A stretch of 64,000 nt of DNA, from assembly GCF_030064675.1 (NCBI RefSeq), contig NZ_CP116413.1:8151501-8215500 (forward strand). The letters run 5' to 3'. The notes beneath the pieces are model-generated. The model was given only the letters and a program-made list of their open reading frames with translations. It was not told where the DNA came from and ran no database searches. Positions within the stretch are counted from its first letter, which is position 1; the number at the start of each line of letters is the position of its first letter. Shown piece after piece: positions 1 to 64,000 of the stretch. The position numbers and the translations under genes are program-made. The DNA is from Crossiella sp. CA-258035. GTDB lineage: Bacteria > Actinomycetota > Actinomycetes > Mycobacteriales > Pseudonocardiaceae.

Positions 1-1
1 C

Positions 2-139
2 GATCCCGCCCGCGCGCGGGCCATGGGCGAGGCCGGGCGGCGGCGGGCGCGGACCGAGTTCTCCTGGGCCGCGATGGCCGCGCAGACCGTGGACGTGTAC
101 CGATCCGTGCTGGGCGAGGACTACGCCGGACGGTCGTGA
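2..139 (+). CDS. Glycosyltransferase family 4, C-terminal fragment (possibly glycogen synthase GlgM/GlgA type)
   Basis: This is the last 45 codons of a gene that begins before the window, read in frame 2 and ending in TGA. The end carries EFSWAAMAAQTVDVYRSVL, an aromatic-rich terminal helix typical of GT-B fold family 4 glycosyltransferases such as actinobacterial glycogen/maltose-1-phosphate synthase. In M. tuberculosis glgM lies a few genes from gpgS and tagA, and homologues of both occur here at 7.4-10.8 kb, so GlgM is a reasonable inference. The catalytic region is outside the window, so the family call rests on the C-terminal pattern and context only. Confidence 0.5.
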   Translation, partial: DPARARAMGEAGRRRARTEFSWAAMAAQTVDVYRSVLGEDYAGRS

Positions 140-181
140 CGCTGATCACAGTTTGATCTTTCCGTAACCATACAACCCCGC

Positions 182-199
182 AAGGCGATTCTGCGCCTT
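182..199 (+). terminator. Small hairpin after the glycosyltransferase gene
   Basis: AAGGCG-attctg-CGCCTT forms a 6-bp perfect stem 43 nt after the upstream stop codon. There is no T run. It is a weak terminator candidate, and could equally be part of the 5' leader of the lipoprotein gene that follows. Confidence 0.25.
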
Positions 200-240
200 A
201 GCCGGTAGTGGGACTTGATCTCCTATCGGAGGGGTTTTTT

Positions 241-1704
241 GTGGCGGTGTGTGCCGACTGGGGCCGGAGCTCGGCCGTGCTGGCCGTGCTGCTGGTGAGC
301 ACCGCCTGCGGCGCGCAGCCCGAGCAGCCGAAGCCGGAGCCCGCGCCGATTCCAGTGGACGTGGCCATCGGCGGCAAGCGGCTCAACGGCGGTCAGCACC
401 TCCAGTCCGCGGCGGAGGCCTCCATCACCAGGGCGCTGGCCCAGCAGAAGGTGGCCAGGTCGGGGGACGGCAGCGTGCACTGCTGGTTCGCCAAGGTGGA
501 CCCGAACGTGCAAGCCCAGGGCGGCCGCGCGGTCGACGTCACCGACACGCTGTGGTGCGGCCCGGTGCAGGTGCCGGGCACCGGACCGGCCCCGGACTGG
601 ATCCCGGTGCCGCTGGCCCAGCGGGACGGCCAGTTCTCCGTCGGCGAGCCGAAGCTGCCCGAGCCGGGCACCTCCAGCACCCCGTCCACCGAGATGGTGC
701 GGGTGGACGGCACCGTGGCCAAGCCGGGCGGCGAGGAGCAGCGCAGCGCCGGTCCCGGCTTCTTCGCGGTGGTCGCGGACAACGGCGGCAGGTCCAACGG
801 CGACCTCGGCCTGATCCCGGCCGACGCGGTCCACCTCAGGGACGACTTCCTCACCGTGCGGGCCACCGGCTGGGGCAACCCGCAGCGGTTCACCCTGCCC
901 GACGGGGGCGTGCTCAGCCCGGAGTCCGGCAGCAGGCTGGCGGTGCTGCGGCTGCACAGCGACCGGGTCAGCCAGCTGGAACAGGAGCTGACCGACCTGA
1001 GCTGGACCCGGGGCGCGCCGCCGCGGCCGGAGCTGGCGCTGGACCTGCCGGACGGCTGGCACGACGTGCCGGACTCCCAGCTGCCCCAGTTCGGCTCCTT
1101 CTTCCTGGTCTTCACCGTGCCGGTCAAGGACACCGGCCAGGCCGCGCCCCGGCTGGTGCTGCGCTCCAAGACCGGCCCCGGCCTGGAGCAGCAGGTCGAG
1201 CTGCCCACCGGCAAGGCCGCCTACCCACTGCCGCCCGCGCTGCGCCGGGCCTCCGGCGCGGCGGCCCAGCTCACCGCGAGCCAGGCGCTGACCTTCCAGC
1301 ACGCGGGCAGCTCCGGCACCGCGAAGCTGACCGTGCAGGGCGTGCGCCTTGGCATGCAGCGGCCGGTGCTGGACAGCGCGGGCAGGCTGGACCTGGAGTC
1401 CGCGGCGCCGGGCAAGGCGCTGCTGGAGATCCGGCTCAAGGGCGAGGGCGGGCTGCCGGAGGCCCTCGGCGGGCCGAGCACCGCCGAGCACATCCAGGTC
1501 AAGCTGCCCAGCGGGGCGAAGGCGCCGCTCAAGGGCGTGCGCTACGGCGGCGACGTCTTCCCGACCGCGCTGGTGGTGGAGGTGCCGTCGAACGTGCCCT
1601 CGGTGACGGTGTCCCTGGCCCCGGCCACGGTGACCCTGCCCAGCCGCGGCCCGTTCACCTTCGCGCCTGCCGCGCCCGCGATGACCCTGCCCCTGAACTT
1701 CTGA
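241..1704 (+). CDS. Secreted lipoprotein of unknown function (487 aa)
   Basis: The protein begins with a short hydrophobic segment ending in the lipobox STAC, with Cys23 as the predicted lipidated residue, followed by a Pro/Glu-rich linker. It should be exported and anchored on the outer face of the membrane. I recognise no catalytic domain; the mature part looks like a beta-rich extracellular protein. The GTG at 241 is chosen over an upstream ATG because GGAGGGG lies 7-8 nt before it and the signal peptide then starts directly. Its 3' end overlaps the convergent MFS gene by 163 bp. Being a lipoprotein is well supported; its role is unknown. Confidence 0.8.
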   Translation: MAVCADWGRSSAVLAVLLVSTACGAQPEQPKPEPAPIPVDVAIGGKRLNGGQHLQSAAEASITRALAQQKVARSGDGSVHCWFAKVDPNVQAQGGRAVDVTDTLWCGPVQVPGTGPAPDWIPVPLAQRDGQFSVGEPKLPEPGTSSTPSTEMVRVDGTVAKPGGEEQRSAGPGFFAVVADNGGRSNGDLGLIPADAVHLRDDFLTVRATGWGNPQRFTLPDGGVLSPESGSRLAVLRLHSDRVSQLEQELTDLSWTRGAPPRPELALDLPDGWHDVPDSQLPQFGSFFLVFTVPVKDTGQAAPRLVLRSKTGPGLEQQVELPTGKAAYPLPPALRRASGAAAQLTASQALTFQHAGSSGTAKLTVQGVRLGMQRPVLDSAGRLDLESAAPGKALLEIRLKGEGGLPEALGGPSTAEHIQVKLPSGAKAPLKGVRYGGDVFPTALVVEVPSNVPSVTVSLAPATVTLPSRGPFTFAPAAPAMTLPLNF

Positions 1705-2888
1705 GCCGGTCGCTCCGCCCGCCAGGCCAGTCCGGCGGCCACCGCGGCGGCACCGGCGGCCAGCACCCAGCAACAGGACATGGCGACCACGCCGAGCCAG
1801 CCGAAGGGCGCGTAGACCAGGCCGCCGAGGGTGCCGCCCACGCTGCTGCCCAGGTAGTAGCAGAGCAGGTAGATCGCCGAGGCCTGGCCGCGCGCGGCCG
1901 AGGGGGCGCGGGCGCCGACCCAGCCGCTGGCCACCGCGTGCACCGCGAAGAACGCGCCGGTGAGCACCACCAGGCCGATCACGATCAGCACCAGGTCCTC
2001 CGACAGCGTCAGCAGCAGCCCGGCCAGCACCAGAGAGACGCAGCACAGCAGCACCGGCAGCCGTCCGCGCCGGTCGGCCAGCCGCCCGGCCAGCGCCGAG
2101 CACGGGCCACCGGCGGCGTAGCAGAGGAAGACCAGCGCGACCACCGCCGGCGCGAGCAGGAACGGGGCCTGGGTGAGCCGGAAGGTGATCACGTTGTGCA
2201 CCGCGACGAACACCCCGGTCATCAGCAGCGCCACCGCGTACGGGCCGTAGAGCACCGGGTCGCGCAGCGCAGTGCGGACGCCGCCGAGCACCGCGGGCAG
2301 CCGCAGGCCCGGCCGTCCGGCGCGGGAGCTGGGCAGCAGCAGGATCGCCAGCAGGCCGCTGACCGAGGCCAGCGCGGCCGCCGCGGTCAGCCCGGCGGGC
2401 CAGCCGCCCCAGCCGGTGGCCAGGCCGGAGATCACCCGGCCGGACAGGCCGCCCAGTGAGTTGGCCCCGACGTAGCGGCCCATCGCGGCGCCCACCCGGC
2501 CCGGCTCGACCTCCTCGGCCAGGTAGGCCATGGCCACCGCGGGCAGTCCGGCCACCGCCAGGCCCTGCGCGGCGCGCAGCGCGAGCAGCGGGCCGAAGGA
2601 CTCCGCCAGCGGGCAGAGCACCCCGATGCCGACCGCGGTGACCAGCGCGCCGATCATCACCGGCCGGCGGCCCACCGCCTCGGACAGCATGGCCAGCGGC
2701 AGCACTCCGACGGCCAGCGCGAGGGTGGCCAGGGTGACGCTCAGCGAGGCCTGCGCCTCGGTCAGCCGGAAGCCCTCGGCGAGCACCGGCAGCACCGACT
2801 GCGGCGCGTAGAGCAGGGCGAACACCGTGAACCCGGCAGCGGCGACGCCGAGGGTCAGCCGGGTCTGCCGCCACTGCTCCGAGGTCAT
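1542..2888 (-). CDS. Major facilitator superfamily transporter (YnfM-like)
   Basis: The protein has 448 aa with about 12 hydrophobic segments. It shows an MFS motif-A-like loop between TM2 and TM3 (SEAVGRRPVMIG) and a related one in the second half (GRLADRRGRLPV), as in drug/solute:proton antiporters. The ATG at 2888 (MTSEQWRQ) is preferred over upstream in-frame codons because it starts a typical N-terminus and leaves the divergent regulatory region free. It is transcribed away from the LysR gene, which probably controls it. The last ~54 residues run antisense through the lipoprotein gene with no hydrophobic character, so they may be a read-through tail beyond the normal end of the family. 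The substrate is unknown. Confidence 0.85.
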   Translation of the reverse strand: MTSEQWRQTRLTLGVAAAGFTVFALLYAPQSVLPVLAEGFRLTEAQASLSVTLATLALAVGVLPLAMLSEAVGRRPVMIGALVTAVGIGVLCPLAESFGPLLALRAAQGLAVAGLPAVAMAYLAEEVEPGRVGAAMGRYVGANSLGGLSGRVISGLATGWGGWPAGLTAAAALASVSGLLAILLLPSSRAGRPGLRLPAVLGGVRTALRDPVLYGPYAVALLMTGVFVAVHNVITFRLTQAPFLLAPAVVALVFLCYAAGGPCSALAGRLADRRGRLPVLLCCVSLVLAGLLLTLSEDLVLIVIGLVVLTGAFFAVHAVASGWVGARAPSAARGQASAIYLLCYYLGSSVGGTLGGLVYAPFGWLGVVAMSCCWVLAAGAAAVAAGLAWRAERPAQKFRGRVIAGAAGAKVNGPRLGRVTVAGARDTVTEGTFDGTSTTSAVGKTSPP

Positions 2889-2915
2889 GGACCGACCGTA
2901 GGGAATCGTTTTCCC

Positions 2916-2934
2916 ATACGTCCAATATCGGTAT
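2916..2934. promoter_or_regulatory. LysR-type operator between the MFS and LysR genes
   Basis: ATAC-N11-GTAT is an inverted repeat fitting the T-N11-A rule for LysR-family regulators, and another ATAC follows at 2947. It sits in the 66-bp gap between divergent genes, where autoregulation and control of the neighbouring exporter are usual. Binding is inferred. Confidence 0.5.
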
Positions 2935-2954
2935 GTGCGAAAATCCATACTCTC

Positions 2955-3863
2955 ATGGATGAGTCAACGGACGCGCTGCTCAGCGTGCTGGCACCACGGC
3001 TGGAACTGCTGCGGGCATTGGCCGAGCACCAGCACGTGACCAGGGCGGCCGAGTCACTCGGCGTGCCGCAGCCCACGGTGACCCGCTGGGTGGCCGAGCT
3101 CGGCCGCAAGCTGGGCGCGCCGCTGGTCACCAGGCAGGGCAGGGGCATCCGGCTGACCAGGGCCGGTCAGCTGCTCGCCGAGGCCGCCACCGAGGCGCTG
3201 GCCGCGCTGGAGGGCGGCTGCCGCCGGGCCGCGGAGGAGGTCGACCCGGAACGCGGGCTGGTGGCGCTGGGCTTCCTGCACGTCTTCGGCCGCTCGCTGG
3301 TGCCGGACCTGGTCCGCCGGTTCCGCGCCGAGCACCCCGGCATCCGGTTCAGCCTGGCCCAGGGCGCACACGAGGTGGTGCTGGGCAAGCTGCTCAGTGG
3401 CGAGCTGGACCTGGTGCTCTCCGCGGCCCCGCCCAGCGGCTGGCCGGACCGGCTGCACCGGGCGCCGATCCAGGACCAGCCGGTGGTCGCGGTGCTGCCG
3501 GAGCGGCACCGGCTGGCCGGCCGGCCGGAGATCGGCATCGCCGAGCTGGCCGAGGACGAGTTCGTGCAGCTGGAACCCGGCTTCGGCCTGCGGCTGATCA
3601 CCGACGAGCTGTGCGCGGCGGCCGGGTTCACGCCGAAGATCGCCTTCGAGGGGCAGGAGATCGAGACCTTGCGCGGCCTGGTCTCGGCCGGGCTGGGCGT
3701 GGCGCTGCTGCCGCCCGCGGACCGGCTGCCGCCGCCGGGCGTGGTCGAGCTGGAGCTGACGCCCCGGCTGGTGCGGACCGTCGAGCTGGTCTGGCCCGCG
3801 GGTCAGCGGCTGCCGCCCGCGGTGCGCGCCTTCCGGGACTTCGCGTTGCTGGCTCAGGAGTAG
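2955..3863 (+). CDS. LysR family transcriptional regulator
   Basis: The protein has 302 aa, the usual family length. The N-terminal winged HTH (about residues 15-75) contains HVTRAAESLGVPQPTVTRWV, followed by the substrate-binding domain with FLHVFGRSLVPDLVRRFRAEHPGI at its start. It begins at ATG 2955, just after the shared operator region, and is divergent from the MFS exporter, suggesting ligand-dependent control of that transporter. The inducer cannot be deduced. Its 3' end overlaps the convergent pepA gene by 10 bp. Confidence 0.92.
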   Translation: MDESTDALLSVLAPRLELLRALAEHQHVTRAAESLGVPQPTVTRWVAELGRKLGAPLVTRQGRGIRLTRAGQLLAEAATEALAALEGGCRRAAEEVDPERGLVALGFLHVFGRSLVPDLVRRFRAEHPGIRFSLAQGAHEVVLGKLLSGELDLVLSAAPPSGWPDRLHRAPIQDQPVVAVLPERHRLAGRPEIGIAELAEDEFVQLEPGFGLRLITDELCAAAGFTPKIAFEGQEIETLRGLVSAGLGVALLPPADRLPPPGVVELELTPRLVRTVELVWPAGQRLPPAVRAFRDFALLAQE

Positions 3864-5368
3864 CTGGCTGCCAGCTCCACCAGGGTGCGCGCGGCGAACC
3901 CGGTGGCCCCGATGCTCACCTCGTCGTAGGCCTTCTCGGCCCGCGCGGGACCTGCGATGTCCAGGTGCGCCCAGGGCAGTCCGGCGGCGAACTCGCGCAG
4001 GAACAGCGCCGCGGTGATCCCGCCCGGTCCCGGCGGGCACTGCCGCAGGTCGGCGATCTCACTGCGCACGTCCTCCTCGTGCGCGTCCAGCAGCGGCATC
4101 CGCCACCAGGCCTCACCGACTCGCTCGCCCGCGCCGGTGATCCGCGCGGCCAGCTCCTCGTCGGTGGCGAACAGCCCGCCGGTGCGCACCCCGAGGGAGA
4201 CCTTCATCGCGCCGGTCAGCGTGGCCACGTCGACCAGCAGGTCCGGCCGGTGCTCGGCCACGCCGTAGGCCAGCGCGTCGGCCAGCACCATCCGGCCCTC
4301 GGCGTCGGTGTTGGTGACCTCGGTGGTGGTGCCGCCGTAGTGCCTGACCACGTCGCCGGGCCGGTAGGCGGAGCCGGAGACGTGGTTCTCCGCGCAGGGC
4401 ACCAGGCCGGTGACCCGCACCGGCAGCTCGAGCGCGGCGATGCCGAGCAGCGCGGCGATCACCGCGGCGCCACCGGACATGTCGGTGCGCATCAGGTGCA
4501 TGCCGGCCGCGGGCTTGATCGAGATGCCGCCGGTGTCGAAGGTGATGCCCTTGCCGACGAGCACGAGGTGCGGGGAGTCAGTGGTGATCTGCTCGGGCCG
4601 CCAGGTCAGCTCGACGAAGCGGGGCGGGCGGGAGGAACCGCCGCCGACCGCGAGCACCCCGCCGAAGCCCTGGGCCGCCAGCCACTTCTCGTCCCGGACG
4701 GTCACGGTCAGCCCGGCCACGCCCTTGCCGAGCCGGGCCGCGGTGCTCGCCAGCCAGGCCGGGTCCTTGACATCCGAGGGGGTGTTAGCAAGATCACGTG
4801 CGATCGAGGTCACCCTGGCGCGTTGCGCGGCCGCGGCGACCGCGTCGGCCAGCTCCGGCGCGTCCACGCCCTCGGGCAGCAGCAGCTCGACCGCCTTGGT
4901 CACGGGGGCCTGCTTGGCCGCGGTGACCCTGAACTTGTAGCCGCCCAGCGCGACCCCGGTGGTGAACGCGGCCACCCGCTCGGCGTCGACGTCCGAGGGC
5001 AGCAGCACCTGGAGCTGCTTGGCCGGGGTGCGGCCGTTCTCCTCATCCGCGGCGGCCCGCGCGTCGGCCGCCCGGACCAGTGCGGCGCCCGCCGAACGCC
5101 AGTCCTTCACCGTGCCCGCGCCCAGTCCGAGCACCCAGGCCAGTCCGCTCTCCGCACGCGGAACGATCTTGGTCTCCCCCGCCGCGCCGGTCAGCGCGAG
5201 GGCCTCGCGCCAGCCGTCCGGCAGGTCGAGGGAGTCCGCGCCGGTGCCGACCTCCGGACCCTGTTCGCCCTTGTGCGCCAACACGACCGTCGGCGCGGCC
5301 TTGCGCCGTGTGCGCGCGATCGTGACTTCGGGCACCGGGCTGGGCGCGGTGGGCACCACGGATGGCAC
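3854..5368 (-). CDS. pepA: Leucyl aminopeptidase, M17 family
   Basis: This 504-aa cytoplasmic metallo-aminopeptidase removes N-terminal residues from peptides. It shows the M17 signature NTDAEGRMVLADAL, the metal/active-site segment VGKGITFDTGGISIKP and the MRTDMSGGAAV segment that carries metal ligands. The N-terminal half is the usual non-catalytic domain. I place the start at the GTG at 5368 because the sequence CTGGAGGTCCTTCAGTG gives a strong ribosome site with 6-nt spacing; an ATG six codons upstream and another start at 5446 lack one. Family assignment is very secure. Confidence 0.94.
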   Translation of the reverse strand: MPSVVPTAPSPVPEVTIARTRRKAAPTVVLAHKGEQGPEVGTGADSLDLPDGWREALALTGAAGETKIVPRAESGLAWVLGLGAGTVKDWRSAGAALVRAADARAAADEENGRTPAKQLQVLLPSDVDAERVAAFTTGVALGGYKFRVTAAKQAPVTKAVELLLPEGVDAPELADAVAAAAQRARVTSIARDLANTPSDVKDPAWLASTAARLGKGVAGLTVTVRDEKWLAAQGFGGVLAVGGGSSRPPRFVELTWRPEQITTDSPHLVLVGKGITFDTGGISIKPAAGMHLMRTDMSGGAAVIAALLGIAALELPVRVTGLVPCAENHVSGSAYRPGDVVRHYGGTTTEVTNTDAEGRMVLADALAYGVAEHRPDLLVDVATLTGAMKVSLGVRTGGLFATDEELAARITGAGERVGEAWWRMPLLDAHEEDVRSEIADLRQCPPGPGGITAALFLREFAAGLPWAHLDIAGPARAEKAYDEVSIGATGFAARTLVELAASYS

Positions 5369-5445
5369 TGAAGGACCTCCAGGCATAGCTGCGGAGACGC
5401 GAGCGGCGGATCTGAACCATCGCACACCGTCGGGTGAACGTAACA

Positions 5446-5478
5446 AGTCCCCGGCTTGCGTGGCGCAGGCCGGGGACT
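5446..5478 (-). terminator. Hairpin terminator between DUF3117 and pepA
   Basis: A 15-bp stem with one G-T pair and a 3-nt loop (AGTCCCCGG at the outer arm) lies 30 nt after the DUF3117 stop and upstream of pepA on the same strand. No T run follows, which is common in high-GC actinobacteria. It would separate the two transcripts. Confidence 0.6.
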
Positions 5479-5507
5479 GAAGAAAGCGGAACCTGGTTAC
5501 GGCGGCG

Positions 5508-5675
5508 TCAGCCGGCGGCGGCCTTCAAGGCATCGCCCAGGTTGCTTGCCTCCTCCGCCGACATCTCGACGACGAGGCGCCCCCCACCTTCCAGCGGAAC
5601 GCGCATGACAATGCCGCGGCCCTCCTTGGTGACCTCCAGGGGACCGTCACCGGTCCGGGGCTTCATGGCCGCCAT
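5508..5675 (-). CDS. DUF3117 family small protein (55 aa)
   Basis: The predicted protein starts MAAMKPRTGDGPLEVTKEGR and ends in a helix rich in Ala and Leu. This matches the actinobacterial DUF3117 family, which is about 55 aa long, broadly conserved and functionally uncharacterised. ATG at 5675 has GGAGG 9 nt upstream. The gene stands alone, bounded by a hairpin downstream and by a 162-bp gap to the divergent PaaX gene. Confidence 0.88.
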   Translation of the reverse strand: MAAMKPRTGDGPLEVTKEGRGIVMRVPLEGGGRLVVEMSAEEASNLGDALKAAAG

Positions 5676-5837
5676 CGCGTGCTCCCTCCGTCAACAACCT
5701 TCCCCGCCGGCACATCCCCCGACATACCGGTAGGTCTCCATTGTCCCCCATATGTACGCACCTGCGAAACCGAACCGATCATCTCGTGTCGCGCTCGGGC
5801 TGGTCGAGGAGTCTGATGGCTGACAGACTCGGCCGTC

Positions 5838-6611
5838 GTGCGGGCTCGTTCAGCTTTGTTCGACGTGTATGGCGGACATCTTCGTTCCAGGGGCGGTGCG
5901 GCGACCGTCGCCGCGCTGGTCCGGCTGTTGGAGCCGTTGGGTTTCGCCGCTCCTGCCGTGCGTACCGCGGTGTCGCGGACGGTCCGTCAGGGCTGGTTGA
6001 AGCCCGTTCGGCTGCACGGGAGCCCAGGTTACGCGCTCACCCCGCGTGCCGAGCGGAGGCTCGACGAGGCGGCCGCCCGAATCTACCGAACGCGTCCGTC
6101 CACATGGGACGGCCAGTGGCATCTGGTGGTGCTGGAGGCCCTTGTCGCCCGGCCCGCGCGGGAGGAGCTCACTTCCTCGCTGAAGTTGCTGGGTTACGGA
6201 GAGTTGGGTCCAGTGACTTGGGTCGCACCCCGCGCCTCACCCGAGCTCAGCGAGCTGTTGCGGACCGAGGAGATCGCCGCCCGCACCTTCTTCGCCGCGC
6301 ACGAGGGCAGCGACGTGGAGCTGGCCGCGCGGGCCTGGGACCTGGACTCCCTCGGCGCGGACTACCGGCGGTTCGTGGCCGACTGGGAGCCGCGACTGTC
6401 CGCTGTGGACCCGGCCGCGCCGCCCTCGGCCTTCGCCGCCTCCCAGGAACTGCTGCACGCCTGGCGGAAGTTCCTGTTCCGCGACCCCGGCCTGCCGCCG
6501 CAGCTGCTGCCCGCGGACTGGCCGGGCCACACCGCGGCCCGGTTCTTCGACACCAGCACCCAGAAGCTGGCCAAGGGCGCGGTCGCGTTCCTGGACAGCT
6601 GTCTCGACTGA
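5838..6611 (+). CDS. PaaX family transcriptional regulator
   Basis: This 257-aa protein has the PaaX layout: an N-terminal winged HTH (RSALFDVYGGHLRS, then AVRTAVSRTVRQGWL), a central PaaX domain and a C-terminal PaaX-C domain ending in the AAxFF region. PaaX proteins repress phenylacetyl-CoA catabolic genes in many bacteria. The GTG at 5838 is the only sensible start after an in-frame stop at 5814; no clear ribosome site precedes it. A PaaG-like enzyme gene follows 24 bp later on the same strand, supporting a link to phenylacetyl-CoA or a related aromatic acyl-CoA. Confidence 0.88.
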   Translation: MRARSALFDVYGGHLRSRGGAATVAALVRLLEPLGFAAPAVRTAVSRTVRQGWLKPVRLHGSPGYALTPRAERRLDEAAARIYRTRPSTWDGQWHLVVLEALVARPAREELTSSLKLLGYGELGPVTWVAPRASPELSELLRTEEIAARTFFAAHEGSDVELAARAWDLDSLGADYRRFVADWEPRLSAVDPAAPPSAFAASQELLHAWRKFLFRDPGLPPQLLPADWPGHTAARFFDTSTQKLAKGAVAFLDSCLD

Positions 6612-6635
6612 CCACTCAACGCCGAGGAGTCCACA

Positions 6636-7418
6636 GTGCCGCTGCTCATCGACGACGCCGACGGTGTCCGCACGATCACGCTGAACCGGCCGGAGTCGTT
6701 CAACTCCTTCACCGTCGAGATGAAGGAGGGCCTGCTGACCGCGCTGCACGAGGCGGGCCAGGACCCCGCGGTGCGCGCGCTGGTGCTCACCGGCGCGGGC
6801 AAGGCCTTCTGCGCCGGCCAGGACCTCAAGGAGCACATCGCGCTGCTGGAGGCGGACGACCCGGCCCCGCTGGAGACCGTGCGCAAGCACTACAACCCGA
6901 TGCTGCGCGCGCTGACCGGCCTGCCCAAGCCGGTGATCGCCGCGGTGAACGGGATGGCCGCGGGCGCGGGCGCCTCCCTGGCCTACGCCTGCGACCTGCG
7001 GATCGCGGCCGAGTCGGCGAAGTTCCTGATGGCCTTCGCCAACGTGGGCCTGACCGCGGACTCCGGCGCGTCCTGGACGCTGCCCCGGCTGATCGGCTAC
7101 GGCCGGGCGATGGAGCTGATGCTGCTGGCCCAGCCGGTCACCGCGCCGGAGGCCAAGGAGCTCGGCATGGTCAACCGGGTGGTGCCCGACGGCGAGGCGC
7201 TGACCGCGGCGCAGGAGCTGGCCGCGCGGATGGCGGCCGGCCCGACCACGGCCTACGCCAAGCTCAAGGAGGCCATGCTGATCGCGGCGGGCTCGGACCT
7301 GGAGGCCGCGCTGGAGGCCGAGGCCCGCACCCAGGCCGAGGCCGGTCAGACCACCGACCACCGCGAGGCGGTCGCCGCCTTCGTGGCCAAGCGCAAGCCC
7401 ACCTTCACCGGCACCTGA
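6636..7418 (+). CDS. Enoyl-CoA hydratase/isomerase, PaaG-like
   Basis: This 260-aa crotonase-fold enzyme shows the two oxyanion-hole segments, GAGKAFCAGQDL (about 53-64) and AAVNGMAAGAG (about 102-112), plus GLTADSGASWTLPRL with an Asp at about 142 in the position used by PaaG-type isomerases. PaaG converts ring-epoxide phenylacetyl-CoA to the oxepin, and this together with the preceding PaaX gene suggests that role. A generic enoyl-CoA hydratase is the alternative. GTG at 6636 has GAGGAG upstream. The rest of a paa operon is not present, so pathway assignment stays tentative. Confidence 0.82.
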   Translation: MPLLIDDADGVRTITLNRPESFNSFTVEMKEGLLTALHEAGQDPAVRALVLTGAGKAFCAGQDLKEHIALLEADDPAPLETVRKHYNPMLRALTGLPKPVIAAVNGMAAGAGASLAYACDLRIAAESAKFLMAFANVGLTADSGASWTLPRLIGYGRAMELMLLAQPVTAPEAKELGMVNRVVPDGEALTAAQELAARMAAGPTTAYAKLKEAMLIAAGSDLEAALEAEARTQAEAGQTTDHREAVAAFVAKRKPTFTGT

Positions 7419-7429
7419 CCCCACCCCGA

Positions 7430-7461
7430 GTGTTGGCCGTTGTCGTACGGAGTGTTGGCCG
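7430..7461 (+). repeat. 22-bp tandem repeat, two copies
   Basis: GTGTTGGCCG occurs at 7430 and 7452, exactly 22 bp apart, in the gap between two convergent genes. The 12-nt linker TTGTCGTACGGA is similar to that of the array at 19963-20084. The second copy runs into the last codons of tag. It resembles a dispersed intergenic repeat, not a coding sequence. Confidence 0.75.
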
Positions 7462-8028
7462 CTATCGCGCGACCCAGCAGTCCTGGATGTGGTCGTCGAC
7501 CATCCCCGTGGCCTGCATCAGCGCGTAGCAGGTGGTCGGCCCGACGAAGGCGAAGCCGCGCTTCTTCAGCGCCTTGGCCATGGCGGTGGACTCCGGCGTG
7601 ATCGCCGGCACCTCCGCCATGGTCTTCGGCCGCGGCCCCGGCTCCGGCGCGAAGGACCACAGCAGCTCGTCCAGCGGCTGGTCCAGCTCGGCCACCGCGC
7701 CCGCGTTGCGGATCACCGCCAGGATCTTGGCCCGGTTGCGCACGATGCCCGGATCGGCCAGCAGGCGCTCGATGTCCGGCTCGGCGTACCCGGCGACCAC
7801 CTCCGGGTCGAACCCGGCGAAGGCGGCCCGGAAGTTCTCCCGCTTGCGCAGGATGGTGATCCAGGACAGCCCGGACTGGAAGGCCTCCAGCGACATCCGC
7901 TCGAACATGGCCTGCTCGCCGCGCAGCGGACGGCCCCACTCGGTGTCGTGGTACTCGACGTAGTCCGGAGTGGAGGCGCCCCAGGCGCAGCGCGGCCTGC
8001 CGTCGGGACCGGCGAGCGCACCGCTCAC
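7462..8028 (-). CDS. tag: DNA-3-methyladenine glycosylase I
   Basis: This 188-aa base-excision repair enzyme removes 3-methyladenine from alkylated DNA. It shows the N-terminal CAWG zinc-site segment, DTEWGRPL, then FQSGLSWITILRKRENFR with the catalytic-region Glu, and the family C-terminal segment FVGPTTCYALMQATG. The GTG at 8028 overlaps the preceding gene's TGA, implying translational coupling. Gene order gpgS, DivIVA-domain protein, tag matches the mycobacterial Rv1208-Rv1209-tagA order. It is the last gene of a minus-strand run. Confidence 0.93.
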   Translation of the reverse strand: MSGALAGPDGRPRCAWGASTPDYVEYHDTEWGRPLRGEQAMFERMSLEAFQSGLSWITILRKRENFRAAFAGFDPEVVAGYAEPDIERLLADPGIVRNRAKILAVIRNAGAVAELDQPLDELLWSFAPEPGPRPKTMAEVPAITPESTAMAKALKKRGFAFVGPTTCYALMQATGMVDDHIQDCWVAR

Positions 8029-8474
8029 GGGCGGCGGTCCCGGCACAGCCTGGCGAAGCGGTCCAGCGAGCGGCGCAGGCCCCAGGTGAAGGCCGGGCGG
8101 ACCAGCGGCCAGCCCACCTTGCCCAGCGGGCCGTAGGGCAGGTCCAGGCGTTCCCACCAGACCAGCCGGGACAGCCGGTCCGAGGTGGGCTCGATCCGGA
8201 AGCCGCCGTCGCCGCGCAGCAGCTTGCCGGTGTGCCGGACCTCGCAGCTGCGCGGCGGGTCCCAGCCGGTGATCTCCATGGTGTCGAAGAAGCCCAGCCC
8301 GGCCACCCCGGTGAAGGCGACCATGGTCGAGCCGGTGCTCTGCCCGTCGCCGCCGGTGCGGTGCACCTGGGTGCCGAGCATCCACTCGCCCTGGTTGGCC
8401 CAGTCCGAGGCCACCGCCCAGGCCACCTCGGCCGGGGCAGGCACGGCCACCGTCAGGGTCACTTCCTCACTCAC
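8025..8474 (-). CDS. SRPBCC (START/polyketide-cyclase-like) family protein
   Basis: This 149-aa protein begins EEVTLTVAVPAPAEVAWAVASDW, a typical SRPBCC opening, and continues with beta strands and a C-terminal helix. The fold binds hydrophobic ligands in a deep pocket, but no ligand can be named here. The GTG at 8474 starts 8 bp inside the end of the upstream DivIVA-domain gene, and its stop overlaps the start of tag, so it is translationally coupled within the operon. Confidence 0.82.
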   Translation of the reverse strand: MSEEVTLTVAVPAPAEVAWAVASDWANQGEWMLGTQVHRTGGDGQSTGSTMVAFTGVAGLGFFDTMEITGWDPPRSCEVRHTGKLLRGDGGFRIEPTSDRLSRLVWWERLDLPYGPLGKVGWPLVRPAFTWGLRRSLDRFARLCRDRRP

Positions 8475-8796
8475 CGGCGCGCGCCTCCTGCTCCTGTGCT
8501 TCCAGTTCGGCCACCCTGGCCCGTAGCTCGTCCAGCTCATCGGCGGCGCGCTGCAGCACCCAGTCCACTTCGGACATCTTGTAGCCGCGGACGACCTGCT
8601 GGAACCGCACGGCACGCAGGTCCTCGCCGCTGACCTCCGAGGACGGCAGCTCGGTCGGCGTGGCCCCTGGGGCCAGCGGCGCGAGCTGCTCGCCCCGGCC
8701 GAAGACCAGCGAGGCGATGAGGAAGACCACGGCCGCCACGAAGATCATGACGACGAGGTAGATGAGGGCGGTGGTCACGCCTGTAGATGGTGGCAT
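8467..8796 (-). CDS. DivIVA-domain membrane protein (Rv1209-like)
   Basis: The protein (109 aa from ATG 8796, or 103 aa from GTG 8778) has one N-terminal transmembrane helix (LIYLVVMIFVAAVVFLIASL) followed by a DivIVA-type helix segment, LRAVRFQQVVRGYKMSEVDWVL, and a charged coiled-coil tail. That motif is the short DivIVA repeat found in many actinobacterial proteins. The start is uncertain because neither candidate has a clear ribosome site; homologues usually begin at the GTG (MTTALIYL). In mycobacteria the equivalent gene lies between gpgS and tagA. Confidence 0.82.
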   Translation of the reverse strand: MPPSTGVTTALIYLVVMIFVAAVVFLIASLVFGRGEQLAPLAPGATPTELPSSEVSGEDLRAVRFQQVVRGYKMSEVDWVLQRAADELDELRARVAELEAQEQEARAGE

Positions 8797-8814
8797 GGAC
8801 CACCGTCAGCTGCC

Positions 8815-9480
8815 TCAGGCGGCCGACAACACGAAGCAGCGCCTGGTCAGGTGCACCAGGTAGGCCAGCACGAAGGAGGCCGCCATGCTGGTCAGCAGCG
8901 CGGAGGGGTGCAGCATCAGCCCGTCCATGGCCATGCCGCCGATCACGATGGGCAACTGGAGCACCAGGTAGCCGCCGAGCATGATGGTCATGAACGCGCC
9001 AGCCGAGCGGCCGAGCAGCCGGGCCGAGACCCAGCGCTGCGCGACCCGCTTGCCGATCACCAGCGCCAGCAGCGCGAACACCGCGATCAGCACCCAGACG
9101 TAGTCGATGGCGTTGGTGAGCATGAGGAACCAGTCCGGCGGCAGCGCCCCGCCCTGCCAGGACGCGCCTTCCCACAGCTGCCGGGAGGCCTGGTGGATCA
9201 CGTGGATCAGCGGGATGGCCAGCAGCAGCGAGCGGATCGCGTGCGCGCCGTGCGCGGCGGCCAGCTCGGCCTGGTACTCGCGGGCAATCATCGGGATCGG
9301 GCCGAACTCGCGCACCGCGCGCGCCTCGGCGTCGGCGATCCCGGCCTCGGCGTAGGCCTCGGCGACATCGCGCAGGCTGTGCTCAGCCTCGGCCAGCAGG
9401 TCGGCCTTGGCCGCCTTGGGACCGCTCAGTCGCGAGTCCAGCTCGCTCAGGTAGGACTCGATCAAGCCTTTGCAGGCCAT
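8815..9480 (-). CDS. HAAS/permease-prefix type membrane protein
   Basis: This 221-aa protein opens with a helical cytoplasmic domain (residues about 1-65, with IESYLSELDSRLSG and ARAVREFGP) of the HAAS or permease-prefix type, then has four or so transmembrane helices. Such proteins are typically coded directly after a PadR regulator, as here: the two genes overlap by 19 bp. HAAS domains are proposed to sense or signal in membrane-stress modules, but the function of this protein is not known. Cassettes of this kind often sit beside an ABC exporter; none is adjacent here. Confidence 0.75.
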   Translation of the reverse strand: MACKGLIESYLSELDSRLSGPKAAKADLLAEAEHSLRDVAEAYAEAGIADAEARAVREFGPIPMIAREYQAELAAAHGAHAIRSLLLAIPLIHVIHQASRQLWEGASWQGGALPPDWFLMLTNAIDYVWVLIAVFALLALVIGKRVAQRWVSARLLGRSAGAFMTIMLGGYLVLQLPIVIGGMAMDGLMLHPSALLTSMAASFVLAYLVHLTRRCFVLSAA

Positions 9481-9800
9481 GGTCCGCCTCCGAGTACACC
9501 CTCGATGGCCGCGGTGAACTCACGCCAAGCGGTGCGTTCCGCGGCCAATGCCCGCTTCCCGGCGCCGGTCAGCTGGTAGGTGCGCCGTTGCCGCCCGGCA
9601 ACCGTACTCCACTCGCTCCGGACGTACCCGGCTCGTTCGAGCCTGCGCAGCGCCGGGTAGACGGTGCCGGTCGGCAGGTCGAGCGCTCCCCCGCTGAGCA
9701 GCTGCAATGCCTCGATGATGGCGTAACCGTGGAGCTCCCTGCCGTCGAGAGTGGCCAGCAGCAGGGCGTCCAGGTGCCCACGTAGAGCGTCCGACTTCAC
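9462..9800 (-). CDS. PadR family transcriptional regulator
   Basis: This 112-aa single-domain PadR winged-HTH protein shows LHGYAIIEALQ, DLPTGTVYPALRRLERAGYV and the arginine-rich wing RQRRTYQLTGAG. The GTG at 9800 (MKSDALRGHLDALLL) is favoured because TACACT lies 6 nt upstream, giving a likely leaderless message; an upstream start at 9863 would run through gpgS. It probably represses itself and the co-transcribed HAAS-domain gene. Confidence 0.9.
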   Translation of the reverse strand: MKSDALRGHLDALLLATLDGRELHGYAIIEALQLLSGGALDLPTGTVYPALRRLERAGYVRSEWSTVAGRQRRTYQLTGAGKRALAAERTAWREFTAAIEGVLGGGPWPAKA

Positions 9801-9806
9801 ACGATG

Positions 9807-9847
9807 AGTGTAGGGGAGCCTAAGTAGATCAGGTAGCCCCACTACAC
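9807..9847 (-). promoter_or_regulatory. PadR promoter with overlapping imperfect inverted repeat
   Basis: A -10-like TACACT (9807-9812) lies 6 nt before the PadR GTG. It falls within an imperfect inverted repeat with outer arms GTGTAG (9808-9813) and CTACAC (9842-9847) that also covers the end of gpgS. This is the usual position for PadR autorepression. The operator assignment is inferred from position and symmetry. Confidence 0.45.
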
Positions 9848-10761
9848 ATGCGATGGATCTCACTCATCGGCGGCCGGTCGACCAGCGCGATCTCGGTGGC
9901 ATCCGGCAGCCATTCTTCGGCCACCTGGGTGAACTGGGTGTACGCGCCCGCGTCCGCCTCGATCCCGCAGCGGGCCAGCGCGGTGCCCAGGATCTGCCTG
10001 GCCATCACGCCGAGCTGGGCCAGCGAGCGGTTGCGGTGCTTGCGCACACCGAGGTTGACCTGGGCCAGGCCGTCCAGGCCGTAGCGGGCGTGCGCGTCCA
10101 GCAGCAGGCCGATCTCCACGCCGTAGCCGGGCGCGAAGGGCACCGCGCAGAGGAAGTCCCGCCGGGCCGCGTACTCCCCGCCCAGCGGCTGCACGATCCC
10201 GGCCAGCTCCGGCCGCAGCGCGCCCAGCACCGGCCGGGCCAGCAGCTCGGTGACCCGGCCGCCGCCCTCGCTCTCCAGCCGCAGCGGACGCCGGTAGAAG
10301 CCCTTGACCAGCGCCACCGCCGGCTCGGTGAGCAGCGGGCCGAGCAGCGCGGGCAGGAAGCCGGGGTCGAAGTCGACCAGGTCGGAGTCCAGGAAGACCA
10401 CCAGGTCGCCGGTAGTCGCGGCCAGCGAGCGCCACAGCGCCTCGCCCTTGCCCGGCCGCACCGGCAGCTCCGGCAGCACGTCCTCCCGGCGCACCACCCT
10501 GGCCCCGGCCGCGGCGGCCACCTCGGCGGTGGCGTCGGCAGAACCGGAGTCCAGCACCACCAGCTCGTCGGCCAGCGGGTCCGGCCCGGTGGCCATCGGC
10601 AGCAGCGCGGAGACGATCGCGCCCACCGTCTTCTGCTCGTCCAGCGCGGGCAGCACCACGCTCACCGTGCGCCCGGCCTTGGCCCGCACCAGCTCGTCCA
10701 CGCTCCACTGTGGACTCTGCCAGGTGTGCGCCGCGAACCAGTCCTCGATGCCTTGCCGCAC
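9829..10761 (-). CDS. gpgS: Glucosyl-3-phosphoglycerate synthase
   Basis: This 310-aa GT-A glycosyltransferase (GT81) transfers glucose from a nucleotide sugar to 3-phosphoglycerate, the first step of methylglucose lipopolysaccharide (polymethylated glucan) synthesis. It shows VSVVLPALDEQKTVGAIV near the N-terminus, the metal-binding DSD at about 125-127, and PGYGVEIGLLLDAHARYGL and LGVRKHRNRSL in the acceptor region. GTG at 10761 has AGAGGA about 6 nt upstream. It lies 10 bp after the FolP2-like gene, the same order as Rv1207-Rv1208. Confidence 0.93.
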   Translation of the reverse strand: MRQGIEDWFAAHTWQSPQWSVDELVRAKAGRTVSVVLPALDEQKTVGAIVSALLPMATGPDPLADELVVLDSGSADATAEVAAAAGARVVRREDVLPELPVRPGKGEALWRSLAATTGDLVVFLDSDLVDFDPGFLPALLGPLLTEPAVALVKGFYRRPLRLESEGGGRVTELLARPVLGALRPELAGIVQPLGGEYAARRDFLCAVPFAPGYGVEIGLLLDAHARYGLDGLAQVNLGVRKHRNRSLAQLGVMARQILGTALARCGIEADAGAYTQFTQVAEEWLPDATEIALVDRPPMSEIHRMCSGAT

Positions 10762-10771
10762 AAGGTTCCTC

Positions 10772-11359
10772 TCAGGTCAGGGCGCGCAGCACCGCGGCGG
10801 GCGGCCTGCTCCCGTTGATACTGGCGGCCATCTCCAGCGCCTGCCGGACCCTGGGCACCTCGCGGGTGCGCACCACCTGGACCCCGCGCCAGGCCGCGAG
10901 CGCGGCCACCGCCAGCGCCGCGTCGCCGGAACCGTTGTCCGGCAACGTGATCAGCCGAGGCCAGGGCGCGGGTTCGGCCAGCCGCTGGAGCAGGCCGGGT
11001 CCGGCCGGGCAGTCCAGCAACCCGGTGACACCCGGCTCGAGCCCGGCGGCGATCAGCGCCGCCCCGTGCCGGGCCGCCGCCGCGGCGGTCGCCGGATCCG
11101 CGCCGGTGACGTCGAGCAGGTCCGCCCCGGCCGCGCACAGCCCGGCCGCATCGCCGGGGGTGGCGGCCAGCGCGAGCCGGGGGTGCCGGGCGCGGACCTC
11201 GGCCACGAAGGCCGGGTCGGCGGAGCCCAGGTCGAGCAGGTCCGCGCCCTGCGCCAGCGCCGCGTCCACGGCGGCCGCGGCAGGCTCGACCTGGGCGAGC
11301 ACCAGCGCGCGGTCGACCGGCAGGTCCCGGCCGGCGAGGGCGAAGCGGAGAGGGGTCAC
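10772..11359 (-). CDS. Degenerate dihydropteroate synthase-like protein (FolP2 position)
   Basis: This 195-aa protein is much shorter than dihydropteroate synthase (about 270-290 aa). It keeps a barrel-like pattern (AAVDAALAQGADLLDLGSADPA, then AAGADLLDVTGADPATAAAAA) but lacks the NxTPDSF loop, the GxESTRPG pterin loop and the C-terminal pterin-contact segment, so it should not make dihydropteroate. It occupies the folP2 position immediately before gpgS, as in mycobacteria, where FolP2 is reported to lack DHPS activity. GTG 11359 directly abuts a GGGAGG, closer than ideal, so the start is uncertain. The gene may have a role linked to gpgS. Confidence 0.65.
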   Translation of the reverse strand: MTPLRFALAGRDLPVDRALVLAQVEPAAAAVDAALAQGADLLDLGSADPAFVAEVRARHPRLALAATPGDAAGLCAAGADLLDVTGADPATAAAAARHGAALIAAGLEPGVTGLLDCPAGPGLLQRLAEPAPWPRLITLPDNGSGDAALAVAALAAWRGVQVVRTREVPRVRQALEMAASINGSRPPAAVLRALT

Positions 11360-11432
11360 CTCCCGATCGTGCCACGAGCGCCTCGCTGTGATTCCGGCCA
11401 CAATCACGTCACCAATGTGGTCCGCGCCACTT

Positions 11433-11450
11433 TTACCTACTGACCGGTAA
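11433..11450. promoter_or_regulatory. TTACC-N8-GGTAA palindrome
   Basis: TTACC (11433-11437) and GGTAA (11446-11450) flank TACTGACC 17 bp before the secreted-hydrolase ATG, inside the divergent region shared with the folP2-like gene. Symmetry and length resemble TetR-type operators. No TetR gene lies nearby. Confidence 0.35.
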
Positions 11451-11467
11451 GGGCCAATGGAGGTCAC

Positions 11468-13045
11468 ATGCGTCGGTTCGTCCTTCTCCTGCTGGCAGCG
11501 CTCACCGCGCTGGTGACCAGCGGATCGCTCGCCCCGGTGGCGAGCGCGGCTCCGGCTGGCCCGGAGTTCCTGACCATCACCAGCAAGGACGGGACGAAGC
11601 TGGGGGCGCACCTGTTCCGCCCGGCCGGACCTGGTCCGCACCCGGCGGTGGTGCTGATCTCCAGCTGGAGCGTGAACAACCTGGAGTACATCGCGCAGAC
11701 CCGCAAGCTCGCCGAGGCGGGTTACGTCGCGCTCAGCTACACCACCCGCGGCTTCTGGGAGTCCGGCGGCACCATCGAGGTGGCCGGGCCGGAGGACGTC
11801 CAGGACGCCTCCTCGGTGGTGGACTGGGTGCTGGCCAACACCAGCGCGGACCCGGCGAAGATCGGCATGGCCGGGGTCTCCTACGGCGCGGGCATCAGCA
11901 TGCTCACCGCGGCCAAGGACAAGCGGGTGCGCGCGGTGGCCGCGCTGAGCGCCTGGGCCGACCTGGCCGCCGCACTGCTGCCCAACCAGACCTGGAGCCA
12001 GCAGGCGATCGGCCTGCTCGCCCTGGCCGGCAGGCTCACCGGCCGTCCCGGCGCGAAGCTGCAGCACACCCTGGCCGCCTACGAGCGCAACGACCGGGTG
12101 GAGGCGATGAAGCTCGCGCCCGAGCGCAGCCCGGCGCACCAGCTGGCCGGACTGAACGCGAACAAGCCCGCGGTGCTGATCGCCAACGGCTGGTCGGACA
12201 GCCTGTTCCCGGCCGGGCAGCTCGCCGACTACTACAACCAGCTCCAGCTGCCCAAGCGCCTGGAGTTCCAGCCCGGCGACCACGCGGTGCCCGAGCTGAC
12301 CGGCATCATCGGCCTGCCGAATGACACCTGGACCTCGGTGCACCGCTGGTTCGACCGGCACCTGCGCGGCCAGGCCAACGGCATCGACAAGGAACAGCCG
12401 GTGCAGGTCCGCCCGACCCTGGGCGGCTCCTGGAAGGGCTACGACAGCTGGGCCGCGCTGGAGGCCGCGCCGAAGAAGCTGTACCTCTCCGGCCTGACCC
12501 CGGTGCTCAACCGCACCGGCGAGCTGGTCAGCTCCGCCCGCACCGGCTGGTCGCACAAGGCGGACGCGGGCATCGACACCATCGCCAACGGCGGCACCGC
12601 GATCCTCACCGGCGGCGCGGAGGCACTGGGCATCCCGCAGTTCGCCTGGATTCCCGGCGTGCTCCGCACCAACGCCGGCGTCTGGCAGACCCCGGTGCTG
12701 ACCAGCCCCGCCACCGTCCGCGGCACCCCGAGGCTGCACCTGACCGTCACCCCGAGCAGCGCCCGCGCCACCGTGGTCGCCTACCTCTACGACGTCGGCC
12801 CCACCGGCACCGGCCGCCTGCTCACCCACCAGCCGCACACCCTGCTGGAGGCCACCCCCGGCAAGCCCACCGCCCTGAACATCTCGCTGGACCCGCTGGT
12901 GCACCCGGTTCCGGCCGGGCACCGGGTCGCGGTGGTGGTGGACACGGTGGACGGGCTGTACCGGGGCGAGAGCAAGATCGGCTCCTCGGTCACCTTCAGC
13001 TCGCCCGCGGACAACCCGTCCCGCCTGGACCTGCCGCTGGGCTGA
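11468..13045 (+). CDS. Secreted CocE/NonD-type (S15) alpha/beta hydrolase
   Basis: This 525-aa exported hydrolase has a signal peptide of about 28 residues (RR, hydrophobic core, ASA). The alpha/beta-hydrolase domain carries the nucleophile elbow GVSYGAG with Ser at about 138, a likely acid in NGWSDSLFP and His in QPGDHAVPEL. A C-terminal beta-sandwich of the X-Pro dipeptidyl-peptidase C type follows (about 340-525). Peptide or ester substrates are possible. ATG 11468 has GGAGG 5 nt upstream. Confidence 0.85.
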   Translation: MRRFVLLLLAALTALVTSGSLAPVASAAPAGPEFLTITSKDGTKLGAHLFRPAGPGPHPAVVLISSWSVNNLEYIAQTRKLAEAGYVALSYTTRGFWESGGTIEVAGPEDVQDASSVVDWVLANTSADPAKIGMAGVSYGAGISMLTAAKDKRVRAVAALSAWADLAAALLPNQTWSQQAIGLLALAGRLTGRPGAKLQHTLAAYERNDRVEAMKLAPERSPAHQLAGLNANKPAVLIANGWSDSLFPAGQLADYYNQLQLPKRLEFQPGDHAVPELTGIIGLPNDTWTSVHRWFDRHLRGQANGIDKEQPVQVRPTLGGSWKGYDSWAALEAAPKKLYLSGLTPVLNRTGELVSSARTGWSHKADAGIDTIANGGTAILTGGAEALGIPQFAWIPGVLRTNAGVWQTPVLTSPATVRGTPRLHLTVTPSSARATVVAYLYDVGPTGTGRLLTHQPHTLLEATPGKPTALNISLDPLVHPVPAGHRVAVVVDTVDGLYRGESKIGSSVTFSSPADNPSRLDLPLG

Positions 13046-13075
13046 ACTGTCGGTGGCCGGGTCTAGCTTCGCCAC

Positions 13076-13516
13076 ATGGCGACCGAATGGCACCTGACCA
13101 TTGACTGCAATGACGCGGTCCGCATGTCCGCCTTCTGGGAGGTGGCCCTTCGCTACGTGAAGAAGCCACCCCCAGCAGGCTGGGACAGCTGGCAGGCCTT
13201 CTTCGACTTCAAGGGCTATGAGGACACCGACGACTTCTTCGAGGGCGCCTACCTGTCCGACCCCGACGGCACGCGCCCGAGCTTCTTTTTTCAGGAGGTC
13301 CCGGAAAAGCACCAGGGCAAGAACTGGTTCCACCTGGACCTCAAGGTCAGCGGCGGGCGGACCCGGCCCGCCGCGGAGCGGGTGCCGCTGATCGAGGCGG
13401 AGGTGGCCCGGCTGACCGCGGCCGGTGGACGGGTGCTGCGCCGGGTGGAGCAGGACGGCGCGCTGGACTTCGTGATCATGCTGGACCCGGAGGACAACCA
13501 GTTCTGCGTCGCCTGA
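13076..13516 (+). CDS. VOC family (glyoxalase-like) protein
   Basis: This 146-aa protein opens WHLTIDCNDAVRMSAFWEVAL and contains KNWFHLDLKV and a terminal DPEDNQFCV, the metal-ligand and fold pattern of vicinal-oxygen-chelate proteins. Members include glyoxalases, dioxygenases and antibiotic-binding proteins; this one is the glyoxalase-like type whose substrate cannot be told. It follows the secreted hydrolase by 30 bp on the same strand. Confidence 0.85.
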   Translation: MATEWHLTIDCNDAVRMSAFWEVALRYVKKPPPAGWDSWQAFFDFKGYEDTDDFFEGAYLSDPDGTRPSFFFQEVPEKHQGKNWFHLDLKVSGGRTRPAAERVPLIEAEVARLTAAGGRVLRRVEQDGALDFVIMLDPEDNQFCVA

Positions 13517-13575
13517 GCCGCGACCACGCTCCGCGACCACGGGGGTTCGCCCGTCCGGGGAAAGGGCCGGGTTCC

Positions 13576-13581
13576 TAGAGT
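13576..13581 (+). promoter_or_regulatory. -10 element for leaderless gene
   Basis: TAGAGT lies 8 nt before ATG 13590, which has no ribosome site, consistent with a leaderless message. Confidence 0.45.
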
Positions 13582-13589
13582 GCTGGCCC

Positions 13590-14132
13590 ATGTCGCGCAG
13601 CTTCCGGGTGGACATCGAGCTGGCTGAGTCGCGTCACGAGGATGTGGCGCTGAGTTGGGGTGGGTGGTCCTCGCAGCGGCGGCGGGATGTGCCGGGGTTC
13701 GGCTGGGACGTCGAGCTGCCGGTGGTGGTGCGGTTGCTGGAGGCGATCGAGCGCGGGCGGACCTCGGCGGCGGAGGCGCGGGCCGAGCTGCTGGCGGCGG
13801 CGCAGGCCTGTGTGCCGCACAGCGGGTGCTGTCCGCGGTGTGAGGACCGGGCCGAGGGGTACCGGCGGGCGCTGGCGGAGTTCGAGCAGGCGCGGCGGCG
13901 CTTCGCCGACTCGGTGCGGTACCCGTTCCTGGTCAACAGCGGCGTCCTGCACCGCTGGGACTGCGCGACCGTGCCGGGCGCGGGGCCGACCCATCCCGGG
14001 CGCAGCCTGCAGCAGTACGTGCACGAGGCGCGCTACTCCTGGCACCCCGGGCAGCGGCGGCTCAGTGACGCCGAGGCGTCCCGGCTGCCACCGGAGCGCC
14101 ACTGCGTCACCTGCCGTCCGCTGGTCCGTTAA
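13590..14132 (+). CDS. Cys/His-rich protein of unknown function (180 aa)
   Basis: I do not recognise this family. The N-terminal half is a basic, helix-prone region. Then come CCPRC (residues 80-84, with a further Cys74), HRWDC (121-125) and HCVTC near the C-terminus (171-175). The spacing His121/Cys125 ... Cys172/Cys175 looks like a structural zinc site, resembling the small metal-binding Cys/His modules found at the ends of DNA-associated proteins. The gene is probably leaderless and overlaps the convergent LOG gene by 4 bp. Confidence 0.72.
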
Positions 14133-14674
14133 CTGACCCCGCGCTCGGCGAAGGTCTTCAGCGCGCGCAGCGGGTCCTCCTCGACGAAGACCAGGTCGCG
14201 GTACTTCGGCGCGACGAACTCCTCCGCCACCGCGTGGTTCACGAACTCGCGCAGCCGCTGGTAGTAGCCGTCCACGTCGAGCAGCGCGATGGGCTTGCGG
14301 TGGATGCCGAGCAGCGCCCAGGTCCACACCTCGAACAGCTCCTCGAAGGTGCCCAGGCCGCCGGGCAGCGCGATGAAGGCGTCCGACAGCGCGGCCATCT
14401 TCGCCTTGCGCTCGTGCATGTCGGCCACCACGTGCAGCTCGGTGAGCCCGTGGTGGGCCACCTCGCGGTCCCACAGCCCCTGCGGGATCACGCCCTGCAC
14501 CCGGCCGCCCGCGGCCAGCGCCGCGTCCGCCACCACGCCCATGGTGCCCACGCTGGCGCCGCCGTAGACCAGTTCCACGCCCTGTTCGGCCAGGACCGTG
14601 CCGAGCCGCCGCGCGGCCTCGACGTACTTCTCGCCCTTGCCCGGGGACGAACCGCAGAAGACGCAGACCCTCAT
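14129..14674 (-). CDS. LOG family protein (TIGR00730)
   Basis: This 181-aa Rossmann-fold protein shows the LOG signature [12 protein letters not shown] with [14 protein letters not shown] and HERKAKM. LOG proteins cleave the N-glycosidic bond of cytokinin or purine nucleoside monophosphates. The gene follows the second LOG gene by 1 bp, so the two form a tandem operon. The ATG at 14674 gives the family start MRVCVFCGS. Confidence 0.92.
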
Positions 14675-14675
14675 G

Positions 14676-15461
14676 TCAGTGCGCGTCCTGCCAGGCCTTG
14701 TATGCCTCCTCGACCACGCGCACCGCGTCGTCGATGTCGTCGGTCAGGTGCAGCAGGGCCAGGTCCTTCTCGCCGATCTTGCCGGAGCCGGCCACCGAGT
14801 CGCGCAGCCAGTCGTAGAGGCCCTGCCAGTAGTCCACGCCGAAGAGCACCACCGGGAACTTGGTGACCTTCTTGGTCTGCACCAGGGTGAGCGCCTCGAA
14901 CAGCTCGTCCAGGGTGCCGAAGCCGCCGGGCAGGCAGATGAACGCCTGCGAGTACTTCACGAACATGGTCTTGCGGGTGAAGAAGTAGCGGAAGTTCACG
15001 CCGAGGTCGACCCACGGGTTGAGGCCCTGCTCGAACGGCAGCTCGATGCCGAGGCCGACCGACATGCCGCCGGCCTCCTGGGCGCCGCGGTTGACCGCCT
15101 CCATCGCGCCGGGGCCGCCGCCGGTGATCGAGGCGAACCCGGCCTCGGCCAGCGCCTTGCCCAGCTTGCGGCCGGTCTCGTACTCGGGGTGGTCCCGGCC
15201 GGTGCGGGCCGAGCCGAAGACGGTGACCGCCCTCGGCAGCTCGGCGAGCGCGCCGAAGCCCTCCACGAACTCGGCCTGGATCCGCATCACCCGCCACGGG
15301 TCGGTGTGCACCCAGTCGGAGGGGCCGCGGGAGTCGAGCAGCCGCTGGTCGGTGGTGGTGGACTCCACGCTGCTGGAGCGGCGGAGGGTGACCGGGCCGC
15401 GCTGCTTCTCGCGCACGTCCACGTCGGGGCTGGACGCGAGGTCCTTCGGGTCGAGCGTCAT
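14676..15461 (-). CDS. LOG family protein with N-terminal extension (Rv1205-like)
   Basis: This 261-aa protein carries [28 protein letters not shown] and [12 protein letters not shown], the LOG/lysine-decarboxylase-like signature. An extra ~75 residue basic and charged N-terminus precedes the core. ATG 15461 is used because upstream start codons do not give a family-like beginning. A phosphoribohydrolase activity is expected. It lies upstream of, and is likely co-transcribed with, the shorter LOG gene. Confidence 0.9.
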
Positions 15462-15579
15462 AGCACACAGCCTAGTGAGGCCCGAACCGTGAGATCCGGT
15501 TGCGGGCGGCCTGGCACCCGTGCACCATCTTCCACGTAAGAGATTGAAAGTTGGACAACATGCTTCGGAGAGTCCCGTC

Positions 15580-16188
15580 ATGAGCCAGCCCAAGGTCGCC
15601 GTCATCTACTACAGCTCCACCGGCAGCGTGCACTCCCTCGCCCAGTCGATCGCCGAGGGCGCCGCGGGCGCGGGCGCGGAGGTCCGGGTGCTGAAGGTGC
15701 CCGAGCTCGCCCCGGCCGAGGCCATCGCGAGCAACCCGGCCTGGCAGGCGCACGCCGAGGCCACCAAGGACGTGCCGGTGGCCACCGCGGCGGACGTGGA
15801 GTGGGCGGACGCGGTCATCTTCGGCACGCCGACCCGCTTCGGCAACGTCTCCAGCCAGCTCAAGCAGTTCCTGGACACCCTGGGCGGCCTGTGGGCGCGG
15901 GGCGCGCTGGCGGACAAGGTGTACTCCGGCTTCGTCTCCACCGCGACCCTGCACGGCGGCCGCGAGTCCACCCTGCTCGCGCTGTACAACACCGTGCACC
16001 ACTTCGGCGGCATCCTCATCACCCCCGGCTACACCGACCCGATCCAGTTCGCCACCGGCACGCCCTACGGCGCCTCGCACGCCGACGCCCAGGGCCAGAA
16101 CCCGATCAGCGAGGACACCCACGCCTCCGCCCGCTACCAGGGCAAGCGGGTGGCCGAGCTGACCGCGCGGTTCCTCAAGAACGCCTGA
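15580..16188 (+). CDS. wrbA: NAD(P)H:quinone oxidoreductase WrbA
   Basis: This 202-aa flavodoxin-fold protein has the FMN phosphate loop SSTGSVHSLAQ at the N-terminus, GTPTRFGNVSSQLKQFLD and STATLHGGRESTLLALYNTVHHFGG, all WrbA marks. It performs two-electron quinone reduction. ATG 15580 has GGAG 9 nt upstream. It stands alone and is followed by a strong bidirectional terminator. Confidence 0.94.
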   Translation: MSQPKVAVIYYSSTGSVHSLAQSIAEGAAGAGAEVRVLKVPELAPAEAIASNPAWQAHAEATKDVPVATAADVEWADAVIFGTPTRFGNVSSQLKQFLDTLGGLWARGALADKVYSGFVSTATLHGGRESTLLALYNTVHHFGGILITPGYTDPIQFATGTPYGASHADAQGQNPISEDTHASARYQGKRVAELTARFLKNA

Positions 16189-16197
16189 GCACGGCCG

Positions 16198-16229
16198 ACC
16201 GGCCCCTGGCAGCGTTGCCAAGGGCCGGT
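16198..16229. terminator. Bidirectional hairpin terminator
   Basis: A 14-bp stem with one mismatch and a GCGT loop (ACCGGCCC outer arm) lies between convergent wrbA and the ABC permease gene, 9 nt after the wrbA stop and 11 nt after the permease stop on the other strand. Confidence 0.75.
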
Positions 16230-16240
16230 CCCAGCCGCAC

Positions 16241-17089
16241 TCAGCTGACATCCCGGCGGCGCACCAGCCACACCGTCAGCGCGGCGAAGGCCAGGGCGTA
16301 CGCGCAGGCCATGCCGACCGCGGGCCAGGCGGTGAGGGTGTCCACCACGCCCGGCGCGCCGCCCTGCGACACCGGGGTGGCGCCCAGCGCGGCCACCACC
16401 GACCCGGCCACCGAGCCGGGCAGCAGGTCGGTCACCGGCGTCAGCCAGTCCAGCGCGCCGGCCACTCCGCGCAGCAGGTTCTCCACCGCCAGCACCCACA
16501 CCACGCCGAGGCCGACGGCCAGCGCGGGACTGCGGGAGAGCGTGCCGAGCGCGACCCCGGCGGAGACCCACATACCCAGCACCAGCAGCGCGCCGGCCAC
16601 CGCCCGCAGCACCTCGCCCACCGGCGGGAAGACCAGCGCCTGCCCCTCGGCCAGCGCGACCGCGGTGGAGATGCCCAGGTCCACCACCAGGGTGGCCAGC
16701 ACCACGGTGAGCACCACCGCGGCCAGCCCGGCCACCGTGCCGGCGAGCACGCTCAGCCGTCCCCGGCCCTGGGTGAACGCGGTTTTCCAGGTGCCCCAAC
16801 CGAATCCGCTGCCGGTGGCGAGCGCGCCCAGGGTCAGCATGATCGCCCCGCCGAACATCGGCGTGCCCTGCGCCAGCCCGACCGGCACCCCGGCGGGCAG
16901 CAACCGCTCCAGCAGCAGCTCTTTCGGCGTGCCCGCGGCGAACCCTGAACCGTCCACATAGGACAGGTAGTTGAAGATGTAGACGAAGATGATGTTGAGC
17001 ACCAGCCAGGCCCCGCCGATCACCCAGACCGCGGGCCATTTCCGCAGCCGGAAGAGTTCGGCGCGACTGGTCGCGAGTACGGCGTTCAT
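16241..17089 (-). CDS. ABC-2 type transporter permease
   Basis: This 282-aa protein has six hydrophobic segments in the ABC-2 arrangement, with a cytosolic N-terminus (AELFRLRKWPAVW) and a long extracellular loop after TM1. It is the membrane partner of the ATPase encoded upstream; the two genes overlap by 4 bp (ATGA). The pair lies divergently from a two-component system. Such exporters move lantibiotics, bacitracin-like peptides or lipids, but the substrate cannot be inferred. Confidence 0.88.
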   Translation of the reverse strand: MNAVLATSRAELFRLRKWPAVWVIGGAWLVLNIIFVYIFNYLSYVDGSGFAAGTPKELLLERLLPAGVPVGLAQGTPMFGGAIMLTLGALATGSGFGWGTWKTAFTQGRGRLSVLAGTVAGLAAVVLTVVLATLVVDLGISTAVALAEGQALVFPPVGEVLRAVAGALLVLGMWVSAGVALGTLSRSPALAVGLGVVWVLAVENLLRGVAGALDWLTPVTDLLPGSVAGSVVAALGATPVSQGGAPGVVDTLTAWPAVGMACAYALAFAALTVWLVRRRDVS

Positions 17090-18021
17090 CGGTTGTCCTC
17101 CTTGGTCATCTCGAAGAAGACCTCTTCGAGCGAGCGTTCCACCGGCCGGATCTCGTGCACGTCCACCTGGGCGGCCACCAGCGCGCGGTTGACCTCCGCG
17201 CCGCGGGCGGGATCCACCCGCAGCTGCATCGCATCGTCCACAATGGACACGTTGTCGTCACCGGCCACCCGCATGGCCACCGCCAGCGCGACATCCAGCG
17301 GGTCGGCCCGCACCAGCAGCCGTCCGCCGCCGCGCAGCTCGCCCACGGTGGCCTCGGTGACCAGGCGGCCGCGTGAGATCACCCCGACCCGGTCGCAGAT
17401 CTCCTGCACCTCGCTGAGCTGGTGGCTGGACAGCAGCACGGTCTGCCCGGCCGCGGACAGCTCCGCGATCAGCTTGCGCATGTCGCTGACGCCCGCCGGG
17501 TCCAGGCCGTTGGTCGGCTCGTCCAGGATCAGCAGCTCGGGGTCGCCGAGCAGGGCCGCGGCCACGCCGAGCCGCTGCTTCATGCCCAGGGAGTAGGAGG
17601 TGAACCGGTCCTTGCCGCGGACGCTCAGGTCCACCTTGGCCAGCGCGTCCTCGACATGGGCGTCCCGCAGGCCGCGGTGGCGGGCCAGCGCGCGCAGGTT
17701 GTCCCGGCCGCTGAGGTAGGGGAAGAAGCCCGGTCCCTCGATCAGCGCGCCGACCAGGCGGTTGGCCGCCGGGGTGCCGGCGCGCTCGCCGAGCACGGTG
17801 GCCGCGCCGCTGGTCGGGCGGACCAGGCCGAGCACCATGCGCAGGGTGGTGGTCTTGCCCGCGCCGTTGGGGCCGAGGAAGCCGTAGACCTCGCCCCGGC
17901 GCACGGTCAGCCCGACCCCGTCCACCGCGAGGTGGCCGCCGTAGCGCTTGGTCAGTTTCCTGGTGTGCACCGCGGCCAGTTCCGGTGGTGCCAGCGGTGG
18001 TGCGCTCAGCTGCGTTGTCAT
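17086..18021 (-). CDS. ABC transporter ATP-binding protein (DrrA/BcrA type)
   Basis: This 311-aa ATPase shows Walker A GPNGAGKTTT, the signature YSLGMKQRLG, Walker B LLILDEPTNGLDP and the His switch SSHQLSEV. The C-terminal accessory region is of the kind seen in CcmA/DrrA-type exporters. ATG 18021 (MTTQLSAP) is preferred to earlier in-frame codons that lack typical sequence. It is divergent from the sensor kinase gene by 134 bp. Confidence 0.92.
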   Translation of the reverse strand: MTTQLSAPPLAPPELAAVHTRKLTKRYGGHLAVDGVGLTVRRGEVYGFLGPNGAGKTTTLRMVLGLVRPTSGAATVLGERAGTPAANRLVGALIEGPGFFPYLSGRDNLRALARHRGLRDAHVEDALAKVDLSVRGKDRFTSYSLGMKQRLGVAAALLGDPELLILDEPTNGLDPAGVSDMRKLIAELSAAGQTVLLSSHQLSEVQEICDRVGVISRGRLVTEATVGELRGGGRLLVRADPLDVALAVAMRVAGDDNVSIVDDAMQLRVDPARGAEVNRALVAAQVDVHEIRPVERSLEEVFFEMTKEDNR

Positions 18022-18141
18022 GGCAGAAGCGTGTCGGCGGGGGTGCTGCCGGGGCGTCACCGTCACGGCGGCTTGGCGGCTACGCGGGATCGCGTAGGCC
18101 GGGTACGCGCCGCCGGTGACGCCGGATCTCCTTCGCGCTCC

Positions 18142-18147
18142 TATCGT
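18142..18147 (+). promoter_or_regulatory. -10 element for leaderless sensor kinase gene
   Basis: TATCGT is 8 nt before GTG 18156, which has no ribosome site. Confidence 0.35.
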
Positions 18148-18155
18148 CTGCTGAC

Positions 18156-19298
18156 GTGAGCACCACTGCCGAGCGGCCGTCCCCGTGGGATGTGTGGCCA
18201 GCCCTGCCGTTCCTGGCCGCCGGCCTGATCGGCACCCAGGCCGCGGCCTTCTTCCAGCCCGACGCGGCCCGGCCGCCGGACGTGCTGGCCTACCTGCTGA
18301 TCGCGGTGGCCGCCTGCGCGCTGGCGGTGCGGCACTGGCCGGCGCCCGCGTTGGCCGCAAACGGGATCGCGGTCACCGCGTACCTGACCCTCGGCTACCC
18401 GTGGGGCCCGATCCTGTTCACCGTGCCCGCGATCGTCTGCCTGGTGTCGATCCGCTGGCCGGTGCGGCGGGCGCTGGTCGCGGTGGCCGCCTACCTGGGC
18501 GTGCTGATCGTGGCCATGTTCACCAAGCACCTGCAAGAAGCCACCCTCGGCGATCCGGTGCGGCTGCTCAGCGTCACGTTGATCTGGGTGCTGATCCTGG
18601 CCGCGGCGCTGGTGCTGGGCACCGCGATCCGGATGCGCCGGGCGGCCAGGGCGGATGTGCGGATCGAGCAGGCCAGGCGGGTGGCCTCGGAGGAGCGGCT
18701 GCGGATGGCCCAGGACCTGCACGACACCATCGGGCACGGGCTGGCGGTGATCGCCATGCAGGCCGGGGTCGCGCTGCACGTGCTGGAGCGCAGTCCCGGC
18801 GAGGCCAGGGCCGCGATGGAGGCGGTGCGCGCGACCAGCCGGGAGTCGCTGGAGAACCTGCGGTTCGCGCTGGATGCGCTGCGCAGCCCCGGTTCGGCCG
18901 AGCTGCGACCCGCGCCGGGCCTGGCCGAGCTGCCCAGGCTGGTGGACCGGGTGCTCGCGGGCGGGGTCGAGGTCAGCCTGGACGGCGCGGCCGGCGAGCT
19001 GCCGCAGCCGGTGGACGCGGCGGCCTACCGGATCGTGCAGGAGGCGCTGACCAACGTGCTCCGGCACGCGCTGGGCGCCAGTGCGCACATCCGGCTGGCG
19101 CGCACCGAGGAGGAGCTGCTGATCGAGGTCACCGACAGCGGCGGCGCGGGCGGCGGGGTCCCGGCGGGAGCGGGCTCGGGCATTCGCGGGATGCGCGCCC
19201 AGGCCGGAGCGCTGGGCGGCACACTGTCCGCGGGCCCCCGCACCGGCGGTGGCTTCGCGGTGACCGCGCGGCTGCCGCTGACCGGGGAGGGCGCGTGA
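18156..19298 (+). CDS. Two-component sensor histidine kinase (HisKA_3 / NarL type)
   Basis: This 380-aa kinase has 5-6 hydrophobic segments in the first ~155 residues, no large extracellular domain, then a HisKA_3 dimerisation domain with the phosphoacceptor His189 in DLHDTIGHGLAVIA, and a HATPase domain with GSGIRGMRAQAGALGG. Kinases of this intramembrane-sensing type often respond to envelope stress or antimicrobial peptides. GTG 18156 overlaps no other gene. The stop overlaps the response-regulator start (GTGA). Confidence 0.9.
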   Translation: MSTTAERPSPWDVWPALPFLAAGLIGTQAAAFFQPDAARPPDVLAYLLIAVAACALAVRHWPAPALAANGIAVTAYLTLGYPWGPILFTVPAIVCLVSIRWPVRRALVAVAAYLGVLIVAMFTKHLQEATLGDPVRLLSVTLIWVLILAAALVLGTAIRMRRAARADVRIEQARRVASEERLRMAQDLHDTIGHGLAVIAMQAGVALHVLERSPGEARAAMEAVRATSRESLENLRFALDALRSPGSAELRPAPGLAELPRLVDRVLAGGVEVSLDGAAGELPQPVDAAAYRIVQEALTNVLRHALGASAHIRLARTEEELLIEVTDSGGAGGGVPAGAGSGIRGMRAQAGALGGTLSAGPRTGGGFAVTARLPLTGEGA

Positions 19299-19954
19299 AC
19301 GTGATCCGGGTCGTGGTCGTGGACGACCAGGCGCTGGTGCGGGTCGGCGTGCGCACCCTGCTGGGTTCGGAGCCGGACACCGAGCTGGTCGGCGAGGCCG
19401 CGGACGGCCGCAGCGGGGTGGCCAGGGTCCGCGAGCTCAAGCCGGACGTGGTGCTGATGGACATCCGGATGCCGGACCTGGACGGCCTGGCCGCACTGCG
19501 CGAGATCACCGCCGACCCGGCGCTGCACGAGGTCAGGGTGGTCATGCTGACCACCTTCGGCCTGGACGAGTACGTCTTCGAGGCACTGCGCAGCGGCGCC
19601 AGCGGCTTCGTGCTCAAGGACGCCGAACCGGAGGAGATGCTGCGCGCGGTCCGGGTGGTGGCCGGCGGCGGCTCGCTGCTGTCCCCGTCGGTGACCCGCA
19701 GCGTGATCAGCCGCTTCGCCCGCCCCGGCCCCGCCCCGGTCAGCCACCCCGGCGTTGCCCACCTGACCGACCGGGAGCGCGAGGTGGTCGGCTGGGTCGC
19801 CACCGGCATGTCCAACGACGAGATCGCCGCCCAGCTGGTGGTCAGCAGCGAGACCGTCCGCACCCACGTCAGCCGCGCGATGCTCAAGATGCACGCCCGC
19901 GACCGCGCCCAGCTGGTCGTCTTCGCCCTGCAATCCGGCCTGGGCCCGACCTAA
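19295..19954 (+). CDS. NarL/LuxR-type response regulator
   Basis: This 219-aa regulator has a receiver domain with the phospho-acceptor Asp56 (VVLMDIRMPD) and a C-terminal LuxR HTH (LTDREREVVGWVATGMS, then SSETVRTHVSR). It is translationally coupled to the kinase gene, so they form one cognate pair. The divergent ABC exporter is the likeliest target. Confidence 0.93.
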   Translation: MNVIRVVVVDDQALVRVGVRTLLGSEPDTELVGEAADGRSGVARVRELKPDVVLMDIRMPDLDGLAALREITADPALHEVRVVMLTTFGLDEYVFEALRSGASGFVLKDAEPEEMLRAVRVVAGGGSLLSPSVTRSVISRFARPGPAPVSHPGVAHLTDREREVVGWVATGMSNDEIAAQLVVSSETVRTHVSRAMLKMHARDRAQLVVFALQSGLGPT

Positions 19955-19962
19955 CCCCCATC

Positions 19963-20084
19963 GTGTTGGCCGATCTCGTACGGAGTGTTGGCCGAAGTCG
20001 TACCCGGTGTTGGCCGAAGTGGGTCCCACTTCGGCCAAGACGGCGTCCACAACGGCCAACACACCGTGCGATAACGGCCAACAC
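19963..20084. repeat. 22-bp repeat array with central 29-bp palindrome
   Basis: Three GTGTTGGCCG copies start at 19963, 19985 and 20007, then the inverted form CGGCCAACAC starts at 20053 and 20075. Both groups have exact 22-bp spacing. Between them lies a perfect palindrome, 20010-20038, with 14-bp arms around a single T. The array fills the 139-bp gap between convergent response-regulator and dapE genes. Transcribed, the whole region could fold into nested stems and end both messages. Confidence 0.8.
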
Positions 20085-20093
20085 TCGGGTGGG

Positions 20094-21191
20094 TCAGCCG
20101 GTGATGAAGCGGCGGAGGACGTTGGCGCAGTGGGTGATGCGCGGGGCGGGGACGTGTTCTTCCGGGGTGTGGGACAGGGCGGGGTCGCCGGGGCCGAAGT
20201 TGACCGCGGGCATGCCCAGGGCGGCGAAACGGGCCACGTCGGTCCAGCCGAGCTTGCCGACCGGGTCCGCGCCGGAGGCGGCGAGCAGCTGCTTGGCCTC
20301 GGGGGCGTGCAGGCCGGGCAGGGCGCCGGCGGAGACGTCGACCACGGTGACCTCGAACCCGGCGAAGACCTCGCGCAGGTGCGCCTCGGCCTGTTCCGGC
20401 GAGCGGTCGGGGGCGAAGCGGTGGTTGATGGTGACCACGCACTCGTCCGGCACCACGTTGCCCGCGACGCCGCCGCTGACCCCTACCGCCTGCAGGCCCT
20501 CGCGGTAGGTGCAGCCGTCGATCTCCAGCACCCGGGGCTGGTAGCCGGTGAGCCGGTTGAGCACCTCGTTGGCGGCGTGGATGGCGTTGCTGCCCATCCA
20601 GGCGCGGGCGGTGTGCGCGCGCTTGCCCGCGGTGCGCACCTCGATCCGGATGGTGCCCTGGCAGCCCGCCTCGACCACCGCGCTGCTCGGCTCGCACACG
20701 ATGGCCAGGTCCGCGGCCAGCCACTCCGGCAGCTCGCGCTCGATCCGGCCGAGGCCGTTGCGGACCGCCTCGACCTCCTCGCAGTCGTAGAAGACGAAGG
20801 TCAGGTCGTAGGCCGGGTCGGTGACGGTGGCGGCCAGGTGCAGCATCACCGCGTCGCCGCTCTTCATGTCCACCGTGCCGCAGCCGTGCAGCACCAGGTC
20901 CTCGCCGGAGCCGGTGCGGCGGTGCGGCACGTTGTCCACGATCGGCACCGTGTCCAGGTGCCCGGCGAAGATGATCCGCGACGGCCTGCCCAGGTTGGTG
21001 CGGGCCAGCACGGCGTCGCCGTTGCGCACCACCTCCAGGTGCGGGGCCTGCTCGCGCAGGGCGGCTTCCACGGCGTCGGCCAGGGCGGCCTCGTTGCCGG
21101 AGACGCTGGGCACGTCCACCAGCGCGGCGGTCAGCTCGATCGGGTCAGCGGCGAGGTCAAGGCGCACGGTCACGCCCGGCAGGCTACCCAC
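20094..21191 (-). CDS. dapE: Succinyl-diaminopimelate desuccinylase
   Basis: This 365-aa M20-family zinc enzyme removes succinate from N-succinyl-L,L-diaminopimelate for lysine and peptidoglycan. It shows the first metal His in AGHLDTVP, then [19 protein letters not shown] and CEPSSA. Its partners dapD and dapC are encoded nearby. The start at GTG 21191 is uncertain, as a GTG at 21170 (MTVRLDLA) gives an N-terminus more like homologues; neither has a good ribosome site. Confidence 0.93.
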
Positions 21192-21232
21192 GAACGCCGC
21201 TAGGGTGCTCTCCGGGACTTGAGGGGGAACCG

Positions 21233-21634
21233 ATGTTGAAGATCGTGCCGGGCTTGCTGGCGCTGGTGCTGCTCACCGGGTGTGCGAGCCCCGTGGCCGG
21301 GCAGGCGCAGGCGGATCCGAACGTGCCGAACCCGTTCCGCGCGGAGTTCGGGGCCGACCTGGCCGCGCAGGTCAACCACCTGTGCGCCCGGGAGGCCGGT
21401 CGGCCGAGCGCGGCCGCCTGTGCGACCTGGCTGGAAGCCTCAGCCGCGCTCGTCGGACGGATGTACGCCGCGGACCACGAGTCCATGCGGGCGTTCAACC
21501 AACGCATGATTGCGGTGGCGGCGATCTACGCGCAGCAGAAGTGCCCGACGCCCCCGGTGGCCCCGGACTGCGAGGACCAGGTGGCCGAGATGGGCAGGGT
21601 GCTGCGGGAGATCGAGGCGCGCCATGTCCGGTAA
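21233..21634 (+). CDS. Small lipoprotein of unknown function (133 aa)
   Basis: The protein has a hydrophobic start and a clear lipobox LLTGC (Cys17), then about 115 residues with several Cys ([25 protein letters not shown]) that could form disulfides. It would be lipid-anchored outside the cell. I do not recognise a family. ATG 21233 has GAGGGGGAA upstream. It sits between divergent dapE and downstream dapD. Confidence 0.75.
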
Positions 21635-21658
21635 GGACCGCCTGCCAGGTGCACCAGT

Positions 21659-21664
21659 TACCAT
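21659..21664 (+). promoter_or_regulatory. -10 element for leaderless dapD
   Basis: TACCAT is 6 nt upstream of the dapD GTG, which has no good ribosome site. Confidence 0.4.
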
Positions 21665-21670
21665 GGGCCG

Positions 21671-22660
21671 GTGAGCACCGAGCAGACCCCTGATCCGCAG
21701 GTCACCGGCGCGTACGGCGTCGGACTGGCCACCATCGCCGCTGACGGCACCGTGCTGGACACCTGGTTCCCCGAGCCCAAGCTCGGCGAGCAGGCCACCG
21801 GCGGGACCGAGCGGCTCTCCGCCGAGCAGGCCGCGCAGGCGCTCGGGGCCGAGGTCGCCACGCTCCTCGGGCCGGATGCCGCCCGCGGGGTCGAGGTGGT
21901 CGCGGTGCGCACCGCGATCGCGCGCCTTGCCGACAAGCCGGTGGACGCGCACGACGTCTACCTGCGCCTGCACCTTCTCTCCGCGCGGCTGGTCCGGCCG
22001 CACGGGCAGAACCTGGACGGCCTGTTCGGGCTGCTGGCCAACGTGGTGTGGACCAACCACGGGCCCTGCCCGGTGCCCGGCTTCGAGGCTGCCCGGCTCA
22101 GGCTGCGGGCGCGCGGGCCGGTGACCGTGTACAGCGTGGACAAGTTCCCGCGCATGGTCGACTACGTGCTGCCCAGCGGGGTGCGCATCGGCGACGCGGA
22201 CCGGGTCCGGCTGGGCGCGCACCTGGCCAGCGGCACCACCGTGATGCACGAGGGCTTCGTCAACTTCAACGCGGGCACCCTGGGCAACTCGATGGTGGAG
22301 GGCCGGATCTCCGCCGGGGTCGTGGTGGACGACGGCTCCGACGTCGGCGGCGGCGCCTCGATCATGGGCACCCTCTCCGGTGGCGGCAAACAGACCATCG
22401 CCATCGGCAAGCGCTGCCTGCTCGGCGCCAACGCCGGGATCGGCATCTCCCTCGGCGACGACTGCGTGGTGGAGGCCGGGCTGTACGTCACCGCGGGCAC
22501 CAAGGTCACCCTGCCGGATGGCGGCACGGTCAAGGCCGGCGAGCTCTCCGGCTCGGACAGCCTGCTGTTCATCAGGGACTCGGTCAGCGGCGCGGTGCTG
22601 GTGAAGCCACGCAAGGGCGCCAAGGTCGAGCTGAACTCGGCCTTGCACGCAAACGACTGA
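21671..22660 (+). CDS. dapD: Tetrahydrodipicolinate N-succinyltransferase (actinobacterial type)
   Basis: This 329-aa enzyme adds succinyl from succinyl-CoA to tetrahydrodipicolinate. The C-terminal left-handed beta-helix is visible as hexapeptide-type stretches ([33 protein letters not shown]), with the family segments [14 protein letters not shown] and [13 protein letters not shown]. It acts before DapC and DapE in the succinylase branch. Confidence 0.95.
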
Positions 22661-22667
22661 CGGCCAC

Positions 22668-22673
22668 TAGCAT
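22668..22673 (+). promoter_or_regulatory. -10 element for leaderless CHAD gene
   Basis: TAGCAT is 7 nt before GTG 22681, with no ribosome site between. Confidence 0.45.
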
Positions 22674-22680
22674 CGGCAGC

Positions 22681-23574
22681 GTGCCGAAGATCACACGCGA
22701 ACTCGGGCCGGGCGATCCGGTGCACCTGCACGTGCGGGCGGCACTGGACGTCCGGCTCGCCGCGTTGCGGGCGCACGAACCCGGGACGCGCTCCGGCGAG
22801 GACGCCGAGGACCTGCACCAGATGCGGGTGGCGGTGCGGCGGCTGCGGGCCATGCTCAAGGCCGCCCGCCCGTTCCTGGACCGGGAGACCGCCGACCGGC
22901 TGCGCGCCGAGCTGGGCTGGCTGGGCCGGGCGCTGGGACCGGTGCGGGACCTGGACGTGCTGGTCGAGCGGCTGACCACCGAGGCGGCGCACTTCCCCGA
23001 GGACGAGCGGGCCGCGGTGGAGACCCTGCTGGCCGGGCTGCACGCGGAACGGGACACCGCCCGCGCCGCCCTGCGCAAGGCGCTGGACTCCCGGCGCTAC
23101 CAGCGGCTGCTGAAGGCGCTGGCGGCCGAGGCGGCCAGCACCGAGCCCGGACCGCCGGTGGACACCCTGACCGCGCTCTCCGGGCTGGTGCGGGCCGAGT
23201 TCGCCCGGCTGGCCCGCGCGGTGGCCAAGGCCGGGCCGGACCCCGAGGACGAGGTGCTGCACGCGCTGCGCATCGACGGCAAGCGCCTGCGCTACACCGC
23301 CGAGCTGGCCAGGCCGTTGCTGGGCAAGAAGATCCGGGTGCTGCTCAAGGCCACCACCGACTTCCAGGACCTGCTCGGCGAGCACCAGGACGCCTGCGTG
23401 GCGCAGGACCGGGTGCGCGCGCTGCTGGCCGCGCACGGCGAGGTGATCGACTTCGACCTGGCCTTCGTCGGCGGCCGCCTGGTGGAGCGGGAGGAGGCTC
23501 GGCGGGTGAGCTGCCGGGCGGGCTGGTGGGCGGTCTGGGACACGCTGGAGCGGACCGGCCGGTCAGTCCTGTAG
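22681..23574 (+). CDS. CHAD domain-containing protein
   Basis: This 297-aa helical protein shows EDLHQMRVAVRRLRAMLKAARPFLD, LGWLGRALGPVRDLDVL and ALRIDGKRLRYTAELA, which are the conserved histidine- and arginine/lysine-rich helices of CHAD domains. CHAD domains bind inorganic polyphosphate and occur with polyphosphate granules or CYTH enzymes. No CYTH domain is fused here. Its end overlaps the convergent dapC gene by 12 bp. Confidence 0.9.
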   Translation: MPKITRELGPGDPVHLHVRAALDVRLAALRAHEPGTRSGEDAEDLHQMRVAVRRLRAMLKAARPFLDRETADRLRAELGWLGRALGPVRDLDVLVERLTTEAAHFPEDERAAVETLLAGLHAERDTARAALRKALDSRRYQRLLKALAAEAASTEPGPPVDTLTALSGLVRAEFARLARAVAKAGPDPEDEVLHALRIDGKRLRYTAELARPLLGKKIRVLLKATTDFQDLLGEHQDACVAQDRVRALLAAHGEVIDFDLAFVGGRLVEREEARRVSCRAGWWAVWDTLERTGRSVL

Positions 23575-24669
23575 GCGCTCGGCGGCCGCGGCGATCCGCT
23601 CGTCGGTGGCGGTCAGCGCCACCCGCACGTGCCGGTCGCCGCCAGGTCCGTAGAAGGTGCCCGGCGCGACCAGGATGCCGCGTTCGGCCAGCCAGGACAC
23701 GGTCTGCCAGGCGTCCTCGCCCCGGGTGGACCACAGGTACAGGCCGGCCGTGGAGTGCTCCACGGTGAACCCGGCCGACTTCAGCGCGGGCAGCAGCACC
23801 TCGCGCCGGGCCCGGTAGCGCTCGCGCTGCCTGGCCACGTGCTCGTCGTCGGCCAGCGCCGCGGTGACCGCGGCCTGCACCGGCCGGGGCACCATCATCC
23901 CGGCGTGCTTGCGGATCTCCAGCAGCCTGGCCACCAGTACCGGGTCCCCGGTGAGGAACCCGGCGCGGTAGCCGGCCAGGCTGGAGGACTTCGACAGCGA
24001 GTGCACCGCCAGCAGTCCGGTCAGGTCGCCGTCGCAGACCTCGGCGCGCAGCGCGGAGACCGGCTCGGCGTCCCAGCCCAGCGAGAGGTAGCACTCGTCC
24101 GAGGCGACGACCGCGCCGACGGCTCTGGCGGCGCGCACCGCCTCGGCCAGCTCGGCGGCCGGGAGCACCCGGCCGGTCGGGTTGGACGGGGAGTTCAGCC
24201 ACACCAGCCTGGTGCCCGGCGGCGGAGCCTGGCCGTCGGCCAGGCGGACCACCTCGGCGCCGGCCAGCCGCGTGCCGACCTCGTAGGTCGGGTAGGCCAG
24301 CTCGGGCACCGCGACCAGCTCGCCCGGCCGGATGCCCAGCAGGGTGGGCAGCCAGGCCACCAGCTCCTTGGAGCCGATGGTCGGCAGCACCGCCGCGGGG
24401 TCGAGGCCGGTGACGCCGAAGCGGCGGGCCATGGCGCCGACAGCGGCCTCCCGCAGCTCCGGCGTGCCGTGCGTGGTCGGGTAGCCCGGCACCTGCGCGA
24501 CCGAGGCGAGCGCGGCCCGCAGCTTCTCGTCGACCTCGTCAACGGGGGTGCCGACGGACAGGTCGACAGCCCCGCCCCGGTGCGCACGCGCCTGGGCGGC
24601 GTGCTCAGCGAGGGAGTCCCACGGGAAGTCGGGCAGCGCGAACCGCTCCGGTGTGGCTGAGGTGCTCAC
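23563..24669 (-). CDS. dapC: N-succinyldiaminopimelate aminotransferase
   Basis: This 368-aa fold-type I aminotransferase uses pyridoxal phosphate with the Lys in HSLSKSSSLAGYRAGF. It shows VWLNSPSNPTGRV and the DECYLSLGW segment. It converts N-succinyl-2-amino-6-ketopimelate to N-succinyl-diaminopimelate. The GTG start overlaps the ferredoxin stop codon, and that pairing is the usual one in Actinobacteria. dapD and dapE lie 1-3 kb away. Confidence 0.93.
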   Translation of the reverse strand: MSTSATPERFALPDFPWDSLAEHAAQARAHRGGAVDLSVGTPVDEVDEKLRAALASVAQVPGYPTTHGTPELREAAVGAMARRFGVTGLDPAAVLPTIGSKELVAWLPTLLGIRPGELVAVPELAYPTYEVGTRLAGAEVVRLADGQAPPPGTRLVWLNSPSNPTGRVLPAAELAEAVRAARAVGAVVASDECYLSLGWDAEPVSALRAEVCDGDLTGLLAVHSLSKSSSLAGYRAGFLTGDPVLVARLLEIRKHAGMMVPRPVQAAVTAALADDEHVARQRERYRARREVLLPALKSAGFTVEHSTAGLYLWSTRGEDAWQTVSWLAERGILVAPGTFYGPGGDRHVRVALTATDERIAAAAERLQD

Positions 24670-24986
24670 TCGCCCCTGGGCTCCAGCGCCTTGATGAAGT
24701 CCGGGTCAGCGGAGACCTTGCCGACCTTCGCGGCGCCACCCGGCGAGCCCAGCTCGCTGAAGAAGTCCACGTTGGCCTTGATGTACTGGTTCCACTGCTC
24801 GGGGGTGTCGTCTTCGTAGTAGATGGCCTCCACCGGGCACACCGGCTCGCAGGCGCCGCAGTCGACGCACTCGTCCGGGTGGATGTAGAGCATCCGGTCG
24901 CCCTCGTAGATGCAGTCGACCGGGCATTCCTCGATGCAGGCCTTGTCCAGCACGTCGACGCAGGGCTCGGCGATCACGTAGGTCAC
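24666..24986 (-). CDS. fdxC: 7Fe ferredoxin
   Basis: This 106-aa protein binds one [3Fe-4S] and one [4Fe-4S] cluster: CVDVLDKACIEECPVDC and CVDCGACEPVCPVEAI give the Cys sets. The C-terminal ~45-residue extension is typical of actinobacterial 7Fe ferredoxins of the FdxA/FdxC type. It is translationally coupled to dapC (stop overlaps the GTG start). The same pairing occurs in mycobacteria (Rv1177 followed by Rv1178). Confidence 0.93.
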   Translation of the reverse strand: MTYVIAEPCVDVLDKACIEECPVDCIYEGDRMLYIHPDECVDCGACEPVCPVEAIYYEDDTPEQWNQYIKANVDFFSELGSPGGAAKVGKVSADPDFIKALEPRGE

Positions 24987-25043
24987 AGCAGGTCTCCTGC
25001 TCCTTGGTCCGTTCCAGCCACGCTGTCGGGCTCAGCGCGACAC

Positions 25044-25064
25044 CAGGCAAGTATTCCTTGCCTG
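25044..25064 (-). promoter_or_regulatory. Inverted repeat upstream of fdxC
   Basis: CAGGCAAG-TATTC-CTTGCCTG has perfect 8-bp arms and sits 58 nt before the ferredoxin ATG. It could be an operator or a leader hairpin. The spacing resembles a dimeric-repressor site. Confidence 0.4.
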
Positions 25065-25175
25065 CCGGACACAATCACACCTGGTGTGCTCACTCACAGG
25101 GAAATAAGGTCCGCCTATCTTCTTCCGCCAGCAGAACTAAGAGCTGATACCGCGCAGGTCAGCGCAGGTACCGGC

Positions 25176-25625
25176 TCATCTCGGCTGGGGCAGGAGAGTG
25201 AGCCGGGTGCCCAGGGCGACCGCGCCCGAAAGGGAGCCGACGGACAGCAGCAGCAGCGAGCGCCAGTCGTCGGTGAGCAGCATGTCCCCGCCGGGCCCGG
25301 CCACGCCGAAGACGACCAGCGCGCCCAGCCAGGCCAGGAACGGCAGCGACACCAGGATCATCCGGTGCGTGCAGCGGGCGGCGGCCAGCACCAGCCAGGG
25401 CGTGGTGATGACCGCGAGCAGCACGGTCACCGGCAGCGGCCAGTTGTAGGCCGGTGGCACGGCGGGCCAGAAGTCCCAGACCCGCAGCGGCAGGAACAGC
25501 AGCTGGAGCCAGGCCAGCAGCACCGCGTCCAGCACCAGCACCAGCAGCACGAAGGGGCTGGCCAGCCGGGAGAGGAGCGCCGGTCGTCGTGGCTCGCCGA
25601 CGGGTAGCTCCTCGACCTGGGTCAC
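25176..25625 (-). CDS. Small multi-pass membrane protein, Rv1171-like
   Basis: This 149-aa protein has four hydrophobic segments (LLVLVLDAVLLAWLQLLFL and so on) and a short N-terminal tail. No catalytic motif is apparent. GTG 25625 is coupled to the mshB stop (GTGA) and has GGAGG 9 nt upstream. The equivalent mycobacterial gene also follows mshB. Confidence 0.8.
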   Translation of the reverse strand: MTQVEELPVGEPRRPALLSRLASPFVLLVLVLDAVLLAWLQLLFLPLRVWDFWPAVPPAYNWPLPVTVLLAVITTPWLVLAAARCTHRMILVSLPFLAWLGALVVFGVAGPGGDMLLTDDWRSLLLLSVGSLSGAVALGTRLTLLPQPR

Positions 25626-26500
25626 CGTGATCCGCCTCCGTCCGTCCCTGGTGCACCTCCCCCGCCGAAGAGGTCGGTGGCGATCCCCTCGGCGCTGCCG
25701 CGGGCCAGCACGAAGTGTTCGGTGGCCAGCACCGGCTGGGCGATGCCGTTGGACAGGGCGTAGGCGGCCGCGCCGTCGTTGCCCTGCCACACCTGCACCT
25801 GGGTCGCGTGCGCGCGCAGCGCACTGAGCTTGGCAGGTACGTGCTCGGCGATGTCCACCGAGGTGGTGATCAGCGCGTCGTCCACCGCGGTCAGCTCGCC
25901 GGGCTCGGGCAGCCGGAAGGGCAGGCTCTCCAGCTCGGCCAGCCCGGCCACGCCGAGGTCCAGGTGCGCCCGTGAGGTCACCGTGTGGAAGACCCGGTCG
26001 ATGCCCGGCACCTCGGCGGTGGCGGCCATGGTGACCTCGTGCGCGCGGATGTGGTCGGGGTGGCCGTAGCCGCCGAAGGCGTCGTAGGTGACCACGACCT
26101 GCGGCTTGACCTCGCGCAGGATCGCGGCCAGCGCGGCGGTCTGCTCGGCCAGGTCGCCCTCGACGAAGCTGCGCGGGTGCTGGTTGGCCTTGGTGCCCGC
26201 CATGCCGGAGTCCCGCCAGCGGCCCATGCCGCCGAGGAACCGGTGGTCGATCACGCCGAGTGCGGCGCAGGCCCCGCGCAGCTCGCCGACCCGGTAGCCG
26301 CCGAGCTGGTCGGCTGCCTCGGGGCCGAGGCCGCGCAGTCCTTCGGGGATGACCTCGCCCTCCTCGCCCAGGGTGCAGGTGACCACGGTCACGTGCGCGC
26401 CGTAGGCGGCATAGCGGGCGATGGTGCCGCCGGTCCACAGGCTCTCGTCGTCCGGGTGAGCGTGTACCAGCAGCAACCGTGGTGGGGCGGTCAGTGTCAC
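25622..26500 (-). CDS. mshB: N-acetyl-1-D-myo-inositol-2-amino-2-deoxy-alpha-D-glucopyranoside deacetylase
   Basis: This 292-aa PIG-L/LmbE-family zinc enzyme deacetylates GlcNAc-inositol to GlcN-inositol, the second enzymatic step of mycothiol synthesis. The metal ligands are in VHAHPDDE near residue 15 and GGYGHPDHIRAHE further on. The start GTG 26500 has TAGGCT 6 nt upstream, implying a leaderless message. Mycothiol synthesis is an Actinobacteria marker. Confidence 0.94.
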   Translation of the reverse strand: MTLTAPPRLLLVHAHPDDESLWTGGTIARYAAYGAHVTVVTCTLGEEGEVIPEGLRGLGPEAADQLGGYRVGELRGACAALGVIDHRFLGGMGRWRDSGMAGTKANQHPRSFVEGDLAEQTAALAAILREVKPQVVVTYDAFGGYGHPDHIRAHEVTMAATAEVPGIDRVFHTVTSRAHLDLGVAGLAELESLPFRLPEPGELTAVDDALITTSVDIAEHVPAKLSALRAHATQVQVWQGNDGAAAYALSNGIAQPVLATEHFVLARGSAEGIATDLFGGGGAPGTDGGGSR

Positions 26501-26506
26501 CGGAAT

Positions 26507-26512
26507 AGCCTA
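26507..26512 (-). promoter_or_regulatory. -10 element for leaderless mshB
   Basis: TAGGCT lies 6 nt before the mshB GTG on the minus strand. Confidence 0.4.
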
Positions 26513-26600
26513 GTGGCTCAGAGTTGAACCGTTTTGCCAGATGTCACCACAGCGCGGTAACTCTTCAGTGTGACGCTGGGCGACATTCAGCCATCAGTGG

Positions 26601-28397
26601 CTATTCGGAGACCTGCCACTCGGCGACGTTCCAGGTGACGCCCAGCCGCGGGTGGTAGGTGACCTTGTCGATGGTGTCCCGGTAGCCGACCATCGTGGGC
26701 ACCTGGAACAGCGGCAGCGAGGCGATCTCCTCGGCCAGCGTCTTGTCCACGTGCTGGAGCAGCTCGGTGCGCTTGGCCGCGTCCAGCTCGACGCCGACCT
26801 GGTTCAGCTCGCGGTCCACGGTCTGGTTCGACCAGCCGCCCCAGTTCTGCCCGCCGCCGGTGGCGTACATGCCCTTCTTGTCCGACTTCCACTGGGTGCC
26901 GACCCAGCCGAAGAGCGCCACGTCGTAGTCGCCCCGGCTGTTGCGCCCGTCCAGGAAGGCCGGATCGCTGTCATCAACGATCTTGATGCCGGCCGACTCG
27001 CAGGAGGCCTGGATCAGCTCCACGGTCTGCTTGCGCCGGGGCAGCCCGTTGTGGCTGACCTTGATCTCCAGCGCCTTGCCGCCCTTGTCGAAGTACTTGC
27101 CGTCCCGCCGCCAGCCCGCGGCCTGGAGGGTCTTCACCGCCTCTTCGGGGCTGTCCAGCATGAGCTTGGCGTAGTGGTCCTGGTAGCCGTCCTCGCCGGG
27201 CAGGAACAGCAGGCTGCCCAGCGGCTTGGCCGAGGGGTCCACCCCGCGCACCACCTTCTGCACGATCTCCCCGCGCCGCACGCACTGGGCGAAGGCGTAG
27301 CGGACCGCCTTGTCCTGGAACAGCGGCCTGCGCCAGTTCAGGTCCAGGTGCTCGAAGGTGAGCCCGCCACCGGCGGAGTACTTCACGCCCTGGGCGCCCA
27401 GCCCGCGCAGGGTGGCCGCGGTGCTCGGGTCCGGCTGCGGCGCGATCACCTGCATCTTGTTCTCCTGCAGGGCGCGCACCTGGTTGGCCGGGTCGGCCTC
27501 GCTGCGCAGCACCACCGCGGACGGCCCGCCCCGGTTGCCGAGCCACTTCTCGTTGCGCACCAGGCGCACCTGGCTGCCCTGCTGCCAGCTGTCGATCCGG
27601 TACGGGCCGGAGCCGGGCATCAGCTTCGGGTCGAACCCGGTCCAGCTGGTGTTCCAGAACTTGGACACCTTCTCCAGGTCGGCGTCCGGGGAGCTCGGGC
27701 CGACCTTGGTGATGTCCTTGATGCCGGTCTCCCGCTCCAGCACGTGCGCCGGCATCAGGTGGACGGCGTCGAACCGGCTCTTGTAGTCCGGGAACGGCTT
27801 GTCATAGGTGGTGACGAAGGTCAGCTCGTCCTTGCACTGCACCGACATCAGCTCGTAGCCGGTGCTGGCGGCCGGCCGGAAGTACTTGGCGGGCTTGCCG
27901 TCCGGCCCGGTGACCGGGGCGCCGGTGGCGTCGCTGCGCACCGCCTTGCCGCTCTGCGCCAGCCAGGCCAGGTAGAAGTCGTCGCAGTCCCAGGCCTCGC
28001 CGTCGGACCACTTCACGCCGGGCCGGATCCGGTAGGTGACCACCTGCGGGGCGGTGGAGGTCAGCTCGACGCCGAGCATCACGTCGGTGTTGAGCAGCGG
28101 GGACAGGGTGTCCTCGTGGATGAACGGCCCGGCCAGCACCGGGCTCAGCACCAGGGTGTTGTTGAAGTTGCCCGCGTCGGCGACCTGGTTGTTGTAGACG
28201 GTGTAGGGCAGGTCGTGCCCGATGACCACCTCGCCACCGGCGCGCACCGCGGGCAGCTTGTACTGGTCGGTGCCGGGCAGGCGGCCCTTGGCCCCGGTGC
28301 GCTGGCTGTCGCCGTTGAGGCCCGCGTCCTCGCTGGCTGAGGAACAGGCGCCCAGCACCAGCAGCAGGCTGGTCAGGGCGGCCGTCAGCGCGCGCAC
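26601..28397 (-). CDS. ABC transporter substrate-binding lipoprotein, SBP family 5
   Basis: This 598-aa lipoprotein has the lipobox LGAC, then a family-5 (DppA/OppA-type) solute-binding domain with GVKWSDGEAWDCDDF, the segment GSGPYRIDSWQQG and the late NQTVDRELNQVG. It is likely to bind peptides or similar ligands outside the membrane. GTG 28397 is used because GGTAGGAGT precedes it; an earlier GTG at 28424 has no ribosome site. No permease gene is adjacent, as in the mycobacterial LpqW region. Its stop is 100 bp from mshB. Confidence 0.88.
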   Translation of the reverse strand: MRALTAALTSLLLVLGACSSASEDAGLNGDSQRTGAKGRLPGTDQYKLPAVRAGGEVVIGHDLPYTVYNNQVADAGNFNNTLVLSPVLAGPFIHEDTLSPLLNTDVMLGVELTSTAPQVVTYRIRPGVKWSDGEAWDCDDFYLAWLAQSGKAVRSDATGAPVTGPDGKPAKYFRPAASTGYELMSVQCKDELTFVTTYDKPFPDYKSRFDAVHLMPAHVLERETGIKDITKVGPSSPDADLEKVSKFWNTSWTGFDPKLMPGSGPYRIDSWQQGSQVRLVRNEKWLGNRGGPSAVVLRSEADPANQVRALQENKMQVIAPQPDPSTAATLRGLGAQGVKYSAGGGLTFEHLDLNWRRPLFQDKAVRYAFAQCVRRGEIVQKVVRGVDPSAKPLGSLLFLPGEDGYQDHYAKLMLDSPEEAVKTLQAAGWRRDGKYFDKGGKALEIKVSHNGLPRRKQTVELIQASCESAGIKIVDDSDPAFLDGRNSRGDYDVALFGWVGTQWKSDKKGMYATGGGQNWGGWSNQTVDRELNQVGVELDAAKRTELLQHVDKTLAEEIASLPLFQVPTMVGYRDTIDKVTYHPRLGVTWNVAEWQVSE

Positions 28398-28507
28398 GGG
28401 TACTCCTACCGTTGACAGGGACACGTGCGGAGGTTATGGAGGCCCGCCCCGGCGGTCACCACTGGACCACGGATCGTGACCAAAGGGTGATGCCGTTATG
28501 CGGAGCG

Positions 28508-30280
28508 TCACTTGGGCGGCACGCGCTTCCAGGTGTTGGCCGTGGTGAACGGCCCGGCGAAGGCCGGTCCGGGGTCCACCCCGGTGACATCCGCGCCGGT
28601 GGCCAGCACGTCGGCGGACTGGAACAACGGCACCGCGACCACCTGCTGCCACAGCGTGGCCTCGATCCCCGGCAGCACCTGGGCCAGCGGCGCGGCCCCG
28701 GTCAGCGCGGAGTCGATCACCGGTTGCAGGGTGCGGTCGCAGAACCCGGCCGGGTTGGCCGGCACCGCCGGGGCGTCCGCGCCCTGCGGCGGGCAGCCGA
28801 AGCTGGAGGCCAGCACGGTGGCCGGATCGCTGTCGATGACCTGCGGCACCACCGCCAGGTCGACCACGCCGGCGTCCGTGGTGGGCACCCCGGTGGTGCT
28901 GGTCGGCGGGGCCGAGGTGCTGCTGGTGGCGGCGCTGGTCGCGGTCGGCGGGGTGCTGGGCAGCATCTCGCCGAAGAGCTGATCGCCGCCGGAGTTGGTC
29001 ACCTTGGCGTCGATGCCGAACTCGGCCAGCTGGCGGCGGATCAGCCCGGCCAGCGAGGCGTAGGGCTCGCGGTCGGTCGGCGCGCCGATGGTGATGCTCA
29101 GCGGCCGCCCCTCCCGCGCCCACTTGCCCGCGCCGTCCCTGCGGTAGCCCAGCTCGTGCAGCAGCGCGTCCGCCCGGCCGTGGTCCGGCTTGGCCGAGGG
29201 CGTGTCCCCCGGCATGGTCGCGCCGTAACCGGCCTGGGCGGGCCCGTAGACCTGGGCGTCGGCGCGCAGGGCCGCGGCCGGGCCGTTGCCGGTGCCGCTG
29301 GCGATCAGCGCGTTGCGGTCGATCAGGCTGACCAGCGCGGTGCGCATCCGGACGTCGGCCAGCACCGGGCTCACCGGCCGCAGCAACAGCTGCACGGTGC
29401 TGCCCCTGGGCATGGTGGTCAGCTTGGCCACCTCGCCGAGCGCGCTCAGCTGCTCCATCCCGGCCTGGTCGGGGGTGACCACCGCGAGCTGCTCGTTGCC
29501 GCTGCGCAGCGCCGCGGTGATGCCCGCGGTGTCGGTGCGGCGCAGCACGATCCGGCCCAGCGTGGCCGGGGTGCCCCAGTAGCGGTCGTTGCGCTCCAGC
29601 ACCACCTCGCCGCGGGCCAGGTCGATCTGCCGGATGGCGAACCGGCCGCCGGAGGCCGGGAAGCTGGTGTCCAGCACCGCGTTCCAGCCGCCGAAGGCGT
29701 CCTTGAGCAGGTGCGCGGGCAGCAGGTTGCGGAACAGCGACCGCCAGCCGGGGTAGGGCTTGCTGAAGACCACCTCGACGGTCTTGCCGCTGTCCTTGGA
29801 GACCACGTTGCTGATCAGCCGGTAGCCCGCCGGGTTCACCGTGCCCGGCTGGGTGGTCATCTGCCGCCACAGGTAGTCGAAGTCCTCGGCCGCGATCGGC
29901 CCGCCGTCGGACCAGGAGGCGTCCTTGCGCAGCGAGTAGGTCACGGTGAACGGCTCGCTCTTGGTGACCTGGGCGCTGTTGAGCACCGCCGGGTCCGGCC
30001 GGGGCACGCCGTCGGGGCCGGTGCGGAAGGCCGAGGGCAGGATCAGCGTGGCCAGCGCGGTGGTGGCCACCGACTGGTCGGCCAGCGCGTGCGGGTTGAA
30101 CCCCCTGGCCAGCCGGTCCACCCCGACCAGCACCTCGTTGAGGTCGATCACCTTGGTCGGCACGCCCTGCTGGCCGGGGTTCACCAGCGGCGGGGGCGGG
30201 GTGGTCGTGCAGGCCGCCAGCGCGCTGACGCCCAGCAGGGCGAACGCGAGTCGCCGTGCAGCGGATGCGGCCGAGCCCAC
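28508..30280 (-). CDS. LpqW-like lipoprotein, SBP family 5
   Basis: This 590-aa lipoprotein has lipobox LAAC (Cys24) and a family-5 solute-binding domain (KDASWSDGGPIAAEDFDY near 120-137). A Ser/Thr/Pro-rich low-complexity insert sits at about 441-469. Mycobacterial LpqW, from the same gene neighbourhood between typA and mshB, is reported to steer PIM/lipoarabinomannan synthesis and not transport. GTG 30280 follows GGGAGGAG. It and the next SBP gene are tandem paralogues. Confidence 0.85.
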   Translation of the reverse strand: MGSAASAARRLAFALLGVSALAACTTTPPPPLVNPGQQGVPTKVIDLNEVLVGVDRLARGFNPHALADQSVATTALATLILPSAFRTGPDGVPRPDPAVLNSAQVTKSEPFTVTYSLRKDASWSDGGPIAAEDFDYLWRQMTTQPGTVNPAGYRLISNVVSKDSGKTVEVVFSKPYPGWRSLFRNLLPAHLLKDAFGGWNAVLDTSFPASGGRFAIRQIDLARGEVVLERNDRYWGTPATLGRIVLRRTDTAGITAALRSGNEQLAVVTPDQAGMEQLSALGEVAKLTTMPRGSTVQLLLRPVSPVLADVRMRTALVSLIDRNALIASGTGNGPAAALRADAQVYGPAQAGYGATMPGDTPSAKPDHGRADALLHELGYRRDGAGKWAREGRPLSITIGAPTDREPYASLAGLIRRQLAEFGIDAKVTNSGGDQLFGEMLPSTPPTATSAATSSTSAPPTSTTGVPTTDAGVVDLAVVPQVIDSDPATVLASSFGCPPQGADAPAVPANPAGFCDRTLQPVIDSALTGAAPLAQVLPGIEATLWQQVVAVPLFQSADVLATGADVTGVDPGPAFAGPFTTANTWKRVPPK

Positions 30281-30633
30281 TCGGCACTCCTCCCTAGATG
30301 ATCACCCCAGCCAACCTCAGGCTGGTGGTGCAGAGGCTCCCAGACCGTAGTCGAGCCCTTGTGAACAGGACGTCTGAACCGGGGTTGAGGTTGCTGTCAC
30401 ATTGGCGCGCTCCGCGCGCGGGATTTTTTCGCTCCTGAGTCGTGCGTTCGTGACCCCGGCACACGCGAAGCAAGCTTCGGAGTGCCGGGGTCACGAACGC
30501 ACGACGCGAAAAAATCAAACCCGTCGCTGGTCAAGAGCCCGGCGTGTCGCTGGCGCGCCACGCCTCTTTCGTGAGCCGTTGCCGCTGGTGGGCCAGGGGC
30601 GCTGCGGGTGTGGGCGTCCGGTCAGGCTTGCAC
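30281..30633. other. 353-bp gap between lpqW-like and typA
   Basis: No gene is supported. It holds the 95-bp inverted repeat at 30422-30516, a small hairpin near 30310-30332 (CCAGCC/GGCTGG) in the lpqW-like leader, and GC-rich filler. Short open frames on both strands come from the palindrome and look accidental. Confidence 0.7.
30422..30516. repeat. 95-bp inverted repeat (bidirectional terminator or mobile palindrome)
   Basis: The arms pair perfectly over 24 bp (30439-30462 with 30482-30505) and over a further 11 bp (30422-30432 with 30506-30516), separated only by a 6-nt bulge. The 19-nt loop contains its own CGAAG/CTTCG stem. The outer 11-bp arms carry a T6/A6 run. It sits 117 bp after the typA stop. 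A terminator is likely; its length and unusual regularity suggest a palindromic repeat family. Confidence 0.8.
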
Positions 30634-32550
30634 TCAGACCTTGTCGCGGGTCTTGGCGCGGGAACGCTCGCGGCCGCGCAGGGTGCTGTCCAGGATGAGC
30701 TTGCGGACGCGGATGACCGTGGGGGTCACCTCGACGCACTCGTCGCTGGAGCAGAACTCCAGGGCCTCTTCCAGGCTCAGCTTGCGCGGGCGGGCCAGGC
30801 GCTCCAGCTCGTCGCCGGTGGAGGAGCGCATGTTGGTGAGCTTCTTCTCCCGGCAGACGTTGACGTCCAGGTCCTCCGAGCGCGGGTTCTCGCCCACGAC
30901 CATGCCCTCGTACGCCTCGGCGCCCGGCTCCACGAAGAAGGTGCCGCGGTCGGCCAGCTGGATCATCGCGTAGCTGGTGACCTGGCCGGTGCGGTCGCAG
31001 ACCAGGGAGCCGGTGTGCCGGGTGCGCAGCTCGCCGACCCACGGGAAGTAGCCCTCGAAGACGTGGTTGGCGATGCCCGCGCCACGGGTCTCGGTGAGGA
31101 ACTCGGTGCGGAAGCCGATCAGGCCGCGCGCCGGGACCACGTAGTCCAGCTTGATCCGGCCGGTGCCGTGGCCGGACATGTTCTCCATCCGGCCCTTGCG
31201 GTTGGCCAGCAGCTGGGTGACCGCGCCGAGGTGCTCCTCGGGGGTGTCCACGGTGAGCCGCTCGAACGGCTCGCACAGCTGGCCGTCGATGGTGCGGGTG
31301 ACCACCTGCGGCTTGCCCACGGTCAGCTCGAAGCCCTCGCGGCGCATCTGCTCGACCAGGATGGCCAGCGCCAGCTCGCCACGGCCCTGCACCTCCCAGG
31401 TGTCCGGGCGCTCGGTGGGCAGCACCTTGACGCTGACGTTGCCGACCAGCTCGTTGTCCAGGCGGGCCTTGACCAGGCGGGCGGTCAGCTTGTCGCCGCC
31501 GTTGCGACCGGCCATCGGGGAGGTGTTCACGCCGATGGTCATGGAGATCGCGGGCTGGTCCACGGTGATCCGGGGCAGCGGGTCCGGGTTGTCCAGGTCG
31601 GCGAGGGTGTCGCCGATGGTGATCTCCGGGATGCCCGCGATGGCGACCAGCTCACCGGCGGAGGCGACCTCGGCGGGCACCCGCTCCAGCGCCTCGGTGA
31701 TCAGCAGCTCGGTGATCTTGACCTTCTGCGTGCTGCCGTCCTCGCGGCACCAGGCCACCCACTCGCCCTTGCGGATCTTGCCCGCGTGGATGCGGCAGAG
31801 CGCGATGCGGCCCAGGAACGCCGAGGCGTCCAGGTTGGTGACCAGGGCGCGCAGCGGGGCCTCGGCGTCGCCGGTGGGCGGCGGCACGTGCTCCAGCAGC
31901 ACGTCGAAGAGGACGTCCAGGTTCTCCGCGTCCGGCAGGCCGCCGTCAGCGGGCTGCTCCAGGCTGGCCTTGCCGGCCCGGGCGGAGGCGTAGACCACCG
32001 GCAGGTCGAGCACGGCCGACATGTCCAGGTGCTCGACACCCTCGGCGTCGAGGTCGGAGGCCAGCTCCAGGAGCAGGTCGTGGGTCTCCTCGACCACCTC
32101 GGAGATGCGCGCGTCCGGGCGGTCCACCTTGTTCACCACGAGGATCACCGGCAGGCCTGCGGCCAGGGTCTTGCGCAGCACGAAGCGGGTCTGCGGCAGC
32201 GGGCCCTCGCTGGCGTCCACCAGCAGCACCACGCCGTCGACCATGGCCAGGCCACGCTCGACCTCGCCGCCGAAGTCGGCGTGGCCGGGGGTGTCGACCA
32301 CGTTGATGGTCATCACGCCCTCGGCGGTGTGCCGCTTCACCGCGGTGTTCTTGGCGAGAATGGTGATGCCCTTCTCGCGCTCCAGCTCCCCGGAGTCCAT
32401 GACGCGGTCGACCAGCTCGGCGCGGGCGGCGAAGGCCCCCGACTGCCGGAGCATGGCGTCGACGAGAGTGGTCTTGCCATGGTCGACGTGCGCGACGATG
32501 GCGATGTTGCGAAGATCGGTCCTGACGGTGGCCGGCGCGGCGGTGGGCAC
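30634..32550 (-). CDS. typA: Translational GTPase TypA/BipA
   Basis: This 638-aa ribosome-associated GTPase has G1 AHVDHGKTT, G3 DTPGHADF and G4 NKVDRPDAR near the N-terminus, then the beta-barrel, EF-G-like and BipA C-terminal domains. It assists 50S assembly and stress growth. GTG 32550 is chosen for its GAGGAG upstream and because the longer ORF start at 32616 has no ribosome site. It is followed by a large inverted repeat. Confidence 0.94.
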   Translation of the reverse strand: MPTAAPATVRTDLRNIAIVAHVDHGKTTLVDAMLRQSGAFAARAELVDRVMDSGELEREKGITILAKNTAVKRHTAEGVMTINVVDTPGHADFGGEVERGLAMVDGVVLLVDASEGPLPQTRFVLRKTLAAGLPVILVVNKVDRPDARISEVVEETHDLLLELASDLDAEGVEHLDMSAVLDLPVVYASARAGKASLEQPADGGLPDAENLDVLFDVLLEHVPPPTGDAEAPLRALVTNLDASAFLGRIALCRIHAGKIRKGEWVAWCREDGSTQKVKITELLITEALERVPAEVASAGELVAIAGIPEITIGDTLADLDNPDPLPRITVDQPAISMTIGVNTSPMAGRNGGDKLTARLVKARLDNELVGNVSVKVLPTERPDTWEVQGRGELALAILVEQMRREGFELTVGKPQVVTRTIDGQLCEPFERLTVDTPEEHLGAVTQLLANRKGRMENMSGHGTGRIKLDYVVPARGLIGFRTEFLTETRGAGIANHVFEGYFPWVGELRTRHTGSLVCDRTGQVTSYAMIQLADRGTFFVEPGAEAYEGMVVGENPRSEDLDVNVCREKKLTNMRSSTGDELERLARPRKLSLEEALEFCSSDECVEVTPTVIRVRKLILDSTLRGRERSRAKTRDKV

Positions 32551-32665
32551 GCGAAACTCCTCGAAATCTGCCTGTTGGGAGATGGCCACCGGCTTCTGCG
32601 CCGCTTTGTAGCCCACCCCATGCTATCCGCCTGCGAGCACCTCGCCGGACGGATCCCCTGAATGA

Positions 32666-32687
32666 TCAGGTAAGCCTAACCTACTAT
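32666..32687 (+). promoter_or_regulatory. IdeR/DtxR-type iron box overlapping a -10 element
   Basis: TCAGGTAAGCCTAACCTAC (32666-32684) matches the DtxR/IdeR consensus at 16 of 19 positions. It overlaps TACTAT (32682-32687), a good -10 for the small gene at 32719, so binding should repress it when iron is plentiful. It is also 116 bp before typA on the other strand, whose own -10 is probably closer to its start. Confidence 0.7.
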
Positions 32688-32718
32688 GGGGTCAACCTCA
32701 GGGAGTGGGAGCAACGCA

Positions 32719-32829
32719 GTGGGCAAGGTCAAGAAGAAGTGCTGCCGCTCAAAACCGCGGTGCAAACGTTGTCCGGTACTTGCGCTGAAAAAGGCCAAAG
32801 AGAAGTTAAAGAAAAAGCAAGAACGCTGA
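32719..32829 (+). CDS. Iron-box-linked Cys/Lys-rich small protein (36 aa)
   Basis: The predicted product is highly basic and starts MGKVKKKCCRSKPRCKRC. About 40 percent of residues are Lys or Arg and four are Cys (Cys8, Cys9, Cys15, Cys18). GTG 32719 has GGGAG nearby, and TGA ends it at 32829. A hairpin follows at 32878. I do not firmly recognise the family, although similar tiny Cys/Lys-rich proteins may occur in other Actinobacteria. Metal or nucleic-acid binding is an inference. Confidence 0.7.
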   Translation: MGKVKKKCCRSKPRCKRCPVLALKKAKEKLKKKQER

Positions 32830-32877
32830 AGTTGTGGCCCCGCCGGGCGCAGCGGACAGGAATACCTGCCGGGGGCT

Positions 32878-32893
32878 GCCGGCGGGAGCCGGC
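32878..32893 (+). terminator. Hairpin after the small Cys/Lys-rich gene
   Basis: GCCGGC-GGGA-GCCGGC gives a 6-bp perfect stem about 48 nt after the stop and before a convergent gene. No T run follows. Confidence 0.4.
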
Positions 32894-32938
32894 GAATGGT
32901 GGACGTCCGGGTGCACTTCTCGCAAGGCGCCGCTGGGG

Positions 32939-33247
32939 TCAGCTGGCGAGGAGCTCGTTGTAGGCGAGGAAGGCCGGGGCGGTCCGCGAGGCCTCGAAGT
33001 CGATCACCTCGTGCCGGACGACTCGGCGCAGCTTGAAGGGGTCGGTGGCCAGGATCGCGTCGAGGTGGCCGCGCAGCATCGGACGCGTGACGATGAGTCG
33101 GTCGTGCCGGGTGCCCATGGTCCGGCAACGGCCGGAGAGCAGGAAGTGGCCTGCCTCGTACTGCCGGTCGAGCCAAGCCGCATGCTCCGGCAGTACCAAA
33201 TCGACCTCGCTGGTCGACGCGGTGTAGTTCAGCAGCACGATGTACAT
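32939..33247 (-). CDS. YCII-related (YciI) domain protein
   Basis: This 102-aa protein starts YIVLLNYTASTSEVDLVLPEH and continues HAAWLDRQYEAGHFLLSG, the YCII domain pattern. The family includes YciI-like hydrolases and antibiotic-associated proteins with a conserved His-Asp pair; here the equivalents are His in PEHAAWL and the region near DRQ. The role is unknown. An AT-rich TATTTT lies upstream of the ATG. Confidence 0.85.
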   Translation of the reverse strand: MYIVLLNYTASTSEVDLVLPEHAAWLDRQYEAGHFLLSGRCRTMGTRHDRLIVTRPMLRGHLDAILATDPFKLRRVVRHEVIDFEASRTAPAFLAYNELLAS

Positions 33248-33393
33248 ATTTCAAAAATACGCCCGTGCGACCGGATCGGATCACATCCGCATTTCGACTT
33301 ATACGCATTCTTAACACCCCCGGACGGGCCTACTACCACCGTGTCCGCGACCACGATGTGTCATCGGACACGTTCGACCCAACCGTGATGGTC

Positions 33394-33399
33394 TACGAT
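33394..33399 (+). promoter_or_regulatory. -10 element of the trpS leader transcript
   Basis: TACGAT, with TTCGAC 15 nt upstream as a possible -35, lies 7 nt before the leader-peptide ATG. The message would start at or near that ATG. Confidence 0.5.
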
Positions 33400-33406
33400 G
33401 CTCCCC

Positions 33407-33454
33407 ATGCGCTTGATGTCCAGTCTCTGGCGGGCCGCCCACCGGCGGCCCTAG
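33407..33454 (+). CDS. trpS leader peptide (15 aa, one Trp codon)
   Basis: ATG 33407 opens the peptide MRLMSSLWRAAHRRP and ends at TAG 33452-33454. The single Trp codon (33428-33430) sits 1 nt before the first hairpin arm, so stalling here would uncover the next arm. It is probably leaderless. The role is inferred from position and arm pairing. Confidence 0.75.
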   Translation: MRLMSSLWRAAHRRP

Positions 33455-33505
33455 TCACGCGCACCTGAACCTGACCACAGGCCGCCGCTGCGAGGCGGCC
33501 TGTGG
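33432..33505 (+). terminator. Transcription attenuator of trpS
   Basis: Arm 1 GGGCCGCC (33432-33439) pairs with arm 2 GGCGGCCC (33444-33451). Arm 3 CCACAGGCCGCC (33475-33486) and arm 4 GGCGGCCTGTGG (33494-33505) form a perfect 12-bp terminator stem. Arms 2 and 3 can pair instead (GGCGGCC with GGCCGCC), giving a classic antiterminator when a ribosome stalls on the leader Trp codon over arm 1. Trp or charged-tRNA scarcity would raise trpS expression. Confidence 0.8.
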
Positions 33506-33562
33506 TGTATACGCAGCACAACCGGCCCCGCGGCGGCGCACGAACCCGCGGGGAGACCCTCG

Positions 33563-34534
33563 ATGACCCAGTTCTCCGGCATCCAGCCGACCGGCCTGAC
33601 CCACCTGGGCAACTACCTCGGCGCGATCCGGCAGTGGGCCGCCCGGCACCACCGGGATGATCTTTTCTGCGTCGTCGACCTGCATGCGATGACCATCCGG
33701 CACAACCCGAACGTGTTGCGCGCCCGTGCCAGAGAGCAACTGGCGATGCTCGTCGCGGCCGGGGTGAATCCGGACATCGCGTGTGTTTTCACCCAGTCCG
33801 ACCTCATCCAGGAGCACGCCGCGCTGACCTGGGTGCTGGAGTGCGTGGTGTCCTACGGCGAGCTGGCCAGGATGACCCAGTTCAAGGACAAGGCCAAGGG
33901 CCAGGACGGGGTGCGCGCCGGGCTGTTCACCTACCCGGTGCTGATGGCCGCGGACATCCTGCTGCACGGCGCGGAGGAGGTGCCGGTGGGCGAGGACCAG
34001 CGCCAGCACCTGGAGCTGGCCCGCACGCTGGCCAAACGGTTCAACGCCACGTACGGGGAGGTGCTCACCGTGCCCAGGGCGGTGACGCCCCGGGTGGCCG
34101 CGCGGGTGGGCGACCTGGCCGCGCCGGAGCGGAAGATGTCCAAGTCCAGCGGCGACCAGTCCGGCACCGTGCTGGTGCTGGACCCGCCGGAGCTGATCCG
34201 CCGCAAGATCATGCGCGCGGTCACCGACCAGGTCGGCGAGGTCCGCTACGCCCCGGAGACCCAGCCGGGGGTGAGCAACCTGCTGGACATCCTGGCCGCC
34301 TGCGTCAACGGCGAGCCCAGGGCGCTGGCCGAGCAGATCGGCGGGTACGCCGAGTTGAAGGAGCGCACGGCGGAGGCGGTGATCGAGGAGCTGCGGCCGG
34401 TGCGCGAGGGCGTGCGGGAGCTGCTGGCGGATCCGGCCGAGCTGGACCAGCTCCGGGCGCACGGGGCCGAGCGGGCGCGGGCCGGGTGCGCGCACCGGCT
34501 GGAAGCGGTGCTCAAGGTGACCGGGCTGCGCTGA
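33563..34534 (+). CDS. trpS: Tryptophanyl-tRNA synthetase
   Basis: This 323-aa class I synthetase charges tRNA-Trp. It shows GIQPTGLTHLGNYLGA (HIGH-type), VGEDQRQHLEL and KMSKSSGDQSG. ATG 33563 has GGGGAG 8 nt upstream. The attenuator upstream ties its expression to Trp supply. In Streptomyces coelicolor an auxiliary, indolmycin-resistant TrpRS is controlled by attenuation, so this gene may likewise be a second trpS. Confidence 0.94.
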   Translation: MTQFSGIQPTGLTHLGNYLGAIRQWAARHHRDDLFCVVDLHAMTIRHNPNVLRARAREQLAMLVAAGVNPDIACVFTQSDLIQEHAALTWVLECVVSYGELARMTQFKDKAKGQDGVRAGLFTYPVLMAADILLHGAEEVPVGEDQRQHLELARTLAKRFNATYGEVLTVPRAVTPRVAARVGDLAAPERKMSKSSGDQSGTVLVLDPPELIRRKIMRAVTDQVGEVRYAPETQPGVSNLLDILAACVNGEPRALAEQIGGYAELKERTAEAVIEELRPVREGVRELLADPAELDQLRAHGAERARAGCAHRLEAVLKVTGLR

Positions 34535-34537
34535 AGC

Positions 34538-35365
34538 TCACTGGCCGGCGCTGACCTCCTCGGTCAGCTCGACCAGGGCGGGCACCAGCACCCGGTCCGC
34601 GGCGACCCAGTCCAGACCGGCCAGGTTCGCCGCCGCCACCCAGCGCACCGCCCGGTGCTCCACGGCGCGCGGCTGGACGTCACCGGCGTCCAGCCGCGCG
34701 GTGTGCGTGCGCAGCAGGCCGACCCCGGGCAGCGGGATGTCCGGGCCAAGCCTGCCGGTCGGCCGCACCACCACGCCCATCTCCTCGTGGCACTCCCGGA
34801 CCAGCGCGTCCACCTCGCTCTCGCCGGGCTCGACCCGGCCGCCGGGCAGCTCCCACTTCCCGGCCAGGCTCATCGGGTAGCTGCGCTGCTGCACCAGCAG
34901 CGTGCCCTCGCGCACGATGGCCGCGGCCACCACGATCTTCTCCGCGGCCAGCTCCAGCGAGCGCAGCTCCACCTGGGTGCGGTGCGCGGCCAGCAGGCGC
35001 AGCACCAGCCGCCGGAACATCAGCAGGTCGCCGAGCTTGCCCAGCGGGTTGTTCCAGCTCAGGCTCTCGGTGACGAGCACGCCGCCGCCGGTGTCGGCCA
35101 CCCGCACGGTGACCCCGCCACCGGCCGCGGTGACCAGGCTGAGCCCGGCCTCGTCCACGTGGTCCACCCGCAGCCGCTGCGCGGGCAGCAGCGGGAACGC
35201 GCACTTCAGCTCGTCCCCCAGCACCAGCAGCGCGCCATCGGCGTTGACCTGCAACCGGCCGCCCGCGGCCGCCACCGCCTGCCCCCAGGTCTGGACCTCG
35301 CGCAGCGCCGCCGCGACCGTGCGCACCGGCGCGTCGATGAGCACCGTCGACCGCAACACACCCAT
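34538..35365 (-). CDS. SRPBCC-like N-terminus fused to a Nudix hydrolase
   Basis: This 275-aa protein joins two regions. Residues about 1-135 look like an SRPBCC-type fold (VLIDAPVRTVAAALREVQTW, SLSWNNPLGKLGDLLMFRRL). Residues about 145-270 are a MutT-type Nudix domain with the box GRVEPGESEVDALVRECHEE. MutT/CTP-pyrophosphohydrolase-like proteins sanitise oxidised nucleotides, but the fusion may have another substrate. ATG 35365 is chosen over longer frames. It lies 3 bp beyond trpS on the opposite strand. Confidence 0.85.
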   Translation of the reverse strand: MGVLRSTVLIDAPVRTVAAALREVQTWGQAVAAAGGRLQVNADGALLVLGDELKCAFPLLPAQRLRVDHVDEAGLSLVTAAGGGVTVRVADTGGGVLVTESLSWNNPLGKLGDLLMFRRLVLRLLAAHRTQVELRSLELAAEKIVVAAAIVREGTLLVQQRSYPMSLAGKWELPGGRVEPGESEVDALVRECHEEMGVVVRPTGRLGPDIPLPGVGLLRTHTARLDAGDVQPRAVEHRAVRWVAAANLAGLDWVAADRVLVPALVELTEEVSAGQ

Positions 35366-35396
35366 GGCCCGAATCCTGTCAGCCGCGCCTGACCGG

Positions 35397-36755
35397 TCAG
35401 GGTTTGGGCCAGCGGATCTCGAAGCGGGCCCCGCCCTCCGGCGAACCGGCCGCGCGCACCGTGCCGCCGCGGCGGTGCACCAGGTCCGCGACCAGGGCCA
35501 GGCCCAGCCCGGCGCCGCCGCTGGCCCGGTCCCTGGCCTCGTCCACCCGGTGGAAGCGCTCGAAGACCTGGTCCCGGTGCTCCGCCGGCACACCGGGTCC
35601 GTCGTCCTCCACCAGCAGCCTGCCCTGCGTGCCAGCGGGCAGCACCAGCACCCTGACCAGCGCGCGGGCGTAGCGGGCGGCGTTGCGCAGCACGTTGTCC
35701 ACCACCAGCTGCACCTCGCGCGGGGCGGCCAGCACCAGCACCGGGGTCGGCGCCTCCACCCTGACCACGATGCCGCGCTCGCCCAGCCGGGCCGCCGAGG
35801 CCTTGGCCACCGCGACCAGGTCCACCGGCTCGGCCTCCGGCAGGTCCACCGCGTCCGCGCGGGCCAGCATGAGCAGGTCGTCGACCAGCTGGGAGAGCCG
35901 TTCGGCCTCCACCGCGATGTCGGCCAGCGTCTCCTGGGCCAGCTCGGGGTCGGGGTGGGCCACCGCGACCTCGGCCTGCACCCGCAGCGAGGCCACCGGC
36001 GAACGCAGCTCGTGCGCGGCGTCCCCGCTGAACCGGCGCATCCGCTCGGCCGCCTCGTCCCGCCTGGCCAGCAGCGCGTTCAGCTCCTCGGCCAGCGCGC
36101 GCAGCTCGTCGCGGGCCTCGGGCACCGGCAGCCGCTGACCCGGCGGCAGCGCGCCCGCGGCCTGGCGCATCCGCTGCACCGGGCGCAGCGCCAGCCGCAC
36201 CGCGACCCAGGCGGTGCCGGCCACCGCGATCATGGACAGCAGCGCGCCCGGCAGGAACCAGTACCCGGCCCGCTCGAAGACGTTGAGGTAGCTGGTGAAC
36301 TCGGTGCCCACCACGACCAGCCGCTGCGCGCCGTCGGGCACGCTGACCACCCGGCCCACCCAGCGCACCGCGGGCCCCGGCTGCTCCGGCTCGCTGCGGT
36401 GCATGTACATCGGGAACACCGAGACGCCCTTGCCCGCGCGCAGGTCCCTGATCTGCCAGTCGGTCAGCCGCGGCGCGTCCCCGCCGTCGATCGGCCCGCC
36501 GGAGCTGTCCAGCACCCTGATCCGCTGGTCCCGCGGGCCGGGCGGGGCCGGGCGGCCTGCCGTGATGTCGGCGGCCGCGGTGTCCAGGGTGGCCCGCAGC
36601 TGGCCGTCCACCTGGTCGGTCAGCGCGGAGGCGAAGATCGCCGAGGTGACCTGGGCGACCCAGCCGAAGACCAGCAGCGCGACCACCGCGACCACCATGG
36701 TGATCCGGGCGCGCAGGGTGCGCCGGACCCACCAGCGGCGCAGCGGGCGCGGCAT
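35397..36755 (-). CDS. Sensor histidine kinase (EnvZ/OmpR class)
   Basis: This 452-aa kinase has two transmembrane helices flanking an extracellular domain of about 120 residues, a HAMP domain, a HisKA domain with His248 in DAAHELRSPVASLR, and HATPase motifs NVLRNAARYA and DDGPGVP. It probably senses an envelope signal. The start ATG overlaps the response-regulator TGA by 1 nt (TGATG), which indicates translational coupling. Confidence 0.93.
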   Translation of the reverse strand: MPRPLRRWWVRRTLRARITMVVAVVALLVFGWVAQVTSAIFASALTDQVDGQLRATLDTAAADITAGRPAPPGPRDQRIRVLDSSGGPIDGGDAPRLTDWQIRDLRAGKGVSVFPMYMHRSEPEQPGPAVRWVGRVVSVPDGAQRLVVVGTEFTSYLNVFERAGYWFLPGALLSMIAVAGTAWVAVRLALRPVQRMRQAAGALPPGQRLPVPEARDELRALAEELNALLARRDEAAERMRRFSGDAAHELRSPVASLRVQAEVAVAHPDPELAQETLADIAVEAERLSQLVDDLLMLARADAVDLPEAEPVDLVAVAKASAARLGERGIVVRVEAPTPVLVLAAPREVQLVVDNVLRNAARYARALVRVLVLPAGTQGRLLVEDDGPGVPAEHRDQVFERFHRVDEARDRASGGAGLGLALVADLVHRRGGTVRAAGSPEGGARFEIRWPKP

Positions 36756-37453
36756 CAGGACTCCGGGCCGGGGTCTGGGCTGGCCAGGTAGCCGTGGCCG
36801 CGCACGGTGCGCACCAGGTGCCCGGCGCCCACCGCCTCCAGCTTGCGCCGCAGGTAGCCCACGTAGACCTCGACCGCGTTGCGGGTGGCCGCCTGCTCGT
36901 CGCCCCAGGCCGCGCGCAGCAGCTCGTCCTTGCTGACCACCACGCCAGGCCGCCCGGCCAGCGTGGCCAGCACCGCGAACTCGCGCGGGCTCAGCGCCAC
37001 CGGCTCACCCGCCCAGCTCACCTCGCGGGTAGCCCGGTCCACGGTCAGCTGCCCCAGCCGCAGCACCTCGCGCGGCCCGCTGTCCGTGCCGCTGCGCCGC
37101 AGCAGCGCCTTGACCTGGGCCACCAGCACCACGAAGGAGAACGGTTTGACCAGGTAGCCGTCCGCGCCCAGGTCCAGCCCGTCGGCCTGGTCCACCTCGC
37201 CGTCCTTGGCCGAGACCATCAGCACCGGGGTGCGCACGCCCTCCGCGCGCAGCCGCTCCAGCACCCGGTAACCGGACAGGCCGGGCAGCATGATGTCCAG
37301 CAGCACCACGTCAAAAGAGCCGGTCAGGGCCGCGCGCAGGCCGGAGTTGCCATCCGGCGCGGTGACCACCTCCATGCCCTCCGCGCGCAGCCCGCGTTCC
37401 AGCGCCCTGCGCACCCCAGGTTCGTCGTCCACGATCAGCACTCGCGCGGTCAC
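36755..37453 (-). CDS. OmpR/PhoB-type response regulator
   Basis: This 232-aa protein has a receiver domain with phospho-acceptor Asp53 (VVLLDIMLPG) and a C-terminal winged HTH (LSPREFAVLATL, then NAVEVYVGYLRRKLE). It precedes the cognate kinase. Starting at GTG 37453, it is divergent from the LolA-like gene by 144 bp; TCTCAG boxes fill part of this gap. Confidence 0.94.
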   Translation of the reverse strand: MTARVLIVDDEPGVRRALERGLRAEGMEVVTAPDGNSGLRAALTGSFDVVLLDIMLPGLSGYRVLERLRAEGVRTPVLMVSAKDGEVDQADGLDLGADGYLVKPFSFVVLVAQVKALLRRSGTDSGPREVLRLGQLTVDRATREVSWAGEPVALSPREFAVLATLAGRPGVVVSKDELLRAAWGDEQAATRNAVEVYVGYLRRKLEAVGAGHLVRTVRGHGYLASPDPGPES

Positions 37454-37494
37454 CGGGCAAGCATGCCGCTGTTCTCCCAGGTCGTGCGGGAGGC

Positions 37495-37542
37495 TCTCAG
37501 TGCTCTCTCAGCGAAAGCCGGGCATTCTCAGTGGTGTCTCAG
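37495..37542. promoter_or_regulatory. Two pairs of TCTCAG direct repeats
   Basis: TCTCAG occurs at 37495, 37506, 37526 and 37537. Copies within each pair are 11 bp apart, close to one DNA turn, which fits a dimer of an OmpR-type regulator on each pair. The boxes lie between the divergent response-regulator and LolA-like genes, a natural site for control of both. Confidence 0.6.
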
Positions 37543-37597
37543 CAGGGCGGGGCCAGTCTCGGCTGCACGGGACGACCCCGATTCGCAAGGAGGAGAC

Positions 37598-38737
37598 ATG
37601 GACCGAAGGAAGGCCACAGTCACGGTGGCCACGGCCGGCGCGGTCGCCGGCGCCGTGGGGCTCGCGCTGCTCGCGGTGCCCGGTGGCGCTGGTGCGGCGC
37701 CGACGTTGCCGTCGGTGGCCGCCGAGGACCTGGTGCAGTCGGTGTTGACCACCACGCCGCCCGCGCTCGGCGGCACCGTCGAGGTGACCAACAACCTCGG
37801 CCTGCCCGCCATCCCCGGCGCGCCGCAGGTGGCCGCGGGCAACAGCAAGCTGCGGGTGTGGACCGACGGGGCGGGCAAGAGCCGGGCCTCGCTGCCGGAG
37901 GGGCAGAACGAGAAGACCATCGTCCAGGACGGCACCACCGTCTGGACCTGGGACTCCGCCGAGCGCAAGGTGACCAAGTCCACTGTGGACGCCAAGGCGC
38001 TCGAGGAGAAGAAGGCCGAGCTGGACAAGGACAAGAAGGTCCGGCCGACCGACCCGGCCAGCGCCGCGCGTGAGCTGGTGAACCTGGTTCGCCAGCAGAG
38101 CGACCTGTCCGTGGACGGCACCGCCGAGGTGGCCGGTCGCCCGGCCTACGAGCTGGTGCTGACGCCGAAGCCGAACGAGCGGACGCTGCTGCGCGGCGTG
38201 CGGGTCGCGGTGGACGCGGAGAAGCGCATCCCGCTGCGGGTGACCGTGCTGACCAACGGCACCGACACCCCGGCGCTCCAGGTGGGCTTCAGCCAGCTGA
38301 ACGTGGGCCAGCAGGACGCCAACCTGTTCAAGTTCACCCCGCCGCCGGGCGCGACGGTGGAGGAGAACAAGGTCGACGGCAAGGCCAAGGAGCACCGGGC
38401 CCCGTCGAAGGAAGAGATCGAGAAGGCCAAGAAGGAAGCCGAGAAGGCCGTCAAGGTCGTCGGCGAGGGCTGGGACACCACCGTCGTCGGCAAGCTGCCG
38501 GAGCAGGCGCTGACCGCGCCGAAGCCGGCCGAGGGCAGGCGTGGCGACCGTGGCGCGGCCGCGGGCAACCCGCTTGACCTGGTCAAGCAGCTGGGCAAGG
38601 AGGTCAACGGCGCCTGGGGTTCGGGCTGGGTCATCGAGACCAAGGTCGGGACCGCGCTGGTCACCGCCGACGGCCGCTTCGCCGTCGGCGCGGTGCCGCA
38701 GCAGGTGCTGACCGAGGCGATCGGTCAGGTGAAGTGA
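37598..38737 (+). CDS. LolA/RseB-like secreted protein
   Basis: This 379-aa exported protein has a signal sequence (TVATAGAVAGAVGLALLA) and a long LolA-like half-barrel pattern (VQDGTTVWTWDSAERKV, GRPAYELVLTPKP, VAVDAEKRIPLRV). Similar actinobacterial proteins may carry lipids or act as RseB-type sensors. ATG 37598 has AAGGAGGAGAC. It overlaps the next gene by 4 bp, so it is coupled to the ABC ATPase. Confidence 0.85.
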   Translation: MDRRKATVTVATAGAVAGAVGLALLAVPGGAGAAPTLPSVAAEDLVQSVLTTTPPALGGTVEVTNNLGLPAIPGAPQVAAGNSKLRVWTDGAGKSRASLPEGQNEKTIVQDGTTVWTWDSAERKVTKSTVDAKALEEKKAELDKDKKVRPTDPASAARELVNLVRQQSDLSVDGTAEVAGRPAYELVLTPKPNERTLLRGVRVAVDAEKRIPLRVTVLTNGTDTPALQVGFSQLNVGQQDANLFKFTPPPGATVEENKVDGKAKEHRAPSKEEIEKAKKEAEKAVKVVGEGWDTTVVGKLPEQALTAPKPAEGRRGDRGAAAGNPLDLVKQLGKEVNGAWGSGWVIETKVGTALVTADGRFAVGAVPQQVLTEAIGQVK

Positions 38738-39720
38738 CCGCCGGACTGGCGGGCACGGAGCTGAGCGTGGCGGGGGTGGCTTCGGCCGCCCCCGCCCCCT
38801 CCCTCACCCTGGCCGCCCGCACCAGGGGACTGCGCAAGGTCTACGGCAAGACCGTGGCGGTGGACCGGGTGGACCTGGACGTGCCGCAGGGCGCGGTGCT
38901 GGGCATGCTGGGGCCCAACGGTTCCGGCAAGACCACCACCATCCGGATGCTGCTCGGCCTGGTCCGCCCCACCGCCGGTGAGGTGGAGCTGCTGGGCCAC
39001 CGGATGCCGGATGAGTCCACCGCGGCGCTGGCCCAGGTCGGCGCGCTGGTCGAGGGACCGGGCTTCCACCCGTTCCTGAGCGGCCGGGAGAACCTGCGGC
39101 GGCTGGGCGCGGCCGAACCGCTGCTGGAGACCAGGGCGATCAAGGGCGCGGTGGCCGACGCGCTGGAGCGGGTCGGGCTCGCGCACGCGGCCGACCGCAA
39201 GTTCCGCGGCTACTCCCTCGGCATGAAGCAGCGCCTCGGCCTGGCCGCCGCGCTGCTGGTGCCGCGCCGCCTGGTGGTGCTGGACGAGCCGACCAACGGC
39301 ATGGACCCGGCGGGCACCAGGGAGATCCGCAAGGTGATGGCGCAGCTGCACGCGGCAGGCACCACCGTCGTGGTGTCCTCGCACCTGCTCGCCGAGGTGG
39401 AGGCCACCTGCACGCACGTGGCCGTGCTGCACCAGGGCACCGTGGTCGGGCAGGGCCCGCTCTCGGAGCTGCTGGAAGCCGGCGCGCCCACGCTGACCGT
39501 GGCCACGCCGGATGTGGCCGAGGCCGTGGAGGCGCTGCGCTCGGCCAAGATCCCCGCGCGGGCCGCCGACGGCGGGGTGCGGGTGGAGCTGACCGGCGCG
39601 GAGGCGCCGAAGGTGATCGAGACCCTGGTTCGGGCGGGGGTCTCGGTGCACGAGGCACATCGGGAGCGCACCGGGCTGGAAGAGCTGTTCGCCCGGCTCA
39701 CCGAGGAGGACGGGGCATGA
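38734..39720 (+). CDS. ABC transporter ATP-binding protein
   Basis: This 328-aa ATPase has Walker A GPNGSGKTTT, signature YSLGMKQRLG, Walker B VVLDEPTNGMDP and SSHLLAEVE. A Pro/Ala-rich N-terminal tail of about 25 residues precedes the core. It overlaps the LolA-like gene by 4 bp and the permease by 4 bp, so three proteins are made together; the LolA-like partner may pass a substrate to the exporter. It resembles the ATPase at 17086. Confidence 0.92.
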   Translation: MTAGLAGTELSVAGVASAAPAPSLTLAARTRGLRKVYGKTVAVDRVDLDVPQGAVLGMLGPNGSGKTTTIRMLLGLVRPTAGEVELLGHRMPDESTAALAQVGALVEGPGFHPFLSGRENLRRLGAAEPLLETRAIKGAVADALERVGLAHAADRKFRGYSLGMKQRLGLAAALLVPRRLVVLDEPTNGMDPAGTREIRKVMAQLHAAGTTVVVSSHLLAEVEATCTHVAVLHQGTVVGQGPLSELLEAGAPTLTVATPDVAEAVEALRSAKIPARAADGGVRVELTGAEAPKVIETLVRAGVSVHEAHRERTGLEELFARLTEEDGA

Positions 39721-40592
39721 CCGCCACACTCGCCGAACCGGCACCGGCCACGCCGGTCGCGGTGTCCACCGGCCCGAAGCAAGCATCCGCCTGGCGGCTC
39801 TACGCCTCCGAGCTGCGCTGGATCCTGCGCCGCCCGCGCACCGTGGTGGCGCTGACCCTGATGGCGCTGGTGCCGATCGCGATCGGCATCGGGGTCACCG
39901 TGATCGGCGGCAACGCGCCGGGCCGCGGTCCGGCGATGATCATGGCGGCGGTGGGCAACGGGATGGTGCTGCCGCTGGCCGCGCTGACCGTCTCGATGAC
40001 CATGCTGCTGCCGCTGGTGGCCACCATGTCCGCCGCGGACGCGCTGGCCGGTGAGGCCTCGCACGGCACGCTGCGCGGGCTGCTGATGGCCCCGGTGAGC
40101 CGGGTGCGGCTGGTCGCGGTGAAGGCGGCCGGGGTGGCCACGGTGATCGTGATCGCGGTGTCGCTGATCGTGCTGCTCGGCATGATCACCGGCGTGGTGA
40201 TCGTGGGCGGCACCGAGGTGGTCACGCTTTCCGGCACCACGCTGCCGTTCCTGGACGCGCTGGGCAAGGTCGGCCTGGCCGCGGGCTGGGTGGCCTTCCA
40301 GATGATGGCGCTGGCCGCGATCGCGCTGGCGGTCTCCTCGCTCACCGAGCACCCGCTGGTGGTGCTGGCCGCCACGCTGGGCGGGCTGATCGTGGTGCAG
40401 GTGCTGGGCGCGATCCCCGGCATGGAGTGGCTCCAGCCGTACCTGCTGCCCACCGGCTGGACCGCGCTGGCCGACGTGCTGCGCGACCCGATGCCGTGGG
40501 ACGGCTTGCTGGACAGCAGCGCGAAGGCGGCCTGTTACCTGCTGATCGGGCTGTCGCTGACCTTCGTCCGCATGTCCACCAAGGACGGCTGA
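39717..40592 (+). CDS. ABC-2 type transporter permease
   Basis: This 291-aa protein has six hydrophobic segments in the ABC-2 pattern, with cytosolic N-terminal helix YASELRWILRRPRT and the ASHGTLRGLLMAPVSR segment. It pairs with the ATPase just upstream. The stop abuts the convergent thiQ stop with no spacer, so the two operons meet end to end. Confidence 0.9.
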   Translation: MTATLAEPAPATPVAVSTGPKQASAWRLYASELRWILRRPRTVVALTLMALVPIAIGIGVTVIGGNAPGRGPAMIMAAVGNGMVLPLAALTVSMTMLLPLVATMSAADALAGEASHGTLRGLLMAPVSRVRLVAVKAAGVATVIVIAVSLIVLLGMITGVVIVGGTEVVTLSGTTLPFLDALGKVGLAAGWVAFQMMALAAIALAVSSLTEHPLVVLAATLGGLIVVQVLGAIPGMEWLQPYLLPTGWTALADVLRDPMPWDGLLDSSAKAACYLLIGLSLTFVRMSTKDG

Positions 40593-41624
40593 TCAGGCGG
40601 GCAGCACCGCGACCGCCTCGGGATCCAGGCGCAGCCGCACCGGATCCCCGGCGGCCGGTGCACCGAGGACCGGCCCGACCGCCTCGACCTCGCTGATCTC
40701 CGGCAGATCGGCGAGGTCGAGTCGCACCACCAGCCGGATGTGGTCGGTGCGGTGCACCCGGCGCACCACCAGCCCGGACAGCTCACCGTCGGCCCCGGCC
40801 CGCAGCGCGGCCGCGCGCAGGCCCAGCCGCGCCGATCCGTCCGGGAAGCCTTGCGCGGCAACGCTTCCCACCGCCGACTCCGCCACGCCGTCTCGCACTT
40901 GAGCCGGGATCATCGTGCTACAGCCCAGGAACCGGGCCACCTCGGCGTCGGCGGGCGCGCGCCACACCGACTCCGGCGTGCCCAGCTGGCGGATCCGGCC
41001 CGCCGACATCACCGCGACCCGGTCGGCCAGGGTGAACGCCTCGTCGTGGTCGTGCGTGACCACCAGCGCGGTGGCGCCCGCCTTGCGCAGCAACGTGGCC
41101 AGGTCCATCGCCAGCTGCTCGCGCAGCGCCCGGTCCAGCGCGGACAGCGGCTCGTCCAGCAGCAGCAACCGTGGCCTCGGCGCGAGCGCCCTGGCCAGCG
41201 CGACCCGCTGCTGCTCGCCGCCGGAGAGCTCGGTGACCCGCCGGGAGCCGTAGCCGGTCAGGCCGACCAGCTCCAGCAGCTCGGCGATCCGCACCCGCTG
41301 GTCGGCCTTGGGCACGCCGTGCATGCGCAGGCCGAAGGCGATGTTGCCGGCCACGTCGCGGTGCGGGAACAGCTGACCGTCCTGGAAGACCAGGCCGAAG
41401 CCGCGCCGGTGCACCGGGACCGCGACCAGGTCCGCGCCGTCCCAGCTGACCGTGCCCGCGGTGGGCTGCTCCAGTCCGGCGATGGCGCGCAGCAGGGTGG
41501 ACTTGCCGCAGCCGGACGGGCCGAGCAGGGCGAGCACCTCACCCTCCACAATGGACAGATCAACCCGGTCCACCGCGGTGCTGCGGCCGTACTTCACCAC
41601 AAGCCCGTCGACGCCAAGACTCAT
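40593..41624 (-). CDS. thiQ: Thiamine ABC transporter ATP-binding protein
   Basis: This 343-aa ATPase has Walker A GPSGCGKST, signature LSGGEQQRVALARAL, Walker B LLLLDEPLSALD and the His switch VVTHDHDEA. The C-terminal TOBE-like domain is of the type found in ion/thiamine importers. ATG 41624 overlaps the permease stop by 1 nt (TGATG). Assignment to thiamine rests on ThiB homology and the TPP riboswitch ahead of the operon. Confidence 0.9.
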   Translation of the reverse strand: MSLGVDGLVVKYGRSTAVDRVDLSIVEGEVLALLGPSGCGKSTLLRAIAGLEQPTAGTVSWDGADLVAVPVHRRGFGLVFQDGQLFPHRDVAGNIAFGLRMHGVPKADQRVRIAELLELVGLTGYGSRRVTELSGGEQQRVALARALAPRPRLLLLDEPLSALDRALREQLAMDLATLLRKAGATALVVTHDHDEAFTLADRVAVMSAGRIRQLGTPESVWRAPADAEVARFLGCSTMIPAQVRDGVAESAVGSVAAQGFPDGSARLGLRAAALRAGADGELSGLVVRRVHRTDHIRLVVRLDLADLPEISEVEAVGPVLGAPAAGDPVRLRLDPEAVAVLPA

Positions 41625-43219
41625 CAGAACTCCCCGGTGCCGACTCGAAGTTTCTCGATGGCCAGCACCGCCAGCGCGGTCACCACCATGAGCAGGGCGC
41701 AGGCCGCGTAGGCCATGGCCTCGTTCAGCTCGCCGGGCCGGGCGATCAGCCTGGCGATGGCCACCGGCAGCGTGGGCGCCTCCGGCCTGGCCAGGAAGCT
41801 GGTCGCGCCGAACTCGCCCAGTGCCACCACAAAACCGAACCCGGCCGCGGCCAGCATGGACCGCAGCGCCAGCGGCAGGTCGACCTCCCGCCACACCCGC
41901 AGCGGGCCCGCGCCCAGGGTGGCCGCGGCCTGGCGCAGCCGGTCGTCGACGGCGCGCAGCACCGGCAGCACCAGCCGCACCACCAGCGGGGTGACCACCA
42001 GCGCCTGGGCCAGCGGCACCAGCAGCGGCGAGGTGCGGAAGTCGCCGGGCAGCGCGTCCATGGTGACCAGGTAGCCGAAGCCGACGGTCACCGCGGAGAC
42101 GCCCAGCGGCAGCATCAGCACCACGTCCAGCGCCTCGCCGGTCCCGCGCCCGCGCACCCTGGACAGCACGATCGCCGCCAGCAGGCCGACCACCAGCGCG
42201 AGCAGGGTGGCGTCGGTGGCCGCGCGCAGCGAGTTCAGCGCGGCCTCGACCCCGGAGACGGCCAGCGTGCCCTGGGCCCCGCCGGTGGCCAGCGCGCGGT
42301 AGCCGTCGAAGCTCCAACCGTCCTCTGTGGACAGTGAACGGAGCAGCAGCCCGACGATCGGCACCACCAGCCCGAGCACCACCAGTCCCGCGGCGGCCAT
42401 CACGAACCATTCGCCGCCGTGTGGTCTGCGCAGGCTCTCCTGGGCCGCGCGCAGCTTCAGCTGGGCCTCCCTGCGCCTGCGCGCGACCGCGCCGACCACC
42501 AGCGCGGCGATCACCGCGGCCAGTTGCAGCAGCGAGAGCGCGGCCGCGCCGGAGAGGTCGAGCAGGTTGACCGTGCGCAGGTAGATCTCGGTCTCCAGGG
42601 TGCGCAGCCGGGAGCCGCCGAGGATCAGCACCACGCCGAAAGCGGTGGAGCAGAACAGGAACACCACCGCGGCGGCCGAGCCGATGGCCGGGCCGAGCGC
42701 GGGCAGCGTGACGGTCCGGAAGGTCCGCCAGCGGGAGGCGCCGAGCGCGCGGGCGGCGTCCTCGGCCCTGCGGTCCAGGTGCGCCCACAGGCCGCCGACG
42801 GTGCGGGCCACCACGGCCACGTTGAAGAAGGCGTTGGCCAGCACGATGCCCAGTACCCCGGCATCGCCGAGCACCGCGCGGAAGGCCAGGCCCACCACCA
42901 CGGTGGGCAGCACGAACGGCACCGTGATGGCCAGCCGGACGAACCCCCGCCCGCGCACGTCGCAGCGGGCCAGCAGGTAGGCCACCGGCATCCCGGCCAG
43001 CAGCGCCACCAGCGTCGCCGCCGCGGCCTGGCCCAGCGTGAAGGCGACCAGGCTCCAGGTGGACGGGTCGGCCAGCGTCTTGGCCACCCCGGTGCGCCCG
43101 AGGCCGAGACCGATGATCGCGGCCACCGGCCAGGCGAAGAAGACGGCCAGGAAGGCCAGTGGAACAGCCGCGGCGGCCCCGAGGCCGAGCCTGCTCAGCC
43201 CTGAACGAGCTTGCGCCAC
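41624..43219 (-). CDS. thiP: Thiamine ABC transporter permease
   Basis: This 531-aa fused permease has two sets of about six helices, each with an EAA loop (DAARALGASRWRTFRTVTLP and QAAATLGAGPLRVWREVDLP), as in ThiP and related FbpB-type importers. Its start at GTG 43219 overlaps the thiB stop by 25 bp, with GGAG close by, so coupling is likely. A downstream start is possible. Confidence 0.88.
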   Translation of the reverse strand: MAQARSGLSRLGLGAAAAVPLAFLAVFFAWPVAAIIGLGLGRTGVAKTLADPSTWSLVAFTLGQAAAATLVALLAGMPVAYLLARCDVRGRGFVRLAITVPFVLPTVVVGLAFRAVLGDAGVLGIVLANAFFNVAVVARTVGGLWAHLDRRAEDAARALGASRWRTFRTVTLPALGPAIGSAAAVVFLFCSTAFGVVLILGGSRLRTLETEIYLRTVNLLDLSGAAALSLLQLAAVIAALVVGAVARRRREAQLKLRAAQESLRRPHGGEWFVMAAAGLVVLGLVVPIVGLLLRSLSTEDGWSFDGYRALATGGAQGTLAVSGVEAALNSLRAATDATLLALVVGLLAAIVLSRVRGRGTGEALDVVLMLPLGVSAVTVGFGYLVTMDALPGDFRTSPLLVPLAQALVVTPLVVRLVLPVLRAVDDRLRQAAATLGAGPLRVWREVDLPLALRSMLAAAGFGFVVALGEFGATSFLARPEAPTLPVAIARLIARPGELNEAMAYAACALLMVVTALAVLAIEKLRVGTGEF

Positions 43220-44238
43220 TGCTCCACCCAGCGCTCCCGACCCTCGGCGACCTTGGCCGCGGGCAGCGTGGCCGCCTGCTGCGGCTGCGGCGCGACCTGC
43301 TGCCAGACCGGCGGCAGCGCGACGCCCTCACGGGCCGGGTAGACGAACATCTGCTCGGCCACCTGCGCCTGGAACTTCTCGCCCAGCAGGAAGTCGACCA
43401 GCTTGCGCGCGGCATCGGGCTGCTTGGCGCCCTTGAGCACGCCGGTGTACTCGACCTGGCGGTAGCAGGTGTCCAGCAGCGCCTTGGTCTTCGGCTTGCC
43501 GTCCTCACCGACCTCGGCCGCGGGCGAGGAGGCGTAGGAGAGCACGATCGGCCGCTTTCCCTTGCCGCCCACCGAGAACTCCTGCTTGTAGGCGGTCTCC
43601 CAGCCGTTGACCACCTTGACCCCGTTGGCCTTCAACCGGTTCCAGTACCCGGCCCAGCCGTCCTCGCCGAACTTGGCCACCGTGTTGAGCAGGAAGGCCA
43701 GCCCCGGCGAGGAGGTCGCGGGGTCGGAGACCACCAGCAGGTCCTTGTACTTCGCATCGGCGAGGTCGTCCAGCGACTTCGGCTCGGCCAAGCCCTGCTT
43801 CGCGAAGTAGCCGAGGTCCACGTTCAGGCACACATCGCCGAGGTCGACCGCGGACAGCGCGTTCGAGCCCTCCACCGCGTAGCGCTGCGGGCCCTTGGCC
43901 GCCTCCGGGCTCTGGTAGGGCTCCAGCAGACCGTTGTCGATGGCCCTGGAGGCGAAGGTGGAGTCCACGCCGAAGACCACGTCGCCCAGCGGGTTGGCCT
44001 TGGTCAGCACCAGCTGGTTGGTCAGCGCGCCCGCGTCGCCCAGCGCCCGCTGCTCCACGGTGATCCCGGTCTGCTTCTTGAACTCGGCGAACACCCCCTC
44101 GGCCACCGCGAAGGACTCGTGCGTGAGCAGCACCACCTTGGTCTCCCCCGGCGGCGCGGGCGTCGGCCCGGTCAACGAGCACCCCTCGAGCAGGACAAGA
44201 CTGGTGACCAGCGCGAACGCGGCCGATGTGCGACGCAA
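43195..44238 (-). CDS. thiB: Thiamine ABC transporter substrate-binding lipoprotein
   Basis: This 347-aa protein has lipobox LEGC and a ThiB-type binding domain: VVLLTHESFAVAEGVFAEFK, TNQLVLTKANPLGDVVFGVD and GLAFLLNTVAKFGEDGW. I start it at a TTG (44238) because AGGAGG lies 4-5 nt upstream and the signal sequence then begins directly; a longer frame would run through the riboswitch. Thiamine or TPP is the predicted ligand. Confidence 0.88.
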   Translation of the reverse strand: MRRTSAAFALVTSLVLLEGCSLTGPTPAPPGETKVVLLTHESFAVAEGVFAEFKKQTGITVEQRALGDAGALTNQLVLTKANPLGDVVFGVDSTFASRAIDNGLLEPYQSPEAAKGPQRYAVEGSNALSAVDLGDVCLNVDLGYFAKQGLAEPKSLDDLADAKYKDLLVVSDPATSSPGLAFLLNTVAKFGEDGWAGYWNRLKANGVKVVNGWETAYKQEFSVGGKGKRPIVLSYASSPAAEVGEDGKPKTKALLDTCYRQVEYTGVLKGAKQPDAARKLVDFLLGEKFQAQVAEQMFVYPAREGVALPPVWQQVAPQPQQAATLPAAKVAEGRERWVEQWRKLVQG

Positions 44239-44251
44239 AGTTCCTCCTGAC

Positions 44252-44340
44252 GCAGTCCCTACACCGGCATGACCCGGATCAGGTGCGGACGGTCGAGAGC
44301 TGACCGCTCTCCTCTCAGCCCGGCAACACCGGACTCCCGT
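44252..44340 (-). ncRNA. TPP (THI-box) riboswitch
   Basis: On the minus strand the leader carries CTGAGAGG (the THI-box pyrimidine-sensor core, 44311-44318), ACCTGATC (44277-44284) and CATGCCGGTGTAGGGA, with an outer stem formed by AGTCC/GGACT. These are the diagnostic conserved elements. It ends 13 nt before thiB's TTG and next to the AGGAGG, so thiamine pyrophosphate binding should shut down translation or transcription of thiBPQ. Confidence 0.95.
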
Positions 44341-44345
44341 GGCAT

Positions 44346-44397
44346 CCAGGGTCTGTCCAGGGACTCGCGTTCGTGAGAGTCCCTGGACAGACCCTGG
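44346..44397. repeat. 52-bp near-perfect palindrome upstream of the TPP riboswitch
   Basis: The left arm is the 21 bases at 44346-44366 (beginning CCAGGGTCTG), the loop is GCGTTCGT and the right arm at 44375-44397 matches it perfectly but for two added bases. It sits between divergent thiB and pterin-dehydratase genes, so it is not at a 3' end. It may be a promoter operator or a palindromic repeat element; GCGTTCGTGA is shared with the element at 30422. Confidence 0.7.
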
Positions 44398-44448
44398 GTG
44401 ACCATACGCCGGGTCGCGCTCGCGGGCGCGCACCACCACCATGGAGGC

Positions 44449-44745
44449 ATGGCCGAACTGCTGAACGATGACCAGATCAAAGAAGACCTGGTGCGCCTGC
44501 CCCAGTGGCGCGCGGTTGGCGCGGAGCTGGTGCGCACGGTCGAGCTGGAAAGCTTCGCGCAGGCCATCCAGGTGGTGAACCGGGTGGCGGAGGTCGCGGA
44601 GAACGACAACCACCACCCGGACATCGACATCCGCTGGCGATCCCTGACCTTCCGCTGCTCAACTCATTCGAAGGGCGGGATCACCGACCTGGACGTGGCC
44701 ATGGCCCAGGAGATCGACGGCGTGGTCGACGCCATCGCCGGTTAG
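44449..44745 (+). CDS. 4a-hydroxytetrahydrobiopterin dehydratase (pterin carbinolamine dehydratase)
   Basis: This 98-aa protein shows the PCD core EVAENDNHHPDIDIRW with the active-site His pair, followed by STHSKGGITDLD. It regenerates the pterin cofactor, or helps molybdopterin and related uses. ATG 44449 (MAELL) matches homologues, although GGAGG is only 1-2 nt upstream. Confidence 0.92.
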   Translation: MAELLNDDQIKEDLVRLPQWRAVGAELVRTVELESFAQAIQVVNRVAEVAENDNHHPDIDIRWRSLTFRCSTHSKGGITDLDVAMAQEIDGVVDAIAG

Positions 44746-44766
44746 GCCGAAACGGCGCAGTGCCGG

Positions 44767-45927
44767 TTAGGCCCGGAACGGTCCGGTGACCTCGTAGGTG
44801 ATGCCGCCGCTGCTGCTCCCGCTGGTGCCGCGCTGGGAGGAGAAGTAGAGCCGGTTGCCCGCCGGGTTGAACGCGGGCCCGCAGATCTCCGAGCCGCTCT
44901 GGCCGGTGATCCGCAGGAACGGGGCCACGATGCCGGTCGGGGTGATGATGCAGATCTCCATGTTGCCGCCGTCCTCGGCGACGAAGAGGTCTCCGCTGCT
45001 GGTCCCGGTGACGTTGTCCACGCCGGTCAGCGGCGCGGTGCCGCTGGTGACCAGGTTGTCGTCGTAGGTCAGGCTGATCGAGCTGGTGTTGGCGTTGTAG
45101 GCCCAGACCCTGTTGTCGCCCTTGGTGGTGAACCAGCAGGTCCCGCCCGCGTAGTAGCAGCCCTCACCGCCGTTGAACCGCTTGGCGCCGCTGACCTGGT
45201 TGCGGGTGGCGGTCGGGCTGCCGTCGGGGTCGCCGACCAGGCCCCAGGTCACCGGGCCGCTGGTCTGCGAGCTGCCGCCCTTGAGCACTTCCAGGGTGCC
45301 GTTGGACAGGTCGCCCCAGGTGGTGGGCTTGAAGCGGTAGAAGCAGCCGTCGGAGACGTCCTCGGTGAGGTAGATGTAGCCGTGGTCGGCGTCGGTGGCG
45401 CAGGCCTCGTGCTTGAACCGGCCCATCGCCGGGCGGCGGATGGCGGCCTTGACGCCCCACGGGTCGGTCTCGTAGACGTAGCCGCGGTCCACCTCCTCGC
45501 AGGAGAGCCAGGTCTTCCAGGGGGTGGCGCCGCCCGCGCAGTTGACGTTGGTGTTGGCCAGGGTGCGGTAGGCCCCGGTGATCTGGCCCGAGCTGTTGAA
45601 CTTGACCGCGCCCACGCCACCGGTGCTGGTCACCTCGCTGTTGGAGACGTAGATCCAGCCGCTGCCGTCGGCGAAACAGGCCCCGCCGTCCGGCGCGGGG
45701 TGCCAGGTGTAGCTGGTGCCGGGCACCTGCTGCCCGGTGCGGGCGATCACCCGGCTGGTGAAGCCCTGCGGCAGCTGGATCCCGTTGGCGTCGGCGGACA
45801 ACAGCGCGCCGTAGGGGCTGGGTCCGGGCTGGGCGCCCTCGGCGAAGGCGTCCCGCCAGGCCGCTCCGCCGAAGGCCGCGGCGGCGGCGCCGACCACGGC
45901 GACCCGTAAGAAGTTGCGTCGTTCCAC
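44767..45927 (-). CDS. Tat-exported DUF839/PhoX-like protein
   Basis: This 386-aa protein has a Tat signal (ERRNFLRVAVVG) followed by a PhoX/DUF839 beta-propeller-like domain with SCEEVDRGYVYE, GRFKHEACATD and GGNMEICIITP. The family includes calcium-dependent alkaline phosphatases, but the exact activity is not clear here. GTG 45927 follows GGGAG. It lies 109 bp downstream of the SARP gene on the same strand. Confidence 0.85.
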   Translation of the reverse strand: MERRNFLRVAVVGAAAAAFGGAAWRDAFAEGAQPGPSPYGALLSADANGIQLPQGFTSRVIARTGQQVPGTSYTWHPAPDGGACFADGSGWIYVSNSEVTSTGGVGAVKFNSSGQITGAYRTLANTNVNCAGGATPWKTWLSCEEVDRGYVYETDPWGVKAAIRRPAMGRFKHEACATDADHGYIYLTEDVSDGCFYRFKPTTWGDLSNGTLEVLKGGSSQTSGPVTWGLVGDPDGSPTATRNQVSGAKRFNGGEGCYYAGGTCWFTTKGDNRVWAYNANTSSISLTYDDNLVTSGTAPLTGVDNVTGTSSGDLFVAEDGGNMEICIITPTGIVAPFLRITGQSGSEICGPAFNPAGNRLYFSSQRGTSGSSSGGITYEVTGPFRA

Positions 45928-46035
45928 GGTGAACTCCCGTCAGTTCGGGTGACACTCAGGAGTCTTGCGAGCGCCAAGGGTCACCTGTACGGGCGAAAGT
46001 CAGGTGAACACTGGGGATCCCCACAGTGGACATCG

Positions 46036-49011
46036 TCAGTTCACACAGGGACACGACCAGCGCCGGTGCCAGTCCGCGGCCTCGGCCGCCTCCCTGATGC
46101 CCAGCCGGTCGAAGATCTCCCGCGCCTCCCGCCAGGCCCGGTGCGCCGCAGCCGCCGCGCCCGTTGCCGCGTGCACCGCGCCCACATCGCGCAGGGTGCG
46201 GGCCCGCCACACCGGCAGCCGCAGCTCGGCCCAGCCGGTCAGGGCCAGGTTCAGGAAGTGCAGCGCCGGTTCCGCCCGGCCCAGGGCCAGGCAGCACTCG
46301 CCGAGGGTGCGGTGCAGCAGGGCCAGGCCGAAGGTGTCGTGCAGGGCGTGGCAGGTCTTGATGCCTGCCAGCAGGGCGGGTTCGGCCCGGTCCGGGCGGT
46401 GCTGGCGGATCCAGACCTTGGCCAGTGCCTGGCCGGTGTAGCAGGAGAGCAGGTCGTCCGGCACGTCGCGGACGATGCGGTGCGAGCGGCGGCAGTAGTC
46501 CTCGGCCTCGTCCCAGCGGTCGGCGGCGCGGTGCACCAGGCCGATGCCGCGCAGCGCCAGCGCCTCGCCGCGTTCGTTGCCCGCGGCGCGGTAGGCGCCT
46601 GCCGCGGCGGCCAGGGAGTCGATGGCCTCGGGGTCCTCGCCCAGTTCGCGGTGGGCGTAGCCGATGCCGTACAGCGCGTGCGCCATGCCTTCCTGGTCGC
46701 CGCTGCTGGCCAGCATCTGGTGCGCCCTGCGCAGCGCGGGCAGCGCGAGCGCGTGCTCGGCCAGCTCCCGGCCGACCATGCCGATCCCGTTGAGCGCCAC
46801 CGCCTCGCCCCTGGTGTCGCCGACCTCGGCGAAGAGCGCCTGCGCGGTGCGGAAGTGGGCGCGGGCCAGCTCGTAGCGGTCACGTTTGTAGTGCAGCTGG
46901 GCCAGGCTGCACTCCAGCGCGGCCTCGCCGCGGCGGTGGCCGGTGCGGCGCAGCGCGGCGACCGCGGCCTCGTGGGTGCGGGCCCAGCTGTCGTAGCGGT
47001 TGCGCACCGCGAAGAAGCTGAACACCAGCGCCTCGGCCAGTGCCGCGGCCAGCTCGGCCAGGTCCAGCTCCGCGGCCCGGCACACCGCGGCCACCAGCGC
47101 GGGCTCCTCCTGCTCGAACCACCGGTCGGCGCCGGTGATCCGCGGCCGGGGCTGGGTGCTCAGGTCGGTCTGGCACAGCCGGGGCACCGCGGGCGGCAGC
47201 GGCTCGGCCAGCTCGTCCACCGCGGCCAGCAGCGCGGTCACCGCCCTGCGCACCGCCTCCCGCCGTTCGTCCGGGGACTCCTCCAGCTCGGCGCACTCCC
47301 TGGCGTGCAGCCGGACCAGGTCGTGCATCCGGTAGCGCAGCGGCTCGGCCGGTTCGCTGCTCACCTCCACCAGCTGGGCGTCCAGCAGCTGGTCCAGGAT
47401 GTCCTCGGCCCGCTCCTCCGGCTCGCCGAGCAGCGGCGCGGCCAGCCAGCCGGGCAGGTTGCCGTAGCCCAGCGCGCCGAGCAGCCGGTAGGCGCGCCTG
47501 CTCGGCTCGTCCAGGCCCAGGTAGCTCACCGCGAGCCCGGTGCGCACCGCTAGGTCGCCGACGGCCAGCTCGTCCAGCCGCCGCTGCTCGTCCCGCAGCC
47601 GCCCCAGCAGCCGGGACACCGGCCAGTGCGGGCGGGCGGCCAGCTTCGCGCCGGTGATCCGGATGGCCAGCGGCAGGTAGCCGCACAGCTGGGCCACCTC
47701 GGCCACCGCGGCGGCCTCGGCGCGCACCCGCTGCTCGCCGATCAGCCGCTCGAACAGCTCGCGCGCGGTCAGCGGCGGCAGCACGTCCAGCGCGATCCGG
47801 CGCACCCCCTCCAGCCCGGCCAGCCGCTGCCTGCTGGTCACCAGCACCAGGCAGTCCGCGCCACCGGCCAGCAGCGGCCGGACCTGGCTGGCCCCGGCCG
47901 CGTCGTCGAGCACCACCAGCACCCGCCGCCCGGACAGCTCGGCCCGCCACAGCGCGGCCCGCTCACGCAGGTCCTCCGGAATCCGCTCGCCCGGCACCCG
48001 CAACGCCCGCAGCAACGCGTCCAGTACCGCCTCCGGCGCCAGGCCGGTCAGCTCGACGAACAGCTGCCCGTCCGGGTAGCGCGGGGCCAGCCGGTGCGCG
48101 GCCCGCACCGCGAGCGCGGTCTTGCCTGCCCCGGTCGGCCCGTCCAGCCACCACACCGGCAGCACCCCGGAGTCCGCGGCCGGGCTCGCGCACAGCAGCT
48201 CCAGCTCGGCGTCCCGGCCGGTGAAGTCGGGCACGTCCCTGGGCAGGTGGTTGCGGCTGACCGGCCGGGGCGCGGGTTCCGGCGCCGGCCGCGGTTCGGT
48301 GAGCAGCTCGCGGTGCAACCGTTGCAGTTCGGGACCGGGTTCCACGCCCAGTTCGGCCACGGTCAGCGCCCGCGCCTCGTGGAAGACCCGCAGCGCCTCG
48401 GCCCGCCGCCCGCAGCGGTACAGCGCGGTCATCAGCTGCCCACGCATCCGCTCCCGCAGCGGGTGCTCGGCCAGCAGCCCCGGTAGTTCGGTGACCAGCT
48501 CGGCGTGCCGGCCCAGCCGCAGGTCGGCGTCCATCCGGGCCTCCAGGGCGGTCAGCCGCTCCTCCTCCAGCCCGGCCAGGAACCGCTCCCGCATCCGGTC
48601 CGAGCCGATGTCGGCCAGCGGCCGGCCCCGCCACAGCGCGAGCGCCCGCCGGAGCAGCCCGCCGGCCAGCTCCGGGTCGGTCTCCCGCCGGGCCGCCGCG
48701 GTCCAGGTCCGGAACCGGTGCAGGTCCACCTGGTCCGGTTGCACGGACAACACGTAGCCGGGCGGGCTGTGCCGCAGTGGCACGGAGAGCAGCTGCCGCA
48801 GGTGCGAGATGTGCACCTGGAGCGCCTTGCGCGCGTGCGGCGGCGGTTCCTCGCCCCAGACCGCGTCGATCAACCGGTCGATCGGGATGATCGTGCCGGG
48901 GTTGAGCAGCAGCATGGCCAGGATCTGCCGGGCTCGCGGCGGCGGTTGTGCCCTGGGCACGCCGGATTCCCAGATCTCCACCGGACCGAGAATGCGAAAT
49001 TCCTCCACCAT
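46036..49011 (-). CDS. AfsR-type SARP transcriptional regulator with NB-ARC and TPR domains
   Basis: This 991-aa protein has an OmpR-like winged HTH (about 1-90), a bacterial transcriptional activator domain (about 95-240), an NB-ARC ATPase with Walker A GPTGAGKT (about 291-298) and LVVLDDA, and a TPR array in the C-terminal 350 residues. AfsR-type proteins activate secondary-metabolite genes. ATG 49011 is preferred over a TTG at 49038. No biosynthetic cluster is in the window, so targets are unknown. Confidence 0.92.
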   Translation of the reverse strand: MVEEFRILGPVEIWESGVPRAQPPPRARQILAMLLLNPGTIIPIDRLIDAVWGEEPPPHARKALQVHISHLRQLLSVPLRHSPPGYVLSVQPDQVDLHRFRTWTAAARRETDPELAGGLLRRALALWRGRPLADIGSDRMRERFLAGLEEERLTALEARMDADLRLGRHAELVTELPGLLAEHPLRERMRGQLMTALYRCGRRAEALRVFHEARALTVAELGVEPGPELQRLHRELLTEPRPAPEPAPRPVSRNHLPRDVPDFTGRDAELELLCASPAADSGVLPVWWLDGPTGAGKTALAVRAAHRLAPRYPDGQLFVELTGLAPEAVLDALLRALRVPGERIPEDLRERAALWRAELSGRRVLVVLDDAAGASQVRPLLAGGADCLVLVTSRQRLAGLEGVRRIALDVLPPLTARELFERLIGEQRVRAEAAAVAEVAQLCGYLPLAIRITGAKLAARPHWPVSRLLGRLRDEQRRLDELAVGDLAVRTGLAVSYLGLDEPSRRAYRLLGALGYGNLPGWLAAPLLGEPEERAEDILDQLLDAQLVEVSSEPAEPLRYRMHDLVRLHARECAELEESPDERREAVRRAVTALLAAVDELAEPLPPAVPRLCQTDLSTQPRPRITGADRWFEQEEPALVAAVCRAAELDLAELAAALAEALVFSFFAVRNRYDSWARTHEAAVAALRRTGHRRGEAALECSLAQLHYKRDRYELARAHFRTAQALFAEVGDTRGEAVALNGIGMVGRELAEHALALPALRRAHQMLASSGDQEGMAHALYGIGYAHRELGEDPEAIDSLAAAAGAYRAAGNERGEALALRGIGLVHRAADRWDEAEDYCRRSHRIVRDVPDDLLSCYTGQALAKVWIRQHRPDRAEPALLAGIKTCHALHDTFGLALLHRTLGECCLALGRAEPALHFLNLALTGWAELRLPVWRARTLRDVGAVHAATGAAAAAHRAWREAREIFDRLGIREAAEAADWHRRWSCPCVN

Positions 49012-49113
49012 TGGCCCCCGTGAGACGGCGAAGGCCAATTGTTGGTCCGGATTCCGCCCGCTGTCTGCCCCCGAGGGTCGCCAGGCGCACTCAAGAACCT
49101 GATATCGAAACGA

Positions 49114-49147
49114 TCAGCCGGGCGGATTTGCCCGACCGCCCGGCTGA
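49114..49147 (-). terminator. Hairpin after the CHAP gene
   Basis: A perfect 12-bp stem (TCAGCCGGGCGG and its complement) with a 10-nt loop lies 17 nt after the CHAP-gene stop on the minus strand. A weak T run is absent. It would insulate the SARP gene from read-through. Confidence 0.7.
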
Positions 49148-49164
49148 CCGTTTCCGCGCTGCCC

Positions 49165-49860
49165 CTACGGTCGAGTGCCGCCGTAGAAGGTGCTCCCGCT
49201 CAACGTGCGGGTCACCCGGCGGACCGCGTTCTGCTGGTTGCCCTCGATCATCTTCACCGTGCTGCCGGACCGCGACTCGATGATCCCGATGTGCGTGCTG
49301 GTGGCCGGACTCGACGGCCCGGTCCCGAACAACAGCACGTCACCCTTGACCGCCGAACCCAGGTTGGCCTTGCTGTAGGACTTGCCGTTGCGCTGGCCCC
49401 ACTTGTAGACGTCGCCGGTGAACGGGTACTGCGGGATGCTCACCCCCGCCTTGCGCCACACCCAGGTGCTGAACAGGGCGCACCAGGCCACACACTGCGA
49501 GGAGTACTTGGTGCAGTTGCTGCCGTTGGGCCGCTCCCCGTTGCCCAGCTCCGCCGCGGCCAGCCGCACGATCTGGTCCCGGTTCGCCGCGGGGCCGACT
49601 GGCGCGGCGGCCAGCGGCACGGTGTCCGGCTGGGTGGCCTTCGTCCGCGTCGCGTCCTGCGCCAGGAACTCCCGCAACGCCGCACCGGTGAGCGGACGGC
49701 CGTCCAGATCCTCGACCGCGAGCACGGCGGGCGCCACGGTATCCGGATCCTCCGCCGCGACCGCCGGGCCGGTGACCACGGACGAGGCCAACAACAGGCT
49801 GGTCCCGACCCCCAGTACGGTCAGACCGCGAGCAAGGCGCCGCGGGATGGTCTTCTCCAT
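49165..49860 (-). CDS. Secreted CHAP-domain amidase/peptidase
   Basis: This 231-aa protein has a signal peptide (cleavage near AVAA, about residue 36), a linker, then a CHAP/NlpC-type catalytic domain with SSQCVAWCALFSTWVW carrying the likely nucleophile Cys and STHIGIIE carrying His. Such enzymes cleave peptidoglycan peptides. ATG 49860 has AGGGG upstream. Its gene is followed by a strong hairpin. Confidence 0.88.
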   Translation of the reverse strand: MEKTIPRRLARGLTVLGVGTSLLLASSVVTGPAVAAEDPDTVAPAVLAVEDLDGRPLTGAALREFLAQDATRTKATQPDTVPLAAAPVGPAANRDQIVRLAAAELGNGERPNGSNCTKYSSQCVAWCALFSTWVWRKAGVSIPQYPFTGDVYKWGQRNGKSYSKANLGSAVKGDVLLFGTGPSSPATSTHIGIIESRSGSTVKMIEGNQQNAVRRVTRTLSGSTFYGGTRP

Positions 49861-49977
49861 GGCTGCATTCCCCTCATCGGCATCGCCGCGGTTTCCACGG
49901 CGAAGTCAGGGTCGGGGATGGCTCTTAATACCGGCCAAAGACGCGGTAAAGCTCAGGACCGGATGGCCCGTCGGAAA

Positions 49978-51057
<1,080 letters not shown>

Positions 51058-51068
51058 GACCGGCCAGT

Positions 51069-51467
51069 CTAAGGGGTCGCCTGGAGCCACTCGTCGAGCA
51101 GGCCACGCAGGTGCTCGCACTCGGTGGCCGGGTGCTCGGCGACGCAGTTCAGCGGGTGGCGGAGCAGGACGCGGGCGCGCTGGGCGCGGGCGATGCGGGC
51201 CTCCAGTTCGGCCACGTGCGCCTCGATGATCCGCTGCCACTCCGCGCGGTCGGCGGCCAGCAGCGCGCCGAGGTCCTCCAGGCTCAGGCCGAGCTGCTGG
51301 CCCGCCTGGATGAAGGCCAGGCGGCGCAGGCCGTCCTCGTCGTAGCAGCGGGTGTTGCCGCGGCGCAGCGCCGGGGTGAGCAGGCCGCGGCGTTCGTAGT
51401 AGCGCAGCGCCGAGGTGGCCAGGCCGAGGCGGGCGGCGGCCTCGCCGATCGGGACCAGGGTGTGCAT
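51069..51467 (-). CDS. MerR family transcriptional regulator
   Basis: This 132-aa protein begins with the HTH GEAAARLGLATSALRYYERRGLL, then a second helix pair and a dimer coil, ending NCVAEHPATECEHL, whose Cys and His could bind a metal or redox ligand. ATG 51467 gives the family-like start. It is divergent from a methyltransferase gene by 47 bp, and that gene is the likely target. Confidence 0.9.
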   Translation of the reverse strand: MHTLVPIGEAAARLGLATSALRYYERRGLLTPALRRGNTRCYDEDGLRRLAFIQAGQQLGLSLEDLGALLAADRAEWQRIIEAHVAELEARIARAQRARVLLRHPLNCVAEHPATECEHLRGLLDEWLQATP

Positions 51468-51481
51468 ACCGGCATCTTGAC

Positions 51482-51497
51482 TTGAACCCGGGTTCAA
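51482..51497. promoter_or_regulatory. Perfect 16-bp palindrome TTGAACCCGGGTTCAA
   Basis: The palindrome sits directly after TTGACT (51478-51483) in the 47-bp gap between divergent MerR and methyltransferase genes. A dyad placed just past a -35 element is the arrangement seen in MerR-regulated promoters. No clear -10 is visible. Control of both genes is inferred. Confidence 0.6.
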
Positions 51498-51514
51498 CCG
51501 GAACCCTCGGTGGC

Positions 51515-52096
51515 ATGTCATGGATGGTGGATCGGCCGCTGAACCAGTTCGCCCTGCCGCGTGGCTGGGCGGGACGCCTCGCGGGCTGGGTGATGGCCAG
51601 GACGAACGGGACCGAGGTGGCCGAGGTGCTCGGCGTGCTGGGGCCGGTGCGCGGGCTGGCGGTGCTGGAGGTCGGGTTCGGGCCCGGACTGCTCTGCAAG
51701 GCGCTGACCAGGGCGGATGCCGTGGTGACCGGGGTGGATCCGTCGGCGGTGATGCTGCGGCAGGCCCGCCGCCGCGCCCCGGCGGCTCGGCTGCGGCTGG
51801 GCAGCGCGGCGGAGACCGGCGGCGCGAACGGCGAGTTCGAGCTGGTGGTGTCGATGAACAACCTGCCGATGTGGCCGGACCTGGACGCGGCCCTGGACGA
51901 GCTGCACCGGGTCATCCGGCCGGGTGGGCGGCTGGTGCTGGCCTGGCACGGCGGGACCGAGCCGACCGCGATGGCCCGCGGCATGCTGCTGCCGGACACC
52001 GCCACCGAGCGGGTGCTCGCCGAGCTGCGCGCCCGGTTCGCGCGGGCCGAGCTGGCGAAGACCGCGCACTGCGAGATCTTCGCCGCGGACCGCTGA
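51515..52096 (+). CDS. Class I SAM-dependent methyltransferase
   Basis: This 193-aa Rossmann-type methyltransferase shows motif I LEVGFGPGLLCKAL, motif II VTGVDPSAVML and motif IV NNLPMWPDLDAALDELHRVIRPGGRL. Substrate is unknown; it resembles small-molecule methyltransferases. ATG 51515 is chosen as the first in-frame start past the operator. Confidence 0.88.
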   Translation: MSWMVDRPLNQFALPRGWAGRLAGWVMARTNGTEVAEVLGVLGPVRGLAVLEVGFGPGLLCKALTRADAVVTGVDPSAVMLRQARRRAPAARLRLGSAAETGGANGEFELVVSMNNLPMWPDLDAALDELHRVIRPGGRLVLAWHGGTEPTAMARGMLLPDTATERVLAELRARFARAELAKTAHCEIFAADR

Positions 52097-52097
52097 C

Positions 52098-52598
52098 TCA
52101 GCCGCTCTCGTGGTCGAGCAGCCAGCGCTTGACCACCGGTCCCCAGCGGAACCCGCCCAGGCCACCGCCGGTGCGCAGCACCCGGTGGCAGGGCACGAAC
52201 AGCGCGGCGGGGTTGCGGGCGCAGGCGGTGGCGGCGGCGCGCACCGCGGCCGGGCGGCCGGCCAGCGCGGCGTACTCGGCGTAGCTGACCGGATGGCCGG
52301 CCGGCACGGTCCGCAGCGCGCGCCAGGCGGCCTCCATGAACTCGCCGCCGCGCTGGCGGACCGGGATCCCGTCCACCGCGGCCAGGTCGCCCTCGTGGTA
52401 GGCGAGCACGGCCTTGGTCACCTCGCCAAGGTCGGCGCGGGTGATCAGCTCGGCAGGGCGGATGGCGGTGTGGATCAGCGGGTGCAGGTCGCCGGGGTCG
52501 GCGGTCCAGCCCGAGGCCAGCACCGCGCCGTCGGTGTCGGCGACAACGCTGAACGGACCGGCTTCGGTGTCCACTGTGGACACTGCGGCGGTGGTCAT
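52098..52598 (-). CDS. ogt: Methylated-DNA-protein-cysteine S-methyltransferase
   Basis: This 166-aa suicide repair protein moves O6-alkyl groups from guanine to its own Cys in the active motif VPCHRVLR. Its start overlaps the Ada-AlkA stop (ATGA), so the two repair proteins are made together. The same pair, alkA-ogt, occurs in mycobacteria (Rv1317c-Rv1316c). Confidence 0.95.
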   Translation of the reverse strand: MTTAAVSTVDTEAGPFSVVADTDGAVLASGWTADPGDLHPLIHTAIRPAELITRADLGEVTKAVLAYHEGDLAAVDGIPVRQRGGEFMEAAWRALRTVPAGHPVSYAEYAALAGRPAAVRAAATACARNPAALFVPCHRVLRTGGGLGGFRWGPVVKRWLLDHESG

Positions 52599-53956
52599 GC
52601 GGTTCTCCTGTCGGCTTTCTCCGCACCGGGGGTGCGCAGCAGGTGGGCGGTGGCGTAGGAGCGCCACGGCCGCCAGGCCCTGGCGCGGGCGGTCAGCGCG
52701 GGGTCGGGCACCCGCCAGACGTCCGGCGCGCCCAGCACCCTGGTGACGATCTCCGCGGCCATCGCGGGGGTGATCGCGGGGTAGGTCAACAGCTCCGCGG
52801 TCAGCTCGTCGGTCTCCCGGCCCAGGTGCACGTCCAGCGAGCCGTCGGCCAGCGCGGCCACCACCTCGCGTTCCGGGGCACTCAGCTCGGTGGCCAGCAC
52901 GGCGGCGGCGGTGGGGAACAGCGTGGTCAGCGGGCCGTCCGGGGTGGCCAGCGGCTCGCCGGGCGGCAGCGCGGGCAGCAGGGCGCGCAGCACCGTCTCC
53001 GCGCCGTCCACGCTGCCGGGCACCCGGACACCCGGCGCGGCCGCGACCAGCGGGGCCAGCAGCGGGTCCGCGCCGAGCAGCTCGTCCACCGCGCTCGGGT
53101 CGGCGTCCAGGTCGAGCAGCCGCCGGACCCTGGACACCGCGCTGCCCAGGTCGCGCAGGTCGGTCAGGTTCAGCGTGCAGGCCACGTGCGCCGGACCGGG
53201 CGCCAGCCACACCGTGGCCGGTCCGTGCGGCAGCCGCAGGGTGCGGCCGTACCGACCGGGCTCAGCCCGCTCCACACCGGGAATCGCCTGCGCGGCAAGG
53301 GTTTCCAGCAGGCCGTCGGCGTCGAAGGGCAGCCGGAACGGCAGTCGCAGGTTGATCGCGCCGGGCCGGGCGGGCGCTTCCGCGCGACGGCGGCGCTGGG
53401 CTTCGGCGCGCAGCTGGGTCGGGTTGACCGCGAACACCGCGCGGATGGTGTCGTTGAACTGCCGCACGCTGGCGAACCCGGCGGCGAAGGCGACGTCGGC
53501 GAAGGTCAGCTCGGTGGTCTCGATCAGCAGCCGGGCCGCGTGCGCCCGGTGCGCGCGGGCCAGCGCCAGCGGACCCGCGCCCAACTCGGTGGTCAGCACC
53601 CTGGTCAGGTGCCGTTCGGAGTAGCCGAGCCGGGTGGCCAGGCCGGGCACGCCGTCGCGCTCCACCACCCCGTCGGTGATCAGCCGCATGGCGCGGGCGG
53701 CCAGGTCGGCGCGCAGGTTCCACTCCGGTGAGCCGGGCACCGCGTCCGGCAGGCAGCGGCGGCAGGCCCGGAAACCGGCGGTCTGCGCGGCCGCCGCGGT
53801 GAGGTGGAACTCGACGTTGCGGCGCTTGGGCGTGACCGCGGGGCAGGACGGGCGGCAGTAGATGCCCGTGGTGCGCACCGCGAAGACGAAACAGCCGTCG
53901 AACCGGGCGTCGCGAGCGGCGACGGAGCGGTAGGCGCGTTCCGGGTCGAGGAGCAT
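52595..53956 (-). CDS. Ada-AlkA fusion: adaptive-response regulator and 3-methyladenine glycosylase II
   Basis: This 453-aa protein joins three parts: an Ada zinc-thiolate N-domain (CFVFAVRTTGIYCRPSC with Cys34 as the likely methyl acceptor, then ACRRCLPD), an AraC-type HTH (AARLLIETTELTFADVAFAAGF and FNDTIRAVF) and an AlkA glycosylase (IPGVERAEPGRYGRTL, PAITPAMAAEIVTRVLGAPD). It senses DNA methyl-phosphotriesters, activates transcription and excises alkylated bases. ATG 53956 is chosen. Confidence 0.93.
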   Translation of the reverse strand: MLLDPERAYRSVAARDARFDGCFVFAVRTTGIYCRPSCPAVTPKRRNVEFHLTAAAAQTAGFRACRRCLPDAVPGSPEWNLRADLAARAMRLITDGVVERDGVPGLATRLGYSERHLTRVLTTELGAGPLALARAHRAHAARLLIETTELTFADVAFAAGFASVRQFNDTIRAVFAVNPTQLRAEAQRRRRAEAPARPGAINLRLPFRLPFDADGLLETLAAQAIPGVERAEPGRYGRTLRLPHGPATVWLAPGPAHVACTLNLTDLRDLGSAVSRVRRLLDLDADPSAVDELLGADPLLAPLVAAAPGVRVPGSVDGAETVLRALLPALPPGEPLATPDGPLTTLFPTAAAVLATELSAPEREVVAALADGSLDVHLGRETDELTAELLTYPAITPAMAAEIVTRVLGAPDVWRVPDPALTARARAWRPWRSYATAHLLRTPGAEKADRRTA

Positions 53957-54019
53957 GGCACCGATCCTGCCAGCGCCGACACCCACCCGCTGGCGGAAAT
54001 CGGACACCACGTTCACGGC

Positions 54020-56977
54020 CTAGACGGTGATCTCCAGGGTGGAGCCGGTGCGCGCCTTGCGCACCCGCAGCCGGGTCGGGATCCGGGTGCGCAGCTCCTC
54101 CACGTGCGAGACCAGGCCGACCACCCGGCCGCCCGCGCGCAGCTCGTCCAGGGTGTCCATCACCAGGTCCAGGGTGTCCGCGTCCAGGGTGCCGAAGCCC
54201 TCGTCCACGAACAGGGTGTCCAGCACCGCGCCGCCGGTCTCCGCGGCCACCACGTCGGCCAGGCCCAGCGCCAGCGACAGCGAGGCCAGGAAGGACTCGC
54301 CGCCGGAGAGCGTCTTGGCCGGGCGCTGCTGCCCGGAGTACTCGTCCAGCACGTCCAGCCCGAGCCCGCCCCTGGTGCCGCGCGGACCGGCCACATCGCT
54401 GTGCACGAAGGCGTAGCGGCCCTGGCTCATCCGCCGCAGCCGGTGCGTGGCCGCCTCGGCGACCTCCTCCAGCCTGGCTGCCAGCACGTAGGAGCGCAGC
54501 GACATCTTGCGGCTGTTCTGGCCGCGCCCGTTGACCACGTCGGCCAGTGCGGCCAGCTCGCTGTGCGCGGCCTGCACCGGGGCCAGCTCGGCCAGCGCGT
54601 GACTGAGCCGGCCGGCCAGCTCGTCCACCTGGCGCTTGCGGTCGGCCGCCGCCCTGGCCCGGGCCACCGCCGCCTCGGCGGCCTGCCTGGCCAGCCGGGC
54701 CGCCTCGCGCGGCTCGGTCAGGTCGACCTCGGTGTCCGGGCTGACCTCGGCCAGCTCGGCCAGCACCGAGCGGGCCGCGGCCTCCCGGTCGTCGAACTCG
54801 CGCAGCCGCCGCTGCACCTCGGCGAACTTCGCCTCCGGCCGGACCGCGGCCAATGCCGTTGGCACATCGGCGAACCCGGCCGCGCTGACCGCCTCGGCCA
54901 GCTCCCGCCGCTGTTCGGCCACCCGCCGCCGCGCCTCCGCGAGCGCGCCCCTGGCCTGGGCCAGGGTCTCCACCGCGGCGGCGAAGTCGAGCAGGTGCTG
55001 CCGCCGGGCGGCCACGTCCGGGTGCTCGCCGCGCGCGACCTCCAGCCGGTCCGCCCGCGCGTCGATGGTGTCGGTCAGCGTGGCCTGTTCGGCGCCGAGC
55101 ACGGCCACCTGCTGCTCCGCCGCGGCCAGCTTCTCCCGCAGCCGCTCGGCCTCGGCCTCCAGCTCGGCCACCGCGCCGACCTTGGCACCGACCGTGGCCT
55201 TGGCCGCGGTGGCCGCGCGCAGCTCCGCCTCGGCCGCACCGAACGCCGTCTCCAGCGCGTCGATCTCGTTGTCCCCCAGGCGTTCCCGCAGCGCGGCCAG
55301 CTCCTGCGCGGCCTGCTGGGCGGCGCGCAGCGTCTCGTCCCTGCGCTCGGCGGTCCTGGCCTCGGCGACCTCGGCGGCGCGCTCGTCCTCGGCCCGCACC
55401 CGGTCGGCCACCGCACCGGCCGGCGCCGGGTGCTCGGTGCCGCCGCACACCGGGCAGGACTCGCCGGAGCGCAGTCCTTCGGCGAGCTCGGCGGCCATGC
55501 CGTCCAGCCGCCGCTGCCGCAGCAGCTGCCGCCGGTCCCTGGCCTCCTGGTGCTCGTCCACCGCCTGCCGGTGCGCGTCGGCGGCCCGCTCGGCCGCGGT
55601 CGCCGCCGCGGGCAGCCGCCGCGCGTCCGTGCGCAGCGCGGCCAGCTCCGCCCGCCGGGCCGCCACCCCGTCCAGCCGGGCCGCCGCCTCCCGGGCCGCG
55701 TCCAGCGCGGTCCTGGCCGCCCGCAACCGTTCCGGCAGCGTGCCCAGCGCCTCGGTGTGCTGCTTGACCTGCCGCCGCGCCTGCTCCGCCTCGGTCTCCA
55801 CCTGGACCAGCCGCTGCCGGTCGGCCAGCTGCCGCCCCGCCTCGGCCACCAGCCCGGCCAGCTCGCCAGCGGACTCCCGGTGCCCGGCGGCCAGCTCCCG
55901 CAGCCGGTCCACTTCACTGTCCACAATGGACTCGTCAAAGCGGGCCAGCCCGGCACGCGCCCCGGTCGCGGACTCCGCCGCCTCGGCCAGCTCCCGCTCG
56001 ATCCGGGCCAGCACCCGCTGCGCGGCCTGCACCGGCACCGCGCGCCTGGCCTGCGCCAGCTCCTCGGCCCACCTGGCCCGGTCGGCCGCGGCCGCCTCGA
56101 CCTCGGCCAGCTCCGCCCGCGCCCTGACCACCCGGCGCACCCGCTCGGCCAGCGCGGTCCGCTCGCCAAGCACGGCGTCCGCCCGCTCCCGCCCGGCCTG
56201 CGCTTCCTGTTCTGCCGCAACGGTTCCGGCCAGCTCGGCGGCCGCGGCCGCGGTCACCTCGGCCAGCCAGTCCTGCTCGCTCTGCTCCTCGCCCGGGTCG
56301 GCCCCCGCGGCCTGCGCGAGCCGGGCCACCAGCGCCCTGGTGTCCTGTTGCCTGGCCTCCAGCTTGCGCCAGGAGTCCTGGCGGCGGTTGGCGAACCAGG
56401 CCTCGATCTGGCCGAAGCGCTCGGTGCCGAACAGCTTCTCCAGCAGCTTCTGCCGCTCGTCGGTGTCCGAGCGCAGGAACCGGGCGAACTCGCCCTGCGG
56501 CAGCAGCACCACCTGGAAGAACTGCTCGGCGGTCATGCCGACCAGCCGCTCCACCGTGCGCGCGATCTCGTCGATCCGGGACAGGCCCTCGGGACTCTGC
56601 CCGGACGGCGCGTCGCCGACCCAGGTCAGCGAGGCCTTGGCGTTCTGCTTGGTGAACCCGGTGCCGCGGGTCTTGGGCCGCTGGTACTCCGGTGTGCGGG
56701 CGATCCGCAGCCGGTGGCCCTGCACGGTCAGCTCCAGCGCCACCTCGGTCGGATCGGCCGGGTCGGCGTAGTCGCAGCGCAGCCGCTTGGCCTCGTTGCG
56801 CGCACCCGGCACCTTGCCGAACAGGGCGAAGGCGACCGCGTCCAGCAGCGTGGTCTTGCCCGCGCCGGTGTCGCCGTGCAGCAGGAACAGCCCGTCGATG
56901 CCGAGCGCGTCGAAGTCCACCGTCTCCCGGCGCGGGTACGGCCCGAAGGCCGCCACCTCCAGCACGTGCAGCCTCAT
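54020..56977 (-). CDS. sbcC: Exonuclease subunit SbcC
   Basis: This 985-aa SMC-like ATPase has Walker A GDTGAGKTTLLDAV near residue 36, long coiled coils, the zinc hook CPVCGG in the middle, and signature TLSGGESFLASLSLAL and Walker B DTLFVDEGFGTLD near the C-terminus. With SbcD it cleaves DNA hairpins and ends. ATG 56977 overlaps the sbcD stop by 4 bp. Confidence 0.95.
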   Translation of the reverse strand: MRLHVLEVAAFGPYPRRETVDFDALGIDGLFLLHGDTGAGKTTLLDAVAFALFGKVPGARNEAKRLRCDYADPADPTEVALELTVQGHRLRIARTPEYQRPKTRGTGFTKQNAKASLTWVGDAPSGQSPEGLSRIDEIARTVERLVGMTAEQFFQVVLLPQGEFARFLRSDTDERQKLLEKLFGTERFGQIEAWFANRRQDSWRKLEARQQDTRALVARLAQAAGADPGEEQSEQDWLAEVTAAAAAELAGTVAAEQEAQAGRERADAVLGERTALAERVRRVVRARAELAEVEAAAADRARWAEELAQARRAVPVQAAQRVLARIERELAEAAESATGARAGLARFDESIVDSEVDRLRELAAGHRESAGELAGLVAEAGRQLADRQRLVQVETEAEQARRQVKQHTEALGTLPERLRAARTALDAAREAAARLDGVAARRAELAALRTDARRLPAAATAAERAADAHRQAVDEHQEARDRRQLLRQRRLDGMAAELAEGLRSGESCPVCGGTEHPAPAGAVADRVRAEDERAAEVAEARTAERRDETLRAAQQAAQELAALRERLGDNEIDALETAFGAAEAELRAATAAKATVGAKVGAVAELEAEAERLREKLAAAEQQVAVLGAEQATLTDTIDARADRLEVARGEHPDVAARRQHLLDFAAAVETLAQARGALAEARRRVAEQRRELAEAVSAAGFADVPTALAAVRPEAKFAEVQRRLREFDDREAAARSVLAELAEVSPDTEVDLTEPREAARLARQAAEAAVARARAAADRKRQVDELAGRLSHALAELAPVQAAHSELAALADVVNGRGQNSRKMSLRSYVLAARLEEVAEAATHRLRRMSQGRYAFVHSDVAGPRGTRGGLGLDVLDEYSGQQRPAKTLSGGESFLASLSLALGLADVVAAETGGAVLDTLFVDEGFGTLDADTLDLVMDTLDELRAGGRVVGLVSHVEELRTRIPTRLRVRKARTGSTLEITV

Positions 56978-58119
56978 GCCTCGCTCCCCCGCACCGACTC
57001 GATCGCCGAGGTCAGCAGGGCCAGCTCGCGCTCGTTCGGCGGCGCGCCCCGGCAGTCGTCGACGAACCGCTCGGCGATCTGGTTGTCCGTGCGGCCGCGC
57101 ACCGCGGCCACGTAGCGCAGCTCGGCGTCGCCGCCGCCCTCGGGCTTGAAGTCCAGGTGCACCGCGTGCGGGAAGCGCTGTTGCAGGCGGCGCATGGCCT
57201 CCAACGGGCGGACCGGGTCGGTCAGGGTGAGCGAGAGGTAGCACTCCTCCAGCTCGGTGTAGTCCGGTTCGCTGAGCAGCTCCTCGATCCGCCCGGTCAC
57301 CGTGGCCAGCTTGCGCGGCACCGGCAGCGACTTGCGCTCGACCCCGGCCAGGCCGTGCGCGCCCAGCTCGACCAGCCAGACCGCCTTGTGGTGGCGGGCC
57401 TCGGAGAAGGAGTAGGCCAGCGGGCTGCCGGAGTAGCGCAGGTGCTCGGCCAGCACCTGCGGGCCGTGCAGGTGGCCAAGCGCCACGTAGTCCACCCCGT
57501 CGAAGGTGCCGCCCGCGACGTGTTCCACCCCGCCCACGGTGATCCGCCGCTCGGACTCCGATGCCTCGCCGCCGACCACGAACGCGTGCGAGAGCACCAC
57601 CGAGCGCACGCCCTCGCCGCGCCCGGCCAGGTCCGCGCGGATCCGGCGCATGGCCTCGGCGAGCACCGCCTCGTGTCCCCGGCAGCCGGTGAGCTCCAGC
57701 GCGTGCAGGGCCGGATCCGGGTCCAGGTAAGGGATTCCGTAGCAGGCGACCGGCCCGTGCGCATCGGCCAGCAGCACCGGCTGGTGCAGGCTCGCGATCC
57801 TGGTGCACAGGTGCAGGCCGCCCGCGCGGGCGAACCCGCCGAAGGCGCCCAGCCGCTGCGCGGAGTCGTGGTTGCCGCTGATCAGCACGATGTCCGCGCC
57901 CGCGGTCCTGATCGCGGTGAGGATGCGCTGACAGGTCTCCACGGCCTCGGCCGAGGGCACCGCGCGGTCGTAGAGGTCGCCCGCGATCAGCACCGCGTCG
58001 ATCCGCTCGTCCGCCACCACATCGGCCAGCCCGGTGAGCACCGACTCCTGTTCGGCCAGCAGGTCGCGGCCGTGGAAGGTGCGCCCGACATGCCAGTCCG
58101 AGGTGTGCAGGAGCCGCAT
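56974..58119 (-). CDS. sbcD: Exonuclease subunit SbcD
   Basis: This 381-aa metallophosphoesterase (Mre11-like) shows SDWHVGRTF, AGDLYDRAVPS, ISGNHDSAQRLG and GHLHGPQ, the metal-binding motifs. It partners SbcC, which is coupled to it by a 4-bp overlap. ATG 58119 is 7 nt from TAGGTT on the minus strand, consistent with a leaderless message, and lies beside a 157-bp inverted repeat. Confidence 0.95.
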   Translation of the reverse strand: MRLLHTSDWHVGRTFHGRDLLAEQESVLTGLADVVADERIDAVLIAGDLYDRAVPSAEAVETCQRILTAIRTAGADIVLISGNHDSAQRLGAFGGFARAGGLHLCTRIASLHQPVLLADAHGPVACYGIPYLDPDPALHALELTGCRGHEAVLAEAMRRIRADLAGRGEGVRSVVLSHAFVVGGEASESERRITVGGVEHVAGGTFDGVDYVALGHLHGPQVLAEHLRYSGSPLAYSFSEARHHKAVWLVELGAHGLAGVERKSLPVPRKLATVTGRIEELLSEPDYTELEECYLSLTLTDPVRPLEAMRRLQQRFPHAVHLDFKPEGGGDAELRYVAAVRGRTDNQIAERFVDDCRGAPPNERELALLTSAIESVRGSEA

Positions 58120-58126
58120 GGCCAAC

Positions 58127-58132
58127 AACCTA
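58127..58132 (-). promoter_or_regulatory. -10 element for leaderless sbcD
   Basis: TAGGTT on the minus strand lies 7 nt before the sbcD ATG. The large inverted repeat begins 3 bp further upstream. Confidence 0.4.
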
Positions 58133-58134
58133 GT

Positions 58135-58291
58135 GGCTCGGTTCGGGACGGTTGCCGGGTGTCGGCCGTGCCACGGCGCGAGCGGCAAGGCGCCGGGGCA
58201 CCCTCGTACCGGGTTGTACGTGGGTGTCCCGGCAACGCCGCCGGTCGCGTCGTGGCGCGGTCGAGACCTGGTGACCGTCCCGAACCGAGCC
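58135..58291. repeat. 157-bp inverted repeat with 18-bp perfect ends (MITE-like)
   Basis: The terminal 18 bases (58135-58152 and 58274-58291, beginning GGCTCGGTTC) are perfect inverted copies. Most of the interior also pairs imperfectly, down to a CGTAC/GTACG apical stem near 58205-58220. Paired bases changed on both sides of the stem suggest selection for structure. It fills the 222-bp gap between divergent sbcD and rmuC. No transposase or target duplication is evident. Confidence 0.75.
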
Positions 58292-58341
58292 GCTGGGGCC
58301 GCTGGCGAACACTGTCGGTGGGTGGGTCCATCATCGAGGGT

Positions 58342-59289
58342 GTGACCGAAGTGATCACCACTGCGCTGGTCGTCCTGACCCTCGTCCTCATCGGGGCGCT
58401 GGTGCTGCTGTGGCGGCTGTACAACGACTCCGTGCGGCGCACCGACGCCGCGCTGGCCATGGTCGAGGGCGAGCGGGAGCGGGCCGCGCAGCACCAGCGG
58501 GCCCTGCACCGGTGGGAGGTGGCGTTCTCCTCGGTCACTGGAAGGGGTGAACTCGGCGAGCAGGTGCTGGTGGAGACCGCTCGCGCGCTGGGCCTGCGCG
58601 AGGGGCTGCACTTCTCCCTGCAGACCGACCTGGCCGGCGGCGGTTCGGCCAAACCGGACCTGGTGCTGACGGTCAGCGGCGGGCGGCAGGTGCCGGTGGA
58701 CGCCAAGGCCAGCCTCGCGGTGTGGATGGAGGCGGCCGAGACCGACGACGCCGGCGAGCGGGCCGAGGCGCTGCGGGTGCACGTGCGCAACATCCGCTCG
58801 CGCGCGGCGGAGCTGGCCGGCAAGGGCTACCAGCGCTGGGCGGACGCCATCTACGGGACGATCATGTTCGTGCCCTCGGACGCGGCGGTGGTCTCGGCCA
58901 TGGACACCGACCCGAACCTGCTGCCCTGGCTGCTGGACCGGCGGATCTTCCTGTGCGGCCCCACCGGTTTCGCGGTGCTGGCCTCGGCCGCGCTGTTCGC
59001 CGCCACCGAGCGGACGCTGGCGCAGGACGTGGAGGCGGTGCGCGGGCAGGCGGCCAAGGCGCACCGGGCGGCCACCGGCGCGGTGGACGCGGTGAACCTG
59101 TCCAGCACGCACCTGCAGCGGTTCCTCTCCGCCCGGCGGCGGGAACTGGACGCGCTGGAGAGCTTCCGCAGCGCGGCCCAGCCGCTGACCGAGGCCGCGG
59201 CCAGCCCGACTCCCGTGCCGGGGATTCGCCGGGCGGAGGAGCTGACCGTGGGCGGTCCCACAGCTGAAGAGGAGGAGAGCGCCAGTTGA
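58342..59289 (+). CDS. rmuC: RmuC family DNA recombination protein
   Basis: This 315-aa protein has an N-terminal transmembrane helix (TALVVLTLVLIGALVLLWRLY) and the RmuC nuclease-like domain (KPDLVLTVSGGRQVPVDAKAS with the PD-(D/E)XK-type acidic residues, then RWADAIYGTIMFVPSD). RmuC limits recombination at inverted repeats, fitting the repeat upstream. GTG 58342 has GAGGG nearby. A start 24 nt upstream is possible. Confidence 0.88.
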   Translation: MTEVITTALVVLTLVLIGALVLLWRLYNDSVRRTDAALAMVEGERERAAQHQRALHRWEVAFSSVTGRGELGEQVLVETARALGLREGLHFSLQTDLAGGGSAKPDLVLTVSGGRQVPVDAKASLAVWMEAAETDDAGERAEALRVHVRNIRSRAAELAGKGYQRWADAIYGTIMFVPSDAAVVSAMDTDPNLLPWLLDRRIFLCGPTGFAVLASAALFAATERTLAQDVEAVRGQAAKAHRAATGAVDAVNLSSTHLQRFLSARRRELDALESFRSAAQPLTEAAASPTPVPGIRRAEELTVGGPTAEEEESAS

Positions 59290-59460
59290 GTTGATCTTCT
59301 AACTGAATATCCGCGCTGGTTGGAGTGTGTGCGACTGCGCTGGTCAAGGTCCGTTTCGGGGCCGTTGGGCGGAAGCCGGTTGCCCTACCCGGCAGTTACC
59401 CAGCAGACTCGATCGCACCCAGTCCAGCGCGCGTCCGGGCACACCCTCTACCGGACGGGC

Positions 59461-59466
59461 TAACGT
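59461..59466 (+). promoter_or_regulatory. -10 element for leaderless DUF6542 gene
   Basis: TAACGT lies 7 nt before GTG 59474, which lacks a ribosome site. Confidence 0.4.
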
Positions 59467-59473
59467 GTCACGC

Positions 59474-60370
59474 GTGACCACCACCCGCGACCGTCGAAGC
59501 GACGTGGAACAGGACCGAGCGGAGTCCGACTGGGCCTACCTGTCCCTGTTCGGCTCCTCCCGGGGCGTGCCCTGGTGGGCCGCGGTGTTGCTCGCCTTCG
59601 GGGTGTCCCTGCTCGCCGCCTTCGTCAACCGGGCGCCCAACGGCGAGCTCGGCTGGATCTTCAAGAGCGGCTACTTCCTCAGTTGTGTCGTCGCGGTGTG
59701 CTGGGTGCAGCGCAAGAGCCTGTTCGGCCCCATGGTGCAACCGCCGCTGGTCGCGGTGATCGTGGTGCCCGCCGTCGCGCTGATCAGCTCCACCGCACCG
59801 CCCTCCGGCGGCATGACCGCGCGCCTGCTGACCGTGGCCCAGCCACTGGTCACCTCATTCCCGGCGATGGCGGTCACCACCGCCGCGACGGTGATCCTGG
59901 GCGTGGTCCGGATCTTCCTGCAGAAGCGGCCCGCCGCCGCGGCAGAGGCTCGGCCGGCCCGGCCGCGGCCGGTCCCCGAGGAGGACGAGCCGGTGCGCAG
60001 GTCAGCCGGTGGCCGCGCGCCCGCGCCGAGGCCGCAGCCCGGTGGCCGCCCGGCCCCGAGGGACGGCGCGCCGGCCCCCAGGGGCGGCGGCGCGCCCGGC
60101 AGCGGTGGCGCGGCCGGTGGCCGGGGCGCTGGTGGCCGCGGTGCCGCCGGTGGCGCGGCTGGTGGACGAGCCGGTGGCGGTCGCGATGCCGGTGGTGGCC
60201 CGGCAGGCGGCCGCGGTGGCGCGGCAGGCGGTGGGCGGCCGGTGCCGCCCCGGGGCGGTCAGCCCGGCCGTCAGCAGCCGCCTCCGCCGCAGCGCGGTGG
60301 CCCGCCGCCCAGGACCGGCGGCCAGCCGCCCGCACCGCGCAGGCGCCCGCCTCGGGACGACGACTACTGA
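59474..60370 (+). CDS. DUF6542 membrane protein with Gly/Pro/Arg-rich tail
   Basis: This 298-aa protein has four transmembrane helices in the first ~150 residues, matching DUF6542 (Rv1111c-like, next to ispH in mycobacteria). The last ~130 residues are low-complexity Gly, Pro, Arg and Ala, and likely disordered and basic. Function is unknown. A second in-frame GTG at 59465 could be the start. Confidence 0.82.
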   Translation: MTTTRDRRSDVEQDRAESDWAYLSLFGSSRGVPWWAAVLLAFGVSLLAAFVNRAPNGELGWIFKSGYFLSCVVAVCWVQRKSLFGPMVQPPLVAVIVVPAVALISSTAPPSGGMTARLLTVAQPLVTSFPAMAVTTAATVILGVVRIFLQKRPAAAAEARPARPRPVPEEDEPVRRSAGGRAPAPRPQPGGRPAPRDGAPAPRGGGAPGSGGAAGGRGAGGRGAAGGAAGGRAGGGRDAGGGPAGGRGGAAGGGRPVPPRGGQPGRQQPPPPQRGGPPPRTGGQPPAPRRRPPRDDDY

Positions 60371-60371
60371 A

Positions 60372-60422
60372 GACAAAGCGGAAGGGCCGCTCCCGAGGTG
60401 GGAGCGGCCCTTCCGCTTTGTC
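60372..60422. terminator. Strong bidirectional terminator
   Basis: A perfect 23-bp stem (outer arm GACAAAGCGG) with a GAGGT loop lies between convergent DUF6542 and ispH genes, 1 nt after one stop and 10 nt after the other. Confidence 0.9.
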
Positions 60423-60432
60423 AGTGCGGCCG

Positions 60433-61407
60433 TCAGGACTCCTTGGCGGCCTTCTCCTTCAGCTCCTTGCGCAGCTCCCGCGGCAGCGAGAAGGTGATCT
60501 TCTCGTTGGCGGTGGTGACCGTCTCCACGTCGGCCCAGCCGCGCTCCTCCAGGTGCACGAGCAGCTTCATCACCAGCTCGTCCGGCACCGAGGCGCCGGA
60601 GGTGACGCCGATGGTGCCGACACCTTCCAGCCAGGCGTCGTCCACCTCGTGCGCGAAGTCCACCAGGTAGGCGGCCTTGGCGCCGTAGTCCAGCGCCACG
60701 TCGACCAGCCGCAGCGAGTTGGAGGAGTTCCGGGAACCGACCACCAGGACCAGGTCGCACTGCGGAGCCATCACCTTGACCGCGGTCTGGCGGTTGGAGG
60801 TGGCGTAGCAGATGTCATCGCTCGGCGGGGCCTGGAGCTCGGGGAACCGGTTCTTGAGCTGGTTCACCCGGACCATGGTCTCGTCGACCGACAACGTGGT
60901 CTGGGACAGCCAGATGACCTTGCTGGGGTCGCGGACGGTGACCTTGTCCACGTCCTCGGCGGTGTCCACGAGCTGCACGTGGTCGGGGGCCTCACCAGCG
61001 GTGCCCTCGACCTCCTCGTGCCCCTCGTGGCCGATCAGGAGGATGTCGTAGTCCTCCTTGGCGAAGCGCTTGGCCTCCTGGTGCACCTTGGTCACCAGGG
61101 GGCAGGTGGCGTCGATGGTGCGGAGGTTCCGCTCGGCCGCCTCCGCGTGCACCATCGGGGACACGCCGTGTGCCGAGAAGACCACCATGGCGCCCTCGGG
61201 CACCTCGTCGGTCTGGTCGACGAAGATCGCGCCGCGCTCGCGCAGCGTGTCCACGACGTGCTTGTTGTGCACGATTTCCTTGCGGACGTAGATGGGAGCG
61301 CCGTAGGTCTCCAACGCCTTCTCGACGGTGATCACGGCCCGGTCCACGCCGGCGCAGTAGCCGCGAGGGTTGGCCAACAGCACGCGCTTGGGCTTGGCAG
61401 TGGTCAT
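60433..61407 (-). CDS. ispH: 4-hydroxy-3-methylbut-2-enyl diphosphate reductase
   Basis: This 324-aa iron-sulfur enzyme is the last of the MEP isoprenoid pathway. The three cluster Cys are at about 18 ([11 protein letters not shown]), 102 (DATCPLVTK) and 200 ([11 protein letters not shown]), with [10 protein letters not shown] near the end. ATG 61407 is 7 nt from TACCCT, so a leaderless message is likely. Adjacency to xseA and xseB is conserved in mycobacteria. Confidence 0.96.
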
Positions 61408-61414
61408 GCCAACC

Positions 61415-61420
61415 AGGGTA
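61415..61420 (-). promoter_or_regulatory. -10 element for leaderless ispH
   Basis: TACCCT on the minus strand lies 7 nt before the ispH ATG. Confidence 0.45.
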
Positions 61421-61547
61421 CGGAGCGTTCCGCCGGTGAGTCGATTCGATCAGGTGACCAGAAGAATTAGCGAGGTCACAGCGCACTCACCCAGATGGCG
61501 CAGCGAAAAGTTTCCCTGATCCGCCGGACTGCGGCAGGCTGTACCAC

Positions 61548-62108
61548 ATGAAACCGCTGCCACTGCCGGTCCGCGTGGCCGCCGGGCTCGCCGCGGCCGC
61601 CGTGGAGCAGGCCCGCAAGCTGCCAAGTTCACTCGCCGGGCTGCCCGTCACGGTGGCCAGCACCGCGATGCAGCTGTCCATGCGCGCCCAGCAGCACGTG
61701 ACCGAGCTCGCCATCAAGGGCGACGAGATCCTGGCCACGCTGCGCCCCGCGGAGGAGACCCCCGAATGGGCGACCTTCGACGAGGACCTGGACGACACGC
61801 CCCCGCCGGCCGCCCCGCCGAAGGCTGACGACGCCGAGCAGCTGCCCGGCCGGCAGAAGGCGGGCGAGGTCACCGTGACCGCGGCCGAGGAGCCGCCCGC
61901 CGCCGCGCAGGCCCCGGAGCCGTCCGGGAACGAGCCCGCCGGGGTGCCCGGCTACGACGCGCTCTCCCTCGCCCAGGTGCGGGCCCGGCTGCGCTGGCTC
62001 ACCGTCGAGCAGCTCGACGACCTGCTGGCCTACGAGCAGGCCACCAGGGCCCGCGAGGAGTTCGTCCGGATGCTGACCCGGCGGATCGCCACCGTGCGCG
62101 AGTCGTGA
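61548..62108 (+). CDS. Lipid droplet-associated protein (Rv1109c-like)
   Basis: This 186-aa protein has an amphipathic N-terminal helix rich in Ala/Val/Leu ([21 protein letters not shown]), a Pro/Glu-rich middle, and a C-terminal helix pair ([22 protein letters not shown]). It matches small actinobacterial proteins annotated as lipid-droplet-associated. ATG 61548 overlaps nothing; its stop overlaps the xseA GTG by 4 bp. Confidence 0.82.
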
Positions 62109-63370
62109 CGGCGCCCAGCACCGCGGAGCAGCCGTGGCCGGTCCGGACGGTGGCGCGCAAGATCGCGGAGTGGATCGCGCGGCTGGGGTCGGTGTGGGTG
62201 GAGGGCGAGGTCACCCAGATCTCCAACCGGCCGGGCACCGCGACCGCGTTCATCACCCTGCGCGACCCCTCCGCCAACGTCTCGGTCACCGTGACCTGCG
62301 CGACCGCGCTGCTGCGGGGCCTGGAGACGCCGCTCACCGAGGGCGCGCGGGTGATCATGCACGGGCGGCCGGTGTTCTACGAGGGCCGCGGCACCATCAG
62401 CCTGCGGGTGGACGAGATCCGCGCGGTGGGCATCGGCGAGCTGCTGGCCCGGATCGAGCGGCTGCGCAGGCTGCTGGCCGCCGAGGGCCTGTTCGAGCCG
62501 GCCCGCAAGCGCCGCCCGCCGTTCCTGCCCAACCGCGTCGGGCTGATCACCGGCCGGGCCTCGGCGGCCGAGCGGGACGTGCTGACCAACGCCAAGCACC
62601 GCTGGCCCGCGGTGCACTTCCGGGTGATCAACGTTGCGGTGCAAGGACATCTGGCCGTGCCGCAGGTGCTGGAGGCGCTCGCCGAGCTGGAGGCCGACCC
62701 CGAGGTCGACGTGATCGTGATCGCCCGCGGCGGGGGCAGCGTGGAGGACCTGCTGCCCTTCTCCGACGAGGCGCTGTGCCGGGCGGTGGCTGCCTGCCGC
62801 ACCCCGGTGCTCAGCGCGATCGGGCACGAGCCGGACACCCCGCTGCTGGACCACGTGGCCGACCTGCGCTGCTCGACTCCGACGGACGCGGGCAAACGGG
62901 TGGTTCCGGACGTGGCCGAGGAGACGGCCAGGATCGGCCAGCTCCGCGACCGGGCCCGCCGGGCACTACACGGATGGGTGGATCGCGAACACCGGTTGCT
63001 GGCCCAGTTGTGTTCCCGCCCAGCGCTTTCCGACCCGTTCGGCCCATTGGAACGCCGGGCGGAGGACGTGCGGGCGTTGCGCGAGCGGGCCCGCCGGGCC
63101 ACCCTCTCCCGGCTCGGGCACGAGCAGAGCGGGTTGGACGGTGTCAAAGCGCGCTTGACGACCCTGGGACCGGCCGCCACTCTGGCCCGCGGGTACGCGG
63201 TTGTGCAGCGCGTCGTGGCCGGCGCCCCGGACGGGGTGCTCCGTTCGGTCGCGGACGCGCCGCCGGGAACGCTGCTGCGGGTCCGAGTCGTTGACGGAGC
63301 GGTGCACGCGATCGTGCCCGAAGACACCGGAGCGGTGAACGGAGGTAGCGGTGGCGTCGCTGGCCCATGA
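62105..63370 (+). CDS. xseA: Exodeoxyribonuclease VII large subunit
   Basis: This 421-aa subunit has an N-terminal OB fold ([15 protein letters not shown]), the catalytic segment ([19 protein letters not shown], then [18 protein letters not shown]) and [16 protein letters not shown], followed by a coiled coil. With XseB it degrades single-stranded DNA. The GTG start overlaps the previous gene's stop. Confidence 0.95.
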
Positions 63371-63785
63371 GCCGACCTTTCTCCCGCTGACCGTCGCCGC
63401 GGCCAGGACGGCGGCGCAGAGCCAGGTCGACCCGCCGGTGCGGGCGGCGGCCGGGGTGGTGCAGCGCAGGGCCGAGGAGGCCAACTCCGCCGCGGCCGAG
63501 TGCTGGGCCGCGCTGCTGGCCGGCTGCGACGCGCCGGGCAGGCGCGCCCTGCCGTCCCGGCTGCGCGCGCTGTCGGAGGCCACCTCGCACTACGTCGGCA
63601 GCCACTGGTGGTACGGCACGGGGTCCCCGCACCGCCGCCGGGTGAGCGAGGCGGAGAATCGCATCGACGAAGCCGCCATGGAGGGCGACGGCGCGGAGTT
63701 CGCCGAAGCGTTCATCGGCTACGACCAGGCGGTGGCCACCGCCGTGGTCCGGGTGCAGAGCACGATGGGGAGCCCCACAGCGTGA
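63351..63785 (+). CDS. Hypothetical protein between xseA and xseB (144 aa)
   Basis: I do not recognise a family. The protein is helical, with Ala-rich stretches and a central [21 protein letters not shown] 63351 lies within the xseA end (20-bp overlap) and has GGAGGTAGCG upstream, a good ribosome site. It is co-transcribed with xseA and xseB. Confidence 0.7.
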
Positions 63786-63801
63786 GCAAGGACAACACTG
63801 C

Positions 63802-64000
63802 GTGAGTGACGAAAATGCTGGCGCCGCTCTTGGTTACGAGGCGGCGCGGGACGAGCTGGTCGAGGTCGTCCGCAAGCTGGAGGCCGGTGGACTGTCCCTT
63901 GAGGACTCCCTCGCGCTGTGGGAGCGCGGCGAGGAGCTGGCGAAGGTCTGTGAGAAGCACCTCGCGGGTGCCCGAGCGCGGGTCGAGCAGGCGCTGGCCT
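63802..64000 (+). CDS. xseB: Exodeoxyribonuclease VII small subunit, N-terminal part
   Basis: The first 66 codons are present before the window ends. [19 protein letters not shown] and [24 protein letters not shown] are the XseB helices. GTG 63802 follows AAGGA loosely. It is the expected partner of the xseA gene just upstream. Confidence 0.9.

Follow-up and report, generated by a model that had tools for sequence, protein, structure and literature searches.

The trpS gene for an auxiliary TrpRS of Crossiella sp. CA-258035 is very probably controlled by a ribosome-mediated transcription attenuator, as judged from sequence comparison and RNA modeling of its leader. The gene lies in the 64,000-nucleotide stretch of the genome that was analyzed as a whole (hereafter, the window), and the predicted switch looks like one that activates a spare TrpRS at a shortage of charged tRNA-Trp. 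The anatomy of the leader, its conservation, where the Trp codon lies with respect to the arms, and the kinship of the enzyme were computed here. They place the element, as a well-supported assignment, in the trpRS1/trpL2 type of attenuation, a mechanism already known from Streptomyces. The features of the region are as follows.

33394 to 33399, plus strand: TACGAT, predicted -10 box (TAnnnT) of the promoter for a leaderless transcript, from the sequence and the leaders of relatives
33407 to 33454, plus strand: leader open reading frame (ORF) of 15 codons, MRLMSSLWRAAHRRP followed by the stop, with ATG at 33407-33409 and TAG at 33452-33454
33408 to 33412, plus strand: UGCGC, the upstream strand of the basal helix, overlapping the start codon, from the fold and family covariation
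33428 to 33430, plus strand: single regulatory Trp codon, TGG, at codon index 7, within the permissive indices 5-8
33432 to 33439, plus strand: arm 1, GGGCCGCC, 1 nt past the Trp codon, from the sequence and fold
33444 to 33451, plus strand: arm 2, GGCGGCCC, pairing over 8 bp with arm 1, from the sequence and fold
33459 to 33463, plus strand: GCGCA, the downstream strand of the basal helix, shortly after the leader stop codon, from the fold and family covariation
33475 to 33486, plus strand: arm 3, CCACAGGCCGCC, the upstream half of the terminator stem, in which 33480-33487 is the stretch that arm 2 pairs with in the antiterminator
33494 to 33505, plus strand: arm 4, GGCGGCCTGTGG, the 3' side of the terminator, with 12 perfect pairs to arm 3
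33526 to 33553, plus strand: possible SD hairpin, CCCCGCGG (33526-33533) with CCGCGGGG (33546-33553), from complementarity and fold
33563 to 34534, plus strand: trpS, auxiliary TrpRS of 323 amino acids with Gln at the equivalent of position 9; Pfam PF00579, E = 1.5e-60

The probable leaderless 15-residue leader of the original prediction, with one Trp codon 1 nt before arm 1, can be read directly in the sequence, and the predicted 1:2 hairpin (8 bp), 2:3 complementarity (8 bp, with arm 2 taken as 33443-33450 against 33480-33487), and 3:4 stem (12 bp) are all present. These three pairings are mutually exclusive in the window leader, and the stop codon of the leader ORF sits at the end of arm 2. 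RNA folding, a check proposed along with that prediction, was run on positions 33407-33513 and gave -62.1 kcal/mol (z = -4.94), a value equalled by none of 200 shuffles. The ATG at 33407 is 7 nt past the TACGAT box, which would put the leader start codon at, or adjoining, the predicted transcription start. Other in-frame ATG codons occur upstream, at 33398, and downstream, at 33416; the start at 33407 is favored because the distance from box to start is constant in relatives. A simple consensus scan of positions 33200-33600 revealed no sigma-70 promoter, so the evidence for a promoter is the TAnnnT box. In the same interval, no U-tailed terminator was detected at the scan threshold, the 3:4 hairpin being without a U-run; the 12 bases past the GGCGGC of arm 4 contain 5 T residues in the window and 1 to 9 across 42 of the 44 leaders described below. 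The leader has no match to any family of Rfam 15, T-box riboswitches included, at the gathering threshold, so that the family could be curated from the leader alignments. Elsewhere in the window, Rfam recognizes one element only, a TPP riboswitch aptamer (44238-44350, minus strand, 58.4 bits, at the gathering threshold).

Crossiella belongs to the Pseudonocardiaceae (NCBI taxonomy). TrpRS matches were found in every one of the 150 genomes searched, its own included, and of the 89 other genomes from the family, 43 encode a trpS copy 57 to 88% identical to that of the window, a count that covers homologs within this identity range; the next best TrpRS of the family among the matches listed is 53% identical. 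Reading of the upstream DNA revealed a short ORF with Trp codons ahead of GGCC/GGCGGCC-type arms in all 44 close family homologs, including that of the window. Tandem TGG codons are present in 37 of these leaders and a single TGG in the other 7 (L001, L003, L004, L009, L012, L043, and L045). The single Trp codon of the window leader is probably a derived state, since L005, from the same genus, has two. A TAnnnT box is found 6 to 8 nt (exactly 7 in 27 cases) ahead of an in-frame start in 42 of the 44 leaders, the exceptions being L030 and L031; where a leader had several possible starts, the one bearing the box was taken, which for L039 is 12 nt upstream of the start used in the alignments. As a control, ATG and GTG codons further upstream had a box 5 to 8 nt before them in 5 of 427 cases. 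The arms themselves are nearly invariant, and their pairings accordingly show almost no covariation (covariation term, -0.16), as expected of arms with two partners each.

For hold-out searches, a covariance model was trained on 29 leaders (alignment A3), none of them from the genus of the window. It recognized the window leader with a score of 74.4 bits (E = 2.4e-15 in 64 kb), and in the entire 9.17-Mb genome this place was the only clear match (E = 3.5e-13), the next one having an E value of 1.69. Among 51 loci, the model found all 24 family trpS loci outside the training set (L003-L005, L013-L016, L021, L024, L025, L027, L030, L031, L033, L081-L089, and L092; 33.9 to 97.7 bits); a small number of these loci stem from identical or near-identical genomes. 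It also matched three Nocardioides trpS loci, L095, L097, and, weakly, L096 (25.6 bits), and gave no match at the trpS loci L002, L090, L091, L093, L094, L098, and L099 of the same set. All 8 auxiliary trpS genes of a Streptomyces-like genus were found, a result that is not a frequency because their genomes had been picked through the matches of an earlier model. At 21 other trpS loci (16 of the housekeeping group and 5 others), no match reached an E value below 0.01, the best one scoring 13.5 bits (E = 0.3).

In a search of the phylum with the earlier model, 75 of 396 genomes had matches at E values up to 0.01; the loci read from model searches number 28, 4 plus 24 from this phylum search. 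When 61 genomes of the Streptomyces-like genus were drawn evenly and counted by model matches only, 59 had matches at E values of 0.001 or better, and at least two matches (by row count) were present in 37 of those 59. The second class of these matches has a WWW leader, which in S. lividans precedes trpE. The genus, whose leaders MTRTCTQLWWAA and MFAHSTQNWWWTAHPAAH match the S. lividans trpL2 and trpL1, is taken here to be Streptomyces.

These data bear on the trivial explanation that GC-rich inverted repeats happen by chance to surround a short ORF that is itself spurious. The window is indeed GC-rich (66 to 78% in 2-kb steps), and the simple scans gave neither a promoter nor a terminator. 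However, the genome-wide hold-out E value of 3.5e-13, the leader shared by all 44 close homologs, and the folding z score of -4.94 all contradict a chance origin, which can be regarded as extremely improbable.

Folding of the leaders around a ribosome footprint, which assumes 13 nt 3' of the start of the A-site codon and relies on arm finders tuned on the same leaders, could be parsed for 37 of the 44. A stall at the first Trp codon gave the 2:3 pairing in all 37; with the ribosome at the stop codon, 2:3 formed in none and 3:4 in all 37. Without a ribosome, the 1:2 hairpin formed in 31 of them. A stricter scan of every codon, with 39 of the 44 leaders parsed and 5 unparsed, replaced a looser per-codon scan (41 parsed) that had passed 53% of the codons. 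It found the first Trp codon permissive in 38 leaders and the stop codon in none, a mean of 30% of codons being permissive per leader; none was permissive in L014, and in 4 of the 39 leaders the ribosome-free RNA already preferred 2:3. In the window leader, arm 2 is freed only by stalls at codon indices 5 to 8 (the start codon being 0), and the Trp codon has index 7, so that a stall site is located where the mechanism needs one.

According to the proposed mechanism, transcription would begin at the ATG of the leader itself (33407). When Trp-tRNA is plentiful, the ribosome would pass the TGG codon and continue to the leader stop codon, where it would cover arm 2; 3:4 would then form, and RNA polymerase would be expected to terminate near 33505-33510. 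Scarcity of Trp-tRNA could come from Trp starvation or from a housekeeping TrpRS that is poisoned or insufficient; the ribosome would then wait at TGG over arm 1, 2:3 would pair before arm 4 has been made, and trpS would be transcribed, i.e., induced. If the leader went untranslated, the 1:2 hairpin and the basal helix would form, leaving arm 3 to arm 4, with termination as the likely outcome. The attenuator reading of the original prediction is thus backed, computationally, by the anatomy, the leaders of all 44 homologs, the hold-out model, and the footprint folding.

The same leader could be seen as a mainly translational switch, in which 3:4 terminates poorly for want of a U-run and the hairpin at 33526-33553 limits trpS translation by covering the SD sequence. 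The U-run is in fact missing after 3:4, and the pairing probability of the SD in 42 of the 44 leaders (mean, 0.69) exceeds that in shuffled sequences (0.52; Wilcoxon p = 1.6e-7, the rows not being independent). However, the SD pairing in the window has a p value of 0.16, values below 0.05 are found in only 13 of the 42 leaders, and the SD hairpin is not obviously opened by any arm of the attenuator. Besides, several relatives have T-rich tails past arm 4, and the S. lividans trpL2 is described as an attenuator although it has no U-rich stretch (PMC8079986). A switch that is mainly translational appears quite improbable, and the U-run is seemingly dispensable in the trpS subgroup, since trpL2 also lacks a uridine-rich sequence. 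A GGYGGC loop before the SD was considered as a T-box candidate and rejected: its Y is not a fixed U, there is no space for Stem I, and Rfam gives no match.

The leader also has a basal helix, in which its first bases pair with bases past arm 2. In the window alone, this helix has 5 bp and is not significant (p = 0.36), and p values below 0.05 are found in 15 of the 44 leaders. Alignment A2, which includes 32 of the 44 leaders, has a 7-pair basal helix with changes on both sides in 5 of the 7 pairs and 75% of the cells paired; the three inner pairs are missing from 12, 19, and 14 of the 32 sequences, respectively. For the A2 structure as a whole, which was drawn from the same sequences that were used to test it, 89.5% of the cells are paired, versus 33 to 51% when it is slid, and both the covariation score and the cells paired are above those of all 500 shuffles; the count of further pair types is not, being reached by 152 of the 500. 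The helix test does not extend to those leaders for which the rule used to choose the leader start chose wrongly, namely 6 of the 8 Streptomyces-like trpS leaders (5 unparsed and 1 without a helix) and 1 of the 11 trpE-type leaders. Six WWW leaders of the Streptomyces-like genus (L052, L054, L057, L058, L061, and L062) have the same architecture, including a helix from the start to past arm 2, with one p value below 0.05; from their likeness to the S. lividans trpL1, these are probably trpE leaders.

Attenuators of this type have precedents. In 2010, Vecchione and Sello reportedly described ribosome-mediated transcriptional attenuation of trpRS1, which likewise encodes an auxiliary TrpRS, in S. 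coelicolor. As described in PMC8079986, the trpL2 leader of S. lividans TK24, MMTRTCTQLWRAA followed by the stop, is leaderless, with one Trp codon, two hairpins, and no U-rich stretch. The window leader shares all these properties, as well as the LWRAA motif; trpL2, however, has 13 residues, ending with WRAA and the stop, and the window leader has 15 and stops where arm 2 ends. An attenuator of trpS2 in S. avermitilis was predicted already in 2005 (PMC1262725). In that paper, this attenuator and those of the trp operons of Streptomyces and Corynebacterium have classical arms with GGCC-type complementary triples, similarly to the window leader, whereas the trp-operon leaders, unlike it, are described as having poly-U tails and more than one Trp codon (two or three). 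In the genome of the window, no such Trp leader was seen before the best of the six TIGR00564 matches, examined as a candidate trpE.

The product of the window trpS belongs to the Pfam class I W/Y synthetases and is 98% identical to the TrpRS of Crossiella sp. SN42. The search for another trpS gene in the genome, suggested with the original prediction, found one at C1:843902, 49% identical to the window copy. In a quickly built tree of 72 TrpRS (17 of the 68 inner branches drawn open and the position-9 column kept), the attenuator-bearing sampled enzymes require a single change of state; the attenuator labels were set from the leaders read and were later borne out by the hold-out model. These enzymes come from the family of the window, from Nocardioides, and from the Streptomyces-like genus, and together make up a single clade (SH-aLRT, 89), a topology that favors the parallel with the auxiliary TrpRS of Streptomyces that had been drawn from the window sequence. 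Members of this clade that have no attenuator may exist outside the tree sample.

Within the clade, the residue at position 9 varies. It is Lys in all 8 auxiliary enzymes of the Streptomyces-like genus, in contrast to the Gln of the window enzyme. Of the 40 tree rows that come from the family, 30 have Thr, 8 have Gln (Crossiella and the genus of L006 and L007), one has Lys (L008), and one has Arg (L013); all 16 TrpRS of the housekeeping group have Gln. The Crossiella Gln9 is nested among Thr9 rows with moderate support (SH-aLRT, 85 to 90) and is therefore probably a return to this residue. The Nocardioides enzymes of L095, L096, and L097 have Thr. Lys9 is presumably the determinant of indolmycin resistance in the auxiliary TrpRS; Kitabatake is said to have found in 2002 that it confers this resistance.

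If the attenuator served self-resistance, an indolmycin-type drug would poison the housekeeping TrpRS and the resistant copy would be induced. The leader should stall under any TrpRS poison, and the window enzyme shares a clade with the Streptomyces-like auxiliary TrpRS, 8 of 8 of which carry Lys9; SGR_3809 of S. griseus has been reported to be resistant to indolmycin (PMC6804068). However, the Crossiella enzyme has the Gln9 of the 16 housekeeping copies within a clade of mostly Thr9 enzymes, and its typA-YciI-trpS-NUDIX neighborhood is conserved. This neighborhood was compared within the relatives of the window: among 39 loci, of which some may be too short to show all the genes and a few are near-duplicates, TypA was found upstream in 31, YciI upstream in 34, and NUDIX downstream in 35, always in the same orientation as in the window. 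None of the ten window proteins that were run against Pfam had the look of antibiotic biosynthesis; two adjoining family-5 extracellular solute-binding proteins (PF00496) are encoded at 26601-30280 on the minus strand. Taken from sequence comparison, an antibiotic-resistance role is not indicated for the window trpS, and self-resistance is an unlikely purpose of its attenuator. The suggestion that this trpS is a second, antibiotic-linked copy thus holds for the second copy, and its antibiotic link is not supported, in view of Gln9, the conserved neighborhood, and the Pfam results.

A more far-reaching reading, put forward as one joint proposal and less likely than not, is that the window trpS could be an old, vertically inherited backup for Trp starvation or TrpRS insufficiency, in which control outlived the resistance residue (with Gln9 regained), and that its leaderless start could act as a "one-shot timer." In such a timer, the basal helix would close when the leaderless start goes unused in time, drawing the 5'-terminal start codon into pairing with bases past the leader stop, so that the switch could be operated only by a ribosome that initiates before about +57; the SD hairpin would be a possible second gate.

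In the literature searched, which left most subscription journals outside its coverage, neither Crossiella nor its family was found to have a previously described attenuator of this kind before trpS. With the current analysis, attenuation of the trpRS1 type reaches beyond Streptomyces to a large part of the Pseudonocardiaceae (the 43 of 89 other genomes), with the three Nocardioides trpS loci, one of them a weak match, in addition. Induction by Trp-tRNA shortage and drug resistance, usually told together, are separated here, and this separation can be tested within one genus.

Two further leaders came up beside other genes. At L065 (positions 1501-1610, G458:C4:498027-498136), the leader MMIHTAQWWWPTE, followed by the stop, lies ahead of a TrpRS gene (G458:C4:498274-499215) whose product is 33% identical to that of the window, apparently a case in which a Trp attenuator and a second TrpRS came together independently. 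At L075 (G373:C18:78299-78413), the model touches the leader MRNLSSTLLVVGTSRR, also followed by the stop, before an apparent acetolactate synthase gene (identified by eye); this leader is possibly a branched-chain attenuator.
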